The position numbers and the translations under genes are program-made. 64,000 nucleotides of DNA, taken from positions 310,001-374,000 of the forward strand of contig NZ_JAAMOX010000002.1 in the NCBI RefSeq assembly GCF_011758565.1, in the 5' to 3' direction. The notes under the pieces are model-generated. The model searched no databases, was not told the DNA's origin, and saw only the letters and a program-made list of their open reading frames with translations. Positions 1 to 64,000 of the stretch are shown here, in pieces (positions within the stretch are counted from its first letter, which is position 1; every line of letters begins with the position of its first letter). This DNA comes from Lysinibacter cavernae (lineage in GTDB: Bacteria > Actinomycetota > Actinomycetes > Actinomycetales > Microbacteriaceae).

Positions 1-1039
1 GAACAACGTCCTCTTCTGGCGTGAAGCGGGGCTTCGCGTCAAAACCTGCGGCGCGAGGCGCGCGGTCGTCACGATCAAAACGGGCTGGGCGTCCGACGCG
101 CTCTGGACGAGCGCCACGCTCGGCACGATCATCACGGCTGTAGCTGCCACGCTCTGGGCGAGCAGCACGATCGTCACGGTTGTAGCCGCCGCGCTCAGGA
201 CGGGCTCCGCGGTCATCGCGGTTATAGCTGCTGCGCTCTGGGCGAGCACCGCGGTCATCGCGGTTATAGCCGCCGCGGTCGGGACGGGCTGCGCCACGGT
301 CGGGACGACCAGCGCCACGATCATCACGGTTATACCCGCCGCGCTCTGGGCGTCCGGCACCACGGTCGTCGCGGTTACGGTCTGCATAGCTGCTGAAGCT
401 GCGCTCCGAGCCACGGTCGTCGAAGTAACGACGCCCCTGACGCTCTGCGCCAGCACCGGCGGCACGGTCGCCACGGTACTCGTTACGGCTTTCGCCACGA
501 GGCGAGAAGTTACGGTCGTCTCCGCGTGCGGGACGGTCCTGTCCGCGGTTGAACTCGCGACCGGAGCCACCACGCTCCTGGCGTGCGCCGCGGTCGTCAC
601 GGTTGTAGCCGCCGCGCTCGGGGCGACCAGCACCACGGTCGTCGCGGTTATAGCCGCCACGCTCGGGGCGACCAGCACCACGGTCGTCACGGTTGTATCC
701 ACTGGCGTAAGCGCCGCGCTCGGGGCGAGCACCGCGGTCGTCACGGTTATAGCCGCCACGCTCAGGACGCGCTGCGCCACGATCATCGCGGTTGTAGCCA
801 CCACGGGCATCCGCGTCTACCGGGCGAGCACGGTGTCCGCGCTCGTCGCGTGCATCGCGGGGAAAACGGTCGGTGCGCTCACGGCGTGCGTCGCGCTCTT
901 CGGTTCCCCAGCGGGCCTTTTTAGCTCCGGCAGAAACCGGGCCAGACTGGCCGCGGTGACCGGGACGGCTTCCGCCAGATCCCTTAGGAATATAGTTTTT
1001 GGCAGCTTTGAAGCCGCCCTTTTTGGTATTTTTGGGCAT
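1..1039 (-). CDS. Probable DEAD/DEAH-box RNA helicase, N-terminal repeat region (runs off left edge)
   Basis: An open frame starts at the ATG at 1039 with MPKNTKKGGFKAAKNYIPKG and stays open to the window edge, about 346 codons. It is basic and low in complexity: from about residue 80, some dozen units of the type GGYNRDDRGARPER occur, with a non-repeated insert (REFNRGQDRPARGDDRNF and following) in the middle. The last visible residues, AKPRFTPEEDVV, leave the repeats. Microbacteriaceae DEAD-box helicases often start MPKN and carry a disordered Arg/Gly-rich arm before the helicase core, so I infer that the core lies beyond the edge. No helicase motif is visible here. The upstream GGAAAG is a fair ribosome-binding site. 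An RNA-binding protein of another kind is the alternative. Confidence 0.6.
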   Translation of the reverse strand, partial: MPKNTKKGGFKAAKNYIPKGSGGSRPGHRGQSGPVSAGAKKARWGTEERDARRERTDRFPRDARDERGHRARPVDADARGGYNRDDRGAARPERGGYNRDDRGARPERGAYASGYNRDDRGAGRPERGGYNRDDRGAGRPERGGYNRDDRGARQERGGSGREFNRGQDRPARGDDRNFSPRGESRNEYRGDRAAGAGAERQGRRYFDDRGSERSFSSYADRNRDDRGAGRPERGGYNRDDRGAGRPDRGAARPDRGGYNRDDRGARPERSSYNRDDRGARPERGGYNRDDRAARPERGSYSRDDRAERGARPERVGRPARFDRDDRAPRAAGFDAKPRFTPEEDVV

Positions 1040-1304
1040 GATACTTTCCGGGTTGTACTCGTGCATGAATCGCGTGAGTTACAAGCGCAGCAACAAACGC
1101 TGCTAAAGAACTCTCTTACCCGGGCTGTTTTGACCGGGACCGTTCACATCAGTGTGTGTATGCGCGGTATTGCGCATACAACCGGCCCACCAGACTTACA
1201 AACCCATCCGCACACAGCGCGGTGTCCAGAGCCGACAGAGACAACCATACTTCATGACGGCTGAGAATTCTCCCTGACGTCCGGAATCAAACGCCAGAGA
1301 GAGT
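1040..1304. other. Intergenic region with a stem-loop, upstream of the helicase-like gene
   Basis: No convincing gene lies here. The arms TGTATGCGC (1157-1165) and GCGCATACA (1172-1180) form a perfect 9-bp inverted repeat with a 6-nt loop. It could end the transcript of the HAD/unknown pair or sit in the long 5' leader of the helicase-like gene; the sequence does not decide. Confidence 0.45.
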
Positions 1305-1856
1305 TTATTCGGCCTGACGTCGGGCGATAAGCCCTGCGACCTGTTCAAGTTCGTAGGCCGCGTCATCCTCAGTCCACTCAGCAACCCACTCGAAGAACTC
1401 GTGTGCGTGAGTCAGTACCTGATCGATAAAGCTATCCCTGTGCACATCGACGTGATTATCGCCAACCAAGAACCACGTTGTTTGGTCGCTGTCGTAGAGC
1501 GCGGCATCGAGCGGTTGCATTGGAAAGCTAAACTCGCCGCGGCCCTCACCGAGTTCGTCGCCGCTGCTGTCGAGGTATTCCTCGATCATGGTCACCAGAT
1601 ACGACCAGAGTGGCCAGACGCTGTCCCACATCGTGAGATCGATCAGTGGACGTCCGCCGTAGCCAATGAGCAACGCACCCTCGCTCCAGCCTGGCTGCGA
1701 TTCTCGGCGGGCTTTCCACACCTTGGCGGCCTGCTCAGGTTGCTCAACAACATCAACAAGCACATCATCCGGGTAATCGACAAAATCGTCGAGCCCAGCG
1801 ATGGGCTTGGTGAAGAGCATGGTGCGCACGCTCAGCTCAAGGGAGTGGACGCTCAC
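1305..1856 (-). CDS. Uncharacterised 183-aa acidic protein
   Basis: I do not recognise this family. The product is acidic and aromatic-rich (for example WDSVWPLWSYLVTMIEEY near the middle), has no signal peptide or membrane segment, and ends in an E/A-rich helical stretch. I choose the GTG at 1856 because it overlaps the TGA of the upstream HAD gene as GTGA and has GGTGA six bases before it. The frame also allows a GTG at 1877 (poor ribosome site) and an ATG at 1820. The overlap implies translational coupling to the phosphatase, so a related job is likely but unknown. Confidence 0.6.
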   Translation of the reverse strand: MSVHSLELSVRTMLFTKPIAGLDDFVDYPDDVLVDVVEQPEQAAKVWKARRESQPGWSEGALLIGYGGRPLIDLTMWDSVWPLWSYLVTMIEEYLDSSGDELGEGRGEFSFPMQPLDAALYDSDQTTWFLVGDNHVDVHRDSFIDQVLTHAHEFFEWVAEWTEDDAAYELEQVAGLIARRQAE

Positions 1857-2725
1857 GCGTTCACCAGGTCGAGCCACTCACGCAGGAACACAACGCCAGC
1901 TTCATCGTGAATCAGGTCACCCGCGGTTCGCACCGGATAGGCGGTCTTGAGGATGCCGTCGGCTGGGCGAACATCCGCGTGCTCAACATCAAACCCGCGG
2001 TCGTGCAGCCAGTCGGCCATCGCGTAGTCGGTGCGGGAGTCTCCCATGGTGCGCCACATGAGCGGCAGTTCACCGTCGGCCTCGATGAGCTCTAGGGCGC
2101 GCTGGGCTCCAAGGTCTTTTCCGAGCTTCGAGCTTTCGATATCCGACGAAATAATAGTCGTGTCAACGCGGTAATCGATGGCCCCATCAGCGTCAGAGCA
2201 CACGAGATCGTTCCAGACGACGCCGTGGCCGCGACTCACGAGCTCTTCAAAAAATGCGCGGTCAAATTCCTGCTGCACCGGCACAAAATCTTCAATGGCG
2301 ACGTGCGTGTGCTGCTCAACCGAAACCATCGCACGCTTGGTGTGGTCGAAGAACACGGTCTCACTGAATCGCTCGTTGATGAGCTCTTCCGACCACTCAA
2401 GAAAGTCTTGTGGCACAACGCAGTCAGGGTCAACCGTGAGACCAGTAATGCCTTCGGTTGTCATCCTGAACCAGACGGCGCCTTTCTCGCAAACTCCGTA
2501 GAGCGTCACGTCTTGGCTGAGGCCAGCCGCAATCATGGGAGGCAAAACGACGTCGCGGAGGAAGGCATCGGAACGGCCAGTGTTAAACACGATTGGTACG
2601 CCAGATTCGGCAAGCTTCACCAGGAGGTCTGCGATCTCTGGGATGTGAATCGTGCGGGTAACCGGGCTTGCGAGGGGTCCGTCAACATCAAGCAACAAGC
2701 CAAGGGCGGGGCGGGATGAAATCAT
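1853..2725 (-). CDS. HAD-superfamily hydrolase, Cof-like
   Basis: A 290-aa soluble protein. HAD motif I is LLDVDGPLAS, with the nucleophile and acid/base aspartates at about D13 and D15; motif II is the Thr in VFNTGRS; motif IV is GDSRTDYAMADWL near the C-terminus. A large cap insert lies between them, as in type-II HADs such as trehalose- or mannosyl-phosphoglycerate phosphatases. The ATG at 2725 has GGAGA seven bases upstream, whereas the longer frame from 2758 has no ribosome site. It is therefore probably a magnesium-dependent phosphatase of a small phosphorylated metabolite; substrate unknown. Its stop overlaps the start of the uncharacterised downstream gene. Confidence 0.8.
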   Translation of the reverse strand: MISSRPALGLLLDVDGPLASPVTRTIHIPEIADLLVKLAESGVPIVFNTGRSDAFLRDVVLPPMIAAGLSQDVTLYGVCEKGAVWFRMTTEGITGLTVDPDCVVPQDFLEWSEELINERFSETVFFDHTKRAMVSVEQHTHVAIEDFVPVQQEFDRAFFEELVSRGHGVVWNDLVCSDADGAIDYRVDTTIISSDIESSKLGKDLGAQRALELIEADGELPLMWRTMGDSRTDYAMADWLHDRGFDVEHADVRPADGILKTAYPVRTAGDLIHDEAGVVFLREWLDLVNA

Positions 2726-2912
2726 TCGGTTATCTCCGATATGCAGTAGTGCTGACATGCTGGCAACCAGAGGGGGTGGAGGAAACCAACAGCGTCGCCA
2801 GTGAGCAGACTTCTGATTCTACTCATGAAGGCGTCAAAACCGGTGAATAGGCCGTCAGGACCCAAAAAACGTCGATACCAACCCTTTGCGTCCGGTCAAA
2901 TTGAACCCATAT

Positions 2913-2925
2913 TTTGCAACGCAAA
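2913..2925. promoter_or_regulatory. Small palindrome upstream of hemY1
   Basis: TTTGC (2913-2917), AAC, GCAAA (2921-2925) is a perfect inverted repeat about 60 bp before the hemY1 start, in an AT-richer upstream stretch. A weak -10-like CACAAT follows at about 2963. It could be an operator; only its symmetry and place support this. Confidence 0.25.
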
Positions 2926-2984
2926 CGCAACCCCCGTAAGCATTCTTGCGGCAATTTTCTGACACAATGAACAATTAGCAATTT

Positions 2985-4412
2985 TTGACCCTATCCATTG
3001 AGGACGTTTTACCACTCGTGTTGCCCGAGAACTCCCCCATAACTGTTGTCATCGGTGGCGGAATTGGCGGCCTCACCGCCGCCCTTCACTGCGCCCGCAA
3101 CGGCCACAGGGTAACCCTGCTCGAGAAAAACGAAGCCGTAGGCGGCATCGTTTCACGGCACACGCTCGCCGGAGTTAACCTCGACGGTGGTGCCGAAAGC
3201 TTTTCAAAGCGAAGCCCCCGCGTTCCCGAGTTCCTCGAAACGCTTGGACTCGGCCAACACATCGTCACGCCGAGCACAGCCGGCACGTGGCTGTTTAGCG
3301 CCGACGCCTCTGGCAAAACACATACTGCTCCGCTTCCGCGCACTGGCCTGCTTGGCATCCCTGGCTCACCGCTTGCCCGCGACGTTCGACGCGTCATCGG
3401 CCTCCCAGGTGCCATCCGAGCCGCAAGTGACCGATGGAGAAAACCGGATGCATCGTTCGAGGCAACCACGCTCGGCCAGCTCGTGCGCGCCAGACTCGGT
3501 CCAGCCACACTCGACCGACTGGTGCGTCCCGTCGTTGGCGGGGTCTATGCGGCCGACCCAGACACACTGGCCGTTGACGCCATTTCACCAAGCCTGCGGG
3601 CGAAGCTGCTCTCAACGGGGTCGCTCACCAAGGCGGTCAAGCAGCTGTCGGCCCAGGCCGAACCAGGATCCGCTGTTCGTGGCGTAGAGGGCGGCAACTA
3701 CGAGATCGTGCTCGCCATTGTTGCCGAGCTCGAAGCACTCGGGGCCACCATCACAACTGGCGAACCTGTCACCCGGCTGCGCCGGCGAGACCACGGCTGG
3801 ACGGTTGACGACACCCTGCAGGCTGACAACGTCATCCTCGCCTGCGAGCCCGTTGCGGCGGCGAGCCTCCTTGCCGGAGTGAATCGCGAACTCGTGCCCT
3901 TTACCGCGCAACCGAATGCCACACGCATCGACACCATCGTCGTAAAAGAGGCGAAGCTCAACGGGGCACCACGAGGCACCGGCATGCTGCTCGGCCAGAC
4001 ACACGGCCTCGTGACCGCACAGGCCCTCACCCACCAATCGGTGAAATGGCCGTGGCTAGCCAAACGACTCGAACGCAATATTCATGTGATTCGGTTGACC
4101 TACAGGGAGGAAGCTTCAAGCCTCACCAACGGCGTGCTCGTCCGGTCGACGGATGCCACGGAGTCGCTACGGAACGCCAGCATCCTTCTTGGCGTCTCGC
4201 TCACCGAAAAAAAGCTACTTGACAACGATTCGGTGACCTGGACGCAGTGGCCGGTCACACCGGCATCTGTGCGCAGCATCGTTGCGAAGCTGCCAAATTA
4301 TCCGGGGCTCGGTATCACCGGCTCGTGGGTCACTGGAACGGGACTCGCCTCGGTCATCCCCGGATCACTCGACGAGGCTGAGCGCATTGTGCAGGCTACC
4401 CGGCCTCATTAG
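2985..4412 (+). CDS. hemY: Coproporphyrinogen III oxidase (HemY/CgoX), first copy
   Basis: A 475-aa FAD-dependent amine-oxidase-fold protein. The N-terminal dinucleotide motif is VVIGGGIGGLTAALHCARNG followed by VTLLEKNEAVGG; RPVVGGVYAADP and the C-terminal GSWVTGTGLASVIPG loop fit the PPO/CPO family. In Actinobacteria this enzyme oxidises coproporphyrinogen III to coproporphyrin III before iron insertion. It is clearly paralogous, over its full length, to the gene at 7107-8537. The TTG at 2985 has no good ribosome site; a GTG at 3018, just before the FAD motif, is the alternative and has GAGGAC 12 bases upstream. It converges on hemA with a 17-bp overlap. Confidence 0.88.
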   Translation: MTLSIEDVLPLVLPENSPITVVIGGGIGGLTAALHCARNGHRVTLLEKNEAVGGIVSRHTLAGVNLDGGAESFSKRSPRVPEFLETLGLGQHIVTPSTAGTWLFSADASGKTHTAPLPRTGLLGIPGSPLARDVRRVIGLPGAIRAASDRWRKPDASFEATTLGQLVRARLGPATLDRLVRPVVGGVYAADPDTLAVDAISPSLRAKLLSTGSLTKAVKQLSAQAEPGSAVRGVEGGNYEIVLAIVAELEALGATITTGEPVTRLRRRDHGWTVDDTLQADNVILACEPVAAASLLAGVNRELVPFTAQPNATRIDTIVVKEAKLNGAPRGTGMLLGQTHGLVTAQALTHQSVKWPWLAKRLERNIHVIRLTYREEASSLTNGVLVRSTDATESLRNASILLGVSLTEKKLLDNDSVTWTQWPVTPASVRSIVAKLPNYPGLGITGSWVTGTGLASVIPGSLDEAERIVQATRPH

Positions 4413-5820
4413 CTGCTGCGTCAGGAGCGGCAGCTGCGGGGGCATCACGTTCAGCAGGTGCAGACTCGGCGACAACGATGCCAAATAGCGCGTTCATGCC
4501 GTCGGCGTATCGCTGACCTTCACCCTGCCTCGCGAGTTCACGAGCCCGCACCATCGGCTCGTGCAGCAGGACACTCACCAGATGACGAAGCGCCGCCTCG
4601 GTTGGGCCGGTGTGCTCGCCGCGGAGACGAACACGATCGATTTCGTCTTCGGCGCGGTCAAGGAAGTACTCGCGAAGGGCAACCATGGCAGGGGCGACGT
4701 TCTGCTCTTCACTGACCTTTGAGAATTTGCGTACGGCACGACCAACAAGCTCTTCGGCTTTCTCTGAAGCTTGCAGGGCAGTAATGGGTGCGTGCAGCCT
4801 GATCGTTTCGAGGTCAAGCAGCTCAACGCCGGGCTGCTGGGTGACGTCAGGATCAACGTTACGGGGAAGGCCAAGGTCAACAACAACCTGGGCAGTACGA
4901 GCGGTGCTTGCCCTGCTGACCGCCACAAGCGCTGGTTTGGTCAACGCGGGATCACTGTGTGAGACCGGGCACTCGGATGGCATCGGAGCGAGCGCTCCAG
5001 GACCAGGCTCAAGGGCAGCGCGACCCCTGGCAATTGCCGCAGCATCAAGCACGTAGCCCGTTCCAGTTGTGCAACAGATGATGAGGTCGGCAGTGGCAAC
5101 GGCCTCTGCGTAACCAGTATGAGAAACGGGGTTTAGCCCGCGTTTCTGGGCAAATTCGTGAGCCCGTCCGGTGACCGAGTAGACCGAGATTTCGTCAACC
5201 TGCTTCTCGCGAAGCGCAGCAAGGGTGACCCTTGCGTACGCACCGGTACCAATAAGCAGCACGCGAACTGCACGCCAATCAACAACCCGGCTTTCAACGA
5301 GGTCAAGCGAGAGCCGCGCGAGCGAGCGCTGGGCTTCGCCAACGCCGGCAACGTTCTTAATTCCGCGCGATGTCTGTGAGGCCCGCTGAAACAGGCGCTC
5401 AAGATCAGCGCTCGTTGTTCCCTCAGCGCGCGCGGTCTCAAGCGATCGCCGCACCTGGCCTGCAATCTCGTCTTCGCCAACGGCAAGTGATTCGAGCCCG
5501 CTCGAAACGCGGAACAGGTGCTCGGCGACATCCATGTTCATATACGAAACAAAGGCATCGTGAACGTCTTCAGAGCTGAGTGCGGTCTCCTCGGCAATGC
5601 ACGCAACGAGACCCTCAACCGCAACGGCCTCGACGGCGGTCACTGGCTCTTCGATGTCGACGTACACCTCGACCCTGTTGCACGTGGCAACCGTGACGAT
5701 GCCGCCGATAAAGGACATTTCGTCAACAACACGACGTGACAAATTGCCGACCCGGCCCGAGAGAACCTCAAGCATGGCAAAGTCGGCATTCTTGTGACTT
5801 GCAGATAGGCACAACAGCAC
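4396..5820 (-). CDS. hemA: Glutamyl-tRNA reductase
   Basis: A 474-aa protein that makes glutamate-1-semialdehyde from glutamyl-tRNA with NADPH, the first committed step of C5 heme synthesis. The catalytic Cys is about C47 in VATCNRVEVY; GLESLAVGEDEIAGQVR is the family's conserved tRNA/active-site segment; VLLIGTGAYARVT begins the NADPH domain at about residue 190; the C-terminal dimerisation helix follows. An Ala/Pro-rich tail of about 25 residues is added. The start is a GTG at 5820 with a weak ribosome site. It is divergent from hemE and convergent with hemY1, so hemA has its own promoter between 5821 and 5929. Confidence 0.95.
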   Translation of the reverse strand: MLLCLSASHKNADFAMLEVLSGRVGNLSRRVVDEMSFIGGIVTVATCNRVEVYVDIEEPVTAVEAVAVEGLVACIAEETALSSEDVHDAFVSYMNMDVAEHLFRVSSGLESLAVGEDEIAGQVRRSLETARAEGTTSADLERLFQRASQTSRGIKNVAGVGEAQRSLARLSLDLVESRVVDWRAVRVLLIGTGAYARVTLAALREKQVDEISVYSVTGRAHEFAQKRGLNPVSHTGYAEAVATADLIICCTTGTGYVLDAAAIARGRAALEPGPGALAPMPSECPVSHSDPALTKPALVAVSRASTARTAQVVVDLGLPRNVDPDVTQQPGVELLDLETIRLHAPITALQASEKAEELVGRAVRKFSKVSEEQNVAPAMVALREYFLDRAEDEIDRVRLRGEHTGPTEAALRHLVSVLLHEPMVRARELARQGEGQRYADGMNALFGIVVAESAPAERDAPAAAAPDAAANEAG

Positions 5821-5929
5821 CCAACGAGTCTAACCATCTCTTCGGCAGAAGCCTGCATCCTTGCTGGGAACGTGCGTGGAACGCCCCATTCGGCGGGAGT
5901 CGCACCGTTGTTCTGGCAGAATGGAAGGC

Positions 5930-7081
5930 ATGTCTTCTGACGCGCGAACGGTCCTCAGCCAGTCCCATCCCCTCGTTGCTGGAGTCACGGCCGATTCGGC
6001 CCTGGTCCGCGCCTACCAGGGGGTTCGTCACAGCACGACTCCCGTGTGGTTCATGCGGCAAGCAGGCCGTTCGCTCCCTGAATACCGCGATCTGCGGGTT
6101 GGCGTTCGCATGCTTGACGCGTGCCTTGACCCTGAGCTCAGCAGTGAAATCACGCTCCAACCGGTTCGACGCCACGGCGTCGATGCCGGTATTTTTTTTA
6201 GCGACATTGTTGTTCCGCTCAAGCTGGCCGGAGTAGCGGTTGAGATCGTCGCTGGCAAGGGACCGGTCTTCGCAAATCCGGTCCGCACGCTTGCGGATGT
6301 CGAAGCGCTTCCCGACCTCGACCCCGCGGCCCTCGCGCCCGTTCGGGAGGGTGTCGCGCTCACGGTTGCCCAGCTGGGAACAACTCCGCTCATCGGATTT
6401 GCCGGCGCACCGTTCACCCTCGCGGCCTACCTTGTTGAAGGCGGGCCATCCAAAGACCACATCCGCGCCAGGACTCTCATGCGCTCAGACCCCGCAACCT
6501 GGTCCGCGCTCATGGACTGGACCGCTCGCATTACCGGCCAGTTCTTGTCTGCTCAGATTGAGGCAGGCGCGAGTGCCGCGCAGCTCTTCGATTCATGGGC
6601 CGGCTCGCTGTCGCGGGCTCAGTATCGCGCATCAGTTGCGCCCGCCTCGGCGCAGGCCCTCAACTCAGTGCGCAACACGACTTACCAGGTTGGCGACGAG
6701 ACGCGAACTGTGCCGCTCATCCACTTTGGCCTTGTCAGCACGCAGCTTCTGCCCGACTTCCGCACACTTGGCACCGGCGAGCGCATGGTGGATGCCGTCG
6801 GCGTCGACTACCGAACCCCGCTCGACGAGGCGGCCACCCTGCTCGGATCAGACGTCACGCTACAGGGCAACATCGACCCCGCGCTACTCACCGCTCCGTG
6901 GGAGCGTCTCGCAGAAGAAGCGCACACCGTGTTGGCCCTCGGACGCAGCGCCAGAAGCCACGTCGCAAACCTCGGCCACGGCGTTCCGCCAGAGACCGAC
7001 CCAACCGTTCTGACCAAACTGGTTGAGCTCATCCACTCGATTGATGTTCGCGAGCTCCCAAGCACGGGCACCCAAGCGTAA
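5930..7081 (+). CDS. hemE: Uroporphyrinogen III decarboxylase
   Basis: A 383-aa protein that decarboxylates the four acetate side chains of uroporphyrinogen III to give coproporphyrinogen III. PVWFMRQAGRSLPEYR carries the substrate-binding arginines, FFSDIVVPLKLAGV and FAGAPFTLAAYLVEGG the active-site aspartate region and the TIM-barrel core, and NLGHGVPPETDP the C-terminal signature. The ATG at 5930 (MSSDARTV) is preferred; an in-frame ATG at 5921 is also possible. It heads the rightward heme transcript, divergent from hemA, and hemY2 follows after 25 bp. Confidence 0.94.
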   Translation: MSSDARTVLSQSHPLVAGVTADSALVRAYQGVRHSTTPVWFMRQAGRSLPEYRDLRVGVRMLDACLDPELSSEITLQPVRRHGVDAGIFFSDIVVPLKLAGVAVEIVAGKGPVFANPVRTLADVEALPDLDPAALAPVREGVALTVAQLGTTPLIGFAGAPFTLAAYLVEGGPSKDHIRARTLMRSDPATWSALMDWTARITGQFLSAQIEAGASAAQLFDSWAGSLSRAQYRASVAPASAQALNSVRNTTYQVGDETRTVPLIHFGLVSTQLLPDFRTLGTGERMVDAVGVDYRTPLDEAATLLGSDVTLQGNIDPALLTAPWERLAEEAHTVLALGRSARSHVANLGHGVPPETDPTVLTKLVELIHSIDVRELPSTGTQA

Positions 7082-7106
7082 CGAATCGACAAAGGCCGTC
7101 ATCCAA

Positions 7107-8537
7107 GTGAGTATCAGCACGCATCCGCGCAACGATGGTTCACACGTTGTTATTGTTGGCGGCGGCATTGCTGGGCTCACAGCCGCGCTCACCTGTGCGA
7201 AGCAGGGCCACCGAGTGACCCTGCTCGAAGCATCGGATTCGCTTGGCGGGCTTGTCGCACGCCACACCCTCGGCGGGCACGTGCTCGATGCAGGGGCCGA
7301 AAGTTTTGCGGTGCGCGGAGGGCGCGTTGCACCGTTCCTCGAAGAACTGGGCATCGCCGATCGCGTCGTCGCCCCAAACAGCGCCGGTGCGTGGCTGTTC
7401 AGAGCGGATGCAAGCGGGCGAACTCATGCTGCCCCGCTTCCAAAGACGGGGATGCTTGGCATTCCGGCACACCCGCTCGCCCGCGACGTCCGACGCATCG
7501 TTGGACTGCCATCCGCGCTGTGGGCAGCTACCGATCGCTGGCGGAAGGCAGACGCTTCGCTCGGAACGCTCAGCCTCGGTCAGGTCGTGCAGAAACGCCT
7601 CGGGCGACGGGTCCTCGAACGGTTGGTCACCCCGGTCGTCGGCGGAGTGTACTCGGCGGACCCACATACGCTCCCCCTCGAAACGGTTGCCAAGGGGCTC
7701 CGGGAACAACTCAGTGAAACCGGTTCGCTCACGCGGGCGGTGAGCGCGCTCACGGCAGGTTCGACTCCTGGGTCAGCGGTTCGAGGCGTTGCAGGAGGCA
7801 ACCTGGTCATCGTTGACGCCCTCGCCAAGGCGCTCGCAGCATTTGGGGCCGCCGTTGAGCTTCGCACTGGGCACCCCGTCTCGCACATCCAACAGACTAC
7901 CGACGGTTGGATGATCGACGGCACCGTCGCCGCAGACGCCGTCTTACTCACCTGCCCGGTCGATGCAGCAGCACACATTCTTGGTTCTCTTGATGACCGC
8001 TTCGTGCCAGACCGAAAAGAGCCAACGGCGACCAGAATCGACACCATCCTTGTGGATCAGCCGGGCCTCGACAGCGCCCCTCGTGGAACCGGCATGCTGA
8101 TTGGCAATACCAACGGCACCGTCAAGGCGAAGGCGCTCACACACGTCTCGGCCAAATGGGCTTGGGTCCGCGAAGGCCTTCCACCCGGCCAGCACGTCAT
8201 CCGGCTTTCCTACCGCGCGGATGCCGCAACCGCAGCCAACGGGGTTATCGAACGCAACCCCAATATCGGGCCGACGCTCCGTGACGCAAGCCTGCTGCTT
8301 GGCGTGCAGCTCTCCCCCGCAACACTTATCGACAGCGACACCGTTACCTGGGTCCAGCGCCAGGCGACCCCAGCATCCGTTCACAACCTCCACACGGCCC
8401 TTGCCTCGTACCCAACACTCGGTGTTGCAGGCTCATGGGTCTCAGGAACCGGCCTCGCCTCGGCCATCCCAGGGGCAATTGACACCGCAGAGCGCCTCTG
8501 CAACTCCCTCCCACCGAAAGGAACAGTGCCATCATGA
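7107..8537 (+). CDS. hemY: Coproporphyrinogen III oxidase (HemY/CgoX), second copy
   Basis: A 476-aa FAD enzyme, closely similar along its length to the copy at 2985. VVIVGGGIAGLTAALTCAKQ and LLEASDSLGGLVARHTLGG form the FAD site; TPVVGGVYSADP and GSWVSGTGLASAIPGA match the paralog. The frame is open from 7023, inside hemE, but the GTG at 7107 gives a length equal to the paralog and clears the hemE stop, so I use it. The ATGA overlap with hemQ places it in the hemE-hemY-hemQ-hemH order typical of Actinobacteria, so this is probably the main oxidase. Confidence 0.92.
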   Translation: MSISTHPRNDGSHVVIVGGGIAGLTAALTCAKQGHRVTLLEASDSLGGLVARHTLGGHVLDAGAESFAVRGGRVAPFLEELGIADRVVAPNSAGAWLFRADASGRTHAAPLPKTGMLGIPAHPLARDVRRIVGLPSALWAATDRWRKADASLGTLSLGQVVQKRLGRRVLERLVTPVVGGVYSADPHTLPLETVAKGLREQLSETGSLTRAVSALTAGSTPGSAVRGVAGGNLVIVDALAKALAAFGAAVELRTGHPVSHIQQTTDGWMIDGTVAADAVLLTCPVDAAAHILGSLDDRFVPDRKEPTATRIDTILVDQPGLDSAPRGTGMLIGNTNGTVKAKALTHVSAKWAWVREGLPPGQHVIRLSYRADAATAANGVIERNPNIGPTLRDASLLLGVQLSPATLIDSDTVTWVQRQATPASVHNLHTALASYPTLGVAGSWVSGTGLASAIPGAIDTAERLCNSLPPKGTVPS

Positions 8538-9250
8538 CCGACCCTTCGATCTCCAACGTCCCAGCAGCTGAGGAAGGCCCATCCGGCTACACCCTCTTTG
8601 CCGTACTCCGCCGAAACCCCCACCGTCGTGGCGAGGATGACGGCGGCGATGTCCCCCGCATCATCAACCAGCTCGATGACCTTGTCACCGAGGTCGGCAA
8701 GCAGGGCGTTGTTGTTCGCGGCTTCTACGATGTGAGCGGCCTCCGCGCCGACGCCGACGTCATGATTTGGTTGCACGGCGACTCAGCCGAGAATCTCCAG
8801 TGGGCGCTCCGCGAACTTCGCCGCAGCGACATGTTCCGGTCAATGCTGCCCACCTGGAACGCGATGGGCGTTCATCGCGACGCCGAGTTCAACCGAGCGC
8901 ATGTCCCTGGCTTCCTTCGCGGTGAAGAGCCCCGCCAGTGGCTCACGATCTATCCGTTTGTCCGCTCGTACGAGTGGTACCTCCTTCCGGAAGCAGAACG
9001 CCGAACAATGCTTGCCGACCACGGGCGCAAGGGTGCCGCGTTCACCGGCGTTGTGGCCAACACCGTTGCCTCGTTCGCCCTCGGTGACTATGAGTGGTTG
9101 CTCCCACTTGAGGCCGACGATCTTGTCGACCTTGTTGACCTTATGCGCGACCTGCGCGCAACCGAGGCACGTCGCCACGTGCGCGAAGAAGTTCCGTTTT
9201 TTACCGGCCGACGAATCGAAACGGCCGAGATTGTTGAGGTTGTCCAGTGA
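8534..9250 (+). CDS. hemQ: Coproheme decarboxylase (HemQ/ChdC)
   Basis: A 238-aa chlorite-dismutase-fold protein that decarboxylates two propionates of coproheme to make heme b using hydrogen peroxide, the last step of the coproporphyrin-dependent pathway. The residues expected from actinobacterial ChdC are present with a constant offset of five from Corynebacterium diphtheriae numbering: H123 (distal His, in FNRAHVPGFL), Y140 (catalytic Tyr, in WLTIYPFV) and H163 (proximal heme ligand, in MLADHGRKG). Its start overlaps hemY2 (ATGA) and its stop overlaps hemH (GTGA), so the three are translationally coupled. Confidence 0.95.
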   Translation: MTDPSISNVPAAEEGPSGYTLFAVLRRNPHRRGEDDGGDVPRIINQLDDLVTEVGKQGVVVRGFYDVSGLRADADVMIWLHGDSAENLQWALRELRRSDMFRSMLPTWNAMGVHRDAEFNRAHVPGFLRGEEPRQWLTIYPFVRSYEWYLLPEAERRTMLADHGRKGAAFTGVVANTVASFALGDYEWLLPLEADDLVDLVDLMRDLRATEARRHVREEVPFFTGRRIETAEIVEVVQ

Positions 9251-10329
9251 GCGTAAACAACTACGACGCAATCCTGCTCTCGAGTTTTGGCGGCCCGGAA
9301 GGCCAAGAAGACGTCATTCCGTTCCTCAAGAACGTCACGCGCGGCCGAGGCATCCCCGAGGAACGCCTCGAAGAAGTTGCACACCACTACCGGCACTACG
9401 GAGGGGTAAGCCCCATCAACGAGCAGAACCGCCAGCTCAAAGCCGCGCTCGAGGCTGAGCTTGAGCGCCGTGCGATCGATCTGCCCGTCTACTGGGGAAA
9501 CCGCAACTGGGACCCCTACTTCAACGACGCCGTGCGTGAGGCGCACGCCAACGGCGATAACCGTCTCCTTGGGCTCGTCACAAGCGCCTACACCTCGTAC
9601 TCAGGCGCGGACCAGTACCGCGAAGACTTCGAGCGCTGCCTCGCCGAAACCGACCTTGCCAACGTCGTCTCTATTGACCGCGTCCGAGAGTTCTTCGACC
9701 ACCCAGGCTTTATCACGCCACTCGTTGAGGGCGTGCGCGACGGCGTTGCGGAGCTCACAGCGGCGGGCGCACAGAACATTCGCCTTGTGTTTGTTACACA
9801 CTCAATCCCCAACACTGCAGCGGACGCCTCCGGACCCGCGTTTGGACCGGGCGGGGCATACGTTGCCCAGCACAACGCCGCAGCACAACTCATCACCGAG
9901 CAGGCCGCGCCTGACCTTCCGTGGGACCTCGTGTACCAGTCGCGCAGCGGTGACCCACGAACGCCCTGGCTTGAACCCGATATCAACGACGCCATCGATG
10001 AGCTTAACGCGGCCGATGCAAATGCACAGACCGACGCGATCGTCATCGTGCCGTTTGGATTTGTGAGCGATCACATGGAGGTTGTCTGGGACCTTGATAA
10101 CGAGGCCCTCGAATCGGCCGAGCGTAACGGGCTGAAAGCCGTGCGCGTGCCAACGCCAGGTATCCACCCCGCCTTCGTCACGGGACTCATCGACCTCGTC
10201 ATGGAGCGAGTCAACGAGACGCCTGATTCGGAGCGGCCAGCCCTGTCTCCGCTCGGACCGTGGCCAGATCACGCCCGCGTTGGTGCAGGCGCAATAGCCG
10301 ACGCAACGCCTGTCAGCACCACCGCCTAG
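9247..10329 (+). CDS. hemH: Coproporphyrin III ferrochelatase (HemH/CpfC)
   Basis: A 360-aa protein that inserts ferrous iron into coproporphyrin III. It starts with a GTG overlapping the hemQ stop. AILLSSFGGPEGQEDVIPFL is the family N-terminus; HHYRHYGGVSPINEQNRQL and VFVTHSIPNTAAD carry the catalytic His region; IVIVPFGFVSDHMEVVWDLD is the C-terminal signature with the conserved Glu. A short Pro/Ala-rich tail follows. Its product goes straight to HemQ. Confidence 0.94.
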   Translation: MSVNNYDAILLSSFGGPEGQEDVIPFLKNVTRGRGIPEERLEEVAHHYRHYGGVSPINEQNRQLKAALEAELERRAIDLPVYWGNRNWDPYFNDAVREAHANGDNRLLGLVTSAYTSYSGADQYREDFERCLAETDLANVVSIDRVREFFDHPGFITPLVEGVRDGVAELTAAGAQNIRLVFVTHSIPNTAADASGPAFGPGGAYVAQHNAAAQLITEQAAPDLPWDLVYQSRSGDPRTPWLEPDINDAIDELNAADANAQTDAIVIVPFGFVSDHMEVVWDLDNEALESAERNGLKAVRVPTPGIHPAFVTGLIDLVMERVNETPDSERPALSPLGPWPDHARVGAGAIADATPVSTTA

Positions 10330-10340
10330 GTTTGGATACC

Positions 10341-11351
10341 GTGACCAAAACGACTCAGCCAGACCCTTCGCTTCCCACCCTCAGGCTTGGCACACGGGCG
10401 AGCGCGCTCGCAGTCGCCCAAAGCCAGCAGATTGCCGACCGCATCACAGCCCTGACCGGCCACGCGGTTGAGCTGGTACGCATCACCACACACGGCGATG
10501 TGACGAGGGCGTCGCTTTCGAGCCTCGGCGGCACAGGCGTATTTGCCATGGCACTGCGCGATGCCCTCCTCGCCGGCGAGTGCGACTTTGTGGTGCACTC
10601 ACTCAAGGACTTGCCAACGGCCCCCTGCCCAGGGCTCACCATCGCGGCAATCCCCGAGCGTGCCGATGCGAGGGATACGCTGTGCGGTCGCGACGGCCAC
10701 ACGCTGCAATCGCTTCGAGAGGGCGCGCGCGTTGGCACGGGCTCACCTCGGCGGGTTGCACAGCTTCGCGCCCTTCGACCGGATCTTGTTATTGAGGACA
10801 TCCGGGGCAATATCGACACCCGCCTCGGCCGTATCCGCCTCACGGACTCGGCGGCACTTGATGCCGTTGTGCTCGCCGCGGCCGGCCTCACCCGCCTCGG
10901 CCGCACCGAGGACATCAGCGAATACCTTGAGCTCACGTCATGGCCGAGCGCACCTGGGCAGGGTGCGCTCGCCATTGAGACGCGCGAGGACTCACCGGTT
11001 GTCAGCATCGTTTCGGTGCTTGACCATCCACTCACCCGGATGGGCGCAACGGCAGAGCGTGCGGTGCTGCGCGCCTTGGAGGCCGGCTGCGCGGCGCCCG
11101 TCGGCGTGAGCACAATTCCAGACCAGGAGAAACCGGCTGGAGCCTTTGACGTAGTTGCAACCGTCTACGCGCTCGACGGGAGCTCTGCGCTCTCGGTGAG
11201 TGGTCAGCTGCCATCCGCAGCGGATGCCGCACCCGGCGAAGGACTGGTTGAGGCGGTCAGCGCCGCGGAACGACTTGGCTCCGACCTCGCCGCGAAGCTG
11301 CTCGGGCTTGGCGCTGCCGAGCTTGCGCCGCTCGGACCAAACCGTGGCTGA
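10341..11351 (+). CDS. hemC: Porphobilinogen deaminase (hydroxymethylbilane synthase)
   Basis: A 336-aa protein that polymerises four porphobilinogens into hydroxymethylbilane. LRLGTRASALAVAQSQ opens the family; HSLKDLP is the substrate-contact loop; RGNIDTRLGRI is conserved; C250 in LRALEAGCAAPVG anchors the dipyrromethane cofactor. The open frame extends upstream into hemH to 10260, but the GTG at 10341, just after the hemH stop, gives the normal N-terminus. It overlaps hemD by eight bases. Confidence 0.94.
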   Translation: MTKTTQPDPSLPTLRLGTRASALAVAQSQQIADRITALTGHAVELVRITTHGDVTRASLSSLGGTGVFAMALRDALLAGECDFVVHSLKDLPTAPCPGLTIAAIPERADARDTLCGRDGHTLQSLREGARVGTGSPRRVAQLRALRPDLVIEDIRGNIDTRLGRIRLTDSAALDAVVLAAAGLTRLGRTEDISEYLELTSWPSAPGQGALAIETREDSPVVSIVSVLDHPLTRMGATAERAVLRALEAGCAAPVGVSTIPDQEKPAGAFDVVATVYALDGSSALSVSGQLPSAADAAPGEGLVEAVSAAERLGSDLAAKLLGLGAAELAPLGPNRG

Positions 11352-12162
11352 GTATCAGCCAGAGGGACCGGTTGTGCTGGTCCCGCGAGGAGGCGAGTGG
11401 GGCGAAGCTGCTGCCACGCTCATCCGAGAGCACGGATTTACCCCACTGATCGCGCCCCTCATCGAGACCGTTCCCTCGCCTCGGAAAGACGAACTTGAAC
11501 GGGCGGTCGGAGACCTCCGTGCTGGCCGCTTCGATTGGATTGTCTTTGCGAGTGCCAGTGCGGTGCCCGCCCTTGCTGGGCTCGCCGGAGCACTCCCATC
11601 GTGCGTCCGGGTTGCGGCGGTTGGCTCCGCAACCGAGGCGGAACTGCTGAAGGCAGGCTTTCGAGTTGATCTTGTGCCGCCCGCAACCAGTTCGGCGGCT
11701 GACCTCCTCTCTTCCTGGCCTGAGGAGCGAGGCAACACCGCCCTTGTGACCGGCTCTCAGCTATCCCCTCCAACGCTCGCGAACGGGCTCAAGGAGCTCG
11801 GGCTCGATGTGACACGGGTTGAGGCGTATCAGACGCTCCCCGTCGAAGCCGCTGCGGTGGTTCGAGAGGGGATGCGCGCCGGCGGCATCGCTGCCGTCTT
11901 CGTCACAAGTGCCAGCGTCGCAACTCAGGTGGCAAAGCAGTTCTTGGGCATCCCAACGCGCACCACGATCATCTGCATTGGTGAATCGTCAACCGTTGCC
12001 GCGACGAGGCTCGGCCTATCCGTCGCGGCAACGGCAACAGAACAATCCGTTCGCGGGATGCTCGACGCGCTAGTACATCTGAATGCACATGCTGCTGCGG
12101 CGACGGATTATCCACAACCTTCCGACCCAAGCACGCACACAACCCCAACGAATCTAGGCTAG
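11344..12162 (+). CDS. hemD: Uroporphyrinogen III synthase
   Basis: A 272-aa, poorly conserved family member identified by fold-typical segments and position. VVLVPRGGEWGEAAATLIRE opens domain 1; FDWIVFASASAV and VAAVGSATEAELLKAGF are typical; VTRVEAYQTLP links to domain 2; AAVFVTSASVA and TTIICIGESSTVAATRLGL close it. It cyclises hydroxymethylbilane with inversion of ring D. The GTG at 11344 overlaps the hemC stop and replaces a longer frame from 11200 that lies inside hemC. About 25 residues at the C-terminus are disordered, rich in Pro, Thr and Ser. Confidence 0.88.
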   Translation: MAEYQPEGPVVLVPRGGEWGEAAATLIREHGFTPLIAPLIETVPSPRKDELERAVGDLRAGRFDWIVFASASAVPALAGLAGALPSCVRVAAVGSATEAELLKAGFRVDLVPPATSSAADLLSSWPEERGNTALVTGSQLSPPTLANGLKELGLDVTRVEAYQTLPVEAAAVVREGMRAGGIAAVFVTSASVATQVAKQFLGIPTRTTIICIGESSTVAATRLGLSVAATATEQSVRGMLDALVHLNAHAAAATDYPQPSDPSTHTTPTNLG

Positions 12163-12166
12163 AACC

Positions 12167-13171
12167 GTGAACAACTCAGCAACCAGCTCCCCCGTCGTCC
12201 GCCCGCGGCGCCTCCGCGAGACGGCCGCGCTCCGTCGGGCAACCGCAGAAACCAGACTCCATGCCGCAGACCTTGTGCTGCCAATGTTTGTTCGCGAGGG
12301 CCTCAGCGAGCCCGCGCCAATCCTCTCTATGCCGGGTGTTGTGCAGCACAGCACCGATAGCTTTCGTAGGGCTCTCGCCGAGGCAGCAGAGTCAAGCATC
12401 GGTGGCGTGATGCTCTTTGGCGTTCCCGAGCACCGAGACGCTCTCGGTTCTGGCGCCACCGATCCACAGGGCGTGCTCAACATGGCCACCGAGATCGCCG
12501 CCGCCGAGATCGGCGACAGCCTCGTTGTGCAGACCGACCTGTGCCTCGACGAGTTCACTGACCACGGGCACTGCGGCGTCCTGAACGACCGCGGACAGGT
12601 TGACAACGACGCCACCCTCGAACGCTACTGCGAGATGGCGCTCGCCCAGGCAGCTGCTGGGTCACGCATCCTTGGCCTCTCCGGCATGATGGATGGCCAG
12701 GTTGCCGCAACCCGCGCCGTTCTTGACGAGCACGGCTACCCAGACGTTGCCCTTCTCGCCTACTCCGCCAAATATGCTTCAGCGCTCTACGGTCCCTTCC
12801 GAGAGGCTGTCGACTCGCAGCTTGTTGGCAATCGCCGCAGCTATCAGCTCGACCCTGGCAACCGTCGCGAGGGCCTTCGCGAGGCACTCATCGATGTGAG
12901 CGAAGCTGCCGACATCGTCATGGTCAAACCAGCGCTGAGCTATCTCGACGTACTCTCAGACGTCGCGGCAGCAAGCCCGGTTCCCGTCTGGGCGTATCAG
13001 GTCTCCGGCGAATACGCGATGATCGAGGCGGCAGCCGCCAACGGCTGGATCGACCGAGACAGGGCAATTCTTGAGTCGATCACAAGCATCACTCGGGCAG
13101 GGGCCGACACCACACTCACCTACTGGGCGATCGAACTCGCCGCATGGATTCACGAAGGACGCACCGCATGA
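12167..13171 (+). CDS. hemB: Delta-aminolevulinic acid dehydratase (porphobilinogen synthase)
   Basis: A 334-aa TIM-barrel enzyme that condenses two 5-aminolevulinates into porphobilinogen. Schiff-base lysines are K202 ([19 protein letters not shown]) and K254 ([14 protein letters not shown]). The metal loop reads [14 protein letters not shown], with C126 and C136 kept, so it resembles the zinc-binding form with one position changed. It starts with a GTG four bases after hemD, and its stop overlaps the hemL start. Confidence 0.94.
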
Positions 13172-14511
13172 TCACCAACGACCAGCTCTTCGAGGCAAGC
13201 AGCCTCAGCCTTCCCGGCGGCGTAAACTCCCCCGTGCGCGCCTTCGGTTCTGTTGGCGGCTCGCCCCGTTTTATCCGGTCAGCATCTGGCGCAACCGTCA
13301 CCGATGTTGAAGGCACCACCTATGTTGACCTCGTGGCCTCATGGGGGCCAGCGCTGCTTGGGCACGCGCATCCGGTTGTTGTTGAGGCTGTGCAGCAGGC
13401 CGCGGCAAGAGGGCTTTCCTTCGGTGCCCCGACCGCAGGCGAGACAGAGCTCGCTCAGCTCGTGATTGATCGGGTCGAGAGCAACGGCATCCGCCCCCTC
13501 GAGCGCGTACGGCTCGTCTCAACAGGCACCGAAGCCACCATGACGGCTATCCGGCTTGCGCGTGGCTACACCGGTCGCGATCTCTTGGTGAAGTTCGCCG
13601 GCCACTACCACGGCCACTCAGATGGGTTGCTTGCCGCGGCAGGTTCCGGCCTGGCAACTCTGGCGCTTCCTGGTTCGGCCGGGGTTACCGAGGCAACTGC
13701 GTCACAGACAATTGTGCTTCCATACAATGACCGCGCCGCTATCACCGAGGTATTTGCCCAGTTTGGCGACCGCATCGCCGCCATCATTACCGAGGCAGCT
13801 GCGGCCAACATGGGCGTGCTCCCTCCCGAGCCTGGCTTCAACGCGTTTCTTGCCACAACCGCCCACTCGCACGGCGCGCTCCTCATCCTCGACGAGGTTC
13901 TGACCGGGTTCCGGGTTGGGCCGGCCGGATGGTGGGGGCTCGAAAACTCAACGTCCAGTGCCCAAGAACACCGCTACTTGCCAGACCTCATCACATTTGG
14001 AAAGGTCATTGGCGGGGGCATGCCTCTCGCTGCACTCGGCGGTCGCGCAGCAGTCATGAACTCGCTTGCCCCGCTCGGCCCCGTCTACCAAGCCGGCACC
14101 CTGTCCGGCAATCCGCTAGCCGTCGCTGCCGGGCTCGCAACTCTCCGACTCGCCGATGCCGAGGTGTACCGCCGTGTTGATGCGGCGGCAGCGGCCGTCT
14201 CCAACGCCACAAGCGCAGCCTTCGATGCGGCCGGCGTCGCCCACCGGGTGCAGCGCGCAGGCAGCCTGTTCAGTTTTGTCTTTGGTGAGCAGTTCGTGAC
14301 GGCCGCGCCCAAGACCTACGATGACGTGCAAGGCCAAGAGACCTGGCGATATCCAGCGTTCTTCCATGCCATGCAAGATGGTGGTGTCGCACTTCCGCCG
14401 AGTGTCTTCGAGGCGTGGTTCCTCACGGCTGCCCACGACGAGGCAGCGCTGGGCACCATTTATGAAGCGCTTCCAGCGGCAGCACAGGCCGCCGCACTGG
14501 CAACTCCCTAA
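13168..14511 (+). CDS. hemL: Glutamate-1-semialdehyde 2,1-aminomutase
   Basis: A 447-aa class-III PLP aminotransferase that converts glutamate-1-semialdehyde to 5-aminolevulinate, the partner of Hem[20 protein letters not shown] is the diagnostic N-terminus; [19 protein letters not shown] and [13 protein letters not shown] bind the cofactor; the PLP lysine is K279 in [18 protein letters not shown]. The ATG at 13168 overlaps the hemB stop (ATGA); a longer frame from 13144 is less likely. It ends the rightward heme operon. Confidence 0.95.
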
Positions 14512-14657
14512 CCTACGGCACGGGGAACTTGCTTCAGGCAGCAGCGGGCCCGCGTGTGGGCTGACTCCTCGTGAGCGGCCCACATCGTACTGTCTCGTAT
14601 ACGAGATCAACCGATTTGATCCCCCTGCGCGCATACCCCGTGCCGTAGGCTAAGAGG

Positions 14658-15863
14658 GTGACTGAATTCGCTCGATTGTCCCAGAAAATCGCCAATATCG
14701 CCGAGTCTGCCACCCTCAAGGTAGACGCAAAGGCAAAAGCCCTGAAGGCGCAGGGCCGTCCCATTATTAGCTACGCGGCAGGCGAACCAGATTTTGCGAC
14801 GCCTGAGCACATCGTCGAGGCGGCATCCGCGGCCATCCTCGATCCAAAGAACTACCGCTACACGCCTGCTGCAGGGCTCCCCGAGCTCAAGGACGCGATT
14901 GCGGAGAAGACCGCACGAGACAGCGGACTCGTCGTTCCGTCCTCAAGCGTCATCGTCACCAACGGCGGCAAGCAGGCCGTCTACCAGGCGTTCCAGACGC
15001 TGCTCGATCCCGGAGACGAAGTCCTCGTTCCGACGCCATACTGGACCACCTACCCAGAGGTCATCAAGCTCGCCGGAGGCAAGCAGGTTGACGTCTTTGC
15101 CGGGGCAGACCAGGGCTATCTTGTCACCGTCGAACAGCTCGAGGCTGCCCGAACTGACCGCACCAAGGTGCTGCTCTTTGTATCGCCCTCTAACCCGACC
15201 GGCGCCGTCTACTCGCCTGAGCAGACGCGCGCGATTGGCGAATGGGCAGAGTCGCACGGCCTCTGGGTCATCAGCGACGAAATCTACCAAAACCTCGTGT
15301 ACGGCGGCGTCAAAGCTACCTCAATTGTTGAGGCGGTCCCGGCCCTCGCCGACCGCACCATCCTTGTCAACGGCGTGGCCAAGACCTACGCCATGACCGG
15401 CTGGCGCCTCGGCTGGATGGTCGGCCCAGCCGACGTCATCAAAGGTGCCGCGAACCTGCAGTCGCACCTGTCGTCAAACGTCAACAACGTAGCCCAGCGT
15501 GCAGCCATCGCGGCGCTCACAGGCGACCAAGCCCCCGTCGAAGCAATGCGACAGGCATTTGATGTCCGCCGCAAAACCATCGTCGCCGAGCTGAACAAGA
15601 TTCCAGGCATGGACACGCCAACGCCAGAGGGCGCCTTCTACGTGTACCCAGATGTGAGTGGACTGCTCGGCCGCGAATGGGGCGGGGTCACCCCAACCAC
15701 CTCGCTCGAGCTTGCCGACCTCATCCTTGAGCAGGCAGACGTTGCTGCGGTTCCAGGCGAAGCATTCGGGCCAAGCGGCTACCTTCGGTTCAGCTACGCG
15801 CTTGGCGATGCACCGCTTCTCGAAGGCATTCAGCGCCTACAGAAATTGTTTGGCACGAAGTAA
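14658..15863 (+). CDS. Class I/II pyridoxal-phosphate aminotransferase (aspartate aminotransferase type)
   Basis: A 401-aa cytosolic fold-type I aminotransferase. [16 protein letters not shown] is the N-terminal substrate loop, [16 protein letters not shown] carries the conserved Asn-Pro, and the PLP lysine is K242 in [17 protein letters not shown], typical of the AspC/AspB Igamma group. It most likely moves amino groups between aspartate or aromatic amino acids and 2-oxoglutarate. The GTG at 14658 follows AGAGG closely. A 146-bp gap from hemL suggests its own promoter, and a strong stem-loop follows. Confidence 0.88.
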
Positions 15864-15880
15864 CCAGCACTCTCAACACC

Positions 15881-15920
15881 GTCGCGCACGTCACCAGAAA
15901 TTCTCGGTGGCGTGCGCGAC
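15881..15920 (+). terminator. Stem-loop after the aminotransferase gene
   Basis: The arms 15881-15895 and 15906-15920 (GTCGCGCACGTCACC and GGTGGCGTGCGCGAC) pair over 15 bp with one mismatch around a 10-nt loop, starting 18 bp after the stop codon. There is no long T-run, which is common for actinobacterial terminators. Confidence 0.65.
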
Positions 15921-16121
15921 GTCGTTCAGCCGTTGCTTGGCATTTGTCGCCGCCTTCGTCACACGCGAGTCACCAGTTTGTCTCATAACCCGATTCTTCG
16001 CCCCAACAACCGCATCATGAGGCAAGCGGGTGCGCAGTGAATTGTTGCAATCGAGGCCACAACGGCCAACTACGGCAACAGGCAGTGACCGCTTAGAACG
16101 GAGAAAAACCCCGGCTGCTGG

Positions 16122-17291
16122 CTACAGTTCAAGCCCGATGAGCACCGGTTCGGGCTGCAACGTCACACCGAACTCAGATTGGACCCGCTGCTGCACAAAG
16201 CGTGCGAGCTGCGCGACGTCGTTCGCCGTTGCCCGTCCGCGGTTGGTGATGGCGAGCGTGTGCTTTGACGAGATCGCCGCCTGCGACCCAGGCAGCTGAT
16301 AGCCCCGTGTGATTCCTGACTGCTCGATGAGCCACGCGGCGCTCAGCTTTTCCATCCGCGGGCCAGCATGCGTGTCCGGCTGGCGGAGGGGCATCCCGCT
16401 CGCAAGTTCTTCAAGTGAGGTCACGGCCACAAATTGGTCCTCAGGCTGGACCGGCCAGCGAGGTGCACCGGGAGGGAGGGCACGAGCGAAGCTCTCGGTC
16501 ACAATAGGGTTGGTAAAAAACGATCCGGCGCTCACGGAGTCTTGGTCAGCGGGGTCAAGAACCATGCCTTTTGAGGCGCGGAGTCGGATGACGGTGCGTC
16601 GCAGTTCCTTAATGGCTACCGTCGAACCGATGTCGATGGCAAGCGCGTCGGCAAGCTGGGCGTACCGTACCGGTGAGCTCAGGGGGTTTGCGGTGTCTTC
16701 GCCGGCAACGAGGTTGATATCGATCGAGAGCACAACGCCGAGACGCCCCTGTTTAATGACCGAGGTGCGGTAGCCGAGGCCAAGCTCACTCGCTGGGATG
16801 CGGCTGACTACCCCGGTTTCGTGATCGAGGAAGGTCACTGAATGCAGCACTTCTGCGACTTCTTGCCCGTAGGCTCCGATGTTCTGGATGGGCGCGGCGC
16901 CCGCAGATCCGGGGATACCGGAGAGGGCCTCAATACCGGCCCAGCCGTTGGCAACGGCGTGCTCAACAACGGCATCCCACGAGTGGCCAGCCTGGATGCG
17001 AAGCCGCACGGCGAGCGGGTCGGCGTCTGGTCCCAGTTCGAGTCGTTCGATGCCTTCGCTTCGCACGAGAATGACGGTTCCTTCAAACCCTTCTTCGGCG
17101 ACCACGGTGTTTGAACCGCCGGCCAAGAGCATCCAGTCGTCGCCCTGCTGCCATGCATCTGTTGCGGCAGCGACGAGCTCGTCGCTTGTTGTCGCGACGA
17201 CGGCACGCTCGACCTGGCCGCCGACCTTCATGGTGGTCAGGTCGCGAAAGAACAGCTCGTCTTCGACCGCGCGGGGGGTTGGATGGCTCAT
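16122..17291 (-). CDS. murB: UDP-N-acetylenolpyruvoylglucosamine reductase
   Basis: A 389-aa FAD enzyme that reduces UDP-GlcNAc-enolpyruvate to UDP-MurNAc in peptidoglycan synthesis. TTMKVGGQVER opens it; MLLAGGSNTVVAEEGFEGTV and GIEALSGIPGSAGAAPIQNI bind FAD; SAGSFFTNPIV holds the proton-donor Ser; EKLSAAWLIEQSGITRG and the C-terminal LQPEPVLIG bind substrate. It looks like the longer type-I form. The ATG overlaps the upstream MaoC gene by four bases. Confidence 0.94.
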   Translation of the reverse strand: MSHPTPRAVEDELFFRDLTTMKVGGQVERAVVATTSDELVAAATDAWQQGDDWMLLAGGSNTVVAEEGFEGTVILVRSEGIERLELGPDADPLAVRLRIQAGHSWDAVVEHAVANGWAGIEALSGIPGSAGAAPIQNIGAYGQEVAEVLHSVTFLDHETGVVSRIPASELGLGYRTSVIKQGRLGVVLSIDINLVAGEDTANPLSSPVRYAQLADALAIDIGSTVAIKELRRTVIRLRASKGMVLDPADQDSVSAGSFFTNPIVTESFARALPPGAPRWPVQPEDQFVAVTSLEELASGMPLRQPDTHAGPRMEKLSAAWLIEQSGITRGYQLPGSQAAISSKHTLAITNRGRATANDVAQLARFVQQRVQSEFGVTLQPEPVLIGLEL

Positions 17292-17728
17292 GCCAGTCTC
17301 ACTCGGACCTGAGCTTTACCAAGCACGGTCGCGCCGTCAAACGTCACGGTGAGGTCAATGCGGGCCTCGCGCGCATCCTCGTCGAGGGCACCAACCTTGG
17401 CTGCAATCGAAACGTCGGCTCCGCTCACAGGATCAACAACAACGGGTCGGGTGAATTTGACCTGGTAGTCGCTGACCGCCGCCGGGTCACCGGCCCAGTC
17501 TGATACGGGCTGAACAGCAAGGCCCATTGTGAGCATGCCGTGCGCGATGACGCCTGGCAGGCCAACCTCGGCCGCAATGTCGTCGCGGTAGTGGATGGGG
17601 TTGAAGTCGCCTGATGCGCCGGCATAGCGCACGAGCGAGTCACGCGTCAGGGTCACCGCGCGCTCGGCGACGATATCGCCAACGGTCACGGAATCAAACG
17701 CTACCGAGGATCGGGTTTGGGCAGTCAT
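17288..17728 (-). CDS. MaoC-family (R)-hydratase, HadB-like subunit
   Basis: A 146-aa hot-dog-fold protein. The hydratase motif with the catalytic Asp/His is SGDFNPIHYRDDIAAEVGLP, followed by GVIAHGML. In mycobacteria the equivalents HadA/HadB dehydrate 3-hydroxyacyl-ACP; here there is no sign of mycolate synthesis, so an (R)-specific enoyl/3-hydroxyacyl hydratase in general fatty-acid metabolism is inferred. It probably pairs with the protein encoded just upstream (17731-18177) and is coupled to murB by ATGA. Confidence 0.85.
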   Translation of the reverse strand: MTAQTRSSVAFDSVTVGDIVAERAVTLTRDSLVRYAGASGDFNPIHYRDDIAAEVGLPGVIAHGMLTMGLAVQPVSDWAGDPAAVSDYQVKFTRPVVVDPVSGADVSIAAKVGALDEDAREARIDLTVTFDGATVLGKAQVRVRLA

Positions 17729-17730
17729 AC

Positions 17731-18177
17731 TTACTCGTCTCCTCGAACAACCAGGGTTGAAATTGCGGTCACCACGTGCAGATCGTCGGCGTCGACAATC
17801 TGGGTTTCGCTGGTCACCATCGAGTGGGCGCCGAGGGTCTTCACCGATGTGACGGTCAGCGTTGCACGCAGTTCGTCACCGGCAATAACCGAGCGGGTGT
17901 AGGTGAACTGCTGGTTGCCGTGCACCACGCGCGTAAAATCGATGCCTGCCGAAGGATCGGCGAGCAACTGCTGCAGCGTGAGCTCTTGGATGACAACGGG
18001 AAACGTTGGTGGGGCCACGAGGTCTGCATGCCCGGCCGCGCGCGCCGCCTCAACGTTGTCGCTCAGTGGATTGGTGGAGAAAACGGCACGGGCAAATTCC
18101 CGAACTTTCTCTCGACCAACCGCATAGGGCGCGGTCTGCGGATAACTCTTGCCTTGGATCTCGGTGTTAATCGACAC
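17731..18177 (-). CDS. MaoC-like N-terminal (FAS1-like dehydratase) protein, HadA/HadC-like subunit
   Basis: A 148-aa hot-dog-fold protein, UPF0336 type. GKSYPQTAPYAVGREKVREF and VVHGNQQFTYTRSVIAGDEL are family features; it lacks the catalytic hydratase motif of its neighbour, as expected for the partner that completes the acyl tunnel. It starts with a GTG at 18177 and ends two bases before the catalytic subunit, so the two likely form a heterodimer. The order MaoC-like, MaoC, murB is common in Actinobacteria. Confidence 0.83.
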   Translation of the reverse strand: MSINTEIQGKSYPQTAPYAVGREKVREFARAVFSTNPLSDNVEAARAAGHADLVAPPTFPVVIQELTLQQLLADPSAGIDFTRVVHGNQQFTYTRSVIAGDELRATLTVTSVKTLGAHSMVTSETQIVDADDLHVVTAISTLVVRGDE

Positions 18178-18253
18178 GGGTCAACTCTACCGGCATCCGA
18201 TGGAGCATTTGCCGAGGTTGGCCGCGTTGAGGACCTAACTCGGGCGGCACCAC

Positions 18254-19060
18254 TTAAGATTCCGTCGGCTCTTTTGGTGCCCGCAGCTGCTGCACAATCA
18301 TGCGGATCACGATCACAACGATGAAGGCAGCAAACAGCCAGTTGCTTGCGGCCGGGGTCAGGAGCTTGGCGACGATCGCCCCAACCCAGGTAACCGTGCA
18401 GGCGGCAATGCCAACAACGATCGCGGCACGGAGGTCAACGTTTCCGCGCTTGAGGTTACCAAGCGTCCCGGAGACGGCACCCGGGATCATCATGAGCAGC
18501 GAGGTGCCCTTTGCGACGAGGTCGCTCGAACCAAAGAAGACGATCAGCACGGGCACCACAACGATGCCGCCCCCGACTCCAAGTAGGCCCGACAGGATTC
18601 CGGTGAGGATGCCAACAAGGACAAGCCCGCCGATGCTCCACGCATTAATATCCATGACCCCGTCGCGTGACGGAACCGAGAGGAACAGCTGCACGATCAC
18701 AACGACCATGAATGCGATAAACACCCACTGCAGCACGCTCTGCTTGATGATGGCGAGCAAGTGGCTGCCGATCTGCGCACCGACAACCATGCCAGCAGCC
18801 AGCAGGAGGGCCGCAACCCAGTTGACCGTTCCGTTGACCGCGTAACTGATAACGCCTACTGCCGCGGTTGGCACGATTGCGGCCAGCGAGGTACCAGCGG
18901 CCCTCCGCTGGTCAAAGCCCACCAACAACACGAGGGCCGGAACGATAACGATTCCCCCGCCAACACCAAACAGGCCGGACAGGAAGCCGCCAACAAGCCC
19001 AACGGCGATGAGTTTGAGGTACCAGGCGGATGAGCGGGTTTCTGCAGCGGCTGAGGTCAC
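18254..19060 (-). CDS. TauE/SafE-family sulfite/organosulfur exporter-like permease
   Basis: A 268-aa integral membrane protein with about eight hydrophobic helices. It shows the duplicated family motif: GGFLSGLFGVGGGIVIVPAL in the first half and GILSGLLGVGGGIVVVPVL in the second. The family moves small sulfur-containing or other anions; the substrate cannot be told. The start is a GTG at 19060. The same strand carries cutC nine bases upstream, so they may be cotranscribed. Confidence 0.85.
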   Translation of the reverse strand: MTSAAAETRSSAWYLKLIAVGLVGGFLSGLFGVGGGIVIVPALVLLVGFDQRRAAGTSLAAIVPTAAVGVISYAVNGTVNWVAALLLAAGMVVGAQIGSHLLAIIKQSVLQWVFIAFMVVVIVQLFLSVPSRDGVMDINAWSIGGLVLVGILTGILSGLLGVGGGIVVVPVLIVFFGSSDLVAKGTSLLMMIPGAVSGTLGNLKRGNVDLRAAIVVGIAACTVTWVGAIVAKLLTPAASNWLFAAFIVVIVIRMIVQQLRAPKEPTES

Positions 19061-19069
19061 CGTTCGATC

Positions 19070-19795
19070 CTAGCCCGCCGCCTCAACCGCATACCGGACG
19101 AGCTTTGCGTCGGTTGCGTCGTGCCCGACGCCACCACCGCCAGGGCCGCTTGGGTCGGTCGCACCAACCGTATGCCTTGCTGAGAGGTGAACGGCATCCA
19201 CTCCCGCGCTGAAGAGGGCAGGGATGGCTTCAACCGTCACGCCCCCGCCGGCCATGATCTGGATACGCCCCGCCGCACGGTGAACCATCTCTTGCAGGAC
19301 GGGGATGCCGTCTCGACTCCTGGCGGCTTGCCCTGACGAGAGGATGCGAGTGACGCCGAGGTCCGCGAGCGTGTCGATCTCGTCGATAGGGTTTGCGCTT
19401 GCATCGATGGCCCGATGAAACGTGACCTCAAGGCCTTGGGCTGCCGCAACAAACTGTTCGGTCGCGACGCGGTCAACTTCACCGTTTGGACTCAGCGCGC
19501 CAACCACAACGCCGTTTGCACCTGCCATGATCGCAGCCCTGATATCGCGCACCTGGGTGCGGATCTCGTCGGCGTCGTACACAAAACCGCCAGGACGCGG
19601 GCGCACAAGGACATGAACAAAATTGCGGGCATCCGCTTCGCGAGCGGCCTCGACGATTGCCTCAATCGTTCCGATTGAGGGGGTGAGTCCGCCCGTGATG
19701 AGGGCGCTGCAGACTTCGACTCGCTGCGCCCCAGCCTCAAGCGTTGCGCGCGCACCCGCAACATCCTGGACCGCAATTTCAATCGTGTGACTCAT
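19070..19795 (-). CDS. cutC: CutC-family protein
   Basis: A 241-aa TIM-barrel protein historically called a copper homeostasis protein; its biochemical role is uncertain. IEIAVQDVAGARATLEAGAQ, RVEVCSALITGGLTPSIG, VHVLVRPRPGGFVYD and VTFHRAID match the family closely. The frame extends upstream to 19912, but that addition is unlike the family and the ATG at 19795 (MSHTIEIAV) gives the normal N-terminus after a GGGGG-rich leader. The C-terminal Gly-rich loop GPGGGGVGHD is slightly unusual. Confidence 0.85.
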   Translation of the reverse strand: MSHTIEIAVQDVAGARATLEAGAQRVEVCSALITGGLTPSIGTIEAIVEAAREADARNFVHVLVRPRPGGFVYDADEIRTQVRDIRAAIMAGANGVVVGALSPNGEVDRVATEQFVAAAQGLEVTFHRAIDASANPIDEIDTLADLGVTRILSSGQAARSRDGIPVLQEMVHRAAGRIQIMAGGGVTVEAIPALFSAGVDAVHLSARHTVGATDPSGPGGGGVGHDATDAKLVRYAVEAAG

Positions 19796-19957
19796 CGTTG
19801 TGCCCCCGTTATCTGGCGTGTTCTGCCGTGTGTTGCTCAGTCTAGAACGGCAGAACGGATCATCACGGTTTGAGCCCCAGCATGTTCGCTCGAGGCCAAG
19901 CAGAAAGGCCATTCATCCGCAGAGAACACACGGCGCCGTGGTGTAATCTCAAACATA

Positions 19958-19985
19958 TTGACACCTTGGATCCGATGTGTAGAGT
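19958..19985 (+). promoter_or_regulatory. Sigma-70-type promoter for dedA
   Basis: TTGACA at 19958-19963 and TAGAGT at 19980-19985 are separated by 16 bp, about 54 bp before the dedA GTG. The -35 is consensus; the -10 keeps the key T, A and final T. Confidence 0.55.
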
Positions 19986-20038
19986 GACCCCACCGCATAC
20001 ATCCCCCGCAACCTTGGGCGTCTCCGACAAGGAGCACT

Positions 20039-20704
20039 GTGATTCCCGCAGCACTTATTCCGTGGCTTGATCCGGCCACGTTTATTCCGAGCCTTGGGCC
20101 GTGGGCCCTCTTGGGTATTTGCATCATTATTTTTGCCGAGACCGGCCTCTTGGTCGGATTCTTGTTGCCCGGCGACACGCTGTTGTTTTTTGCCGGACTG
20201 CTGACCTTCACGCAGGTGATTGACCTCAATATTTGGGTCGTTGCTCTGGCTATTGGGCTCGCCGCGTTCTTGGGCGGCGAAGTTGGCTATCTCATCGGCC
20301 ATAAGACGGGACCGCGCATTTTCGAGCGCAAGGACTCCGGCCTGTTCAGCACCAAAAATGTGGAGCGCACCAACGCCTTTTTTGAACGCTTTGGTGGCCT
20401 CGCGGTTATTATCGCCCGCTTTGTGCCCGTTGTTCGCACGTTTGCGCCGGTTGCGGCCGGTGCGGCGCACATGAACTACAAAAAATACTCGCTTTACAAC
20501 TTCATCGGGGCTATCGTCTGGGGAGTTGGCGTGACGATGATCGGATACCTCCTCGGGCGCATCCCCTGGGTCGAAGAATTTGCCACGAAATACATCGATC
20601 TTGTCATCGTTGCCGCTGTGGCGCTCACCCTGATCCCCACCGTCATTCACTACCTGCGGACCTCTGCGGCCGCGAAGAAGACACGAAACCACTCAGAGAG
20701 CTAG
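20039..20704 (+). CDS. DedA-family membrane protein (VTT domain)
   Basis: A 221-aa integral membrane protein. ETGLLVGFLLPGDTLLFFAG is the N-terminal DedA motif with conserved Glu, Pro and Asp; FFERFGGLAVIIARFVPVVR followed by TFAPVAAG is the second, with the essential arginines. DedA proteins are thought to flip lipid carriers or phospholipids and to support envelope and proton-motive-force homeostasis. A hydrophobic C-terminal helix and a basic tail follow. It starts with a GTG at 20039 after AAGGAG. Its stop overlaps that of the convergent class-IV PLP gene. Confidence 0.9.
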   Translation: MIPAALIPWLDPATFIPSLGPWALLGICIIIFAETGLLVGFLLPGDTLLFFAGLLTFTQVIDLNIWVVALAIGLAAFLGGEVGYLIGHKTGPRIFERKDSGLFSTKNVERTNAFFERFGGLAVIIARFVPVVRTFAPVAAGAAHMNYKKYSLYNFIGAIVWGVGVTMIGYLLGRIPWVEEFATKYIDLVIVAAVALTLIPTVIHYLRTSAAAKKTRNHSES

Positions 20705-21579
20705 CGTCCTGGCGGGCCGGTCAGTCGCTCGATCAGGGCGGCCGTGAGGCTCGCGTCGACAGGATGTTGCTGTCCGTCAATGGCCCTGATGGGTGCCACA
20801 AGACGGCCGCTCGACAACAACCACGCCGCGTCCGAGTTCCGCAGGTCGTCAACGGTCAACCGCGCATACGAGGTGTCAAGCCCGAGGCCGGCGGCGACGT
20901 CAAAGACGGCCCGCTGCGTGGTTCCGGGGAGTACGCCGAAATCCCACGCCGGAGTGAACAACGAATCGCCGGTGCGAAGCAGCACGGTCGAGGCTGGCCC
21001 CTCAAGGAGCACACCATCGGTGCTCACAAACACAACGTCGTCGGCATCCCTTCGAGCGGCCTCACGAAGGGCTGCCTTATTCACGGCGTAGGACAGCGTT
21101 TTTGCGCCCTGCAGGAGCCAGGGAGCGGTCTGGGCGACATCGCTGCGGTAGCCCCGATCAAGCATGACCACCCGAACCCCCCGTGCTCTGGCCGTTGAAT
21201 AGTCGATACCGGTCGTTGTCAGCACCCAACCGGTGAGGCCGTGTCCACCCTCAATGCCGCGGGTGATCACGATCTTGGAGAGGAGCTCTTTGGCAGGCTC
21301 GTGGGCGGCGATACTGGCAAGAACCGCCTGCTTCACAACGCTGAGATCAAGCGAAGGCAGGTCGAGCATACGAGCTGAACGCGCGAGTCGCTCAAGATGG
21401 GCATCAAGCTGCAGCGGGACGTTGCTGTACACCCCAACAGACTCAAAAATGCCGTCGCCACGGGTGACTCCGAGGTCAAGCACGCCGACCTTGGCTGTGG
21501 CAGGGTTCTCCCGCACAAATGTGGCGGCCGAATCGCCACGCTCGATTGCGTGCAGCATCATCAAAACGCTGTCGATCAT
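20701..21579 (-). CDS. pabC: Class-IV PLP enzyme, probable aminodeoxychorismate lyase
   Basis: A 292-aa fold-type IV PLP enzyme. Signature features are LGVTRGDGIFESVGVYSNVP near the N-terminus and the PLP lysine K160 in LQGAKTLSYAVNKAA, with DDVVFVSTDGVLLEGPASTV after it. The GDGIFE(S/T) start and the loop pattern suggest 4-amino-4-deoxychorismate lyase (folate p-aminobenzoate branch) rather than branched-chain or D-amino-acid aminotransferase, but these families overlap. A link with folate fits folA-thyA elsewhere in the window without proving anything. Confidence 0.72.
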   Translation of the reverse strand: MIDSVLMMLHAIERGDSAATFVRENPATAKVGVLDLGVTRGDGIFESVGVYSNVPLQLDAHLERLARSARMLDLPSLDLSVVKQAVLASIAAHEPAKELLSKIVITRGIEGGHGLTGWVLTTTGIDYSTARARGVRVVMLDRGYRSDVAQTAPWLLQGAKTLSYAVNKAALREAARRDADDVVFVSTDGVLLEGPASTVLLRTGDSLFTPAWDFGVLPGTTQRAVFDVAAGLGLDTSYARLTVDDLRNSDAAWLLSSGRLVAPIRAIDGQQHPVDASLTAALIERLTGPPGR

Positions 21580-21606
21580 TCGGTGTCTCTCCTAGCCGTT
21601 GTGCGC

Positions 21607-21621
21607 ACACGGATTCCGTGT
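21607..21621. promoter_or_regulatory. 15-bp palindrome in the pabC/sigma-factor divergent region
   Basis: ACACGGA-T-TCCGTGT is a perfect palindrome, 28 bp upstream of the pabC-like start and about 74 bp upstream of the sigma-factor start. The position between divergent genes suggests an operator, but no regulator is identified. Confidence 0.35.
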
Positions 21622-21694
21622 TAGACATAACTACTGTACTTCTCGGTGGTCAAGCAAGGTGCCATCTCACTCCGTTCACGGATGAGGCACCCTC

Positions 21695-22453
21695 ATGCTC
21701 GCCCCACGTTCCGCCCGCTCTTCTCGCTTGGCGCCCGCTGTTGAGCAGCGACGTATCTCGCGCCTGGTCACTAGCCACCTCGGCTATGCCGCCGCCCTCG
21801 CCTCACGGTTTGCGAGCACGGCAAGCGCCGACGAATGCGAAGACCTTCGACAGGTTGCCTACCTTGGGCTCGTCAAGGCCGCAAGCAAATGCCCTCCGGA
21901 ACGCGAGAGCACGTTTGCGGCCTATGCGGCGGCCACCATCACCGGCGAACTCAAACGACACCTCCGCGACCACGGCTGGCTCGTGCGTCCGCCGCGGTCG
22001 ATGCAGGAGCTGAGCGCCGCGCTGCGCGAGTGCACCGGCAGGCTAGAACAGGCGCTCGGCCGGCCCCCGCTCGCCGCGGAGCTGGCGGACGACCTGGCTG
22101 TCTGCGTCACCACGATCATCGAAGCGCTTGCGTGCGAGAGCCTGTACAACGGGGTCCCGCTCGAGCCGCTCATCCCGCTGTACGAGTCAGGTGCGCGCTC
22201 CGAACTTGACGCGCTCCCCCTCGACCGCACCGATCATCCCGCCGACAACCGACTGTCGCTCATCCGCGCCCTCAACACGCTTCCCCTTTCCCAGCGAACA
22301 GCCCTGTTCTCTCGGTACGTACTCGACAAATCACAACCCGAGATAGCGGCCGAACTCGGCGTCTCACAAATGCAGGTCTCGCGCATCCTCAGGTCAGGGC
22401 TGCGTGCGGCCCGCGACCACTATGGCAGTTTGCGCTCGTCAACAACCGTCTGA
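21695..22453 (+). CDS. RNA polymerase sigma factor, SigB/SigF-like group 3
   Basis: A 252-aa sigma-70 family protein. Region 2 runs from about residue 24 (VTSHLGYAAALASRF ... EDLRQVAYLGLVKA ... ESTFAAYAAATITGELKRHL), then WLVRPPRSMQEL and the region 3 helices; region 4 is SQRTALFSRYVLDKSQPEIA followed by the recognition helix in ELGVSQMQVSRILRSG. The pattern is that of the stress or developmental SigB/SigF group. No anti-sigma or anti-anti-sigma gene lies next to it, so its control is encoded elsewhere. It converges on, and overlaps by 34 bp, the GAF-ANTAR gene. Confidence 0.85.
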   Translation: MLAPRSARSSRLAPAVEQRRISRLVTSHLGYAAALASRFASTASADECEDLRQVAYLGLVKAASKCPPERESTFAAYAAATITGELKRHLRDHGWLVRPPRSMQELSAALRECTGRLEQALGRPPLAAELADDLAVCVTTIIEALACESLYNGVPLEPLIPLYESGARSELDALPLDRTDHPADNRLSLIRALNTLPLSQRTALFSRYVLDKSQPEIAAELGVSQMQVSRILRSGLRAARDHYGSLRSSTTV

Positions 22454-23091
22454 GCCACCCAGTTCAGCTTCACGTTGCGAGTCTGCGAGTACCGGCGAAG
22501 CACGGCAAAGGCACGCTCTGCGGTCAGATCAAACCGTTCCATGAGGATGCCTTGCGCAAGCCCGATGAGGTGGCGGCTATCAACCGCGTTGCTCAGTCCC
22601 TCTTCCTCGACAGCATTCGCGAGGGCCACCGACGCGTGGCTCGCAAAGATAGTTGTCACGGCCTCGTCCGTCCGGTCGAAGCAGCCGGGCTCGTTCGAGA
22701 ACAGGTTGAGCGATCCGATCGGCTTTTCACGCGTGTAGAGCTGAACGCTGAGCGCGCTCCTGATACCAAGCTCGAGAACGGCCTTCGCCCACAGGGGCCA
22801 GCGGTCCTCCGACTCGGTGTCGTCGATGACGTAGTTCAGCCCACTTTCAAGCGAACTCAGGCACGGCCCTTCGCCAAGCTCTTTTTGCAGATCGTGGGCG
22901 CGCGCAACCTTCGGGTGGGTTGCGGCCGACGTCACAATTTTGCCCCGCTCAACAATAAACAGGCCGGCATCGTCGCACACCGCCGAGGTACGCGCGTAGT
23001 CAACAATTGCTTGCAGCGTTTGCTCAGAGTCTGGCTCAGCCTGCAGATCGAGTGCGATCTCCGCAAAAAACTCTGCGTCTTTTGTACTCAT
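22420..23091 (-). CDS. GAF and ANTAR domain protein (RNA-binding antiterminator/sensor)
   Basis: A 223-aa protein. The GAF sensor domain occupies about residues 15-155 (QTLQAIVDYARTSAVCDDAG, GEGPCLSSLESGLNYVIDD, LYTREKPIGSLNLFS); the ANTAR RNA-binding domain is C-terminal (SRHLIGLAQGILMERFDLTA, AERAFAVLRRYSQ). Such proteins bind paired hexaloop hairpins in nascent RNA and prevent termination when their GAF domain is signalled. I start at the ATG at 23091 because GGGGGAA lies just upstream; the frame continues to an ATG at 23184 that overlaps the DUF7882 stop. Confidence 0.88.
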   Translation of the reverse strand: MSTKDAEFFAEIALDLQAEPDSEQTLQAIVDYARTSAVCDDAGLFIVERGKIVTSAATHPKVARAHDLQKELGEGPCLSSLESGLNYVIDDTESEDRWPLWAKAVLELGIRSALSVQLYTREKPIGSLNLFSNEPGCFDRTDEAVTTIFASHASVALANAVEEEGLSNAVDSRHLIGLAQGILMERFDLTAERAFAVLRRYSQTRNVKLNWVAQTVVDERKLP

Positions 23092-23180
23092 GCGTTCCCC
23101 CAGCGTGTCTCTCGAATCATCGCAGGACTCCGCCCGGCGCGCAACGTTTTGAGCACGCGCTTCGCTTGGCGCTCGTCCAC

Positions 23181-23504
23181 TCATGAGTCGCGTGTCAGCA
23201 GTCGGTGAACTTTCTCATCAAGTATCAACCCGTCCGGCGAGTGGCTCTGCCCAACCATGTAGTCGAGCAGGCGTCGATTCAGGCTGAACTTCTCGCTTTG
23301 CTCAACATGGAAATACAGCTGGATCCCGTCGGTTAGCCAGATGGCATGCCGACCGTCAAGGCAGGCTCCGCTGTCGTCGTGGTTGCTCCACGACAGCAGA
23401 AACGTCTCCTTGCGTCTCAGCTTCTGAATGACCACCACTTTGAGGTGAGCCAGCAGGCAATCGTCAAACTCAAACTCGTTCGTTCCGTACGTTAGGCGTC
23501 CCAC
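23181..23504 (-). CDS. DUF7882-type small protein
   Basis: A 107-aa protein with the actinobacterial pattern MGRLTYGTNEFEFDDCLLAH, followed by LKVVVIQKLRRKETFLLSW and an Ile-Trp-Leu strand with a Tyr/Phe-rich end. Relatives are abundant, often in several copies, in Microbacteriaceae and have often been mislabelled ATP-dependent DNA ligase although no ligase motif is present. Function unknown. A GGGG-type ribosome site lies upstream. Its stop overlaps an ATG of the GAF-ANTAR frame, so the two may be cotranscribed. Confidence 0.75.
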   Translation of the reverse strand: MGRLTYGTNEFEFDDCLLAHLKVVVIQKLRRKETFLLSWSNHDDSGACLDGRHAIWLTDGIQLYFHVEQSEKFSLNRRLLDYMVGQSHSPDGLILDEKVHRLLTRDS

Positions 23505-23596
23505 GGGTGCCCCTCTCCTTCTGTGGCGCGCAAACGCCCTCAGAGAAGAAATACCCAGAACCCACCCGGTTCAAACATATTGGGGACAGACGATGA

Positions 23597-23613
23597 CGGA
23601 AGATCGTCTTCCG
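23597..23613 (-). terminator. Short hairpin after the metallopeptidase gene
   Basis: CGGAAGA-TCG-TCTTCCG is a perfect 7-bp stem with a 3-nt loop, 10 bp beyond the stop of the metallopeptidase gene. It may be a weak terminator. Confidence 0.4.
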
Positions 23614-23623
23614 CGCGAAAGGA

Positions 23624-23980
23624 CTAGGCCCAACCGAGTTCGTGCAGCTTGGCATCATCCATGCCAAAGTAGTGGCCAATTTCGTGCACGAGCGTGACCC
23701 TGACCCTCGCCCGAAGTTCTTCGATCGTGGCACTGTGCTGCGCGATGTTGTTCTGAAAGATCGTGATTCGGTCGGGAAGCTCACCAAACCCATACACGCC
23801 ACGCTTCGTGAGCGGGTGTCCGCAGTACAGCCCATACAGCCGAGGGAGTTCGCCAGGTGCCTGATCCTCAATAAAGATCACCACGTTGTCAAGATTGCCA
23901 AACATGTTGTCGGGAATCGCGTCGTACTCTTCGGTCACGATCCGCCGGAATTCGTCGTCGCTTATCTCAACCATGGCCAC
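23624..23980 (-). CDS. Zincin-like metallopeptidase family protein
   Basis: A 118-aa protein of the small actinobacterial metallopeptidase family (DUF1025/MMP1-like). The zinc motif HExxH is H99-E100-x-x-H103 in TLVHEIGHYFGMDDAKLHEL, with a downstream Asp as the possible third ligand. There is no signal peptide, so it is probably cytosolic. The GTG at 23980 has GGAGGAG nine bases upstream. Substrate and role are not established in the family. Confidence 0.85.
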   Translation of the reverse strand: MAMVEISDDEFRRIVTEEYDAIPDNMFGNLDNVVIFIEDQAPGELPRLYGLYCGHPLTKRGVYGFGELPDRITIFQNNIAQHSATIEELRARVRVTLVHEIGHYFGMDDAKLHELGWA

Positions 23981-24015
23981 AGTCTGCCACTCCTCCCGTG
24001 AAAACAGGGCCCGAA

Positions 24016-25446
24016 TTACGACTTCGCCAGGATCGCAAGCGCATCTTCGACGTTGCCAAAGAACGTCAGCGCATCGTTGAGTTCGTCCGGCGACGTGGAC
24101 GACCCTTGGATACTTAGCACGTAGTGTTTGCCGTTCTCGCCCTCGACATACCAGCTTCCGGCGAGCACGCCCGGCGCGCTTCCACCCTTAAACCCGACGT
24201 ACGTCCACTCCTCGCCTATGGTCATGCCGGTGCCGGGGTTCAGGCTCAGGATGTCGCGAATCGGCGCGCCCGCGTCGGTGTCAGCGAGGGCCTGTAGCGC
24301 GGTATGAGCGGCGACAAGGTCGCCGGAGGTTGCGAACCAGTCGAGACCGTACTGCCATACCGAGTCGGTTATCTCAGAGCCATCCATCCCAAGGTCGCCA
24401 GTGGGGAGGGCCGCAAGCATTGCCCGACGACCGGCCTCATCGGCGTCCCTCCACTGCGTGCGGACCGCGGGATCGCTGCCCCAGCCCAGCGTAAAGAGTT
24501 CCCGCGTATTCAGGAAGGGGAGATCCAGCGAGGCGTTCTTGTTCCCCATGCTCGTGAGCTGCTGCTCAACCGCATCCCGGCCAACGAGCGCGAAGAGTGC
24601 GTCGGTTGCGGTGTTGTCGCTGATCGAGATCATCTTCTCCGCGGCCTGCTGCACCGTCACCTGCGTACCGTTGGCCGCGTCCTGCAATACGCCAGACGGA
24701 AGGCTGCGAATGTCGTCCGTAATCGTGACAGGGGTCTCCCAGGTGAGCGTCCCGTTGGCAACCGCGGTCGCGACGGCCCCGAGCACGTAGAGCTTAAAAA
24801 TGGAACCGAGCGGCATGACGTCGTCACCGTTGTGAGAGAAGACGTTGGTGTTGCCCCCACCGTCGACCTCGGTGACGGCCATGCTGATGTCGGCGGTGCT
24901 GTCCTGCAGCGCCGATTCAAGCTCGTCCCACGAGGTCGCGGCCTTGCGATCGGCCGCAACAGGCCCAAAGAAGAGGTACTGGATCTTGCCAACCGAATCA
25001 ACTGCAATCGACATATCAACGGGTTCGCCCGACGTGCCGTGCAGCGTCACGATCATGCTGTCGTCAAACTCCTTGACCGCCGTTGGAACCCAGGTCCGCT
25101 GATCACGGAGGCCGTTAAAAAGCGCTGAAAGATCGGCGGCGGAGACCTCGTCAAGCATCAACTGCGCAAAGCGCTCTTCTGTCGCCTTCACCTCGGCCTC
25201 TGAGACCTCGGGTGCTGGCGCGGCGTTCATTGTGTCGATGACCCACTGGGCCTGATTTCCAACCATGGTGTCTGGCAGGCTCACCGGCGTTGGCGGCGCA
25301 GAGGTCGGCGGCGCCTCAGACTCGGGCGCCGAACATCCGGTCAGCACCATCGCGCACGCCACGAGGGCAGCAAGAACCGCCGCCCCTAGGCGTCGTCGCC
25401 GCGGTCGTTGGGGCGTGCGAACAGAAACCAAGAACGGGGAAGCCAT
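24016..25446 (-). CDS. Lipoprotein with class-A beta-lactamase/transpeptidase-like domain
   Basis: A 476-aa exported lipoprotein. It has a basic N-terminus, a hydrophobic stretch and a lipobox with Cys at C38 (VLTGCS). Residues about 60-165 look like an N-terminal accessory domain, and the rest is a serine penicillin-recognising fold: S215-x-x-K218 (PLGSIFKLYVLG), SDN at 276-278 (ISISDNTATD) and K420-G-G in place of KTG. The omega-loop glutamate of true beta-lactamases is not evident. This two-domain layout resembles ORF12-like serine hydrolases of Actinobacteria, so general beta-lactamase activity is doubtful; a cell-wall or esterase role is equally possible. Confidence 0.75.
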   Translation of the reverse strand: MASPFLVSVRTPQRPRRRRLGAAVLAALVACAMVLTGCSAPESEAPPTSAPPTPVSLPDTMVGNQAQWVIDTMNAAPAPEVSEAEVKATEERFAQLMLDEVSAADLSALFNGLRDQRTWVPTAVKEFDDSMIVTLHGTSGEPVDMSIAVDSVGKIQYLFFGPVAADRKAATSWDELESALQDSTADISMAVTEVDGGGNTNVFSHNGDDVMPLGSIFKLYVLGAVATAVANGTLTWETPVTITDDIRSLPSGVLQDAANGTQVTVQQAAEKMISISDNTATDALFALVGRDAVEQQLTSMGNKNASLDLPFLNTRELFTLGWGSDPAVRTQWRDADEAGRRAMLAALPTGDLGMDGSEITDSVWQYGLDWFATSGDLVAAHTALQALADTDAGAPIRDILSLNPGTGMTIGEEWTYVGFKGGSAPGVLAGSWYVEGENGKHYVLSIQGSSTSPDELNDALTFFGNVEDALAILAKS

Positions 25447-25487
25447 GCTACTCAGTATGCCAGCCCGTTCTTGGAACGCTCAGGCCC

Positions 25488-25952
25488 TTATGCGTTGGTG
25501 AGCGCCTCAATGTCGAGCTTTTTCATGCCAAGCATTGCTTGCATGACGCGCCCGGCCCTCTCGGCATCCGGCCCGCTCATGAGCTCACCAAGAATTGGCG
25601 GAACGATCTGCCAAGACACACCGAACTTGTCTTTGAGCCAGCCGCACTGGCTCTCTTCGCCGCCATCGGCGGTCAACGCGTTCCAGTAGTAATCGATGTC
25701 TTCCTGCGTCGGGGCATCAACCACAAACGAGATGGCCTCGCTGATCGTAAAGTAGGGGCCGCCGTTCAGCGCTTGGAACCGCTTGCCGTCGAGCTCAAAG
25801 TCGGCGGTCAGGACCGTTCCCGCGGGGAATGGCGCGCCTTCGCCGTAGTGCGACAGCGCATTGATCTTGGAATTCGGAAACACCGAAACGTAAAAATTCG
25901 CGGCGTCTTCGGCCTGAGAATCAAACCACAGGCTGGGGGTGATGGATGGCAT
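25488..25952 (-). CDS. VOC-family protein, PhnB-like
   Basis: A 154-aa protein with paired beta-alpha-beta-beta-beta modules. SLWFDSQAEDAANFYVSVFP is the family N-terminus; GPYFTISEAISFVVDAPTQE, CGWLKDKFGVSWQIVPPIL and the C-terminal MLGMKKLDIEAL match the group often annotated as PhnB or 3-demethylubiquinone methyltransferase-like, although its members are not methyltransferases. The ATG at 25952 has AAGGAGG nine bases upstream, which rules out the longer frame from 26018. Function unknown, perhaps metal-dependent binding of a small molecule. Confidence 0.82.
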   Translation of the reverse strand: MPSITPSLWFDSQAEDAANFYVSVFPNSKINALSHYGEGAPFPAGTVLTADFELDGKRFQALNGGPYFTISEAISFVVDAPTQEDIDYYWNALTADGGEESQCGWLKDKFGVSWQIVPPILGELMSGPDAERAGRVMQAMLGMKKLDIEALTNA

Positions 25953-26395
25953 GAGCGATTTCCTCCTTGGTGCGATCACAGGTTCGACCGCGGTGGTGTG
26001 CCAATGGTAACCCCGCACGCGAGGCGGGTAAAGAGGTGCGGCCGGTTAGGGATTAGGGGTCACAACCGGCCGCACGGAGGGCTCTTTCAGATCAGAGACC
26101 CTCCAGATGATTGTGTGGCACTTAGGGGAAACCACACAACCAAGCTCGGCGAATCCTATTGGCCACTGCGCCATTGCACCGGCTCGTTCAGTCTGCCTGA
26201 AAAAGAACCTTCCGGCAACAACTTAGCGCACCAAATCATTCCTTCAAAACTCGGCGAAACAAACAAGCGGCCTCAGGAAAACCATCAGTTGCCGTGTGAG
26301 ACACCATTTGAGGCGGCTTTGGATGCTGGGCCAAAACCGTCGGGCGCGCTCGGTGCTTCCGCCACTCGCCTCGCTGGAGGTACACGTTGTTCCAG
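25953..26395. other. Non-coding gap between the MFS and VOC genes, with three consecutive hairpins
   Basis: No credible gene. Hairpin 1 has perfect 12-bp arms (26036-26047 and 26064-26075). Hairpin 2 (about 26076-26104) pairs GGAGGG with CCCTCC. Hairpin 3 has perfect 8-bp arms TTGTGTGG (26111-26118) and CCACACAA (26132-26139). Loops 1 and 3 both contain TTAGGGG. The rest, 26140-26395, is AT-richer with nothing recognised. Both flanking genes are on the minus strand, so the hairpins lie downstream of the MFS gene and upstream of the VOC gene. Confidence 0.6.
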
Positions 26396-27679
26396 TCAGT
26401 AGCCGGGCGCCGGAGCTCTGCTCTTTGCCGCCCAAATGCCGGAGACCGCAAGGATAACCGTGGTGACCAGCACGGCAAGCAGCGGGCCAGACCAGCCGTC
26501 GGAGATATCCCTGAGCCATCCCGTCACAACCGGCCCTGCGGCGGCCAGCGTATAGCCAACCGTTTGCACAAACGCCGTGAGCTTTCGATTTTGATCGATG
26601 CTTGCGGTGCGCTGGATAACGATTGAAAAGATGACGGTGAAGGTCGCGCCCTGCGCCATCCCACCGCAGATAACCCAGAGGTACCAGAACGACGGCGCAA
26701 CAAGCATGCCGAGCGGCATCGCGATCCACAGCGAGCTGACCAAGACCATAAGCCGCGTTGCGTTCCAGCTGAATATGGCGCCGAGCGTCGGGATCAACAA
26801 AGGCCCAACGATGGCAAGGGCCTGGAAGCCACTCGCCGCAAAACCTGCCTGCGAGGGGGTCATCTCCTGCGACTGTGACAGAAGCGCCGGCAGCCATGAG
26901 GCCACCGCATAAAACGCAAGGTTGTGAGCCGCGAAGGCAATCGCTAACAGCCAGGCAACGCTCCAGGCGTACGGCCGGAAACCGCGAGAATCACCGGGCT
27001 TGACGATCGCGATGGGGATCGTCGCTGTCGAGAGTTCCTCAAATTGGGCTCGCTCCTTGGAGACGGGCTTTGCCGGTTCCGGGGCGACGGCGTCCATCCA
27101 TCTGGGCCGGTCAAGGTGTGGCGGATACACGATGACCCACAGCACGAGGGCCAGTACTGCAAAAATGGCCCAGTTTGCGAGAGCGAGCTGCCAGCCAACA
27201 ATCTCGGCAAAGGGGGCGGTTAGCGCCGCAGCCGCGGTCGTCCCCACGTTGACGGATGCCGTGTAGATGCCCGTCACGAGCACAGCGCGCGTCTTGAAAT
27301 CGCGGCCAATGAGCATCGGTATCGCTATGTTTCCGATGGTCAGGGCAGCGCCAATAATGACCGTGCCGCCGATCGCAGCGGTCAGTGTCCCGCCAGACCG
27401 CACGATCGTTCCGATGATGAGACCGGTGAGGCAATACAGCACCGCGTGATTGACCCCAATTTTGCGAAGCAACAGTGAGGTGAACGGCGTGATGAGGCCA
27501 AAACAGAGCACAGGGATACTCGTCAGCAACCCGGCTGCGGCAGAGGTGAGCCCAAGATCGGCGCGCATGAGTTCGATCACCGGCGAGATCGCAATCGGAG
27601 GGATGCGGAGGTTGACCGACAACAGCGCCAGCGCAGCGAGCGACAGGAGTGCGTACCCGTGGCCTCTGCGCGACATCAC
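26396..27679 (-). CDS. MFS transporter, CynX/NimT (cyanate permease-like) family
   Basis: A 427-aa protein with about twelve membrane helices in two halves and a hydrophilic loop around residues 190-240. SVNLRIPPIAISPVIELMRA and LTSIPVLCFGLITPF at the N-terminus are typical of the CynX/NimT branch, whose members export or import small anions and nitroimidazole-like drugs. The substrate here is unknown. The frame begins with two Met codons (27679 and 27676). It stands alone on the minus strand and is followed by the hairpin-rich gap. Confidence 0.85.
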   Translation of the reverse strand: MMSRRGHGYALLSLAALALLSVNLRIPPIAISPVIELMRADLGLTSAAAGLLTSIPVLCFGLITPFTSLLLRKIGVNHAVLYCLTGLIIGTIVRSGGTLTAAIGGTVIIGAALTIGNIAIPMLIGRDFKTRAVLVTGIYTASVNVGTTAAAALTAPFAEIVGWQLALANWAIFAVLALVLWVIVYPPHLDRPRWMDAVAPEPAKPVSKERAQFEELSTATIPIAIVKPGDSRGFRPYAWSVAWLLAIAFAAHNLAFYAVASWLPALLSQSQEMTPSQAGFAASGFQALAIVGPLLIPTLGAIFSWNATRLMVLVSSLWIAMPLGMLVAPSFWYLWVICGGMAQGATFTVIFSIVIQRTASIDQNRKLTAFVQTVGYTLAAAGPVVTGWLRDISDGWSGPLLAVLVTTVILAVSGIWAAKSRAPAPGY

Positions 27680-27773
27680 AACTGGGCTCCTTCATCGGTC
27701 GGGTACCCAATAAACTTAGCGGCCAAGCCGATTAGGCGCGGAACATTACGCCCGGGATGACGCCACGACCGCG

Positions 27774-28286
27774 TTACTTCGCAGCAGGCCTTCGGTAGGT
27801 GTCAAAGCGGAACGGCATCCCCTTGGTCGAGATGTGCCAGCCGTCGGCAGGCTCGCTAGTGACCAACCAGTCGCCGTCGATGAGCGGTCCGCGGGTGTCT
27901 CCCTCAAGGGCTACATCAATGACCGTTACCTCAAGCCGATCGGCATGGGCCATGGCCTGTCGGTAGATTTCTCCGCCGCCGATGACCCAGATGTCTGCAG
28001 TGCTGTCGCCCCCTGTTGCCAGCTCGATGGCCTGCTCAAGGGAGTTTGCTACCTCTGCCCCGTCGGCTTGCCAATCGTCGCGGCGAGTAATCACGATGTT
28101 GCGGCGCCCGGCGAGGGGGCGAAACCGAGGCGGAAGGGAATCCCAGGTTTTGCGCCCCATAATCACCGGATGTCCGTGGGTGAGCTGCTTAAAGTGAGCG
28201 AGGTCTTCCGGCAGGTGCCATGGCATGACGCCGTCGCGGCCAATAATTCGGTCGCGGGCCTGCGCCCAGATCAGGGAGACGGTCAT
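27774..28286 (-). CDS. folA: Dihydrofolate reductase
   Basis: A 170-aa enzyme that reduces dihydrofolate with [25 protein letters not shown] is the N-terminal substrate and nicotinamide loop; [20 protein letters not shown] binds [23 protein letters not shown] is the second pyrophosphate motif; [12 protein letters not shown] closes the fold. It is translationally coupled to thyA by an ATGA overlap, the usual pairing because thymidylate synthase produces dihydrofolate. Confidence 0.95.
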
Positions 28287-29092
28287 ACCGCGACGCTGCC
28301 CTTGATCGCGGGGTGGTGCTGGTAGTCAATAACCTCGAAGTCTTCGTATTCGTACTCAAAAATGTTGTCCGGCGTGCGCAGCAGTTTGAGGGTTGGGTAC
28401 GGGTAAGGGTCGCGGCTGAGCTGCTCGGCAACCTGTTCGCGGTGGTTGTCGTAGATGTGGCAGTCGCCGCCCGTCCAGATAAAGTCACCAACCTCAAGAC
28501 CGGTCTGCGCCGCAACCATGTGCGTGAGCATGGCGTAGCTGGCAATGTTAAACGGAACCCCCAAGAACAGGTCTGCGCTGCGCTGGTACAGCTGGCAGGA
28601 CAGTTTTCCGTCGGCAACATAAAACTGGAAAAATGCGTGGCAGGGGGCGAGGGCCATCTGCGGGATATCGGCAACGTTCCAGGCGGAAACGATAATTCGG
28701 CGGGAATCCGGATCGCTCGTAAGCTGCTCGATGACCTGCGAAATCTGGTCGATGTGCTCGCCGCTTGGCGTTGGCCATGAGCGCCACTGCACGCCGTAGA
28801 CCGGGCCGAGGTCGCCGTTCTCATCGGCCCACTCGTCCCAGATGCGGACGCCATGTTCTTTCAGCCAGCCAACGTTGCTTTCGCCGCGCAAAAACCACAG
28901 CAGCTCGTAGGCCACCGATTTGAAGTGCACACGCTTGGTCGTCACAAGAGGAAAACCCTCCTGCAGGTTGAAGCGCATCTGAGCACCAAACACGCTGGTC
29001 GTGCCGGTTCCGGTGCGGTCGCCCTTGGCGGTTCCGGTCTCAAGCACGTGGCGGAGCAAGTCTTCGTACGGGGTGGCGATCGAGGTAGTCAT
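28283..29092 (-). CDS. thyA: Thymidylate synthase (ThyA type)
   Basis: A 269-aa enzyme that methylates dUMP to dTMP with methylene-tetrahydrofolate. [20 protein letters not shown] is the phosphate-binding loop; the catalytic Cys is C151 in [34 protein letters not shown] binds substrate and [10 protein letters not shown] is the C-terminus. The frame reaches 29152, but the ATG at 29092 ([12 protein letters not shown]) gives the standard start. A long inverted repeat lies upstream. Confidence 0.96.
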
Positions 29093-29142
29093 CACCTTCG
29101 AGCGTAGGCGCTTTTTTGTCAAAATGCGATTGCGGCCTCTCC

Positions 29143-29204
29143 TGGGGCGCATTCTTGCTCGTGGGGCGCAATTAAGCGCACCCCACGAGCAAGAATGCGC
29201 CCCA
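29143..29204. repeat. Long inverted repeat (24-bp perfect arms) between the GNAT and thyA genes
   Basis: The left arm 29143-29166 (TGGGGCGCATTC then TTGCTCGTGGGG) is the exact reverse complement of 29181-29204, with a 14-nt spacer that itself holds CGC-AATTAA-GCG. The unit GCTCGTGGGGCGCA recurs in both orientations (29157-29170; reverse at 29196-29209). It lies 28 bp beyond the GNAT stop and 51 bp before thyA, so termination is likely, but the stem is much longer than a terminator needs. Confidence 0.8.
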
Positions 29205-29231
29205 CGAGCGAGGGCAGCGCGAGGGCAGCGG

Positions 29232-29807
29232 CTAGGCCAGCGACTTGACCAGGGTTTCGAACTGGAGGGCCTGAGTGGGCGCGCCGAAGTCAGGATTATC
29301 GCTTGGAAACGGGGTCAGGATGCCAGTGCGCGCGTAGCCGCGCCGCTCATAGAAGGCGATGAGCTCGGCCCGAACATCAATGACCGTCATCTTCATCGAG
29401 GTTGCGCCCCACTCGCGCTTGACGAAGCTCTCGGCAACTTCCATGATCTGCTTTCCGGTTCCCCTGCCCTGCTCAGTTGGGCTCACGGCGAACATGCCGA
29501 GGTATCCAGTTCCTGGCTCGATCAGTTCAACGTGCACACAACCGATGAGCTTGGTGTCGCGTTCGGCGAGCAGGACGTTGCTGTGGTCTCGCTGCATATC
29601 GGCGAGCAGCACCTGCGGCGTGATTCGCTCGCCGTTGAGCAGGTCTGCTTCGGTTGTCCAGCCGGCGCGGCTTTCGTCTCCGCGATAGGCGGATGTGACA
29701 AGCCTCACAATGGCGGTGATGTCGTTGGTCGTTGCAACGCGGAACGTGGTCTGCTCGCGAGCCGACTTCTCGGGGGATTCAATCACAGGAATACGGTACC
29801 TCAGCAA
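29232..29807 (-). CDS. GNAT-family N-acetyltransferase
   Basis: A 191-aa acetyl-CoA-dependent transferase. The GNAT core is visible: [20 protein letters not shown] (strand 3-4 region), [20 protein letters not shown] with the QxxGxG/A acetyl-CoA pyrophosphate loop, and [20 protein letters not shown] near the end. The substrate is unknown. The first 20 residues are not part of the domain, so a start slightly downstream is possible. It lies 13 bp upstream of nothing functionally related; the NAD operon's last gene ends just above it on the same strand. Confidence 0.8.
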
Positions 29808-29819
29808 ACGGGTTCTTGC

Positions 29820-30989
29820 TCATCGGACCGCTGCCCCACCAACGTCTCGTTGGAGCCGCCGCGTCGAAGCGGCGTTGGTCAACACATCCACAACCAGATC
29901 CGCCTCGGCCGGTTCAAGGGGCCGCAACAGGCTCAACCGCACGGCCGACTGTGCGACCTCCCGGCTCAGCCCCATGGCAAGCAGAACGGGTGATGGCTCG
30001 TCGTGGCCAGCGGCACACGCAGAGCCGGAAGACGCCGCGATGCCGGCCGCGTCGAGGGCAACAACAATCGATTCGCCGCTCACCCCGGTAAAACACCACG
30101 AAGCGTGGCCAGGAAGCCTCGCGAAGGGGTCTCCGGTGAGCAGCGCATCCGGGACCGCCTTGCCAACCCGCTGCACGAGGGATGCTCGTGACTTGGCAAG
30201 TTCCTCACGATCCTGCTCGATGTCGGGGTTGCCAAGCAGCAGTTGCGCGGCTGCAGCAAATCCAACAATTCCTGCCACATGTTCGGTTCCTGACCGAGCC
30301 CCTCGCTCCTGCCCGCCGCCGTGAAGGACGGGCTCGATCGCGAGGCTTCTCCGACGGAAAAGCGCACCAACCCCCTTCGGCCCGCCGAGCTTATGCGCCG
30401 AGCAGCTGAGCGCGTCAACGCCGAGTTCCGCGGCGGAAACCGAGAGCGAGCCGACCGCTTGCACCGCATCGGTGTGCATAAGCGCGCCCCGCTCGTGAGC
30501 GACATCGGCGAGGGCGCGAATCGGCTGCACCGTTCCAACCTCGTTATTGGCGAGACCGATCGAAACAAGGCTGGTGTCGTCCCTCAGCGCCTCGGCGAGC
30601 GCATCCGGAGCCACCCTGCCAAAGTAATCGACCGGAACATACGACAGCTCAAAGCCGTGGAACCGTTCGAGATACCGGCACGATTCGATCACAGAGGGAT
30701 GCTCGATAGCCGTCGTGACCAGGTGCCGGCCCCGTGGATTGGCAAGCGCGAGCCCCTTCACCGCGAGGTTATTGGCCTCCGTACCTCCTGAGGTAAAGAC
30801 GATGTCGGATGGTCGTCCGCCGAGCAGCTGGGCGACGGTGGAACGCCCCCAGTCGACGGCATCCCTTGCCCGCTGGCCGGCCGCATGAACGCTCGACGCG
30901 TTGGCAAATTCCTCTGAGAGGTACGCCCACATGGCCCGAAGGACCTCGTCTGGCATCCGCGTTGTTGCCGCGTTATCGAGATACAGCAC
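29820..30989 (-). CDS. Cysteine desulfurase, NifS/IscS-like, of the NAD operon
   Basis: A 389-aa PLP enzyme that releases sulfur from cysteine. MLYLDNAATTRMPDEVLRAM is the N-terminus, FTSGGTEANNLAVKG binds PLP, the lysine is K200 in SCSAHKLGGPKGVGALF, and the active-site Cys is C325 in SSGSACAAGHDE. It is the last gene of nadA-nadB-nadC-nifS; in this arrangement the desulfurase is thought to serve assembly of the oxygen-sensitive [4Fe-4S] cluster of NadA. The ATG at 30989 shares one base with the nadC stop. Confidence 0.9.
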   Translation of the reverse strand: MLYLDNAATTRMPDEVLRAMWAYLSEEFANASSVHAAGQRARDAVDWGRSTVAQLLGGRPSDIVFTSGGTEANNLAVKGLALANPRGRHLVTTAIEHPSVIESCRYLERFHGFELSYVPVDYFGRVAPDALAEALRDDTSLVSIGLANNEVGTVQPIRALADVAHERGALMHTDAVQAVGSLSVSAAELGVDALSCSAHKLGGPKGVGALFRRRSLAIEPVLHGGGQERGARSGTEHVAGIVGFAAAAQLLLGNPDIEQDREELAKSRASLVQRVGKAVPDALLTGDPFARLPGHASWCFTGVSGESIVVALDAAGIAASSGSACAAGHDEPSPVLLAMGLSREVAQSAVRLSLLRPLEPAEADLVVDVLTNAASTRRLQRDVGGAAVR

Positions 30990-31852
30990 TAGGGCGCACC
31001 CGTAATCACGATGTCAAGCCCAAGGTCAAGTGCACGAGCGCTGTGTGTCAGAGCCCCGACCGAGATAACGTCGACGCCCGTTGCGGCAATCTCACCAACG
31101 GTCACAAGGTTCACGCCTCCGCTCGCCTCAACCAGCGCGCGCCCAGCGATCTGTGTCACCCCGGCGCGCAGATCCTCCAAGGAGAAATTGTCGAGCATGA
31201 TCGTATCGATGCGAGCGGCGAGAACGGCCTCAACCTGGTCGAGCCGATCAACCTCGACCTCGATATGAGTGGTGTGACCAACGGATTGGCGGAGGCTGAC
31301 CAGCGCCTCGGTGACGCCAAGCCCGCGTTGCTGCTGCAACACCGCGAGGTGATTATCTTTCACCATGACCGCATCGGAAAGCCCAAAACGGTGGTTCGAT
31401 CCGCCGCCGCAGGCGACGGCGTATTTTTCGGCCGCCCGCAGACCTGGGGTGGTCTTTCGCGTGTCGGCGATGCGGGCCGCTGTGCCGGCGACCGCCGCAA
31501 CGTAGGCGGATGTGAGCGTCGCCACTCCGCTCATCCGCTGCACAAAGTTCAGGCCAACGCGTTCTGCGGTGAGCAGCGGGCGGGCAGGGCCGCTGACCGT
31601 AGCCAGCACGTCCCCAGACGAGAAGGTGTCTCCATCCGCGACCAAACGTTCAACCAGGAGCGACTGATCGCAGAGCTCAAACGCCCGCGCAAAGACCGCG
31701 CCACCGCTCATGACTCCTGGCTCTCTCGCAACAAGCTGAGCTGAGGCCTGCGCCCCGACGGGGATCACGGCCTCAGCGGTGATGTCACCCCATGGTGCGT
31801 CTTCGCGCAGCGCCCGGTCGACGATCTCGGTAACGATGGTGGGGGTCAGCAT
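30989..31852 (-). CDS. nadC: Nicotinate-nucleotide pyrophosphorylase (carboxylating)
   Basis: A 287-aa enzyme that joins quinolinate and PRPP to nicotinate mononucleotide with loss of CO2. REDAPWGDITAEAVIP is the N-terminal motif; VGLNFVQRMSGVATLTSAYV and TRKTTPGLRAAEKYAVACGG followed by SNHRFGLSDAVMVKDNH hold the PRPP and quinolinate residues; EVEVDRLDQVEAVL and VEASGGVNLVTVGEIAATGV complete the barrel. It sits between nadB (one-base overlap) and the desulfurase. Confidence 0.95.
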   Translation of the reverse strand: MLTPTIVTEIVDRALREDAPWGDITAEAVIPVGAQASAQLVAREPGVMSGGAVFARAFELCDQSLLVERLVADGDTFSSGDVLATVSGPARPLLTAERVGLNFVQRMSGVATLTSAYVAAVAGTAARIADTRKTTPGLRAAEKYAVACGGGSNHRFGLSDAVMVKDNHLAVLQQQRGLGVTEALVSLRQSVGHTTHIEVEVDRLDQVEAVLAARIDTIMLDNFSLEDLRAGVTQIAGRALVEASGGVNLVTVGEIAATGVDVISVGALTHSARALDLGLDIVITGAP

Positions 31853-33504
31853 TAGGCGCTCCTTGAGAGGTGGCGGTCGGCTCGGCTCAGCCGGTCGACA
31901 CGATTGAGATCACACACGTTTCTGGTTGCCGGGTATGGTGCGGAGAATATGTAATTCCGGCTGAACGCCTTGGCCGGATCACTCTGCCGCGCGTCGGTGC
32001 GAAGGTGGGCACCTCGCGATTCATCCCGCTCGCTCGCCGCAACGGCAATAAGGTGGCCGAGGGTCGCGAGGTTCAGCAGTTCCATGGATGCCGTGGCTCC
32101 GGACACCCGGCCGGCCTGGTCCTGACCATGCTGGGACTCGATGCTCAGCGCGGCTGCCCATTCGCCGAGGCGCGTTGCCGCGCGGCCAAGGCCGTTGCCG
32201 TCCCGCGCCAGTCCGACCTCCGACCACATGAGCTCACGGACGTCACAGGCGGTTGGCTCCATGCCGAGGACTGCCGGCGGAAGCGCGCAGACCGATGCCG
32301 GTTCGCCACCGTCGAAATGATCGTCGCGATGGCCACCCGTTGCGGCGGCGACGCCAGCCCTCCTGCCGAAGACAACCGCTTCAAGGAGCGAATTAGACGC
32401 GAGCCGGTTGGCTCCGTGGACACCGGTATTTGCTGCCTCACCCGCCGCAAACAGGCCGGGAATGGAGGTGCGCCCGTCATGATCGGTGCGGATGCCTCCC
32501 ATCCAATAGTGCGCGGCAGGGGTCACGGGAATAGGCTCACGCGCCCAGTCAAAACCGTTCTCCGCGCAGACACGGTTAATGGTGGGAAACCGAGTCGCCA
32601 GGTACGCAGCGGCCTTCGGCTCCCCGAGGCCAGGGGCACGAAGCATCACAGGGCGACCGCCCTGCTCTGCCATGACCGTCGCGATTGTGCGAGCCACAAC
32701 ATCCCGAGGCGCGAGTTCGGCGGCTGGGTGGGCATCAACCATAAAACGATGACCCCGCTCATCAACAAGGACTGCGCCTGCCCCGCGAACGGCTTCAGAC
32801 ACGAGAAAGTTTCCCTCCACGGCGAGGGCCGTCGGGTGAAACTGGTAAAACTCAAGATCGCAAAGGACGGCACCTGCCCTCGCCGCTGCCGCGACCCCGT
32901 CACCGGTTGCGATGGCTGGGTTGGTTGTGTGCGAGTAGAGCTGCCCTGCGCCGCCGGTTGCCAGCACAACGGCCGAGGCGTCGAGCACCTCGCGCGTTCC
33001 ATCATCCGCAAGCAGCTCTACCCCAGCGGCACGGCCATCCTTCAGCCGAATATCAGCCACGTAGCGGTATTCGAGCACGCTCACCCTGCCCTCGCGGATG
33101 CGCTGCGCAAGAGCAGTCTCAATCACCGCCCCGGTTGCGTCGCCTCCGGCATGCACAATTCGATGCCGAGAGTGGGCCGCCTCAAGCCCGCGAGCGAGGT
33201 TTCCTGAGGCATCCCTGTCGAACGCAACACCGAGCCCGATGAGGTCGTGGATTCGCTGGGGCCCCTCGGCCGTGAGAACCCTTGCCGCTGATGCTCGCAC
33301 CAGCCCGTTGCCCGCCGCGAGCGTGTCCATCAGGTGCCGTTCGGCCGAATCGTCGTCGCCGAGCGCAGCGGCAATACCGCCCTGTGCGGCGAACGTATTC
33401 GACATCTCAAGCGCGGCCTTCGTCACCATCGTGACGTCATCGAAGTCGGCAGCGGCAAGTGCTGCGGTGATTCCGGCAAGCCCGCTCCCAACGACGACAA
33501 TCAC
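31852..33504 (-). CDS. nadB: L-aspartate oxidase
   Basis: A 550-aa FAD enzyme that makes iminoaspartate from aspartate for NadA. VIVVVGSGLAGITAALAAAD is the FAD motif at the very N-terminus; AQGGIAAALGDDDSAERHLM and GAHRLASN-like GANRLASNSLLEAVVFGR match the succinate dehydrogenase/fumarate reductase flavoprotein family; HYWMGGIRTDHDGRTSIPGL holds the active-site residues. The GTG at 33504 overlaps the nadA stop as GTGA; the longer frame to 33678 reads back into nadA and is not used. Confidence 0.93.
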   Translation of the reverse strand: MIVVVGSGLAGITAALAAADFDDVTMVTKAALEMSNTFAAQGGIAAALGDDDSAERHLMDTLAAGNGLVRASAARVLTAEGPQRIHDLIGLGVAFDRDASGNLARGLEAAHSRHRIVHAGGDATGAVIETALAQRIREGRVSVLEYRYVADIRLKDGRAAGVELLADDGTREVLDASAVVLATGGAGQLYSHTTNPAIATGDGVAAAARAGAVLCDLEFYQFHPTALAVEGNFLVSEAVRGAGAVLVDERGHRFMVDAHPAAELAPRDVVARTIATVMAEQGGRPVMLRAPGLGEPKAAAYLATRFPTINRVCAENGFDWAREPIPVTPAAHYWMGGIRTDHDGRTSIPGLFAAGEAANTGVHGANRLASNSLLEAVVFGRRAGVAAATGGHRDDHFDGGEPASVCALPPAVLGMEPTACDVRELMWSEVGLARDGNGLGRAATRLGEWAAALSIESQHGQDQAGRVSGATASMELLNLATLGHLIAVAASERDESRGAHLRTDARQSDPAKAFSRNYIFSAPYPATRNVCDLNRVDRLSRADRHLSRSA

Positions 33505-34826
33505 GGCTTTGCCGCCAGCATCCGTTCGAGGGCAAGGAGCGAGCCCTCGCTCACGCTCTCGTCGACGCTGATACGGTTCACCACTTCGCCAGCGAGCAAA
33601 CGCTCGAGCGTCCAAGCGAGGTATCCGGGGTGGATGCGGTACATCGTTGAGCACGGGCATACCACCGGGTCGAGGCAAAAGATGGTGTGCTGCGGATACT
33701 GCGTCGCGAGGCGCTGCACAAGGTTGATCTCGGTGCCAATCGCAAAGGTCGTGCCGTCGGGTGCCGCAGCGATTGCCTTCGTGATGTAGTCGGTCGAGCC
33801 GCTCTCGTCTGCGGCGTCAACAACATCCATAGGGCATTCTGGATGAACCACAACACGTACGCCCGGGTGCTCAGCCCTCGCTTGCTCAATCTGGGCCACG
33901 CTAAATCGCTTGTGGACCGAGCAGAACCCGTTCCAGAGAATAACCTTCGCCTCGTTGAGCTGTTGCTCGGTATTGCCTCCGAGTTCGCGGTTGGGGTTCC
34001 ACATCGGCATCTGTTCGAGCGGAATTCCCATGGCCTTCGCCGTATTGCGGCCAAGATGCTGGTCGGGAAAAAACACCACCCGCTGACCGCGCTCGAATGC
34101 CCATTCCAGAACGGTATGCGCATTCGAGGAGGTGCAGACGATGCCCCCTCGCTTGCCGCAGAAATCTTTGATGGCGGCGGATGAGTTCATGTAGGTGACG
34201 GGGATAACTGGCACCCGACCCTGCTCGTCGGGCTCTGTCCCATAGAGAGCCTCGAGATCGGCCCAGCAGTCTTCGACCTGGTCAATGTTTGCCATATCGG
34301 CCATCGAGCAGCCTGCCGCGAGGTTTGGCAGGATAACTGCCTGCTGGGGCTTGGAGAGAATATCAGCGGTCTCCGCCATAAAGTGCACACCGCAGAAGAT
34401 GATGGCTTCGGCCTGCGGTTGCGTGGTTGCTGCCCTGGCGAGCTGGAACGAGTCACCAACAAAGTCGGCAAATTTCACGACCTCGTCTCGCTGGTAAAAG
34501 TGCCCAAGAATCAGTACGCGGTCCCCGAGCGCCTGTTTGGCATCCCAAATGCGGCGTTCGAGTTCCGCCTCGGTCGCGACGGTGTATTCGTCTGGCAGTT
34601 TGCCCTGGCGCGGGGCACCAAGCGGGATGAGATCGGCGACGGATGCGCCAGGTCCGTATGTGGAGGCGGGGCGCTGGTCAATCGACCACGGGTCCCTCGC
34701 GAGATCGGTATCGCATGTGCTGACGCTCGGCGCGGCCCCCGCCGTCCGAAGATTGATCGGTCGGCCGCTGTGGCTGTCAGTGCGTGGTTCGTGAATGCTG
34801 CGAATCAGTTCGTCTACCGACGTCAT
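33501..34826 (-). CDS. nadA: Quinolinate synthase A
   Basis: A 441-aa [4Fe-4S] enzyme that condenses iminoaspartate with dihydroxyacetone phosphate to quinolinate. The cluster cysteines fit NLAAGCSMADMANI, GGIVCTSSNAHTVL and LDPVVCPCSTMYR; VLILGHFYQRDEVVKFADFV and HPECPMDVVDAAD are further signatures. An N-terminal extension of about 75 residues, common in Actinobacteria, precedes the catalytic core. The ATG is four bases inside the end of nrtR, so the operon is coupled to its regulator. Confidence 0.95.
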   Translation of the reverse strand: MTSVDELIRSIHEPRTDSHSGRPINLRTAGAAPSVSTCDTDLARDPWSIDQRPASTYGPGASVADLIPLGAPRQGKLPDEYTVATEAELERRIWDAKQALGDRVLILGHFYQRDEVVKFADFVGDSFQLARAATTQPQAEAIIFCGVHFMAETADILSKPQQAVILPNLAAGCSMADMANIDQVEDCWADLEALYGTEPDEQGRVPVIPVTYMNSSAAIKDFCGKRGGIVCTSSNAHTVLEWAFERGQRVVFFPDQHLGRNTAKAMGIPLEQMPMWNPNRELGGNTEQQLNEAKVILWNGFCSVHKRFSVAQIEQARAEHPGVRVVVHPECPMDVVDAADESGSTDYITKAIAAAPDGTTFAIGTEINLVQRLATQYPQHTIFCLDPVVCPCSTMYRIHPGYLAWTLERLLAGEVVNRISVDESVSEGSLLALERMLAAKP

Positions 34827-35629
34827 GATGATCTCCTTGTATCGGATGCCGCGTGGTCGACATCACTGAAGCTGTACAGTTTTGCGGGGCGGTACCCGAC
34901 GCCGGTCTCGACTCGACCGGTCTCGCGAAGATGCCCGCTCGCAAGCGCTTGGCGGCGGAAGTTGGCGGGATCTGATTGCTTGCCAAGGACCGCTTCGTAG
35001 ACGACCCTGAGTTGCGCAAGGGTGAACGATTCGCCAAGAAACCGGTAGGCAACCGTTGAATACTCGGTCTTGTTGCGGAGCCTCCACAGCGCGTAGTTGA
35101 CGATGTCAGCGTGATCAAACGCTAGGTCCGGCAGGCTGTCGGCGGAGAACCAAGCGACGTTACTGAGCTGTCCGTTCCCGAGCTGTCCGCTACTGCGCTG
35201 TGCCGCTGCTGGCTCCGAGACGGTTTGGACGCCGGTATCGCCGGCGATCTCGTCGTTTGTGAGCAGCGCCCAGTAGGCAATTGTGACAAGTCGTTGGTCG
35301 GAGGCCGACCGCTCCGGCTCGCCAAAGGCATACAGCTGTTCGAGGTAGCGCGGGCTGGCGCCTGTTGTGTCAGCAAGCGTGCGCCGCGAGGTATCCGAAA
35401 GTGATTCGTTCCAGGTGAGCGGCCCGCCGGGCAGGGCCCACTGCCCCCGAAACGGGTCTCTGGTTCGCCGGACGAGCGGCAGCCACAGGGTGATGTTGTG
35501 CGGCTCGCTTTCGGAGGGATGAGGATTGGCACCTTCAGCTGGCGGCCGCAGTGCAAACGCGACGGTTGATACGGCAACGCGCGGCGGAAGGAACCGACGC
35601 TCACTCACGTTTGCCGCTGCGTAATCCAT
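34823..35629 (-). CDS. nrtR: NrtR-type Nudix-related transcriptional regulator of NAD synthesis
   Basis: A 268-aa protein with an N-terminal Nudix-like domain (about 15-170) and a C-terminal winged helix (about 180-250, FTLAQLRVVYEAVLGKQ, NFRRQALASGHL). The Nudix box at about residues 68-90 is degenerate: the REUxEE glutamates read T, D and T (RRTLADTTG), so it should bind but not hydrolyse its nucleotide, as described for many NrtR proteins that sense ADP-ribose or related NAD metabolites. It is the first gene of the nad operon, four bases overlap nadA, and a near-perfect palindrome lies upstream. Confidence 0.85.
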   Translation of the reverse strand: MDYAAANVSERRFLPPRVAVSTVAFALRPPAEGANPHPSESEPHNITLWLPLVRRTRDPFRGQWALPGGPLTWNESLSDTSRRTLADTTGASPRYLEQLYAFGEPERSASDQRLVTIAYWALLTNDEIAGDTGVQTVSEPAAAQRSSGQLGNGQLSNVAWFSADSLPDLAFDHADIVNYALWRLRNKTEYSTVAYRFLGESFTLAQLRVVYEAVLGKQSDPANFRRQALASGHLRETGRVETGVGYRPAKLYSFSDVDHAASDTRRSS

Positions 35630-35667
35630 GAAAACTCCCGCGTTTTGCGCGTCTTCAGCGAAAACGG

Positions 35668-35696
35668 CTACTTATAGTCAAGATGACTTTAAGTAG
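35668..35696. promoter_or_regulatory. Candidate NrtR operator upstream of nrtR-nadABC
   Basis: CTACTTATAGTCA (35668-35680), a 3-nt spacer AGA, and TGACTTTAAGTAG (35684-35696) form an inverted repeat with 12 of 13 positions matching, 38 bp before the nrtR start. Size, symmetry and place fit an autoregulatory NrtR site controlling the whole nad operon. Binding is inferred, not shown. Confidence 0.65.
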
Positions 35697-35720
35697 GGTA
35701 CGCGCTTTTCTCCCCGCGCG

Positions 35721-36191
35721 CTACTCATCGTCGGTGTTGGCCACGAGTTGCCTGAGACCCACAAGGCCACGCGCCATGACACGGCGATGCGCCCACCGGA
35801 ACAGCGGGTCAAGGAACCAGGCCGATACCACCATCCACCGCCGGGTTGCCACCACACACCAGGTGACTCGAACTCGCGTATGGTTCCCATCAACCGGCAT
35901 GAGCTCAACACGCCCCTCGCCAACAAGATCGCCGGCGCTTGTCGCCACGAGCAGTTTCGGGGCCTCAACCACGGCAACCACCAACCGCTCTCGAAGCGTA
36001 TAGCCAACGGGGCTTACGACCGAAAGCTGGGCCACAGCACCCTCGATCAACCCCGCCGGCCCGACCGAGAGCGTCACGCCCCGCCACCACGGCGTCAGAT
36101 TCTCAGCTGGCCCCGTCGCAACCGCGCGCCAGACGCGATCTCGCGACGCATTCAACTCCCATTCGGTGACAAAACCATACTCGCGAGACAT
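35721..36191 (-). CDS. SRPBCC-family protein (polyketide cyclase/START-like)
   Basis: A 156-aa helix-grip-fold protein. It begins with YGFVTEWELNASRDRVWRAV, a common SRPBCC start in which Trp-containing helix 1 follows the first strand; NLTPWWRGV and TRVRVTWCVVATRRWMVVS fit the later strands, and the long C-terminal helix follows (WAHRRVMARGLVGLRQLVA). Such proteins bind hydrophobic ligands; the ligand is unknown. It is divergent from the gene at 36275 and lies next to the NAD operon operator, with no obvious link. Confidence 0.75.
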   Translation of the reverse strand: MSREYGFVTEWELNASRDRVWRAVATGPAENLTPWWRGVTLSVGPAGLIEGAVAQLSVVSPVGYTLRERLVVAVVEAPKLLVATSAGDLVGEGRVELMPVDGNHTRVRVTWCVVATRRWMVVSAWFLDPLFRWAHRRVMARGLVGLRQLVANTDDE

Positions 36192-36274
36192 GCACAGAGC
36201 CTAACCCAAACCCTTTGGCAAAAAATACTCAACGTCACGTGTATTTCTACTGAAAAACCGGGAGTTTACGGGGT

Positions 36275-37486
36275 ATGTTGTCTCATGTGAGTATCACGAT
36301 CGACAGTAGGGGCGACTTCATCGTCACTCCGCCACCCCAGACTTCGCCACGGCTCAACACCTCCGCGCTCACCCACGAATGGGTTGCGGCTGAAATCACC
36401 GACGCGCAGGCGATGCTCGCACCTGACCACGGCATCCACCTCAGAACTCGACTCGCACCGCCACAGCTATGGGCGATCGGGCTTATCCTCTGCCCACTGA
36501 CGGCACTCGCAGTCGCCGCGCTCGTGTGGGGCAAGACACCAATCGCCGTCGCTATCCCCGTGCTTGCCGCGTTCGCCGCCTACCTGTTTGCAGCCCTGAC
36601 CGTCTGGCCCTATCGACCTCAGCGCAAGCGCTGGGTCATGCTCGCAACGTTTGCAGCTGAAAATGATGCAGCGATGACGCTCACGGCAGGCGGCAAACCA
36701 TCCGCCGGCAGCCTATCCAACAGAACGTTTCACGGGCCCCTTCGGCTCGCAGGCTTCGAGAGCACGTTTGGGCGGCCGGTAGAAGCGTTCACCGCCAGTG
36801 GGTGGACGATAGTCACGATCCCCGTCACCTCGGCAATCCCCCACTTCGCGGTCAGCGCCAAATACAACGAGACAACCCTGCACCTTCGACGAGCACTCCC
36901 GCGATTTCAGGTCGCGGAGTCCGTCCCGTTTGATCGGTCGGCCGAAGCCGACGAAACGCGCTTCTCTCGCCTCGTTGAATTCGAACGCAGCCATACCCTC
37001 ACCGTCGAGCGGGGCGGCGAGCCAACACCCGAACTGCCGATGTCGGCGGAAACCATCCTGTCGCCAACGGTCTCGACCAGCGCCACGCGGGCGCTCGACG
37101 TCGTCTCAGGCGGCCTTCTTGAGCTGTTGGCCGACCACGCCCCCGACTTTGATGTCGAATGTGTCGACGGAGTTGTCATATTTAACGCCCCGGTTCGCAT
37201 CAACCTCGCCGAGGCCCCCTTCTGGAGGCTGGTCGGAAGGTTTGTGAGCGCGGTCGAGGCCATTGAACGACAGCCAATTCACCAGAATGACGATCATCAG
37301 CGCGGAATCGAACCCGACCACCGCTCGCCGCTCATGCGCGAACGATTCAGCGGCACGGTTACGGCCAGAGCGACAACCCCAGCGCTGCACGTGCGCGAAC
37401 GCTGGTGGATCGTTCGGAGCGTTCCACTCCTCGGCTCCGCAGCGGTGCTCTCGCTCATCTACGCAAAAATAAGCACACTGCCATAA
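36275..37486 (+). CDS. Uncharacterised 403-aa membrane protein
   Basis: I do not recognise this family. Two adjacent hydrophobic helices lie at about residues 66-110 (LWAIGLILCPLTALAVAALV; IAVAIPVLAAFAAYLFAALT) and one at the extreme C-terminus (VPLLGSAAVLSLIYAKI). A hydrophilic domain of about 270 residues lies between them (SNRTFHGPLRLAGFESTFG, ECVDGVVIFNAPVRINLAEA) without known motifs. The ATG at 36275 has GGGAG 11 bases upstream; a GTG at 36287 is possible. It stands alone, followed by a long non-coding AT-rich stretch. Confidence 0.65.
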   Translation: MLSHVSITIDSRGDFIVTPPPQTSPRLNTSALTHEWVAAEITDAQAMLAPDHGIHLRTRLAPPQLWAIGLILCPLTALAVAALVWGKTPIAVAIPVLAAFAAYLFAALTVWPYRPQRKRWVMLATFAAENDAAMTLTAGGKPSAGSLSNRTFHGPLRLAGFESTFGRPVEAFTASGWTIVTIPVTSAIPHFAVSAKYNETTLHLRRALPRFQVAESVPFDRSAEADETRFSRLVEFERSHTLTVERGGEPTPELPMSAETILSPTVSTSATRALDVVSGGLLELLADHAPDFDVECVDGVVIFNAPVRINLAEAPFWRLVGRFVSAVEAIERQPIHQNDDHQRGIEPDHRSPLMRERFSGTVTARATTPALHVRERWWIVRSVPLLGSAAVLSLIYAKISTLP

Positions 37487-37903
37487 GAGAGAAATGCGTG
37501 CCGGAAGGACTACTTCGAGGGGGGATTGATGTAGCCCTCCCGGCACTGGCAGAACCGAATATCGTACGAACTCAACACGCTAGCTAGGGGCGCTAGCGTC
37601 CGGTATACCGCAGAGTCTTTCGGCCCAGCCGATGGCAATATTTCGGGTCTAGGGTCCCTCAATATGCCAAGTCTGATATCTAGTTATGAACGCTGAAGGG
37701 TCGTCGGCACATCAGCCTGAACACACAGGCTTCGCTAACAACGCCTTCAATAGATAAGACTCAAAGGCACCGAAAAACTTACGCGGTTTAGAAAAGAAAT
37801 CTAAAAGTTTGCCACAATTCTTGAATTGAGGACGCAATTTGGCGTCCGCGCAGGCTCACCGCTGCCAACCGACGTCAGTGATGAGCGGCCAAACCTACGA
37901 TTG
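37487..37903. other. AT-rich non-coding stretch with two inverted repeats
   Basis: There is no plausible gene in this 417-bp stretch, which is visibly lower in GC than its surroundings, especially 37600-37830. GTGCCGG (37498-37504) and CCGGCAC (37540-37546) with inner CTAC/GTAG pairing form a likely terminator for the upstream gene; ACGCTAGC (37577-37584) and GCTAGCGT (37592-37599) form a second perfect hairpin. A small RNA or a remnant of transferred DNA is possible; nothing more can be supported. Confidence 0.5.
37498..37546 (+). terminator. Hairpin after the 403-aa membrane protein gene
   Basis: The 7-bp outer arms GTGCCGG/CCGGCAC are extended by imperfect inner pairs that include CTAC/GTAG, starting 12 bp after the stop codon. 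Confidence 0.5.
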
Positions 37904-38308
37904 CTACCGAGGGATCGGCGCAAAGGTGTAATCAACCACGAACTTTCCGTCAACCTGCTTCAGCACAACCGTCACTGCTGTTGTGCCATCGGTCAGAGAA
38001 AAGATGCGGGCCTTCGCGTCTGACTCGTTTGACCCCTGCTCGGTAAAGCCCTCGTCTTTCAGCTGCTGCAGGACGGCGTCCTGCGCGGCTGCATCGTCAA
38101 CGAGCACAGAGGCCGACCATCCGGTGTCCCCCATCTTGTCAGCCGCAAACACGGTGCCGTCAGCGAGCGGGACCGTCGTTGGGAATGCCGAAGGCAGGTC
38201 AACTGCCGTGTAATTTGGGTCGCTGTCTTGCGTGCAACCGGTGAGCGCAGGGGCGAGCAGGAGTCCGCCAAGAATTGCGATCGAAACGGTCAACTTACGA
38301 TTCAGCAT
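37904..38308 (-). CDS. Small predicted lipoprotein
   Basis: A 134-aa secreted lipoprotein of unknown function. The signal peptide MLNRKLTVSIAILGGLLLAP is followed by LTGC with the lipidated Cys at C25. The mature part is short, with alternating strands (GWSASVLVDDAAAQDAVLQQ, AVTVVLKQVDGKFVVDYTF). The ATG at 38308 has AAGGA upstream and gives the proper signal peptide; the longer frame to 38362 would place it internally. It lies 37 bp downstream of the glycerophosphodiesterase gene and may be cotranscribed. Confidence 0.75.
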   Translation of the reverse strand: MLNRKLTVSIAILGGLLLAPALTGCTQDSDPNYTAVDLPSAFPTTVPLADGTVFAADKMGDTGWSASVLVDDAAAQDAVLQQLKDEGFTEQGSNESDAKARIFSLTDGTTAVTVVLKQVDGKFVVDYTFAPIPR

Positions 38309-38345
38309 TGCTGTCCTTCGGGGGTAGATGCGGCCAGTTGGGTGG

Positions 38346-40214
38346 CTAGTTAATGACGACAAACCGGTCGATCGCGTCGATCAGGCGACCGGTCAAACCT
38401 GGGTTTGAGTCTATGTCATTTCGCGCAATAAGTGCCGTGTCGGGGTGGTCGGTAATCAGGCCATCCACCTCATCCCGCAGCATCTGTCGCTGCGCAGCGG
38501 GTGCGTTTACCGTCCAGACAAAAACTCCTTTTCCGTTGGCCCGTGCGTCGTCGCGCAGGCCGCTTGTATACGAGGCCTCCTCGATAACCACAAAGTCAGC
38601 AGTGGTCGGCGGCAGGTTCACCCCTGCAAGCGCAAAGATGTACCCGGCATAGACGTCAGGACGAAGCTGTTTCAGCCGCTCAATTGCAGGCTTATCGAGC
38701 GAATGGAACATGTTGTTGTCCATCGCTTGCAACTCCTCGAGTTCGCCAATCAGCAGCTCAACCATGTCGGGGCTCTCCCCGCCGTGGGTTTTGATCTCAA
38801 TAAGGAGCGGCATGCCGAGTTCCTGCGCACGAACGACATAATCGCGAAGTGACGGAATGACCGCGGAATGGCCGGCAAGGTCTGTCACGGTCAGCGCGGT
38901 GAGCTCCTCAAGGGTGAGATCGGCAACCGCGAGGTCCTGCCCTGTGAGCCGTTGTAGGTTGACGTCGTGCATGACCACAAACTGGTTATCTTTGGTCTGC
39001 AACACGTCCATCTCGGTGAGATCGGCTCCAGCCTCGGCCGCAGCCTCCAACCCGGGAATCGTGTTTTCCACGCCACCGCCGCTAAACCCCCTGTGGCCAA
39101 GGATGAGCGTGTCTGGATGCGCTTCCAACGCTTCCATGACGGGATAGTTGACAATTGACAGGCCGGCAACGAGCGTCACAAGGGTTGCTCCAGCGAGCAG
39201 AGCCGGCCTGCGAAAGTCCTGGTTCGAGGCAACATTCGACTCAGGCTCGATTGGCGCAATGCCAGCGGGGCCCTTCCAATCTGTGCCAACGCGGTAGAGC
39301 TTGACCGTTGTTGAGACGAGTGCTGCGGTTGTCGCGCCAACCAAAAGAAACGTGAGGACCTGAGCGATTGCAAGACTGACAGAGGCGACCGCGGGGGCGG
39401 CAGCTGGCCACACCGCGTCGGCAAGCGCCGTCGGGAGCAGACTCAGCGCAAGCGTGGCTGAGATCAACACGGTACTCAGCAGGATAATCGCCGAAACAGT
39501 CACGATGATCGGGAGGGTAATCCCTTTTGTCATTCGCCAGCTTGTACGAAGAGGGCGAGCCTCTCCGGCAACAAAGGCGGGGATCGTCAGCACAAGTCGC
39601 GCGTTCACAAGCGCAAGTCCAAGTAGAAACAGGACGTACAGGATCGTTCCGGTTGTTGATTTAAGGAGCTCCCCCGAAACAAACGACGGCACCGCGATAG
39701 CCTGCGTGAGAACCGAGGCAAAGCCAAAGTTTCCGAGCGGGAGCACAACAAGCAAATAACCAACAAGCCAGGCAGAACGCGGCCTGAGCAGCAATCGTCC
39801 AAGGGCCTTCGCATCCGCCAGCAGCCCGGCAACCGTCACAGGGAGTCCAGACTGCAGCCGTGTGCTCATCAGCACAAGGGCCGCAAGCTGAAATGACAGG
39901 GCTATAAAGGCCACAACAACAACGGCGATGAGCAACACAACGGAGGTTGGCGTCGAGGCAAGGGTGATGACGCTCGACATTTCGAGGCCTCTCAGCCCAG
40001 CTGCGCCGACGGCAGACCGAAACAGCCAGCGGATGAGCGGAAGGGCAATCACGGCGACGGCCCCCTGCAGCACCGTGATAGCGGCGATGTAGACCAAACT
40101 GTTACTCACCAGTTGCTTCCAGGCGCTTGCGAGCAGAGCGGGCACGAGGGTCCAACGCGTGGCGAAACGTGTCACGGAGCGAACTACTTTCTGACCACAA
40201 TCTCGGGTCGGCAC
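38346..40214 (-). CDS. Membrane-anchored glycerophosphodiester phosphodiesterase
   Basis: A 622-aa protein. The N-terminal half (about 20-350) holds some seven hydrophobic helices of the GDPD-associated membrane domain; the C-terminal domain (about 375-605) is a GDPD barrel. Catalytic residues are visible in ILGHRGFSGGGVENTIPGLE (His, Arg, Glu, Asn), ADLTEMDVLQTKDNQFVVMH (metal Glu and Asp, second His) and MPLLIEIKTHG. It probably cleaves glycerophosphodiesters or lipid headgroups at the cell surface. Start uncertain: the GTG at 40214 or one at 40175. Confidence 0.85.
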   Translation of the reverse strand: MPTRDCGQKVVRSVTRFATRWTLVPALLASAWKQLVSNSLVYIAAITVLQGAVAVIALPLIRWLFRSAVGAAGLRGLEMSSVITLASTPTSVVLLIAVVVVAFIALSFQLAALVLMSTRLQSGLPVTVAGLLADAKALGRLLLRPRSAWLVGYLLVVLPLGNFGFASVLTQAIAVPSFVSGELLKSTTGTILYVLFLLGLALVNARLVLTIPAFVAGEARPLRTSWRMTKGITLPIIVTVSAIILLSTVLISATLALSLLPTALADAVWPAAAPAVASVSLAIAQVLTFLLVGATTAALVSTTVKLYRVGTDWKGPAGIAPIEPESNVASNQDFRRPALLAGATLVTLVAGLSIVNYPVMEALEAHPDTLILGHRGFSGGGVENTIPGLEAAAEAGADLTEMDVLQTKDNQFVVMHDVNLQRLTGQDLAVADLTLEELTALTVTDLAGHSAVIPSLRDYVVRAQELGMPLLIEIKTHGGESPDMVELLIGELEELQAMDNNMFHSLDKPAIERLKQLRPDVYAGYIFALAGVNLPPTTADFVVIEEASYTSGLRDDARANGKGVFVWTVNAPAAQRQMLRDEVDGLITDHPDTALIARNDIDSNPGLTGRLIDAIDRFVVIN

Positions 40215-40247
40215 TTCGGCGGGCTCGGAAGAAAGCGGGGGGCGAAT

Positions 40248-40907
40248 TCAGCCGAGTAGGCCAAGTTCGATGGCGAGCGTCACCGCCCTGGTGCGATCGC
40301 CAACCCCTAGTTTCTCAAAGATCCGCACCAAGTGGGTTTTCACCGTCGCCTCAGAGATGAACAGCTCCGCGGCAATCTGACCGTTGGTGTATCCCCGAGA
40401 CACGAGCGTGAGCACCTCCCGCTCCCTCGGACTGAGCGTTGGCGCATCCGCAGATGGCTGCGTTGCGGCGCGCATCCTTGTCACTAGCGCCTCGGCTATG
40501 GCTGGGGCAAGCACCGTGCCGCCAGTCGCGACCGAGCGCACGCCAGAGACGATCTCGTTCTCTGGCGAAGCCTTGAGCAAGTACCCGTTTGCTCCGGCCT
40601 CAATTGCGGCAAGAATGTTGTCGTCGCTTTCGTAGGTGGTGAGGATAAGCACCCTCGTTTGTGGATGCGCGGCACAAATTTGCGCCGTCGCTTGGACGCC
40701 GTCGCCGCCCGGCATCCTCAAATCCATGAGCACAACCTGAATGGGGTTGCCGTCGCGCTGCGCTTCAGCAACCCTGACAACGGCCTCAGGGCCGCTCCCT
40801 GCTTCGCCAACAACCGTAATGTCTGGCTGCCCAAGCAGCGTCGCCACAATGCCGGCGCGAACGATGGGGTGATCGTCAACAACCAAGACTCGGATGTTGC
40901 CACTCAT
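40248..40907 (-). CDS. Response regulator, NarL/FixJ (LuxR) type
   Basis: A 219-aa two-component regulator. The receiver holds VLVVDDHPIVRAGI with the acidic pair and D62 as phosphoacceptor in VVLMDLRMPGGDG, and a conserved Lys after LLKASPENE. The LuxR-type helix-turn-helix is LSPREREVLTLVSRGYTNGQ then ATVKTHLVRIFEKL. Its ATGA overlap with the kinase gene upstream makes the pair certain; the same transcript carries a drug-type ABC transporter, the probable target. Confidence 0.92.
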   Translation of the reverse strand: MSGNIRVLVVDDHPIVRAGIVATLLGQPDITVVGEAGSGPEAVVRVAEAQRDGNPIQVVLMDLRMPGGDGVQATAQICAAHPQTRVLILTTYESDDNILAAIEAGANGYLLKASPENEIVSGVRSVATGGTVLAPAIAEALVTRMRAATQPSADAPTLSPREREVLTLVSRGYTNGQIAAELFISEATVKTHLVRIFEKLGVGDRTRAVTLAIELGLLG

Positions 40908-42283
40908 TCGGGTGCTCCTTCTGTTTCGGCGGTGGGTTGTGACACATTCGGAAGGCTCACCGTCAATACCGCACCGTGGCCACGAAGGGTATCCGTTGCA
41001 GACTCTCCGTTCGCGAGGGTTAACGCGCCACCAACGAGCGCGAGCCGGTCGCGCATCCCGGCGAGGCCAAACTGGCCACCGTCGCCTTCCGGGTTAAACC
41101 CGCCGAGTGGCTGCTCGCCAAGCCCAATCCCGTTGTCGGTCAGGGTCAGTCGCACAAACGATTCGGTTGCACGTTCGGAATCCTTGCCCAACGTGAGACT
41201 CACCTTCACCGTCGTCGCCCTCGCATGTTTACGCACGTTTGCGAGGCCCTCCTGCACGCAGCGCAGCACCACGACCTCGTTGGCCCTGCTGAGCGCCGCC
41301 GACGCCTCCGCCTCGCATTCGACAGCAACCTGGATGCCGGTCTCTTTTGCGAAGCGGTCGGCAAGGCGTTGAACGGTTTCCGCAAACGAGCCGCCAGCGG
41401 AAGCAAGCGACGAGGTGGTGGCAACCATTGCCCGTGTCTCGGTCAGGGCCTCTGCAGAGCTCGACTCGACAAGCCGGATCAACTCGATGCTGCGATCTCT
41501 CACCGTGCTCGGTTCAAGCGTTTCAAGCTGTTTTTCGGTCTGCCTCGACAGCAGCACAACGCCTGTGAGGGTTTGCGCCACCGTATCGTGCAGGTCCCTC
41601 GACAGGTGGGCGCGCTCCGCATCGGCCCCAGCGGCCCGGTTCAGCGCCGCAATCTGGTCCTGCTGCTGCCTAAGCTCGTCAAGCAATCGGGCATTTTCAG
41701 CGCCCTGCGTTGCGATGGTGGTAATCCACAGGCCCATCGCAAGGCTGAACGCATACGATGCACCCACGATTGCCCAACCGACCCAAACCCAGTCGGGATC
41801 GTTATGTCCGAGGACGGCCGCGAGACCGATCACAAACGACCCGACCCCGGTCATCACGACCGCCTGACGCAGCGTGCGACTGGTTGACCACATCAGCGGG
41901 TAAAAGATTACTTGCACCGATAACAGATTTGGGTTGAGCGAGACGATGCCAGCGGAGAGCGCGATGAGGACAAGCTGCGACGTCCACGAGCCGCTCATCC
42001 CGTCAAGGTGTCGCCTGGCAATCAACGCGTAGTAGAGAATGATCCCGCAGAGCAGCAAAACGGTGGCTGCCACGTTCACCTCGGTGGTCAGCCAGCCGAC
42101 TCCGTCCGACTCAACGGTCAAGAGGGCAAGCACTCCGAGCACGGCGCTCGCGCCAACCACCGCAATGGTCCAGCCGTTTTCCTGGGTGAGCTTGCCCAAC
42201 CGGGCTGGGCCGAAAGCCTGTCGGAGAGGCCATCGCGCCCGCTTACCGGATGCTTCGGCCAATGCGCCACGCTCCGAGGCCAA
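40904..42283 (-). CDS. Sensor histidine kinase, HisKA_3 type
   Basis: A 459-aa kinase with about six membrane helices (about 38-190), a short coiled coil (about 196-225), the dimerisation and phosphoacceptor helix with H232 in HLSRDLHDTVAQTLTGVVLL and a HATPase_c domain (LRCVQEGLANVRKHARAT, LTLTDNGIGLGEQPL, GLAGMRDRLALVGGALT). It is the partner of the overlapping response regulator. The TTG at 42283 is a weak start that overlaps the ABC permease by 41 bp; a TTG at 42262 is an alternative. Confidence 0.88.
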   Translation of the reverse strand: MASERGALAEASGKRARWPLRQAFGPARLGKLTQENGWTIAVVGASAVLGVLALLTVESDGVGWLTTEVNVAATVLLLCGIILYYALIARRHLDGMSGSWTSQLVLIALSAGIVSLNPNLLSVQVIFYPLMWSTSRTLRQAVVMTGVGSFVIGLAAVLGHNDPDWVWVGWAIVGASYAFSLAMGLWITTIATQGAENARLLDELRQQQDQIAALNRAAGADAERAHLSRDLHDTVAQTLTGVVLLSRQTEKQLETLEPSTVRDRSIELIRLVESSSAEALTETRAMVATTSSLASAGGSFAETVQRLADRFAKETGIQVAVECEAEASAALSRANEVVVLRCVQEGLANVRKHARATTVKVSLTLGKDSERATESFVRLTLTDNGIGLGEQPLGGFNPEGDGGQFGLAGMRDRLALVGGALTLANGESATDTLRGHGAVLTVSLPNVSQPTAETEGAPE

Positions 42284-43118
42284 CGCAGACCACTCCGATG
42301 ATTCCCATAACCGCGATCATAACGCCGTTGCTGAGGTCGACGTCCCCAACGGAGCCGTGGATGCCAAAGTAGGTTTGCAACTCGGTAATCGCCTCGGCAT
42401 TGCCTGAAGTGACCTGATCGAGCGAGTCCTTGGTGAACGGCTGGCGCAGCAGCATCGCAGATTGCGCAAAGGGAAGTGCGTTGATCACGTTCGCGACACC
42501 GCTTGGAAGCGAGCCAACGGGGATGTAGGCACCCGCAAGGAAGCCGAGCGCCGTTCCTGTGATGGTCGCAACCGCGGTAAACGAACCGCTCGATTTGATA
42601 AAAGTAGCAACGAGCGCCGACATGGTCGAGAACACCGCGCAGGACAGCACGACGTATCCAAGAACGGAAAGCAGTTGTTCGCCGCCAAGGGCACCGCCGT
42701 TTGCCGCGAGTACGCCCTGACCAACCGCGGCAATAATAACGGTCATGATGACCGAAATCGTGAACGCCGAAATGAGGTAGCCAAACGTCAGCTGCAGGCG
42801 GCTAATAGGCGAGACCAGGAAGTCATTGAAGCGTTGGGTCGTTTTGTCTTCGATGAACACGTTCATGCCAGACAACCCCGTGGTGAGCGACGTGATCATG
42901 ATGACCCCCGCGAACACCCACGTCGTCACAAACAGGCTCACCTGATCGTCGGTCGCGTGCGAGAACTGAGCGGTCAGGCTATCCGCGATCTGCGACCCCA
43001 AGAAGAAGGTGTATAGCAGCAGGAGAATGAGCGAGGACAGCAGGGACAGAAAGACGCCCATCCGGTCGCGGAAGAAGATGCTGAGGTTTCGTTTGGCGAG
43101 GATCAAGACCATGTTCAT
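42243..43118 (-). CDS. ABC-2 type transporter permease (DrrB-like)
   Basis: A 291-aa membrane protein with about six helices, of the ABC-2 family. LAKRNLSIFFRDRMGVFLSL is the N-terminal amphipathic element; NVFIEDKTTQRFNDFLVSPI followed by SRLQLTFGYL is the family loop; GAYIPVGSLPSGVANVINAL and the C-terminal PFAQSAMLLRQPF match the ABC2_membrane signature. It forms a transporter with the overlapping ATPase (ATGA), probably exporting a hydrophobic drug, lipid or antibiotic. Confidence 0.88.
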   Translation of the reverse strand: MNMVLILAKRNLSIFFRDRMGVFLSLLSSLILLLLYTFFLGSQIADSLTAQFSHATDDQVSLFVTTWVFAGVIMITSLTTGLSGMNVFIEDKTTQRFNDFLVSPISRLQLTFGYLISAFTISVIMTVIIAAVGQGVLAANGGALGGEQLLSVLGYVVLSCAVFSTMSALVATFIKSSGSFTAVATITGTALGFLAGAYIPVGSLPSGVANVINALPFAQSAMLLRQPFTKDSLDQVTSGNAEAITELQTYFGIHGSVGDVDLSNGVMIAVMGIIGVVCVGLGAWRIGRSIR

Positions 43119-44116
43119 GCTGCGCTCTCTTCTGCGAGATTCTGGTTATGGGTGCCAGGAACGCTAGAGGCGTCCTCGCCGAGGGTCGAGGCATCCGCCC
43201 CGGTGACCGCAAGAAATACGTCATCCATCGTTCCGTGCCTGAACTCAAAGTCACGAACAGTGTCGCCAAGCTTGTTCAGAAGACCAAGGGCCGCTGCGCT
43301 CGATTCAACGGGGAGCTGTAGGGCGTCACCTGACACTCGGTACTCGATGTTGTGCGCGCTGCACCACTCCACCGTGCTCGCGATGGATTCTGGCGTCACC
43401 GTGAGAATGCTGCTGCTGTAGCGGCTGCGAAGGGCGGCCGCGGTTCCACGCACCGCGATCGTGCCGCTCTTGATGATGCAGACCTCATCGGATTTTTCGG
43501 TTTCTTCCATGTAGTGCGTGGTGAGAAACACCGTGATGCCCTGCGTGGCACGCAGGGTGTCGATTGCTTCCCACACCTGCTCTCGACTCTGCGGGTCGAG
43601 GCCAGTTGTCGGCTCGTCAAGAAACAGGATAGAAGGATTATGAATGAGCGCCCGCGCGATATCTGCCCGGCGTTTCTGCCCGCCTGAGAGCTTTCCGTAT
43701 GGCCGGTCGAGCACCTCTTCAAGGCCGATGAGCGTCGTCAACTCGGCGATGCGGGCCTTTGCCTCGCCAGCGGGGATGCCGTAGAAGCTCGCCCTGACAC
43801 GAAGGTTTTCGATAACCGTGAGCAGTGGATCGAGCACGGAGTTCTGAAAGACCACGCCAATTTGGCGGCGGATGGTCGCGTTACCGGCATCCCTCGACCC
43901 CTTGCCAACACGCTGGCCGAGGACTTCGATCTGGCCGGAGTCGAATTCGAGCAGTGTGGTAATGCAGCTAATTGTTGTGCTCTTGCCGGCACCGTTTGTG
44001 CCAAGAAACGCAAAAACGGTGCCCGGCAGCACGTCAAAGGAGACGTCGTTTACTGCGGTCACGTCGCGGTAGGTCTTTGTGAGATTTCGAACCGAAATCG
44101 CAGGGGAAGTTGTCAT
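43115..44116 (-). CDS. ABC transporter ATP-binding protein (DrrA-like)
   Basis: A 333-aa ATPase. Walker A is FLGTNGAGKSTTI (about 38-50), the Q-loop is QIGVVFQNSVLD, the signature is GKLSGGQKRRADIARAL, Walker B is SILFLDEPTTGLD and the switch His is in VFLTTHYMEETE. The C-terminal extra domain of about 100 residues is as in DrrA/NodI-type exporters. It is the first gene of a four-gene unit ATPase-permease-kinase-regulator, and a palindrome lies 43-65 bp upstream. Confidence 0.92.
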   Translation of the reverse strand: MTTSPAISVRNLTKTYRDVTAVNDVSFDVLPGTVFAFLGTNGAGKSTTISCITTLLEFDSGQIEVLGQRVGKGSRDAGNATIRRQIGVVFQNSVLDPLLTVIENLRVRASFYGIPAGEAKARIAELTTLIGLEEVLDRPYGKLSGGQKRRADIARALIHNPSILFLDEPTTGLDPQSREQVWEAIDTLRATQGITVFLTTHYMEETEKSDEVCIIKSGTIAVRGTAAALRSRYSSSILTVTPESIASTVEWCSAHNIEYRVSGDALQLPVESSAAALGLLNKLGDTVRDFEFRHGTMDDVFLAVTGADASTLGEDASSVPGTHNQNLAEESAA

Positions 44117-44158
44117 ACTTCAAGTTTGGCCGACCGACAGTGGCCCGAGTAGCCACAG

Positions 44159-44181
44159 TCGGTTGACACCGTGTCAACCGA
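44159..44181. promoter_or_regulatory. Perfect 11-bp-arm palindrome upstream of the ABC/two-component operon
   Basis: TCGGTTGACAC (44159-44169), a single C, and GTGTCAACCGA (44171-44181) are exact reverse complements. On the minus strand the palindrome contains TTGACA, a perfect -35 box, so a bound protein would block the operon promoter. The encoded response regulator is a natural candidate to bind it. Confidence 0.6.
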
Positions 44182-44252
44182 TCGATGGACACGACACATC
44201 GTGGCACCGGCCCCGCCCATCCCACGCGTGTTGGTGGCGCTCCGCGGAACGG

Positions 44253-45149
44253 CTATCCGCCGAGGTTGGCGAGCAGCCTTGCGGTCACCTCGTGTCCACC
44301 AGACTCGGCAATTGACCGCACGCTCTTGCCCGTCGCGTCAGTTGTGTTCACCGGAGCGCCAGCCCGTAACGCCAGCGCCGCCAGATCGGGGTCCCCTGTC
44401 AGCGCCGCCTGCACAAGAAGGGCGGGAGCGTCAGCTGCGGCGGCAGGGGCATCCACCGCGCGCGTCAGGATCTGTGCCTGCCGGCTCAGACCGTACCGAT
44501 TGGCCAGCATCACCGGGGTCTCGCCGGTACCAACCGTAGGAATAGTGAGGTCTGAGCCTGCGGCGACGAGCACCCATACGGTGTCCTGGTAGGCCTCGAC
44601 CTGATCTGGCTTTGCGTAGATCAGCGCCTCGTGCAGGGCAACGTAGCCGGGAAAGTTCACGTGATCGAGCGAGACGCCGGCTTGGATCAGCCGACCAACA
44701 ACGGCGGCATGTCCGCGCTCGGCCGCTCGAATGAGGCCAGTACCGTTATACGAATCGAGGCTCGTCACATCTGCGCCGTTCGCGAGCGTGAGGTCAAGCA
44801 GCTCGGCGTAGCCCTCACTTGTTGCGACAAGGTAGGCGCTCTGCACGGTTGCATCTTTTGCGTTGACATTTGCGCCGGCTCTGATGAGTTCCTGCGCTTC
44901 TGCAACGTCGTTCGCCCAGGCCGAAGCGATCAGCCGCGTATCCAGCTCGGTCTGCGGCAGCCCAATCAGATCCTGACGAACCGGCGGCTCGGCGGGCGTT
45001 GGGGCAGGCGTCGCAACCGCCGCAGGTGTTGGGCTCCCCGTTGTAGCGCTCGGGGTTGGGAGCGGCGGCTCAGGGGCGCATCCGGTCGCCAAAAACGCTA
45101 GGACAGCCAGCATTCCCATCGAGGTCACAGCACGTTTCGTGAAACTCAT
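44253..45149 (-). CDS. Ankyrin-repeat lipoprotein
   Basis: A 298-aa exported lipoprotein. The signal peptide ends in FLATGC with the lipidated Cys at C24; a Pro/Thr-rich linker of about 35 residues follows, then several ankyrin-like repeats (LIASAWANDVAEAQELIRAG, YLVATSEGYAELLDLTLANG, GLIRAAERGHAAVVGRLIQA, LLVQAALTGDPDLAALALRA, SIAESGGHEVTARLLANLGG). The ATG at 45149 gives the correct signal peptide; the frame extends to 45272. It probably mediates protein contacts at the cell surface and lies between two unrelated two-component systems. Confidence 0.85.
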   Translation of the reverse strand: MSFTKRAVTSMGMLAVLAFLATGCAPEPPLPTPSATTGSPTPAAVATPAPTPAEPPVRQDLIGLPQTELDTRLIASAWANDVAEAQELIRAGANVNAKDATVQSAYLVATSEGYAELLDLTLANGADVTSLDSYNGTGLIRAAERGHAAVVGRLIQAGVSLDHVNFPGYVALHEALIYAKPDQVEAYQDTVWVLVAAGSDLTIPTVGTGETPVMLANRYGLSRQAQILTRAVDAPAAAADAPALLVQAALTGDPDLAALALRAGAPVNTTDATGKSVRSIAESGGHEVTARLLANLGG

Positions 45150-45174
45150 GACACGGCCTTTCAGATAGCGGCAC

Positions 45175-45810
45175 TTATTGCGCCCGTTGATTTCGGATGA
45201 TGCCGCGCTGCGTTGCGACGGCGATGGCCGCCCCTCGCCCGTCGACACCAAGTTTTTCGTAAACATGCGCAAGATGCGTCTTCACGGTGGCTTCGCTGAT
45301 AAACAGTTGCCTGCTAAGTTCTTTATTCCCGACGCCAGACGCGAGCAATTCAAGAATCTGCGCCTCCCGAGGAGTCAGGGTCAGTTGAGGGCGTTGCAGC
45401 TGTTCAAGGATGCGCGACGCAACCGGTGGCGACAGCACGCGTTCGCCCCTGGCGCCCGCACGGACGGCAGCGTAGATCTCAGCGGGGGCCGCATCTTTTA
45501 GGACGTATCCGATTGCCCCAGCGTCAACCGCGCGAACGATATCGGCGTCGGTGTCATACGTGGTGAAGACCAGGGCCTGGATGCCAGGCCACTCGCCGCG
45601 CAGGCGCTGGATGGTTTCGATTCCGCCCATCCCCTCGCCCATCGCAAGGTCGACCACGACCAAGTCGGGAGCAAGCCGACCGACGGAGGCAAGACATTCC
45701 TCGCCAGTTGAGGCCTCACCAACAACACGGATATCGTGCTGCGTCTCGAGAATTATCCTGAGGCCTGCCCTCACCACGGCATGGTCATCAACAAGCATCA
45801 CGCGAATCAT
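45175..45810 (-). CDS. Response regulator, NarL/FixJ (LuxR) type, second system
   Basis: A 211-aa regulator. The receiver has VMLVDDHAVVRAGLRIILE and D54 in VVVDLAMGEGMGG; the LuxR helix-turn-helix reads LTPREAQILELLASGVGNKE then ATVKTHLAHVYEKLGVDGRG. Its ATG overlaps the stop of the kinase gene upstream (ATGA). Since that kinase frame is broken in this sequence, the regulator may be an orphan here. The ankyrin lipoprotein lies 25 bp downstream on the same strand. Confidence 0.9.
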   Translation of the reverse strand: MIRVMLVDDHAVVRAGLRIILETQHDIRVVGEASTGEECLASVGRLAPDLVVVDLAMGEGMGGIETIQRLRGEWPGIQALVFTTYDTDADIVRAVDAGAIGYVLKDAAPAEIYAAVRAGARGERVLSPPVASRILEQLQRPQLTLTPREAQILELLASGVGNKELSRQLFISEATVKTHLAHVYEKLGVDGRGAAIAVATQRGIIRNQRAQ

Positions 45811-46980
45811 GGTTCCTCCACCGTTCGTGGCAGATGGGCCGCGACGGCAGTGCCCTCGCCAGGCGCGCTCTCAACGCTCAGCACACCGCCGAGGCCCGCA
45901 ACGCGCTGCGCCATTGCCCTGAGCCCGTAACCGCCGTCTGCTGATGGCTCGCTCGTCGCGCTCGGATCAAACCCAATCCCGTCATCGCGAATATCAAGAC
46001 CAAGATAGTCGGGCAAGAAGGTGAGGGTCACCCTGGTCTGCGCTGCGGAGGCGTGGCGTCGAACATTCTCGAGGGCGCTCTGCGTCACACGCAAGACGGC
46101 GTGTGTGGTGTCTGCGTCGAGCGCATAGGGCTGCCCCTCAACAACACATTCGGCACCGGGCAAATCGTGGGTCAGGTTTCGGATCGCCGCAACAAGGCTG
46201 ATCCCGTCGAGCCGAGGGGACCCAAGTTGGTGCACAAGATTGCGCGTCTCCGCGAGGTTCGCCCGGACCGCCTCGGTGGCGGCGTTGATGCTGAGCGCGG
46301 CTCGTTCGGCAGGTCCGTCGAGCGACTGCGCTGCGGCCTCCATCATGAGCAGCGAACTCGTGAGCCCCTGGGTAACGGTGTCGTGGAGCTCGTGCGACAG
46401 CCGCTCGCGCTCGGCGAGCACACCGGCCCGACGCTCGGCCTGCGCCAGCTGCTGCTGCGCCTCAACCAGGTCGGCGATGAGTCGCTGCTGACGGTCGTTG
46501 TCCTGCTCAATCCGGCTAAACACGGAGTTCACGAGCACCGCAACAACAAGGATGCCAATGGCCACCGTGAGATCGAATGAACCCGACAGTCGCATGAGCC
46601 CGTACCCGGTCATGATGGCAACCCCGGCGATGCACACCAGAGACCACGGCGACGCGAGCCGGAACCGGCAAATTAAAGAACAGCGAAAAGGCGCACCACC
46701 AGAAGCTTGGGGCGATCACAACGAGTGGCGCCCACAGGACCAACACCGCGACGGTCATCCCTGCGGTGGCAGATGTTGGGACCACCAGGCTCACGGCAAA
46801 CGTGATAATCAGTGACGCACTCAGGGCGGCAACCCACAGCCAGCGGTCGCCAAGCCCGTGGCTCAGCAGGTATCGCGTCGCGGATGCGATCACGAGCAAC
46901 ACAAACGCTGCGTTAATCAGCGGATCGAGCGGAATCGAGGGGCTGCCCTTCTGGCGCCGGAGCGCTGCGACAAGATTCAT
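45807..46980 (-). pseudogene. Sensor histidine kinase interrupted by a frameshift
   Basis: Two frames together make one HisKA_3 kinase. The first starts at the ATG at 46980 (MNLVAALRRQKGS, with GAGGAG eight bases upstream) and encodes membrane helices up to SFWWCAFSLFF; the second encodes ICRFRLASPWSLVCIAGVAI, the last helices, the phosphoacceptor (LSHELHDTVTQGLTSSLLMM) and the ATPase domain (LDIRDDGIGFDPSATS, GYGLRAMAQRVAGLGG). The switch lies at about 46670-46681, an A/T-rich spot, and needs one base removed from the first frame (or two added). A recent mutation, phase variation or a sequencing error would all look alike. Without repair the kinase is lost, while its regulator is intact. Confidence 0.75.
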
Positions 46981-47116
46981 TCGGCTGCTCCTCTCTTGCC
47001 CGCAGAATACCCGGATGATTGTGGCGGTTTGCACGGCACCCAGCCTACGGAGGCGAGTTGGGGAAGACATCAGCCAATCGGATGATGTCTGGAGTGAGGA
47101 TCACGCCGCGCTCCGC

Positions 47117-47200
47117 ATTCACGCAGCGCCCAGCAGCGCCCAGCAGCCACGCAGCGCCCAGCAGTCACGCCGCGCCCAAGAGTCACGCCGCATCGCACTG
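47117..47200. repeat. Imperfect 18-bp tandem repeats
   Basis: The units CACGCAGCGCCCAGCAG, CGCCCAGCAGC, CACGCAGCGCCCAGCAGT, CACGCCGCGCCCAAGAGT and CACGCCGCATCGCACT follow each other. They lie upstream of the broken histidine kinase gene, between it and the small gene at 47393. There is no sign of coding. Confidence 0.6.
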
Positions 47201-47234
47201 ACAGCGTTTTCACAGGCAAAAACTTAGCCAACTA

Positions 47235-47263
47235 TTGATTCGATCGCTCAGGCCTGCTATTCT
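47235..47263 (+). promoter_or_regulatory. Sigma-70-type promoter for the 91-aa protein gene
   Basis: TTGATT (47235-47240) and TATTCT (47258-47263) are spaced by 17 bp. A leader of roughly 120 nt separates them from the proposed ATG at 47393. Confidence 0.5.
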
Positions 47264-47392
47264 CTTTATAAGTTGTGAATGACTCGCGCCCATTTCTCGG
47301 GAGCGCTTGAGTCAGAGCAGCACTTTACGAAGCATCTACTACTCCGATGCGGTGCGCACAACGAATTCAGAAATACAGAAGAAAGCTTTGCA

Positions 47393-47668
47393 ATGTCCAA
47401 TTTAACACTCAACCAAATCGAACTACCCACCCAATTACCCGAACTCATCGATGAGTACGTCGACGTGAAGATCAAGAGCGACCTCTACCGATTCACAACC
47501 GTGAGTCCTGATGTCTGGCTTGTCCACAAGCCAGGCCGCCCAAACTACCGAGGAACCCTCGCGAAGCGCGGTCAGCTCTTTGATTACCACACGCGGGCAC
47601 GCAACGGAAAAGGCTACGCCTCGACCATCCCTGCCGCCCCGCTCGACGCAATCCTCGAAGCGATCTAG
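47393..47668 (+). CDS. Uncharacterised 91-aa protein
   Basis: Not recognised. The sequence begins MSNLTLNQIELPTQLPELID and continues with YVDVKIKSDLYRFTTVSPDV, WLVHKPGRPNYRGTLAKRGQ and a basic, aromatic C-terminal part. It has no signal peptide or membrane helix. The ATG at 47393 follows AGAAGAAAG; the same frame is open from 47279, and the start could be earlier. Good codon use and a promoter in the right place support it as a real gene. Confidence 0.55.
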   Translation: MSNLTLNQIELPTQLPELIDEYVDVKIKSDLYRFTTVSPDVWLVHKPGRPNYRGTLAKRGQLFDYHTRARNGKGYASTIPAAPLDAILEAI

Positions 47669-47955
47669 CCACAACTCAACACCCTCGGAGGAGCCCTCCG
47701 AGCATCGCAGCGCCCGTCGCAGCAGCCACGAAGATCCCGCACGCAGCCCATGCTGCTGGCGGGCCGAGAACCGTGGATGCAGTGGCGGGCGCTGCGCGTG
47801 TTGTGTCAGGCTGGGATCGCTCACCCAGCACGAACAGGGAACGTGTCGCCGGATGGCGGCTCCAGCCGTCAGAGGTTGCCAGCGTGTGCCCGGCCAACCG
47901 GAACCTAGCAGCCAAGCAGCCGAGCAACCGAGAACCTAGCAGCCGAGGAGGAACC

Positions 47956-48315
47956 GTGCACATAGTGATCGACCAGTCGTCGGCCGTTCCACCGTTTGAA
48001 CAGCTCAGGGAGCAGGTCATCGCTCAGGTTTCGAGCGGCGACCTCGCCGCGGAAACCAAACTGCCAACCGTACGGAAACTCGCCGCAGACCTTGGAATCG
48101 CCCCAAACACCGTCGCGAAGGCATACCGAGAGTTGGAGTCGGCAGGCATCGTTGAAACACGCGGGCGCAATGGCACGTTTGTGTCAACGCACGGCGACCC
48201 CGCACACCGGGCCGCGCAACGCGCAGCCGCCGACTATGCGAGCAGCATCCGCAGGCTCGGGATACCAACTGACGAGGCCATCTCGCTAGTAACGGCTGTA
48301 CTCACCGAACGCTAA
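47956..48315 (+). CDS. GntR-family transcriptional regulator, YtrA-like
   Basis: A 119-aa regulator. The winged helix at about residues 10-75 is PPFEQLREQVIAQVSSGDL, AETKLPTVRKLAADLGIAPN, TVAKAYRELESAGIVETRGR; the short C-terminal helical part is typical of the YtrA branch, which usually has no ligand-binding domain. The GTG at 47956 has GAGGAGG just upstream, so the longer frame from 47773 is not used. It stands between the small unknown gene and the hydantoinase cluster and could act on either; YtrA-type genes are more often beside ABC exporters. Confidence 0.85.
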   Translation: MHIVIDQSSAVPPFEQLREQVIAQVSSGDLAAETKLPTVRKLAADLGIAPNTVAKAYRELESAGIVETRGRNGTFVSTHGDPAHRAAQRAAADYASSIRRLGIPTDEAISLVTAVLTER

Positions 48316-48562
48316 TCCCTCACGCGCCACGACCCCGCGCCGGCGAGGCGAGCATAATGTTGCGCGGCGGTAACGGCCGGGTCACGCAACTTTCTCCGCG
48401 CATCCGAAACGCCCTTCCCAAGGGAGGCATCCGAGCGGCTTTATGCAGACTGCCTAGCGTTCACGCCGGCAAACAGGCATTCCGCACACTGCGCGACAAA
48501 CGGCTCACTATAGCTTGATCTCTCAACACGGGCACGAACAACAGCCCCCGAGGAGATTACAC
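48316..48562. promoter_or_regulatory. Leader region of the hydantoinase/ABC cluster
   Basis: There is no gene in this 247-bp upstream region. CCCTT-CC-AAGGG forms a small hairpin at about 48412-48423, GCATCCGA occurs twice around it, and TATAGC near 48509 is a possible -10 box without a clear -35. GAGGAG precedes the hyuA start. No known riboswitch was recognised. Confidence 0.35.
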
Positions 48563-50614
48563 ATGCCGAACTACAGAGTCTCGATGGATATCGGTGGCAC
48601 CTTCACCGACATCGTTGCGTACGACCAAGAGACCGGAACCTATTCCGCGACCAAAGCATCCACAACCCCTGGCAACCTCAGTGGGGGCGTCATCACCGGC
48701 CTCGAATCGATCGTTGATGACCTCTCCGACATCGAGTTCATTGTGCACGGAACCACCCAGGGCCTCAACGCCTTCCTCGAACGTCGGGGCGTTCGTGTGC
48801 TCCTCCTTGCAACGGCGGGACTCGAAGACGTGTACCACATCGCCCGCGGGCCCCGCCTTGAGCTCTACAACGCCCAGTACCGCAAACCAGAGCCCCTGCT
48901 CGAACGCAGCGACGTCATCGGCATCGGTGGCCGCTTCGATGGCAAGGGCCGCGAGATCCGCCCGCTCGACGAAGTTGCAGTGCGCCAGGCGGCCCGCCGC
49001 GCACTCGCTGAAGGATACGGTGCCGTCGCCGTCGCGTACCTCTTCAGCTACAAAAACGCCTCGCACGAAGACCGCACCCGCGAAATCCTGCTTGAGGAAC
49101 TTGGCGAAGACTTCACCGTTTCGCTGTCGCACGAGGCGGCAAAGGAATGGCGCGAATACGAGCGCACGTCATCCGCAGTGATCGAGGCCTACACCGGCCC
49201 AGTTGTGCGCAACTACCTGCTCGACCTCGAACAGAAGATCGCCGAACGCGGCGTTGAGGCTCCCCTGCACATCATGCAGTCATCCGGCGGAGTGCTGACC
49301 GCGAAGTCGGCCCGCAAGCGCCCGCTGCAGACGCTGCTCTCCGGCCCGGTCGGCGGCGCCATTGGTGACGCCGAGCTCGCGTCGGTCTCGTCGCGACCAA
49401 ACCTCATCGGCGTCGACATGGGCGGCACCTCGTTTGACGTGTCACTCGTGGTGAACGGCAAGCCAGATGTCTCGACCGAGGCAGAGCTGGAAGGCCTGCC
49501 GATGCTCATGAGCGTCGTGAACATTCACACGGTTGGCGCCGGCGGCGGCTCTGTCGCCTGGCTCGAAGCCGGAGGGCTCCGTGTTGGGCCACGCTCGGCC
49601 GGCGCGACGCCTGGCCCGGCCTGCTACGGACGCGGCGGCACCGAGCCAACCGTGACCGACGCAAACCTTGTGCTCGGTCGCGTTGACCCCGACTGGTTCG
49701 CCGGCGGCCAGGTATCCCTCGACCGCAAGGCCTCGCTGGATGCGCTCACCACCGTTGGGTCGCAGCTTGGCCTCGACCCCATGCACATGGCAGAGGGCAT
49801 CTGCGACGTTGCCAACTCGCAAATGGCCCAGGCCATCCGCACCATCACGATCTCCCGCGGCATCGAGCCGCGCGACTTCAGCCTCGTCGCCTTCGGCGGC
49901 GCCGGCCCGATGCACGCGGTCTTCCTCGCGAAGGAGCTTGGCATCCCTGAGACGATCGTGCCCCGCTTCCCCGGCGCCTTCTCGGCGTGGGGAATGCTGC
50001 AGACCGACATCCGCAAGGACCTCTCTGAGCCGTACTTCTTCCTCGATGAAGACCTCGACGTTGCCAACATGGCATCGACCCTAGGCGGCATGGAGTCTGA
50101 GGGCAAAGGCTCGCTCGCATCAGAGGGCGTCTCCGAAGAAAACCGCTCATCATCGGCATCCGTTGATGTGCGCTACCACTCGCAGGAGTTCACGCTCAAC
50201 GTGCCGCTGGCATCCTCAGACGAGCCAAACGAGCCAGGCTTCCTCGACACGCTCAAGCAGCGCTTCGCAACGATGTACCACGAGCGCTACGGCCACTCAA
50301 ACATCGAGGCACCCATCGAGATCGTGACGCTGCGCACCCACGCGGTTGGCGACCTCGGCCACCTCGAAGCGCCAGCCTTCCCCAAAGCAACCTCGCAGGA
50401 GTTTGCCCACGAGATCCGCCCTGTGGTCTTCGAGCAGGTTGAGCACGCCGCAATCGTCGTGCGACGCGACGCCCTCGGCGCAGGCCACACCTTCGAAGGA
50501 CCAGCCGTCATCGTCGAAGAAACCGCGACAACGGTTGTGCCGCCCGAGTACACCGTTTCTGTCGACCAGCTCGGCTCCCTCATCATCCGCTCACACGATT
50601 CCGAAGGGAACTAA
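48563..50614 (+). CDS. Hydantoinase/oxoprolinase family protein, subunit A (HyuA-like)
   Basis: A 683-aa protein of the ATP-dependent hydantoinase/5-oxoprolinase/acetone carboxylase superfamily. The actin-like nucleotide-binding fold shows MDIGGTFTDIVAYDQETGTY and EFIVHGTTQGLNAFLERRGV at the N-terminus, then GVDMGGTSFDVSLVVNG and FGGAGPMHAVFLAKELGIPE later. In the family it phosphorylates or activates the amide or keto group. The ATG at 48563 follows GAGGAG; the frame from 48515 is not used. It is the first gene of the cluster and is followed four bases later by subunit B. Substrate unknown. Confidence 0.88.
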   Translation: MPNYRVSMDIGGTFTDIVAYDQETGTYSATKASTTPGNLSGGVITGLESIVDDLSDIEFIVHGTTQGLNAFLERRGVRVLLLATAGLEDVYHIARGPRLELYNAQYRKPEPLLERSDVIGIGGRFDGKGREIRPLDEVAVRQAARRALAEGYGAVAVAYLFSYKNASHEDRTREILLEELGEDFTVSLSHEAAKEWREYERTSSAVIEAYTGPVVRNYLLDLEQKIAERGVEAPLHIMQSSGGVLTAKSARKRPLQTLLSGPVGGAIGDAELASVSSRPNLIGVDMGGTSFDVSLVVNGKPDVSTEAELEGLPMLMSVVNIHTVGAGGGSVAWLEAGGLRVGPRSAGATPGPACYGRGGTEPTVTDANLVLGRVDPDWFAGGQVSLDRKASLDALTTVGSQLGLDPMHMAEGICDVANSQMAQAIRTITISRGIEPRDFSLVAFGGAGPMHAVFLAKELGIPETIVPRFPGAFSAWGMLQTDIRKDLSEPYFFLDEDLDVANMASTLGGMESEGKGSLASEGVSEENRSSSASVDVRYHSQEFTLNVPLASSDEPNEPGFLDTLKQRFATMYHERYGHSNIEAPIEIVTLRTHAVGDLGHLEAPAFPKATSQEFAHEIRPVVFEQVEHAAIVVRRDALGAGHTFEGPAVIVEETATTVVPPEYTVSVDQLGSLIIRSHDSEGN

Positions 50615-50617
50615 CCC

Positions 50618-52306
50618 ATGAGCACCCTCACAACCACCCTCGACACCACGCTTGATCCCGTAACGGTCGAGATCATCCGCAACGCGCTCACCAGCTCGGC
50701 GGCGGATATGAACGCAACGCTCATCCGTTCGGCCTACTCGCCCATCATCTACGAGGGCGGGGACTGCGTTGTTGCGCTGCTCGACACCGAGCACCGCGTG
50801 CTCGGCCAGTCGGCAGGGCTCCCGCTGTTCCTCGGCAACCTCGAGACCTGTTCGCTCGCGGTCGAGGAGCTGCACGGCCGCGAGGTCTGGCAGGAAGACG
50901 ACATCTGGATCCTCAACGACTCCTACCTCGGCGGGACCCACCTCAACGACGTCACAATCTTCGCCCCCGTCTTTGTCGACGGCGAGCTTGCCGGCTTCGC
51001 CGCGACGCGCGCCCACTGGATGGACATGGGTTCAAAGGATGTTGGCGGCTCGATGGACTCGATCGACATCTTCCAAGAAGGCTTCCGGATGGGGCCCGTC
51101 AAGCTCGTCGAGGCAGGAACCGAAACCTCGGTTGTTGACCTCATCCGCACCAACGTGCGCTTCCCGTACCAGACCATCGGCGACATGAACGCGATGATCG
51201 CGGCCCTCCGCATGGGAACCATCCGCATGCAGGAGCTCGTCGAGCGCTACGGCACCGACACCCTCAACGCGGCCCGCGACGAGATCTTCCGCCAGACCGA
51301 AGAGATCGAGCGCGAAACCGTTCGCGGCATCCCCGACGGCGTCTACGAAGCTGAAGGCGTGCTCGACAACGACGGCATCAACCTCAACCAGACCATCCCG
51401 ATCAAGCTCAAGGTCACGGTCGCAGGCGACAGCATCGACTTCGATGTGACGGAGTCGGCAGACCAAACGCGCGGCCCCGTCAACTGCGGAATCGCGCAGG
51501 CCGTTTCGGCGCTTCGCGTTGGCTACAAGCTGCTCGTGAGCCCAGACTCAAACTCGAACGGAGGCTCGTTCCGGCCGCTGAGTACCCAGGTGCGCTCCGG
51601 CTCGGTGCTCGGCGCCGTCGCCCCCGCACCCTGCCAGTGGTACTTCTCGCACCTCGGGCTGCTCATCGACCTGGTCTCAAAGGCCATGTCGACGGCGATG
51701 CCTGACCGCGTATCAAGCGCGAGCCACGGCGACTCGATGATTATCACGACCGCTGGTTTCGACCCGGATGCTGGCCGAAACTTCGTCACAATGGAGGCCA
51801 CGCTTGGCGGATGGGGCGCCTGGAACGGCACCGACGGCGAATCGGCAATGATCAACAACGTCAACGGCTCGCTCAAAGACCTGCCCATCGAGATGCTCGA
51901 AACGCGCTATCCCTTCCGCATCAACGAGTACTCGATCAGGCCGAACTCGGGCGGACCTGGCCAGTGGCGCGGTGGCAACGGCGTCACCCGCGAATACGAA
52001 TTCCTCACTGACTGCGTTGTTGGCCTCTGGTTCGAGCGTTCAGAGACCCCGGCGTGGGGCCTCTTCGGGGGCTCGGACGCGCAGGGACCAGAAGTGGTCA
52101 TCAACCCCGGCCGCGAAGACGAGTTCCACACCCTCAAGGCCAACGCCCGCCCGGTCAAGGCCGGCGACATCGTCCGCCTGTCGGTAGGCGGCGGAGGAGG
52201 CTTCGGCGACGTGAGCAAGCGCTCGCGCGACGACATCGAGTACGACATCCTCAACGGCTACATCACCGAAGAGTTCGCCGTCTCGCACTACGGATACACC
52301 AAGTAA
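50618..52306 (+). CDS. Hydantoinase/oxoprolinase family protein, subunit B (HyuB-like)
   Basis: A 562-aa partner of the A subunit. DPVTVEIIRNALTSSAADMN is the family N-terminus; WILNDSYLGGTHLNDVTIFA with AHWMDMGSKDVGG are the metal-binding segments; the C-terminal part has SIRPNSGGPGQWRGGNGVTR and a Gly-rich loop (SVGGGGGFGDV). A and B together hydrolyse or carboxylate their substrate at the cost of ATP. The ABC binding protein starts 45 bp downstream, which suggests that import and ring opening are expressed together. Confidence 0.9.
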   Translation: MSTLTTTLDTTLDPVTVEIIRNALTSSAADMNATLIRSAYSPIIYEGGDCVVALLDTEHRVLGQSAGLPLFLGNLETCSLAVEELHGREVWQEDDIWILNDSYLGGTHLNDVTIFAPVFVDGELAGFAATRAHWMDMGSKDVGGSMDSIDIFQEGFRMGPVKLVEAGTETSVVDLIRTNVRFPYQTIGDMNAMIAALRMGTIRMQELVERYGTDTLNAARDEIFRQTEEIERETVRGIPDGVYEAEGVLDNDGINLNQTIPIKLKVTVAGDSIDFDVTESADQTRGPVNCGIAQAVSALRVGYKLLVSPDSNSNGGSFRPLSTQVRSGSVLGAVAPAPCQWYFSHLGLLIDLVSKAMSTAMPDRVSSASHGDSMIITTAGFDPDAGRNFVTMEATLGGWGAWNGTDGESAMINNVNGSLKDLPIEMLETRYPFRINEYSIRPNSGGPGQWRGGNGVTREYEFLTDCVVGLWFERSETPAWGLFGGSDAQGPEVVINPGREDEFHTLKANARPVKAGDIVRLSVGGGGGFGDVSKRSRDDIEYDILNGYITEEFAVSHYGYTK

Positions 52307-52351
52307 TCACACAATCCCTGCAACACCCATGTTTCACACGAAAGGACTGTC

Positions 52352-53383
52352 ATGAAAAAACGCACCCGCACAGCAGCCGCGGCAGCATCCGTTTTGCTCG
52401 GCACCTCGCTCTTGCTCACCGCATGCTCGCCTCCCGCGGCATCCGACTCGACGACCCAGACGGCGGCAAGCGCCGACGAGAAGCTTGAGGTTGGCTTCTT
52501 TGGCTTTGCCAAGACCAACAGCTTTGCCCAGGGCACCTTCCTCGGCATCGAGGAGGCGGCAAAGGCAAACAACGCAAACGCCACCTTTGTCGACTCGAAC
52601 TTTGACGCCCAAGTCCAGGTGCAGCAGGTCAAGGATGCCATCACCTCGAAGGCATACGACGTGATCGTTATTCAGGCCAACGACAACCAGGCGCTCATCG
52701 CCCCGCTCGAAGAAGCTACAGCAGCAGGTATCACGGTGGTTGTTGAGTTCTCGGTTGTTGGGCCAAAGTTCGATACCGTCGACCCGCAGGTGAAGGATGC
52801 CATCAGCATCGTTGACCTGCCGACCACCAACGGCGAGGCGCTCGGCCAGCTTGGTCTTGATGCCTGCGACGAGGTCGAAGGTGACACCTGCAACGTTGCC
52901 TATCTTGAAGGATTCAAGGCGCTGCCCCTCGACAACGCGCGTACCAACGCGGTCAAAGACAAGCTCGCGACAAATCCAAAGGTGAACCTCGTCGCCTCGG
53001 TTGAGGGTGGCTACACGGCTGACAGCGGTCGCCAGGCGTTCCAGAACGTGCAGCAGGCGAACCCAGACGTTGACGTTGTGATTGGCGCATCGCAGGCAAT
53101 CACCGGGGCGGCTGCGGTTGCCGGGGCCGATTCCGGCATCAAGTTCATCGGAAACGGGGCGTCAAAGTCAAACGTCGCTGCGGTGCTCGACGGCAGCTGG
53201 TTTGCCATCTACGTGACCGACGTGTTTGCGAATGGCAAGAAGGCAACCGAGCTTGGGCTGGCAAAGGCCCGTGGCGAGCAGGTCGAAACGGCGATCAACG
53301 AGCAGACGCTCGCGCCAAACAACGGTATGGGCACCAAGTCGGCGCTCACCGAGAGCAAGTTTGAGTCGATGTACTCCGACTAG
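52352..53383 (+). CDS. ABC transporter substrate-binding lipoprotein, CUT2/RbsB-like
   Basis: A 343-aa periplasmic-binding-protein family lipoprotein. The signal peptide ends in LLLTAC with the lipidated Cys at C25. The two lobes of the Peripla_BP_4 fold start at EVGFFGFAKTNSFAQGTFLG and run through FDAQVQVQQVKDAITSKAYD, VIVIQANDNQALIAPLEEAT and DVDVVIGASQAITGAAAVAG. Members bind sugars, nucleosides or other small polar rings. Two hairpins follow the gene, which would stabilise its part of the mRNA. AAAGGA precedes the start. Confidence 0.9.
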   Translation: MKKRTRTAAAAASVLLGTSLLLTACSPPAASDSTTQTAASADEKLEVGFFGFAKTNSFAQGTFLGIEEAAKANNANATFVDSNFDAQVQVQQVKDAITSKAYDVIVIQANDNQALIAPLEEATAAGITVVVEFSVVGPKFDTVDPQVKDAISIVDLPTTNGEALGQLGLDACDEVEGDTCNVAYLEGFKALPLDNARTNAVKDKLATNPKVNLVASVEGGYTADSGRQAFQNVQQANPDVDVVIGASQAITGAAAVAGADSGIKFIGNGASKSNVAAVLDGSWFAIYVTDVFANGKKATELGLAKARGEQVETAINEQTLAPNNGMGTKSALTESKFESMYSD

Positions 53384-53400
53384 GGAAAGCTCAACCAACC

Positions 53401-53442
53401 GGATGCGCCCAGCTACCCCCTACCTCTCGGCCGGGCGCATCC
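53401..53442 (+). terminator. Hairpin after the binding-protein gene
   Basis: GGATGCGCCC (53401-53410) and GGGCGCATCC (53433-53442) are perfect 10-bp arms, 18 bp after the stop codon. As often seen after binding-protein genes, it may terminate part of the transcripts or protect the upstream mRNA. Confidence 0.6.
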
Positions 53443-53449
53443 ACCCCTC

Positions 53450-53521
53450 ACCTGCATCTATTTGCGAGTTTCTGCGCGAGAAGACGGATTTTTCCGCAGA
53501 AAGTCGCAAATAGATGCAGGT
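53450..53521. repeat. Long inverted repeat (27-bp arms) upstream of the ABC ATPase gene
   Basis: The left arm 53450-53476 (ACCTGCATCTATTT then GCGAGTTTCTGCG) and the right arm 53495-53521 pair with one mismatch over 27 bp around an 18-nt loop. It lies directly after the previous hairpin and only 28 bp before the ATPase GTG, so it could be a dispersed palindromic element or an mRNA processing structure. Confidence 0.75.
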
Positions 53522-53548
53522 TACCGACGCTTAGAAGGGAGTCCGAAC

Positions 53549-55054
53549 GTGGGACAGGCAGCGAATATACCCGCCGCTCCGCAGATTGGAGTCGCCCAGA
53601 TCACCAAGAAGTACGGCCCAGCCGTTGTGCTTCACGACATCTCGCTCACCATCGAACCGGGCGAGGTGCACGGCATCCTCGGCGAAAACGGCGCGGGCAA
53701 GAGCACGCTGCTCAAGATCTTGGCCGGCGTTGTTGTTGCCGACGGCGGCACAGTGAGCCTCGACGGCGAGCAAGTACGGCTCGGGACGCCCCGCGCCTCC
53801 ATCGCCCACGGCATTTCGCTCATCTCGCAGGAGCTCGCGCTGCTCCCCCACCGCTCTGTCCTCGAAAATGTCTTCCTCGGCAGGTGGAGCCAGACCCTCG
53901 GCTTCAGCAGGAGAGCAAGCGACCTCGAAACGCTCAACCGCCTCATCGAGGAAACCGGATTTGAGCTAGACCCGCACGAGAAGGTTGGCCAACTGCCAAT
54001 TGGGAAAGCGCAGCAGGTTGAGATCCTCAAGGCACTCGCCCGCGGGGCAAAGGTGCTGTGCATGGATGAGCCAACCGCTGTGCTCAACGAGGCAGAGAAG
54101 GAGCAACTGCTCGGGGTCATTCGCAGGCTCGCGGCTGGCGGCACAACCGTCATCCTCGTCTCGCACTACCTCGACGAGGTGCTGTCGATCGCCGACCGCA
54201 TCACGGTGCTGCGCGACGGCAGTCACATCATCACTGACTCGGTTGCCGGGCACACCCCCTCCTCGCTTGTCGCCCTCATGGTCGGCCGCGAGGTCGATAT
54301 CTTGACACCGGATGTTCCTCCCATCAACGAGGATGCGCCGGTTGTTCTCGCGGTCAACGGAATGACAAATGCCAGGGTGAACGATGTCACGTTCACCGTG
54401 CGCAGCGGCGAAATCGTTGGCATCGCAGGCCTCGTTGGCAGCGGGCGCAGCGAGACCCTCCAAGCAATTTTTGGCTCAGACCGTCGCCAAACTGGCACGA
54501 TCACCATTCACGGCAAACCGCTCAAGGGCAACAGCATCCGCTCGGCAATCGCGAGAGGCCTTGCGCTCGTGCCAGAGTCTCGCAAGGACCAGGGCCTTGT
54601 TGTCTCGCGGCCCGTAGTCGAGAACATTGCATTGCCAACGCTCGGCGCCCGCGCGCTCGGCGGCTTCATCAAGCGGCCAACCGAGCGAACCGCGGTTGAG
54701 GAGGTCAGCGCGCGCGTCGACCTCCGCGGCGCACGGCAGGGGTCGCTCATATCGAGCCTTTCCGGCGGCAACCAGCAAAAGGCGCTGTTTGCCAAGTGGC
54801 TGCTCAATCCGCCGGCCGTGCTCATGGTTGACGAACCGACCAGAGGCGTTGATATCGCTGCCAAGGTTCGCATCCACCGCCTCATCGTTGACCTCGCTGG
54901 CCGCGGCACCGCCGTCATCGTAGTGAGCTCCGAACTCGATGAGGTGATTGGCCTCTCGCATCGCGTGCTCGTGATGCGGCACGGTCACCTCGTAGACGAG
55001 TTCGACCGCAATGCCTCCCCAGACGACGTAATGACTTCAGCCTTCATGAAATAG
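53549..55054 (+). CDS. ABC transporter ATP-binding protein, duplicated (RbsA/CUT2 type)
   Basis: A 501-aa double ATPase. The first domain has Walker A GILGENGAGKSTLLKILAG, signature QLPIGKAQQVEILKALARG and Walker B VLCMDEPTAVL; the second has a degenerate Walker A (GIAGLVGSGRSETLQAIFG), signature SLSGGNQQKALFAKWL and Walker B VLMVDEPTRGVD. The N-terminal active/C-terminal modified pattern is typical of CUT2 importers. The GTG at 53549 follows AGAAGGGAG; the frame from 53462 crosses the inverted repeat and is not used. Confidence 0.92.
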   Translation: MGQAANIPAAPQIGVAQITKKYGPAVVLHDISLTIEPGEVHGILGENGAGKSTLLKILAGVVVADGGTVSLDGEQVRLGTPRASIAHGISLISQELALLPHRSVLENVFLGRWSQTLGFSRRASDLETLNRLIEETGFELDPHEKVGQLPIGKAQQVEILKALARGAKVLCMDEPTAVLNEAEKEQLLGVIRRLAAGGTTVILVSHYLDEVLSIADRITVLRDGSHIITDSVAGHTPSSLVALMVGREVDILTPDVPPINEDAPVVLAVNGMTNARVNDVTFTVRSGEIVGIAGLVGSGRSETLQAIFGSDRRQTGTITIHGKPLKGNSIRSAIARGLALVPESRKDQGLVVSRPVVENIALPTLGARALGGFIKRPTERTAVEEVSARVDLRGARQGSLISSLSGGNQQKALFAKWLLNPPAVLMVDEPTRGVDIAAKVRIHRLIVDLAGRGTAVIVVSSELDEVIGLSHRVLVMRHGHLVDEFDRNASPDDVMTSAFMK

Positions 55055-55062
55055 GGAATCCC

Positions 55063-56079
55063 ATGACCACAACATCTACCCCACCGATTATCGACGCTCC
55101 TGAACCCCAAGAGCAGCGCTCGCCACTGGCTTCGCGCAAGTTTCGATTGAACCTTCGCGACTTCGGAATCGTGTTTGGGCTGCTCGCCATCATGCTGTTC
55201 CTTGCGCTCAACACCACCACGTTTCTGACGGAGCAAAACTTCATCAACCTCTTCGACCAGGCCGCGATTGTTGGCCTGCTCGCAACCGCAGCGACCCTCT
55301 GCATCATTAGCGGGGTGTTTGACCTCTCGTCGACGGCAACTCTCGCTGCCTCGGCAATTATCGGCGTCATGGTCACGCAGCAGTTTGGCGTTGCCGCCGG
55401 GTTCATCGGCGCGATCCTCGCCGGCGCCGTTTTTGGCTTCTTTACCGGCTTTGTTGTGGTCAAGACTGGCGTCAACTCGTTCATCGGGACGCTCGCTATC
55501 AGCATCATTTACCGCGGCATCGCCATCGTCATGACGGGCGGCAACATAGTTGCGCCGACCACAGACCAGAGCCTCGCGTTCAGTGTCTGGACCTGGCCGA
55601 GCATCTTCGGGCTCAGCGCTGGTTCGGTGCTCATGCTGGTCACCCTGATTGTGCTTGGCATTGTGCTCTGGGGAACCACGTTTGGCCGCAGGATCTACGC
55701 GGTTGGTGGCAACGCGGAGGCCGCGCGTCTCAGCGGAATTCGCACGGGTTCCATCCACATCGCTGTCTTCACCATTAGCGGGGTGTGCTCGGCGATGGCT
55801 GGGATGATCCTTGCCTCGCGCGCCGGCTCGGCCCAGCCGTCGATGGCGACGGGCATCGAGCTCACGGCAATCGCGGCCGTTGTCATTGGCGGCACGAGCA
55901 TCCTCGGCGGGCAGGGCGCTATGTGGAGGGCGTTTGTTGGCGTGATGATCCTGACGGTTATCGGCAACGGCTTCAACCTCATGCACTGGGACACGACGTA
56001 TCAGCAGGTGGTCACTGGCTCGCTTATTCTGCTCGCTGTGGCGGCCGATGGGCTCTTCGTACGGAAGCGCCGAACCTAA
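55063..56079 (+). CDS. ABC transporter permease, RbsC-like
   Basis: A 338-aa membrane protein with about nine to ten helices of the BPD_transp_2 family. LNTTTFLTEQNFINLFDQAA and LCIISGVFDLSSTATLAASA carry the conserved N-terminal signature; YAVGGNAEAARLSGIRTGSI is the EAA-like ATPase-contact loop; IGGTSILGGQGAMWRAFVGV is near the C-terminus. It completes the importer with the binding protein and the double ATPase, starting eight bases after the latter. Confidence 0.92.
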   Translation: MTTTSTPPIIDAPEPQEQRSPLASRKFRLNLRDFGIVFGLLAIMLFLALNTTTFLTEQNFINLFDQAAIVGLLATAATLCIISGVFDLSSTATLAASAIIGVMVTQQFGVAAGFIGAILAGAVFGFFTGFVVVKTGVNSFIGTLAISIIYRGIAIVMTGGNIVAPTTDQSLAFSVWTWPSIFGLSAGSVLMLVTLIVLGIVLWGTTFGRRIYAVGGNAEAARLSGIRTGSIHIAVFTISGVCSAMAGMILASRAGSAQPSMATGIELTAIAAVVIGGTSILGGQGAMWRAFVGVMILTVIGNGFNLMHWDTTYQQVVTGSLILLAVAADGLFVRKRRT

Positions 56080-56124
56080 AGCGCTTAGGATGTGACCACA
56101 ACAGCAAATGGAAGAAGACCATAC

Positions 56125-57405
56125 ATGCACTCAGGGGGGACACTGCGCGCGGGGATTCGGCTGAGTCCTTCGGCGTTCCACTACGCCATAACCGACGGTG
56201 ACGCGTGCGTCGCGGCCGGAACGCGAGCGGGATTCACCACCCTGTCAGACACCGTCGCTGCCGCCTTTGCCGAGATCTCGAGCGCCGCGCCTCGTGTGGT
56301 GAGGGAGGCGACGGTCGACGTGAGCGGGGTCCTCGAAACGCTCACCCCGGCGCCGGTTGTCGCCATCCGGGTATCGCCACGGCCGCCCGACGCGATGCAC
56401 GCGCACCAATTGCCTGCACAAGCTGCGGATGCCGTCATTCTTTCGGTGCATGTCAAGGGCGGCCACGACCTGCGCGGCCAGGAACTCACGAGCCTCGACC
56501 TCGACGGTTTTCGCGAGCACATCCCGGCGATACTTTCGACGGGAGCGCGGGCTATCGCAATTACGGGTGTTGGCGCAATGACCACGCGCGATCACGAAAC
56601 CCGTATCGCCGATGAACTCCTTGAGGCAAACAGCGAACTACATGTGACCATCTCGCACGAGTTCTTGTCGAGCAGTTTTGTGAACCGCGACTACACCGCT
56701 GTCATGAACGCAGGCCTCGCTTCTGCCGGTGCAAAGCTTGCGTCGATGCTCGAGCTCTCGTGCAGCAGATACCTCCCAAAGGCCGAACTCTCGCACCTCA
56801 AAAACGACGGAGGTAAGGCGCCGGTTCGCCGCCTCGCGGTCACGCCCATCCACGCCCTGTACTCGCGCTGGGCTGCCGAACTGTGCGGCGTTGCGTTCCT
56901 TGCATCCGCCCCCGATGGCGAACTCGTTGTCAGCTCGGACGAGGGCACAAGCGTGAGCTGGATGCACTCTGGGCTCCCCCTCGCCAGAAGCGTCGTCGAC
57001 GAAGGCTCACACCTCACGATCGCGAGCAACACGGCCATTCGCCACCCGTTCACCCTCAACCACCGCGTTCCCCCGCTCATTGCCGATCTGCGGGGCGACA
57101 CGTCGCAGCCGCTGCCGTTTCGCCTGCAGAGCACATTCACGCTGCCGGACGGGCTCGAAGCGGTGAGCGTCGGCTGTGCCATCGCCCCCTACACCGTGTG
57201 GGTTGACCGCTTCGCAACGGCCCCCGATGTTGACACCCTCAACCGGGTGCTGCGCGCCGCCGAAGAAGACGCACGCTCAATTGTTGTGCACCTGGGGGCC
57301 GAACCGACCACGGCATCCATCATCGAGGCAAACTCGTTTGCCGTTCCGTTTGGGAACCCGGATGTTGTGCGGCTCCGCGTGCGAGCGGCAGGTGAGGTCT
57401 CGTGA
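56125..57405 (+). CDS. Shortened HyuA-like (hydantoinase/oxoprolinase N-terminal type) protein
   Basis: A 426-aa protein I place in the HyuA superfamily from partial similarity to the subunit A gene upstream. RAIAITGVGAMTTRDHETRI, LHVTISHEFLSSSFVNRDYT and AVMNAGLASAGAKLASMLEL line up with HyuA segments ending at the same motif order (AVAVAYLFSYKNASHEDRTR, VSLSHEAAKEWREYERTSSA, VIEAYTGPVV). The GGTFTDI loop and the later GVDMGGTSFDV motif are absent, so it may not be an ordinary ATPase. The ATG at 56125 follows GGAAGAAG; the GTG at 56092 is an alternative. It is coupled to the DUF917 gene by GTGA. Confidence 0.65.
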   Translation: MHSGGTLRAGIRLSPSAFHYAITDGDACVAAGTRAGFTTLSDTVAAAFAEISSAAPRVVREATVDVSGVLETLTPAPVVAIRVSPRPPDAMHAHQLPAQAADAVILSVHVKGGHDLRGQELTSLDLDGFREHIPAILSTGARAIAITGVGAMTTRDHETRIADELLEANSELHVTISHEFLSSSFVNRDYTAVMNAGLASAGAKLASMLELSCSRYLPKAELSHLKNDGGKAPVRRLAVTPIHALYSRWAAELCGVAFLASAPDGELVVSSDEGTSVSWMHSGLPLARSVVDEGSHLTIASNTAIRHPFTLNHRVPPLIADLRGDTSQPLPFRLQSTFTLPDGLEAVSVGCAIAPYTVWVDRFATAPDVDTLNRVLRAAEEDARSIVVHLGAEPTTASIIEANSFAVPFGNPDVVRLRVRAAGEVS

Positions 57406-58475
57406 CCAAGCTCACCGCAGACGATATTGCGAGGCTCACGACGGGGGCTCATTTCCTGGCCTGCTGCATCGACCCGTCATCGCTTGGCATCTACGCCGAC
57501 ATGATCACCAACGCAATCAGCGATCATCCCATCAACCTCGTCTCTGTTGATGATCTTGACCAGGATGCGCTTGTTGTCTCAATCGGGATTGTCACGCAGG
57601 GCCCGATGGTTGCCGAGATGCTGCCGTCAGGCGACGAGTTTTTGACCTGTATCGCCGATATCGAGAAGCGCCTCGGCCGCAAGGTGACCGCAATTTACTC
57701 GCTGGCCGCCGCCAATGTGAATGCAATCATCCCACTCATGGTTGGGCTACAGTCCGGCCTTCCCGTGCTTGATTCGGATGGCATGGGCCGCGTCTTTCCG
57801 ATGATTTTCCAGTCGACCCTCAACGCGGCAGGCCTCTCGATCAGCCCGATTACCATGATGGGCGTGACCGGCGAGCGCGCCACGATTGAGGCGGCAACCG
57901 CGTTTCGCGCCGAGATCCTTGTCCGCGCGGTCGTCACCGAAATGGGCGGTTGGGCGGCGACGGCGATGTATCCGGTCACCGCAGCGCAGATGAGCACCAA
58001 CGGCGTGCACGGTTCGATCAGCAGGCTTATCAAGATCGGGCGCATCCTCGACGGTGAGGGCTCTGCCGATGCCAAATTTGTCAAACTCGTTTCGCTCCTC
58101 GGCGCAACACGAATTGCGAGGGCGAGGGTCACCCACCTTGATTCCCTCGCCAGGCAAACTGACCGTCAGGTGCCGAGCCACGCGGCGAGTATCACCCTCG
58201 AGGATGAGTCAAACGGGCGCATCGTTCGGCTTGAGATCCGCAATGAGATTGTGCTCGCACTTGTTGACGGCGCAGTCGCCTCTGCAACACCAGACATCAT
58301 CACCATGCTCAGCACCGAAAACGCCAAGGTGCTGAGTCTCGAAGACATCACGGTTGGCAGGGTCATCGATATCCTGAGCGTTCCAGCAGACGAAAAGTGG
58401 TACACGCCAGAGGGCCTCGCGCTCTCGTCCCCCCAGGCTTTCTACATTCCCGTAAAGCATCCGAGGCAGGCATGA
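57402..58475 (+). CDS. DUF917-family protein
   Basis: A 357-aa protein of the DUF917 group. LTADDIARLTTGAHFLACCI is the family N-terminus (usually ending in a Gly-rich loop, here replaced by ACCIDPSSLG); AIYSLAAANVNAIIPLMVGL and GLPVLDSDGMGRVFPMIFQS are the central core. The family includes S-methyl-thiohydantoin desulfurase and is found fused to HyuA in some fungi, so it likely acts with the preceding HyuA-like protein on a hydantoin-type ring. It starts with a GTG overlapping that gene and its stop overlaps the PucR gene. Confidence 0.75.
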   Translation: MTKLTADDIARLTTGAHFLACCIDPSSLGIYADMITNAISDHPINLVSVDDLDQDALVVSIGIVTQGPMVAEMLPSGDEFLTCIADIEKRLGRKVTAIYSLAAANVNAIIPLMVGLQSGLPVLDSDGMGRVFPMIFQSTLNAAGLSISPITMMGVTGERATIEAATAFRAEILVRAVVTEMGGWAATAMYPVTAAQMSTNGVHGSISRLIKIGRILDGEGSADAKFVKLVSLLGATRIARARVTHLDSLARQTDRQVPSHAASITLEDESNGRIVRLEIRNEIVLALVDGAVASATPDIITMLSTENAKVLSLEDITVGRVIDILSVPADEKWYTPEGLALSSPQAFYIPVKHPRQA

Positions 58476-60169
58476 TCAGACCACCGCACAGCACACAGCT
58501 CAACGTTGCAGAGCTGATTGCGAACGGGTCGCTTCGCAGCACCCGTCCGCTCTATCTGACAAGCACAAGCGCCGTCGTTGAGGGCGTGGTGATTGTCTCC
58601 CAGCCCGATGAGATTCGGAACGTAGCGCCGCACACGGTTGTGGTCATCCCTGCCGGCATCGGAACAAGCGGCTGGCTTGTTTCGTCTGCACTCCGCCAAG
58701 CGTGGGAGCGAAAAGCGAGCGCCGTCATCGTCGCCGATACGCCGTATTCAAGCTCGATCGTTGCACTAGCGAAGCGGCTCGACATTTCGCTCCTTGCCGC
58801 GATTGACGACCCAACCACCGTTGCCCTTTCGCTTGCCGGCGAGCTCGGGACCGCGGCCTCAAGTATGAGCATCCGGCTCGCCCGCTTCGCACAGGCCGTC
58901 GCCGCAGAACACACCATCAACACGGTCCTCAAGGCCGCCTCAAAGGAGCTTCGCGGCGCCGTTGTCTCGCTCGAATTTGATCACATTGTTGTTGCGTCAG
59001 CCGGTTCAGGGACGGTAGATGCAAGCACCGCAGGCCACACGCTCGTGACGGCCGACCTGCCCAGCGTTGGTGGCGGAGTCTCCGGGCGGATATCGACGGT
59101 TGTGCTGAGCAACGGAACCGATGCCGCGAGCGCGCAGGCCATCCTCTCGGTCGCGGCGCCGTCGGTGCAGGCCGCGTGGCTTGCCGCCGACGCCGCCGAG
59201 TCACGTGGGGCTGTGCCGACGTCGGCGCTTGTTGGGCTTCACGCGATCGCTACGGCACCTGACGAACGAGCCAGCGATAACGAGGACGAGCCCTCGCTCG
59301 ACATCAACGGGGCCAAGGTGAATGCGGGCGGAGGGAACCCTGGTAGCCGCCTGCTCTCGCAGCTTGGCTGGCAATCGGACCAGCGCTACGTCGCCGTCTG
59401 GATTCGGGGTGAGCCCGGTGCTGAACGAGCGCCGGCGCTCACTTCCGTTTTGCGTCTCCTCTGGCGAAAAGTTGCACAGCGTTGCCCACTCGCCGAGGTG
59501 GACGATGGCTGGCTCGCCGTTGTCCCCTCAGGCTACCCAGACAGCGTTGTGCAGCTCGAGCGCAACATTAACACCCGTCTTGGCGGTGCCCTCGCGGAGC
59601 TTGGCCTCACTGCAGGGCTCTCCCGCTGGCAACACAGTCCGAGCCGTTCGCTCACCGAGCTAGCCCACGAGGCACGGCTTGCGGCGCAGTGCGTACCGCC
59701 GAGCGGTACGACCAGGGTGGTTGCCTTTGGTCAGCTCGGCGTTGAGGCCGCCGCGCGGTTTGTCGACACCGACACCATCCTGCAGATCGCCCGCCTCACG
59801 GTCCCACGCCTGCTCGAAGCGGCAGACGGCGAACACATCGCGAGCGCCCTCGAAACCTACTACGCAAATAACGGCTCTGTGGTTGCCGCGGCGCAGGCCC
59901 TCGGTGTGCACCGCAACACCATTCAGGCGCGACTGACGAGGGCACGGGCGCTTGACGTTCCCATCGATGACCCGAGCAAAACGCTTTCGGTGCACCTCAT
60001 TGTTGCGGCCCTCCGCAACTCTGGCATCCTGGTCAGTGGCACCGTCTCAACCGCAACCGCAAGCGTTGGCATCGTGCCAAGCGCGCTGCAAAACCCGCCA
60101 ACCAACAGCATCCGCACGGTCCGCGCACCGCAGACCGGCACCGCCCCAACCACATCGGAGGACCTATGA
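58472..60169 (+). CDS. PucR-family transcriptional regulator
   Basis: A 565-aa regulator. The N-terminal domain resembles the PucR ligand domain (LYLTSTSAVVEGVVIVSQPD, KASAVIVADTPYSSSIVALA); the middle part is GGDEF-like as in the CdaR/PucR family (SVLRLLWRKVAQRCPLAEVD, GWLAVVPSGYPDSVVQLE); the C-terminal HTH_30 domain is LETYYANNGSVVAAAQALGV followed by HRNTIQARLTRA. PucR proteins often control purine or allantoin breakdown and other catabolic genes. The ATG at 58472 overlaps the DUF917 stop; it probably senses the substrate or an intermediate of this cluster. Confidence 0.85.
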   Translation: MIRPPHSTQLNVAELIANGSLRSTRPLYLTSTSAVVEGVVIVSQPDEIRNVAPHTVVVIPAGIGTSGWLVSSALRQAWERKASAVIVADTPYSSSIVALAKRLDISLLAAIDDPTTVALSLAGELGTAASSMSIRLARFAQAVAAEHTINTVLKAASKELRGAVVSLEFDHIVVASAGSGTVDASTAGHTLVTADLPSVGGGVSGRISTVVLSNGTDAASAQAILSVAAPSVQAAWLAADAAESRGAVPTSALVGLHAIATAPDERASDNEDEPSLDINGAKVNAGGGNPGSRLLSQLGWQSDQRYVAVWIRGEPGAERAPALTSVLRLLWRKVAQRCPLAEVDDGWLAVVPSGYPDSVVQLERNINTRLGGALAELGLTAGLSRWQHSPSRSLTELAHEARLAAQCVPPSGTTRVVAFGQLGVEAAARFVDTDTILQIARLTVPRLLEAADGEHIASALETYYANNGSVVAAAQALGVHRNTIQARLTRARALDVPIDDPSKTLSVHLIVAALRNSGILVSGTVSTATASVGIVPSALQNPPTNSIRTVRAPQTGTAPTTSEDL

Positions 60170-60648
60170 CCACCCAGTTCGACTCGCTCGACGCCATCCA
60201 CGCTGCGGCCCTCGAGTCGCCGGGAGCATTGTTGTTCACGATCTCTGCGATCGCTGACAAGGGCACAAGCATGGCTCGTATCTTTACGACGCACCCGGAG
60301 GTCTATCCGGTTGGCGGCATCAAGACGTTTGCCGATGACACCAACCAGGTCTGGATCGAGCAGGTCATTCGTGGTCAGCAGCCATTTTTCGGGCCTGATG
60401 TGCAGGCAGTTCGCGACTTCTTTTTTGATTCTGCCACCATCGAGGAGCTCGGCTGCGGGGCAATTATCAACGTGCCAGTTATCGCTGGCGGCGAGGTCAT
60501 CGGTTCGATGAATTTCCTCGATGCAGACGGCGCGTACGGCGAATCTGACGTGGCAACGGCCGTTGACATTGCGGCACGCTCGGTGGATGCCGTGGCGGCT
60601 GCGTACCGGCAAATCCTTGCCGACGCCGAATCACGCACGATGGACTAG
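60166..60648 (+). CDS. Stand-alone GAF-domain protein
   Basis: A 160-aa soluble protein that is one GAF domain. DSLDAIHAAALESPGALLFT is the N-terminal helix, QVWIEQVIRGQQPFFGPDVQ and CGAIINVPVIAGGEVIGSMN the core, and DVATAVDIAARSVDAVAAAY the last helix. It has no output domain. It is coupled to the PucR gene by ATGA and ends the cluster, so it may bind the same small molecule and feed its signal to the regulator, or buffer it. Confidence 0.75.
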   Translation: MTTQFDSLDAIHAAALESPGALLFTISAIADKGTSMARIFTTHPEVYPVGGIKTFADDTNQVWIEQVIRGQQPFFGPDVQAVRDFFFDSATIEELGCGAIINVPVIAGGEVIGSMNFLDADGAYGESDVATAVDIAARSVDAVAAAYRQILADAESRTMD

Positions 60649-60728
60649 CAGCCGAGGACGCAAAAGCCCTATGCTCAAAACCTGGCCGCCGATCGTGCGG
60701 TGCATCGCTTAGAGGGGGGCCTCAGATT

Positions 60729-61556
60729 ATGACCGAACCGGTTACGGTATCACCGTGGAGACGATTCTGGGAGCGCGGAGGCTGGTGGCGCGCCGTTCTG
60801 CTTGCTGCCGTGTATTACGCGCTGTACCAGCTGAGCGGGCTCACGCTCCTGCCAATTCTCTCGCGCATTGAGGACACCTCGAGTCCTGCCTATGTCCTCT
60901 TTGCGTTTGCGGTGCCCGTTGCACTCGGCGGAGTGTTGCTCGTCGTTTTTGCGTGGTCGATGAATTGGCTCACGCAGCTGTTTCGGCCGCAGCCCATTCG
61001 TGGGTCATGGTGGATGTGGATCGCGGTGGCGGTTGTCCTGATCTTCAACATCCTGCGTTTTGCGACGATCGACTACGGGGCCGTCAGCGTTGGGGTCGTA
61101 GCTACGTGGCTTCTTGCAGGGCTCTTCATTGGGTTCGCGGAAGAGACGCTCACGAGGGGCCTCGTTGTCACGATGCTTCGGAAAGCGCACTATCGCGAGA
61201 TCACGGTTGCGGTGCTTTCGGCCACCGTCTTTTCGGCACTGCACTCCGGCAACCTGCTCACGGGCCAGTCGCTTTTTGCAACGCTGATTCAGCTGTTGTA
61301 CACGTTCGGATTCGGAATCTGCATGTACCTTGCCCTTCGCGTGACCGGTAACCTCATCTGGCCAATCCTGCTGCACGCAAGCACCGATCCGGCCATTTTT
61401 CTGCAAACCGAGTACCACGTTGACGGCCCGCTCGCGACGCTGGCCTCTGTCGGGAACATCCCCGTCATCGTTGTTGGCCTCCTGCTGCTCATCTTCATTC
61501 GGGGCAAGGTTGTGGAGCGGGACGCCTTCGCACTTCCCCTCCCGGCTGCTCGCTAA
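60729..61556 (+). CDS. CPBP-family intramembrane glutamic endopeptidase
   Basis: A 275-aa membrane protein with about seven to eight helices. The family motifs are EExxxR at E138-E139-x-x-x-R143 (GFAEETLTRGLVV) and H172 in FSALHSGNLLTG; a third Asn/His motif is likely in YLALRVTGNLIWPILLHAST. The members cleave membrane proteins or modify prenylated and bacteriocin-type peptides. No bacteriocin gene is evident nearby. It stands alone after the hydantoinase cluster and is followed by a strong terminator. Confidence 0.85.
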   Translation: MTEPVTVSPWRRFWERGGWWRAVLLAAVYYALYQLSGLTLLPILSRIEDTSSPAYVLFAFAVPVALGGVLLVVFAWSMNWLTQLFRPQPIRGSWWMWIAVAVVLIFNILRFATIDYGAVSVGVVATWLLAGLFIGFAEETLTRGLVVTMLRKAHYREITVAVLSATVFSALHSGNLLTGQSLFATLIQLLYTFGFGICMYLALRVTGNLIWPILLHASTDPAIFLQTEYHVDGPLATLASVGNIPVIVVGLLLLIFIRGKVVERDAFALPLPAAR

Positions 61557-61595
61557 GCACGGTATGCCCCAGCGAGGTTCTGGGCAGCCCAAGTG

Positions 61596-61633
61596 CATAA
61601 ACGCCACCCCGGCATGCCGGGGTGGCGTTTATG
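61596..61633. terminator. Perfect bidirectional terminator
   Basis: A perfect palindrome with 19-bp arms (61596-61614 and 61615-61633; each arm reads CATAAACGCCACCCCGGCA on one strand) lies between the convergent CPBP and surface-protein genes, 39 bp and 19 bp from their stops. Confidence 0.85.
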
Positions 61634-61652
61634 TCAAGCCGTTGTTGTGGCG

Positions 61653-62921
61653 TTAGTTCACGCGGCGAAGGGCGAGGCGATGTGTTGTCGCCAGCGCGCC
61701 CCCAAGAACGAGCAAGATTGCGGTCAGGATACCGGCGGCAGACAGATCCGAACCGGTCTGCGCGAGCGGCTGGTTGACGGCCGCTTTACCCGTGTTCTGG
61801 GTGTCAACGGGGGCCGGAGCCGCTCCGTCCGTCTCTGGATCAATCGCGGGATCAGTCGGGTCAATAACCGGCACAGCCACGGATGCCTGTGTGATCGTTC
61901 CGCTGAAGGGGCCAGTGGCTGAACCGATGGTCACTTCAGCATCCCAGGCAAGCTCATTGGCGCCTGCCGCGGCAAAGCTCCAGGCGTTGCCGGCGGCGTC
62001 AAGCGTCGCGGTTGCGGACGTTGGCATGATTGACACGCCGTCAACCGAGACGACCGGGTTCGCCTGCACGGCATCAACGAGCACGTCTGGGAGGCTCAGC
62101 GTCTGGCCGTCAGCGTACAGTTCCGAGAGGGCAGCGTGCTGACCGAGAGTTGACAGGCTCGCAATGTGGTTATTCGACAGTTCCAGTTGCCACATCGACG
62201 AAAGCCCAGCGAGCGGCGCCACATCCGAAATCTCGTTGTTGCTCAGGAGCAGCTGCTCCATGTTGCTCAGCTGAGCCAGCGGGGTGAGGTCGGAAATCTG
62301 GTTGCCATCAATCACAAGCTGGCTCAGGTTTGGCAGGGTCTCGATTCCGGCGAGCGACACGATTCCGTTGTTCTGGGCGGCAAACTGTTCAAGCGATGGG
62401 AGGCCAGCCAGCGGGGTAAGGTCAGTTACGCCCGTATCGCTCAGATACAGCCCAAAGATCTTGGGAAGGTCGGTTAGGCCGCTGATATCGTTCACGCCCG
62501 TCTGGTAGAGGAATACGCGACTGAGCTCAGGGTGTCCACCGATGCCGGAGACGTCGCTCAACGGGTTGACCGCGAGTGAGAGCGAGGTGAGTTTGCTCAG
62601 GCCGCTCAGCGGTGTTGCATCGGTAATGCTGTTGCTTGAGGCATAGAGGTATGTGAGGTTGTAGAGCTCTTCAGCGCCGGTGAGCGATTCAATGCCCATG
62701 GAGTTACAGGAAAGGTAGGTTACCGAACCGCCCTGCTCTGTCGTAATGTCGGCGTCAGCAGGCTGCCCCAATCCGGCATTAATGCAGGCCCGAAAATTGT
62801 CATCAGTGAAGTTAATGAGCGCGGCGTCGGCAGCCATTGCCGGAGTGCCAACGGCACCAGCAAGCAGCAAGCCGGCGATGCCGGATCCGAGAATCGTTTT
62901 CGCAGATACGCGAGAAGTCAT
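61653..62921 (-). CDS. LAxTG-anchored leucine-rich-repeat surface protein (internalin-like)
   Basis: A 422-aa exported protein. The signal peptide is MTSRVSAKTILGSGIAGLLL with cleavage after AMAADAA. About eight internalin-type repeats of 21-22 residues occupy residues about 65-265 (LYNLTYLYASSNSITDATPL, LTSLSLAVNPLSDVSGIGGH, LPKIFGLYLSDTGVTDLTPL, LSNMEQLLLSNNEISDVAPL), then an Ig-like domain, a Pro/Thr linker and an LAQTG sorting motif at about 386 with a hydrophobic helix and basic tail. LAxTG is typical of class-E sortases in Actinobacteria; no sortase gene is in this window. GGGGAC precedes the ATG. Confidence 0.9.
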   Translation of the reverse strand: MTSRVSAKTILGSGIAGLLLAGAVGTPAMAADAALINFTDDNFRACINAGLGQPADADITTEQGGSVTYLSCNSMGIESLTGAEELYNLTYLYASSNSITDATPLSGLSKLTSLSLAVNPLSDVSGIGGHPELSRVFLYQTGVNDISGLTDLPKIFGLYLSDTGVTDLTPLAGLPSLEQFAAQNNGIVSLAGIETLPNLSQLVIDGNQISDLTPLAQLSNMEQLLLSNNEISDVAPLAGLSSMWQLELSNNHIASLSTLGQHAALSELYADGQTLSLPDVLVDAVQANPVVSVDGVSIMPTSATATLDAAGNAWSFAAAGANELAWDAEVTIGSATGPFSGTITQASVAVPVIDPTDPAIDPETDGAAPAPVDTQNTGKAAVNQPLAQTGSDLSAAGILTAILLVLGGALATTHRLALRRVN

Positions 62922-63148
62922 AGATATGTCCCCAAATAATCAAGTAGCAATCGCTACGGCCATCACATGCCCCCAATGAATCATGTGCACGCGTCAGGAG
63001 AACTCATACCGGCCTGAGGTGATGCACCCAATCCCCATCGGGTGTCGATCACATGTTGCCTCGGCAGGCTGAGCCGCCTTAACGCTTATCCGCGAGATTA
63101 CCGGAGAACCCTGAGAATACGGCTATTGACAACGCGATACGCTTAGGC
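62922..63148. other. Divergent upstream region of the surface protein and TetR genes
   Basis: No gene seen in this 227-bp region. CACCC and GGGTG around 63026-63044 form a small stem. TTGACA occurs at about 63126 close to the TetR start, without a matching -10 at standard spacing. Confidence 0.35.
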
Positions 63149-63820
63149 ATGCGAACACGGCGATCAACGGGCAGCTACGAAGTCGGGCGCGCAAAGCGGG
63201 CCGAGATCATCGAGGTTGCGGCCGCCAAATTTGGTGCGGCCGGCTACTACAAAACGCCGCTCGCCCAGATTGCTGCCGATGTTGGGCTGTCTGAGGGTGG
63301 TCTCATGTACCATTTTCCTTCCAAGAAACGGCTCTTGCTCGCCGTCGCCGAACACCGATTTGACCAGACCGCCCACTGGTGGAGCGGGGTTGGACCGGCA
63401 TCAGACCCCTTCGATATTTTCCGAGGCATGGTCGTCTCATCGCTGCGCTTTGAACGCGAACCAGGGCTTATCGAACTCTTTGTGTTGCTCTCGGCAGAAT
63501 CCGCCGATATCACAAGCCCGTCACACGCCCTGTTTGCTGAGCGCTACGAGCGCACGATTACCGACCTTGCGGCGCTCCTGCACTCTGGAGCAGAACGCGG
63601 GGTGTTCAGGGCGGATGCCGATTACCTCGCTATCGCCCGCGAAACCATCGCAGTGCGCGACGGCCTGCAGTTGCAGTGGGTCATCTCCGGCGGAAAGGTT
63701 GAGCTTGCGAGGGGCGTCCGCGACCATGCGCTTCGTGTGCTGTCATCAATCGTGACCGACGCATCCACCGTTGGACCGGACCTGCTGCCGCTCAACTTGA
63801 ATGCTGTACTGCTCCCGTAA
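63149..63820 (+). CDS. TetR-family transcriptional regulator
   Basis: A 223-aa repressor-type protein. The DNA-binding helix-turn-helix occupies about residues 20-65 (AEIIEVAAAKFGAAGYYKTP, LAQIAADVGLSEGGLMYHFP, SKKRLLLAVAEHRF); the all-helical ligand domain follows. It is divergent from the surface-protein gene and its own target is unknown. The ATG at 63149 gives a short basic arm (MRTRRSTGSYEVGRAKR) before the HTH, as in many relatives. Confidence 0.88.
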   Translation: MRTRRSTGSYEVGRAKRAEIIEVAAAKFGAAGYYKTPLAQIAADVGLSEGGLMYHFPSKKRLLLAVAEHRFDQTAHWWSGVGPASDPFDIFRGMVVSSLRFEREPGLIELFVLLSAESADITSPSHALFAERYERTITDLAALLHSGAERGVFRADADYLAIARETIAVRDGLQLQWVISGGKVELARGVRDHALRVLSSIVTDASTVGPDLLPLNLNAVLLP

Positions 63821-63896
63821 CGTTTCAATCGAGCGTTGGCCCGGCCACAATCGCTGCCTCGAACAACGAGGGACGGCTGGCCAGGCCAAAACGCGG

Positions 63897-64000
63897 CTAC
63901 AGGTCGAGCGCTATCGTGCGGGTTGGGGGCGGCCCAACAACCACAACATCCAGCTCCGATTGCACCCGCCCGAAGGCCTCGCCGGGGAAATAGGGCTCGC
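63897..64000 (-). CDS. C-terminal tail of an unidentified protein (cut by right edge)
   Basis: An open frame on the minus strand ends at the TAG 63899-63897. About 34 residues are visible (EPYFPGEAFGRVQSELDVVV, VGPPPTRTIALDL). Not enough is present to identify the family, and the call rests only on an open frame, fair codon use and a stop placed before a non-coding gap. Confidence 0.4.
   Translation of the reverse strand, partial: EPYFPGEAFGRVQSELDVVVVGPPPTRTIALDL

Follow-up and report, generated by a model that had tools for sequence, protein, structure and literature searches.

The nine-gene cluster in the window (the whole 64,000-nucleotide stretch of Lysinibacter cavernae DNA that was analyzed) is best read, from its sequence and that of its relatives, as a probable operon for the catabolism of cyclic dipeptides (2,5-diketopiperazines) containing proline or hydroxyproline. 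With it, soil actinobacteria would probably take up and open these stable and widespread rings. It is very likely that the cluster imports a cyclic amide and that its HyuAB pair opens the ring. A proline or hydroxyproline cyclic dipeptide is the preferred substrate because it accounts jointly for the importer, the ring opener, the prolidase, and the imino-acid enzymes.

All nine open reading frames (window positions 48563 to 60648) lie on the + strand, and each has a Pfam match (Table 1). These positions and matches bear out the genes, order, strand, and overlaps given in the original prediction. The true start of the ABC ATPase is likely downstream of the TTG, as most relatives have a length of ~500 to 530 aa. 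The start of the PucR regulator was moved from the ORF start at 58397 to the ATG at 58472, which forms an ATGA overlap with the stop of DUF917 and is the likely site at which translation begins. The 4-nt overlaps at each of the HyuAs/DUF917, DUF917/PucR, and PucR/GAF junctions suggest translational coupling. A GGAG-type ribosome site is present upstream of HyuA, and the inverted repeats found there are short or imperfect. The GAF protein is probably a small-ligand sensor or an accessory protein, and together with PucR it could make up two putative sensors. The next gene on the + strand encodes a CAAX-type membrane protease (60729 to 61556), in a position where the nine-gene relatives mostly carry a prolidase. 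A leucine-rich-repeat protein of 422 aa is encoded just past the cluster (61653 to 62921, − strand). The source genome (G000) comprises 3.75 Mb in four contigs.

Table 1. Genes of the cluster, with window coordinates and best domain matches.
Feature	Coordinates	Strand	Description
HyuA type 1	48563..50614	+	683 aa; cyclic-amide (oxoprolinase/hydantoinase) subunit A; Hydantoinase_A 2.9e-97
HyuB type 1	50618..52306	+	562 aa; hydrolytic subunit B; Hydantoinase_B 1.4e-161
Substrate-binding lipoprotein	52352..53383	+	Peripla_BP_4 1.7e-36; lipobox LLTAC
Double-domain CUT2-type ABC ATPase	53462..55054	+	Two ABC_tran domains 6.6e-52; TTG ORF start
CUT2-type permease	55063..56079	+	BPD_transp_2 7.8e-35
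HyuAs (short HyuA-fold protein)	56092..57405	+	437 aa; partial Hydant_A_N/Hydantoinase_A match 1.5e-07
DUF917 / S-Me-THD-like protein	57402..58475	+	357 aa; S-Me-THD (DUF917) 1e-36
PucR/CdaR-type regulator	58472..60169	+	GGDEF_2 + HTH_30; HTH_30 4e-13
Single GAF-domain protein	60166..60648	+	160 aa; GAF_2 1.2e-06

Scanning one genome per species with the DUF917 clade retrieved 53 loci, all titled Actinomycetota or its genera. The exact nine-gene order recurs in 13 of these independently fetched loci, and four more are missing the GAF gene alone, showing that the arrangement is not due to chance. Loss of the order in relatives was one of the outcomes that the original prediction named as counting against it, and the conserved linkage supports its notion of one linked system that would import and open a small cyclic amide. 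In 50 of the 53 loci, HyuAs, DUF917, and PucR directly follow one another, and a GAF protein is present in 24. Within Microbacteriaceae, a true HyuAs relative occurs in 5 of 300 genomes, with an identity of 28 to 33%, and the four complete loci from these genomes contain the same eight core genes in a rearranged order. In the nine-gene loci, identity to the window protein is 72 to 84% for HyuA, 75 to 88% for HyuB, 27 to 47% for HyuAs, and 28 to 48% for PucR. HyuB is the best-conserved protein of the cluster in these loci (mean pairwise identity, 83.5%); mean identities are 81 to 84% for HyuA and HyuB, 62% for DUF917, and 47% for HyuAs, with PucR being equally divergent.

The window HyuA groups with Arthrobacter-group sequences (SH-aLRT 97) and away from other Microbacteriaceae in a quick tree that has long branches elsewhere and whose deeper splits were not relied on. 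Its identity is 83 to 84% to the Arthrobacter-group sequences and 72 to 74% to those of its own family, and this nested position suggests that the operon was transferred horizontally. Many Arthrobacter loci have, in place of the CUT2 importer, an MFS transporter accompanied by an Asp/Glu/hydantoin racemase and a quinone-oxidoreductase-like protein. The Microbacteriaceae relative L027 combines an apparent Opp-type multi-gene ABC transporter (labeled so from the gene layout) with HyuAB, a longer HyuA-like protein, DUF917, and PucR. The importer is thus interchangeable, since the transporter type varies while the enzymes remain. The system is broken or frameshifted in Streptomyces philanthi (L082) and in Arthrobacter sp. 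Hiyo8 (L032), where a sequencing error is possible. Type 1 and type 2 HyuAB pairs are found side by side in the single loci L065, L067, L075, L080, and L091 to L095, where they perhaps serve different diketopiperazine isomers or ring amides.

The HyuA and HyuB subunits are full length (Hydant_A_N plus Hydantoinase_A, and Hydantoinase_B, respectively) and adjacent, and HyuA has both ATP-phosphate motifs (DIGGTFTD and DMGGTS). Relatives of HyuA in the PDB are N-methylhydantoinase (7hk5, 6.5e-120) and ATP-dependent caprolactamase (6yra, 5.1e-111). The closest NCBIfam models are those of caprolactamase CapA and CapB, with scores of 492 and 269 bits that lie far below the equivalog cutoff of 1000. 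The authors of the caprolactamase study suggested lactamase or cyclic dipeptide hydrolase activity for many proteins called “5-oxoprolinases” (PMC6061476).

The original prediction took the nine genes for the whole module, but relatives carry a tenth gene right after GAF. In 12 of the 13 nine-gene loci it encodes a COG1228 amidohydrolase, a predicted Xaa-Pro dipeptidase that is thereby linked to HyuAB; in the source genome this linkage is seen via a second locus. The closest solved relatives of the amidohydrolase are 3feq/3n2c, named prolidase (7.6e-96 and 2.4e-86), and 3mkv, at 325 and 301 bits, far ahead of any other PDB family, with the next reaching 152 bits, and its best NCBIfam model is Xaa-Pro dipeptidase, with a score below the cutoff. 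The prolidase gene is absent from the window and from locus L048. The second operon of the source genome (G000:C2:944.5-953.7 kb; L088:8572-17746) encodes an ABM-like protein, a substrate-binding protein, an ATPase, a permease, HyuA2, HyuB2, and a prolidase. The latter (G000:C2:952.5 kb) directly follows HyuB2 and is 64% identical to the tenth-gene amidohydrolase of the relatives, and the operon faces a PutA-like proline dehydrogenase/P5C dehydrogenase gene. Small proteins of ~105 to 170 aa, labeled ABM-like, adjoin several HyuAB/importer sets (L088:8572-8916, L023:8220-8687, L024:12432-12941, and L097:673-1038); the window has none, and the single copy tested gave no Pfam match.

COG1228 prolidases are also reported to cleave N-acyl-prolines, which would make an N-acylated or hydantoin-type derivative of proline a fitting substrate as well. 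That HyuAB opens such a compound, or another lactam or imide such as 5-oxoproline or a caprolactam-like ring, with the prolidase processing the product, is nevertheless unlikely. CapA and CapB being the closest models argues for it, though at scores well short of the cutoff, but the omega-amino acid aminotransferase employed in caprolactam catabolism (PMC6061476) is not among the recurrent neighbors. 5-Oxoproline would yield glutamate, making prolidase, PutA, hydroxyproline epimerase, and peptidases needless.

Enzymes of proline and peptide metabolism recur around the related loci. An M17 (leucyl) aminopeptidase is found in 9 of them, an M19 dipeptidase in 4, an OCD protein of the pyrroline-2-carboxylate reductase type in 10, DHDPS in 7, and D-amino-acid oxidase (DAO) in 3. 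Four loci plus L024 encode a member of the proline racemase family that has the two catalytic cysteines (MCGHG and SPCGTG) and is of the racemase/4-hydroxyproline epimerase type, and PutA is also found beside L052 and L076, both from Herbiconiux. The known bacterial route for 4-hydroxyproline consists of an epimerase, a D-hydroxyproline oxidase, and a DHDPS-family deaminase. At least one proline or peptide gene is present at 34 of the 53 related loci versus 1 of 20 other HyuA loci from the same order (Fisher p 3e-6, a value that ignores kinship and overstates independence, as the 53 loci are related to each other). When the sample was drawn with HyuA instead of DUF917, the prolidase was present at 7 of 12 type 1/2 loci versus 1 of 20. 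None of these genes is seen at the remaining 19 of the 53 loci, where some stretches end first. The prolidase, aminopeptidase, dipeptidase, PutA, racemase/epimerase, and pyrroline-carboxylate reductase neighbors point to a cyclic dipeptide of proline or hydroxyproline in place of the hydantoin, thiohydantoin, lactam, or purine fragment originally listed.

No gene for allantoin, carbamoylase, or purine functions is among the recurrent neighbors. Because purine genes are often under the control of PucR regulators, a PucR-controlled system for purine or allantoin ring fragments was considered. It is highly improbable and was rejected, as no purine gene recurs and as the GGDEF_2 plus HTH_30 layout of the regulator is common to many PucR/CdaR regulators.

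From the gene content, the linkage, the loss of ATP motifs, and the linkage to proline genes, which are all read from the sequence, we infer the substrate, the order of reactions, and the role of HyuAs and DUF917. The lipoprotein, ATPase, and permease would import the ring of cyclo(Xaa-Pro/Hyp). HyuA would then activate one ring amide with ATP, and HyuB would hydrolyze it to a linear Xaa-Pro or Xaa-Hyp dipeptide. The dipeptide would be split by the COG1228 prolidase, which most relatives encode in their tenth gene and the source genome in its second operon. Proline would pass to PutA, and in relatives hydroxyproline would enter the epimerase, D-amino-acid oxidase, and DHDPS route. HyuAs and DUF917, as a modified pair without HyuA-type ATP binding that travels with PucR, would most likely serve ring sensing or the handling of some isomers.

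CUT2 importers are known chiefly for sugar uptake, and we know of no record of diketopiperazine import by one of them, which counts against a diketopiperazine substrate. So does the finding that cyclo(L-Pro-L-Tyr) was degraded by none of the strains tested in a 2013 study, in which Arthrobacter, Leifsonia, and Microbacterium strains degraded diketopiperazines with the responsible enzymes being unclear (PMC3852281). The neighborhoods of cyclodipeptide oxidase genes fit the same class of substrate, as DUF917, hydantoin racemases, peptide transporters, and peptidases were found or enriched around them (PMC11055893). A search of the open-licence literature joining diketopiperazine with prolidase or hydroxyproline retrieved no description of such an operon.

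The original prediction counted two ring-opening modules and listed a shortened HyuA-like protein. The motif check does not sustain two modules, and HyuAs is not a shortened working copy of HyuA, as both ATP-phosphate motifs are absent from the window HyuAs and from 59 of 59 relatives. These motifs are retained in most full-length HyuA proteins and in the longer HyuA-like partners of canonical DUF917 (L027, L028, L029, and L071). The AlphaFold2 model of HyuAs, built on 49 sequences, predicts a complete but trimmed HyuA fold with a pLDDT of 91.3 (63 for a 6-sequence version). In a fold comparison, it matches CapA with a Z score of 23.6 over 404 residues (rmsd, 3.6).

The window DUF917 protein scores over the cutoff for both Pfam domains (PF06032, 114.8 bits; PF20906, 126.5 bits) and has 2o3i as a distant PDB relative. 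It fails the curated NCBIfam cutoffs for S-methyl thiohydantoin and thiohydantoin desulfurase (67 versus 450 bits and 52 versus 440 bits). Canonical members have an N-terminal G(T/A)GGGG loop that is absent from the window protein and from 60 of the 62 detected sequences of its clade, and most of the family-wide acidic and basic residues are retained, including the DxDxMGRxFP stretch. These features bear on whether the cluster is a hydantoin/thiohydantoin operon, in which HyuAB would open a 5-substituted hydantoin and DUF917 would desulfurize or open a thiohydantoin. The relationship of HyuAB to N-methylhydantoinase, the thiohydantoin desulfurases within the DUF917 family (1.3e-18 and 4.1e-14 in NCBIfam, well under the curated cutoffs), and the Asp/Glu/hydantoin racemase of the Arthrobacter MFS variant speak for this assignment. 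It is nonetheless improbable, given that the window DUF917 has no Gly-rich loop, that no N-carbamoyl amidase, ergothionase, or urocanase-type gene is among the recurrent neighbors, and that prolidase, PutA, and hydroxyproline enzymes would be unexpected.

HyuAs, DUF917, and PucR remain together while the importer type and the HyuAB type vary. In the HyuA-drawn sample the three are jointly present or absent, with the exception of L096, which has DUF917 and PucR and where HyuAs was not detected. The importer, HyuAB, and prolidase occur without HyuAs and DUF917 in L097 to L100, L103, and the second locus of the source genome, and there the adjacent PucR is missing too. Catabolism therefore seems to center on HyuAB and the prolidase, with HyuAs-DUF917-PucR as a unit that can be separated from them, and the joint absence raises the possibility that the HyuAs/DUF917 pair may serve sensing. 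Tentatively, and with the odds against it, the pair could be a former ATP-dependent ring-opening pair that lost its ATP chemistry and now acts as a receptor reporting the cyclic dipeptide to PucR. Their constant company with PucR speaks for this, as does the divergence of HyuAs, which matches that of PucR and exceeds that of HyuA and HyuB. An ATP-independent enzyme is equally plausible, since DUF917 keeps most of its polar residues and a 62% identity.

The catabolic system is real, conserved, and probably under-described. The enzyme families are already known; what is new is the assigned substrate, the recognition of the operon as one unit, and the HyuA/DUF917/PucR module with its ATP-dead HyuA. 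Proline diketopiperazines are abundant, bioactive, and reportedly enzyme resistant (PMC8533947). If true, the diketopiperazine assignment would identify by name the genes, with an importer and a regulator, for diketopiperazine hydrolysis in culturable Arthrobacter strains, and would provide a substrate class for a HyuAB branch commonly annotated as hydantoinase or 5-oxoprolinase. A further point of interest is the unusual HyuA/DUF917 pair, which is ATP-dead and linked to a PucR regulator.

The window HyuAB resembles CapAB and N-methylhydantoinase/5-oxoprolinase in its two-subunit architecture, in both HyuA ATP motifs, and in a strong sequence match, but its neighbors (the importer, the prolidase in relatives, and PucR) differ from theirs. 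The window HyuA shares ~35 to 43% identity with the remaining HyuA groups in the sample from the order and forms its own clade (type 1, support 100). The second locus of the source genome and the type 2 clusters of Leucobacter and Microbacterium share the CUT2 importer, HyuA, and HyuB with the window system, and the type 2 sets carry the prolidase. The HyuAB of the second locus is of type 2 (42% and 32% identical), and this set contains a GntR regulator and the small ABM-like protein instead of HyuAs, DUF917, and PucR. Pairs of canonical DUF917/S-Me-THD and HyuA-like proteins, including thiohydantoin desulfurases and those near cyclodipeptide oxidases (PMC11055893), are adjacent and have PucR nearby, as in the window, but the canonical partners keep the ATP motifs that HyuAs (437 aa) does not have. 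Among the families listed for the fold search, the best fit to HyuAs is ApcA (Z score, 23.7; rmsd, 3.9; 396 residues), the alpha subunit of acetophenone carboxylase, which has two HyuA-fold subunits in one complex. Unlike that system, the window contains no carboxylase neighbors, and the partner of HyuAs is DUF917 rather than HyuB.
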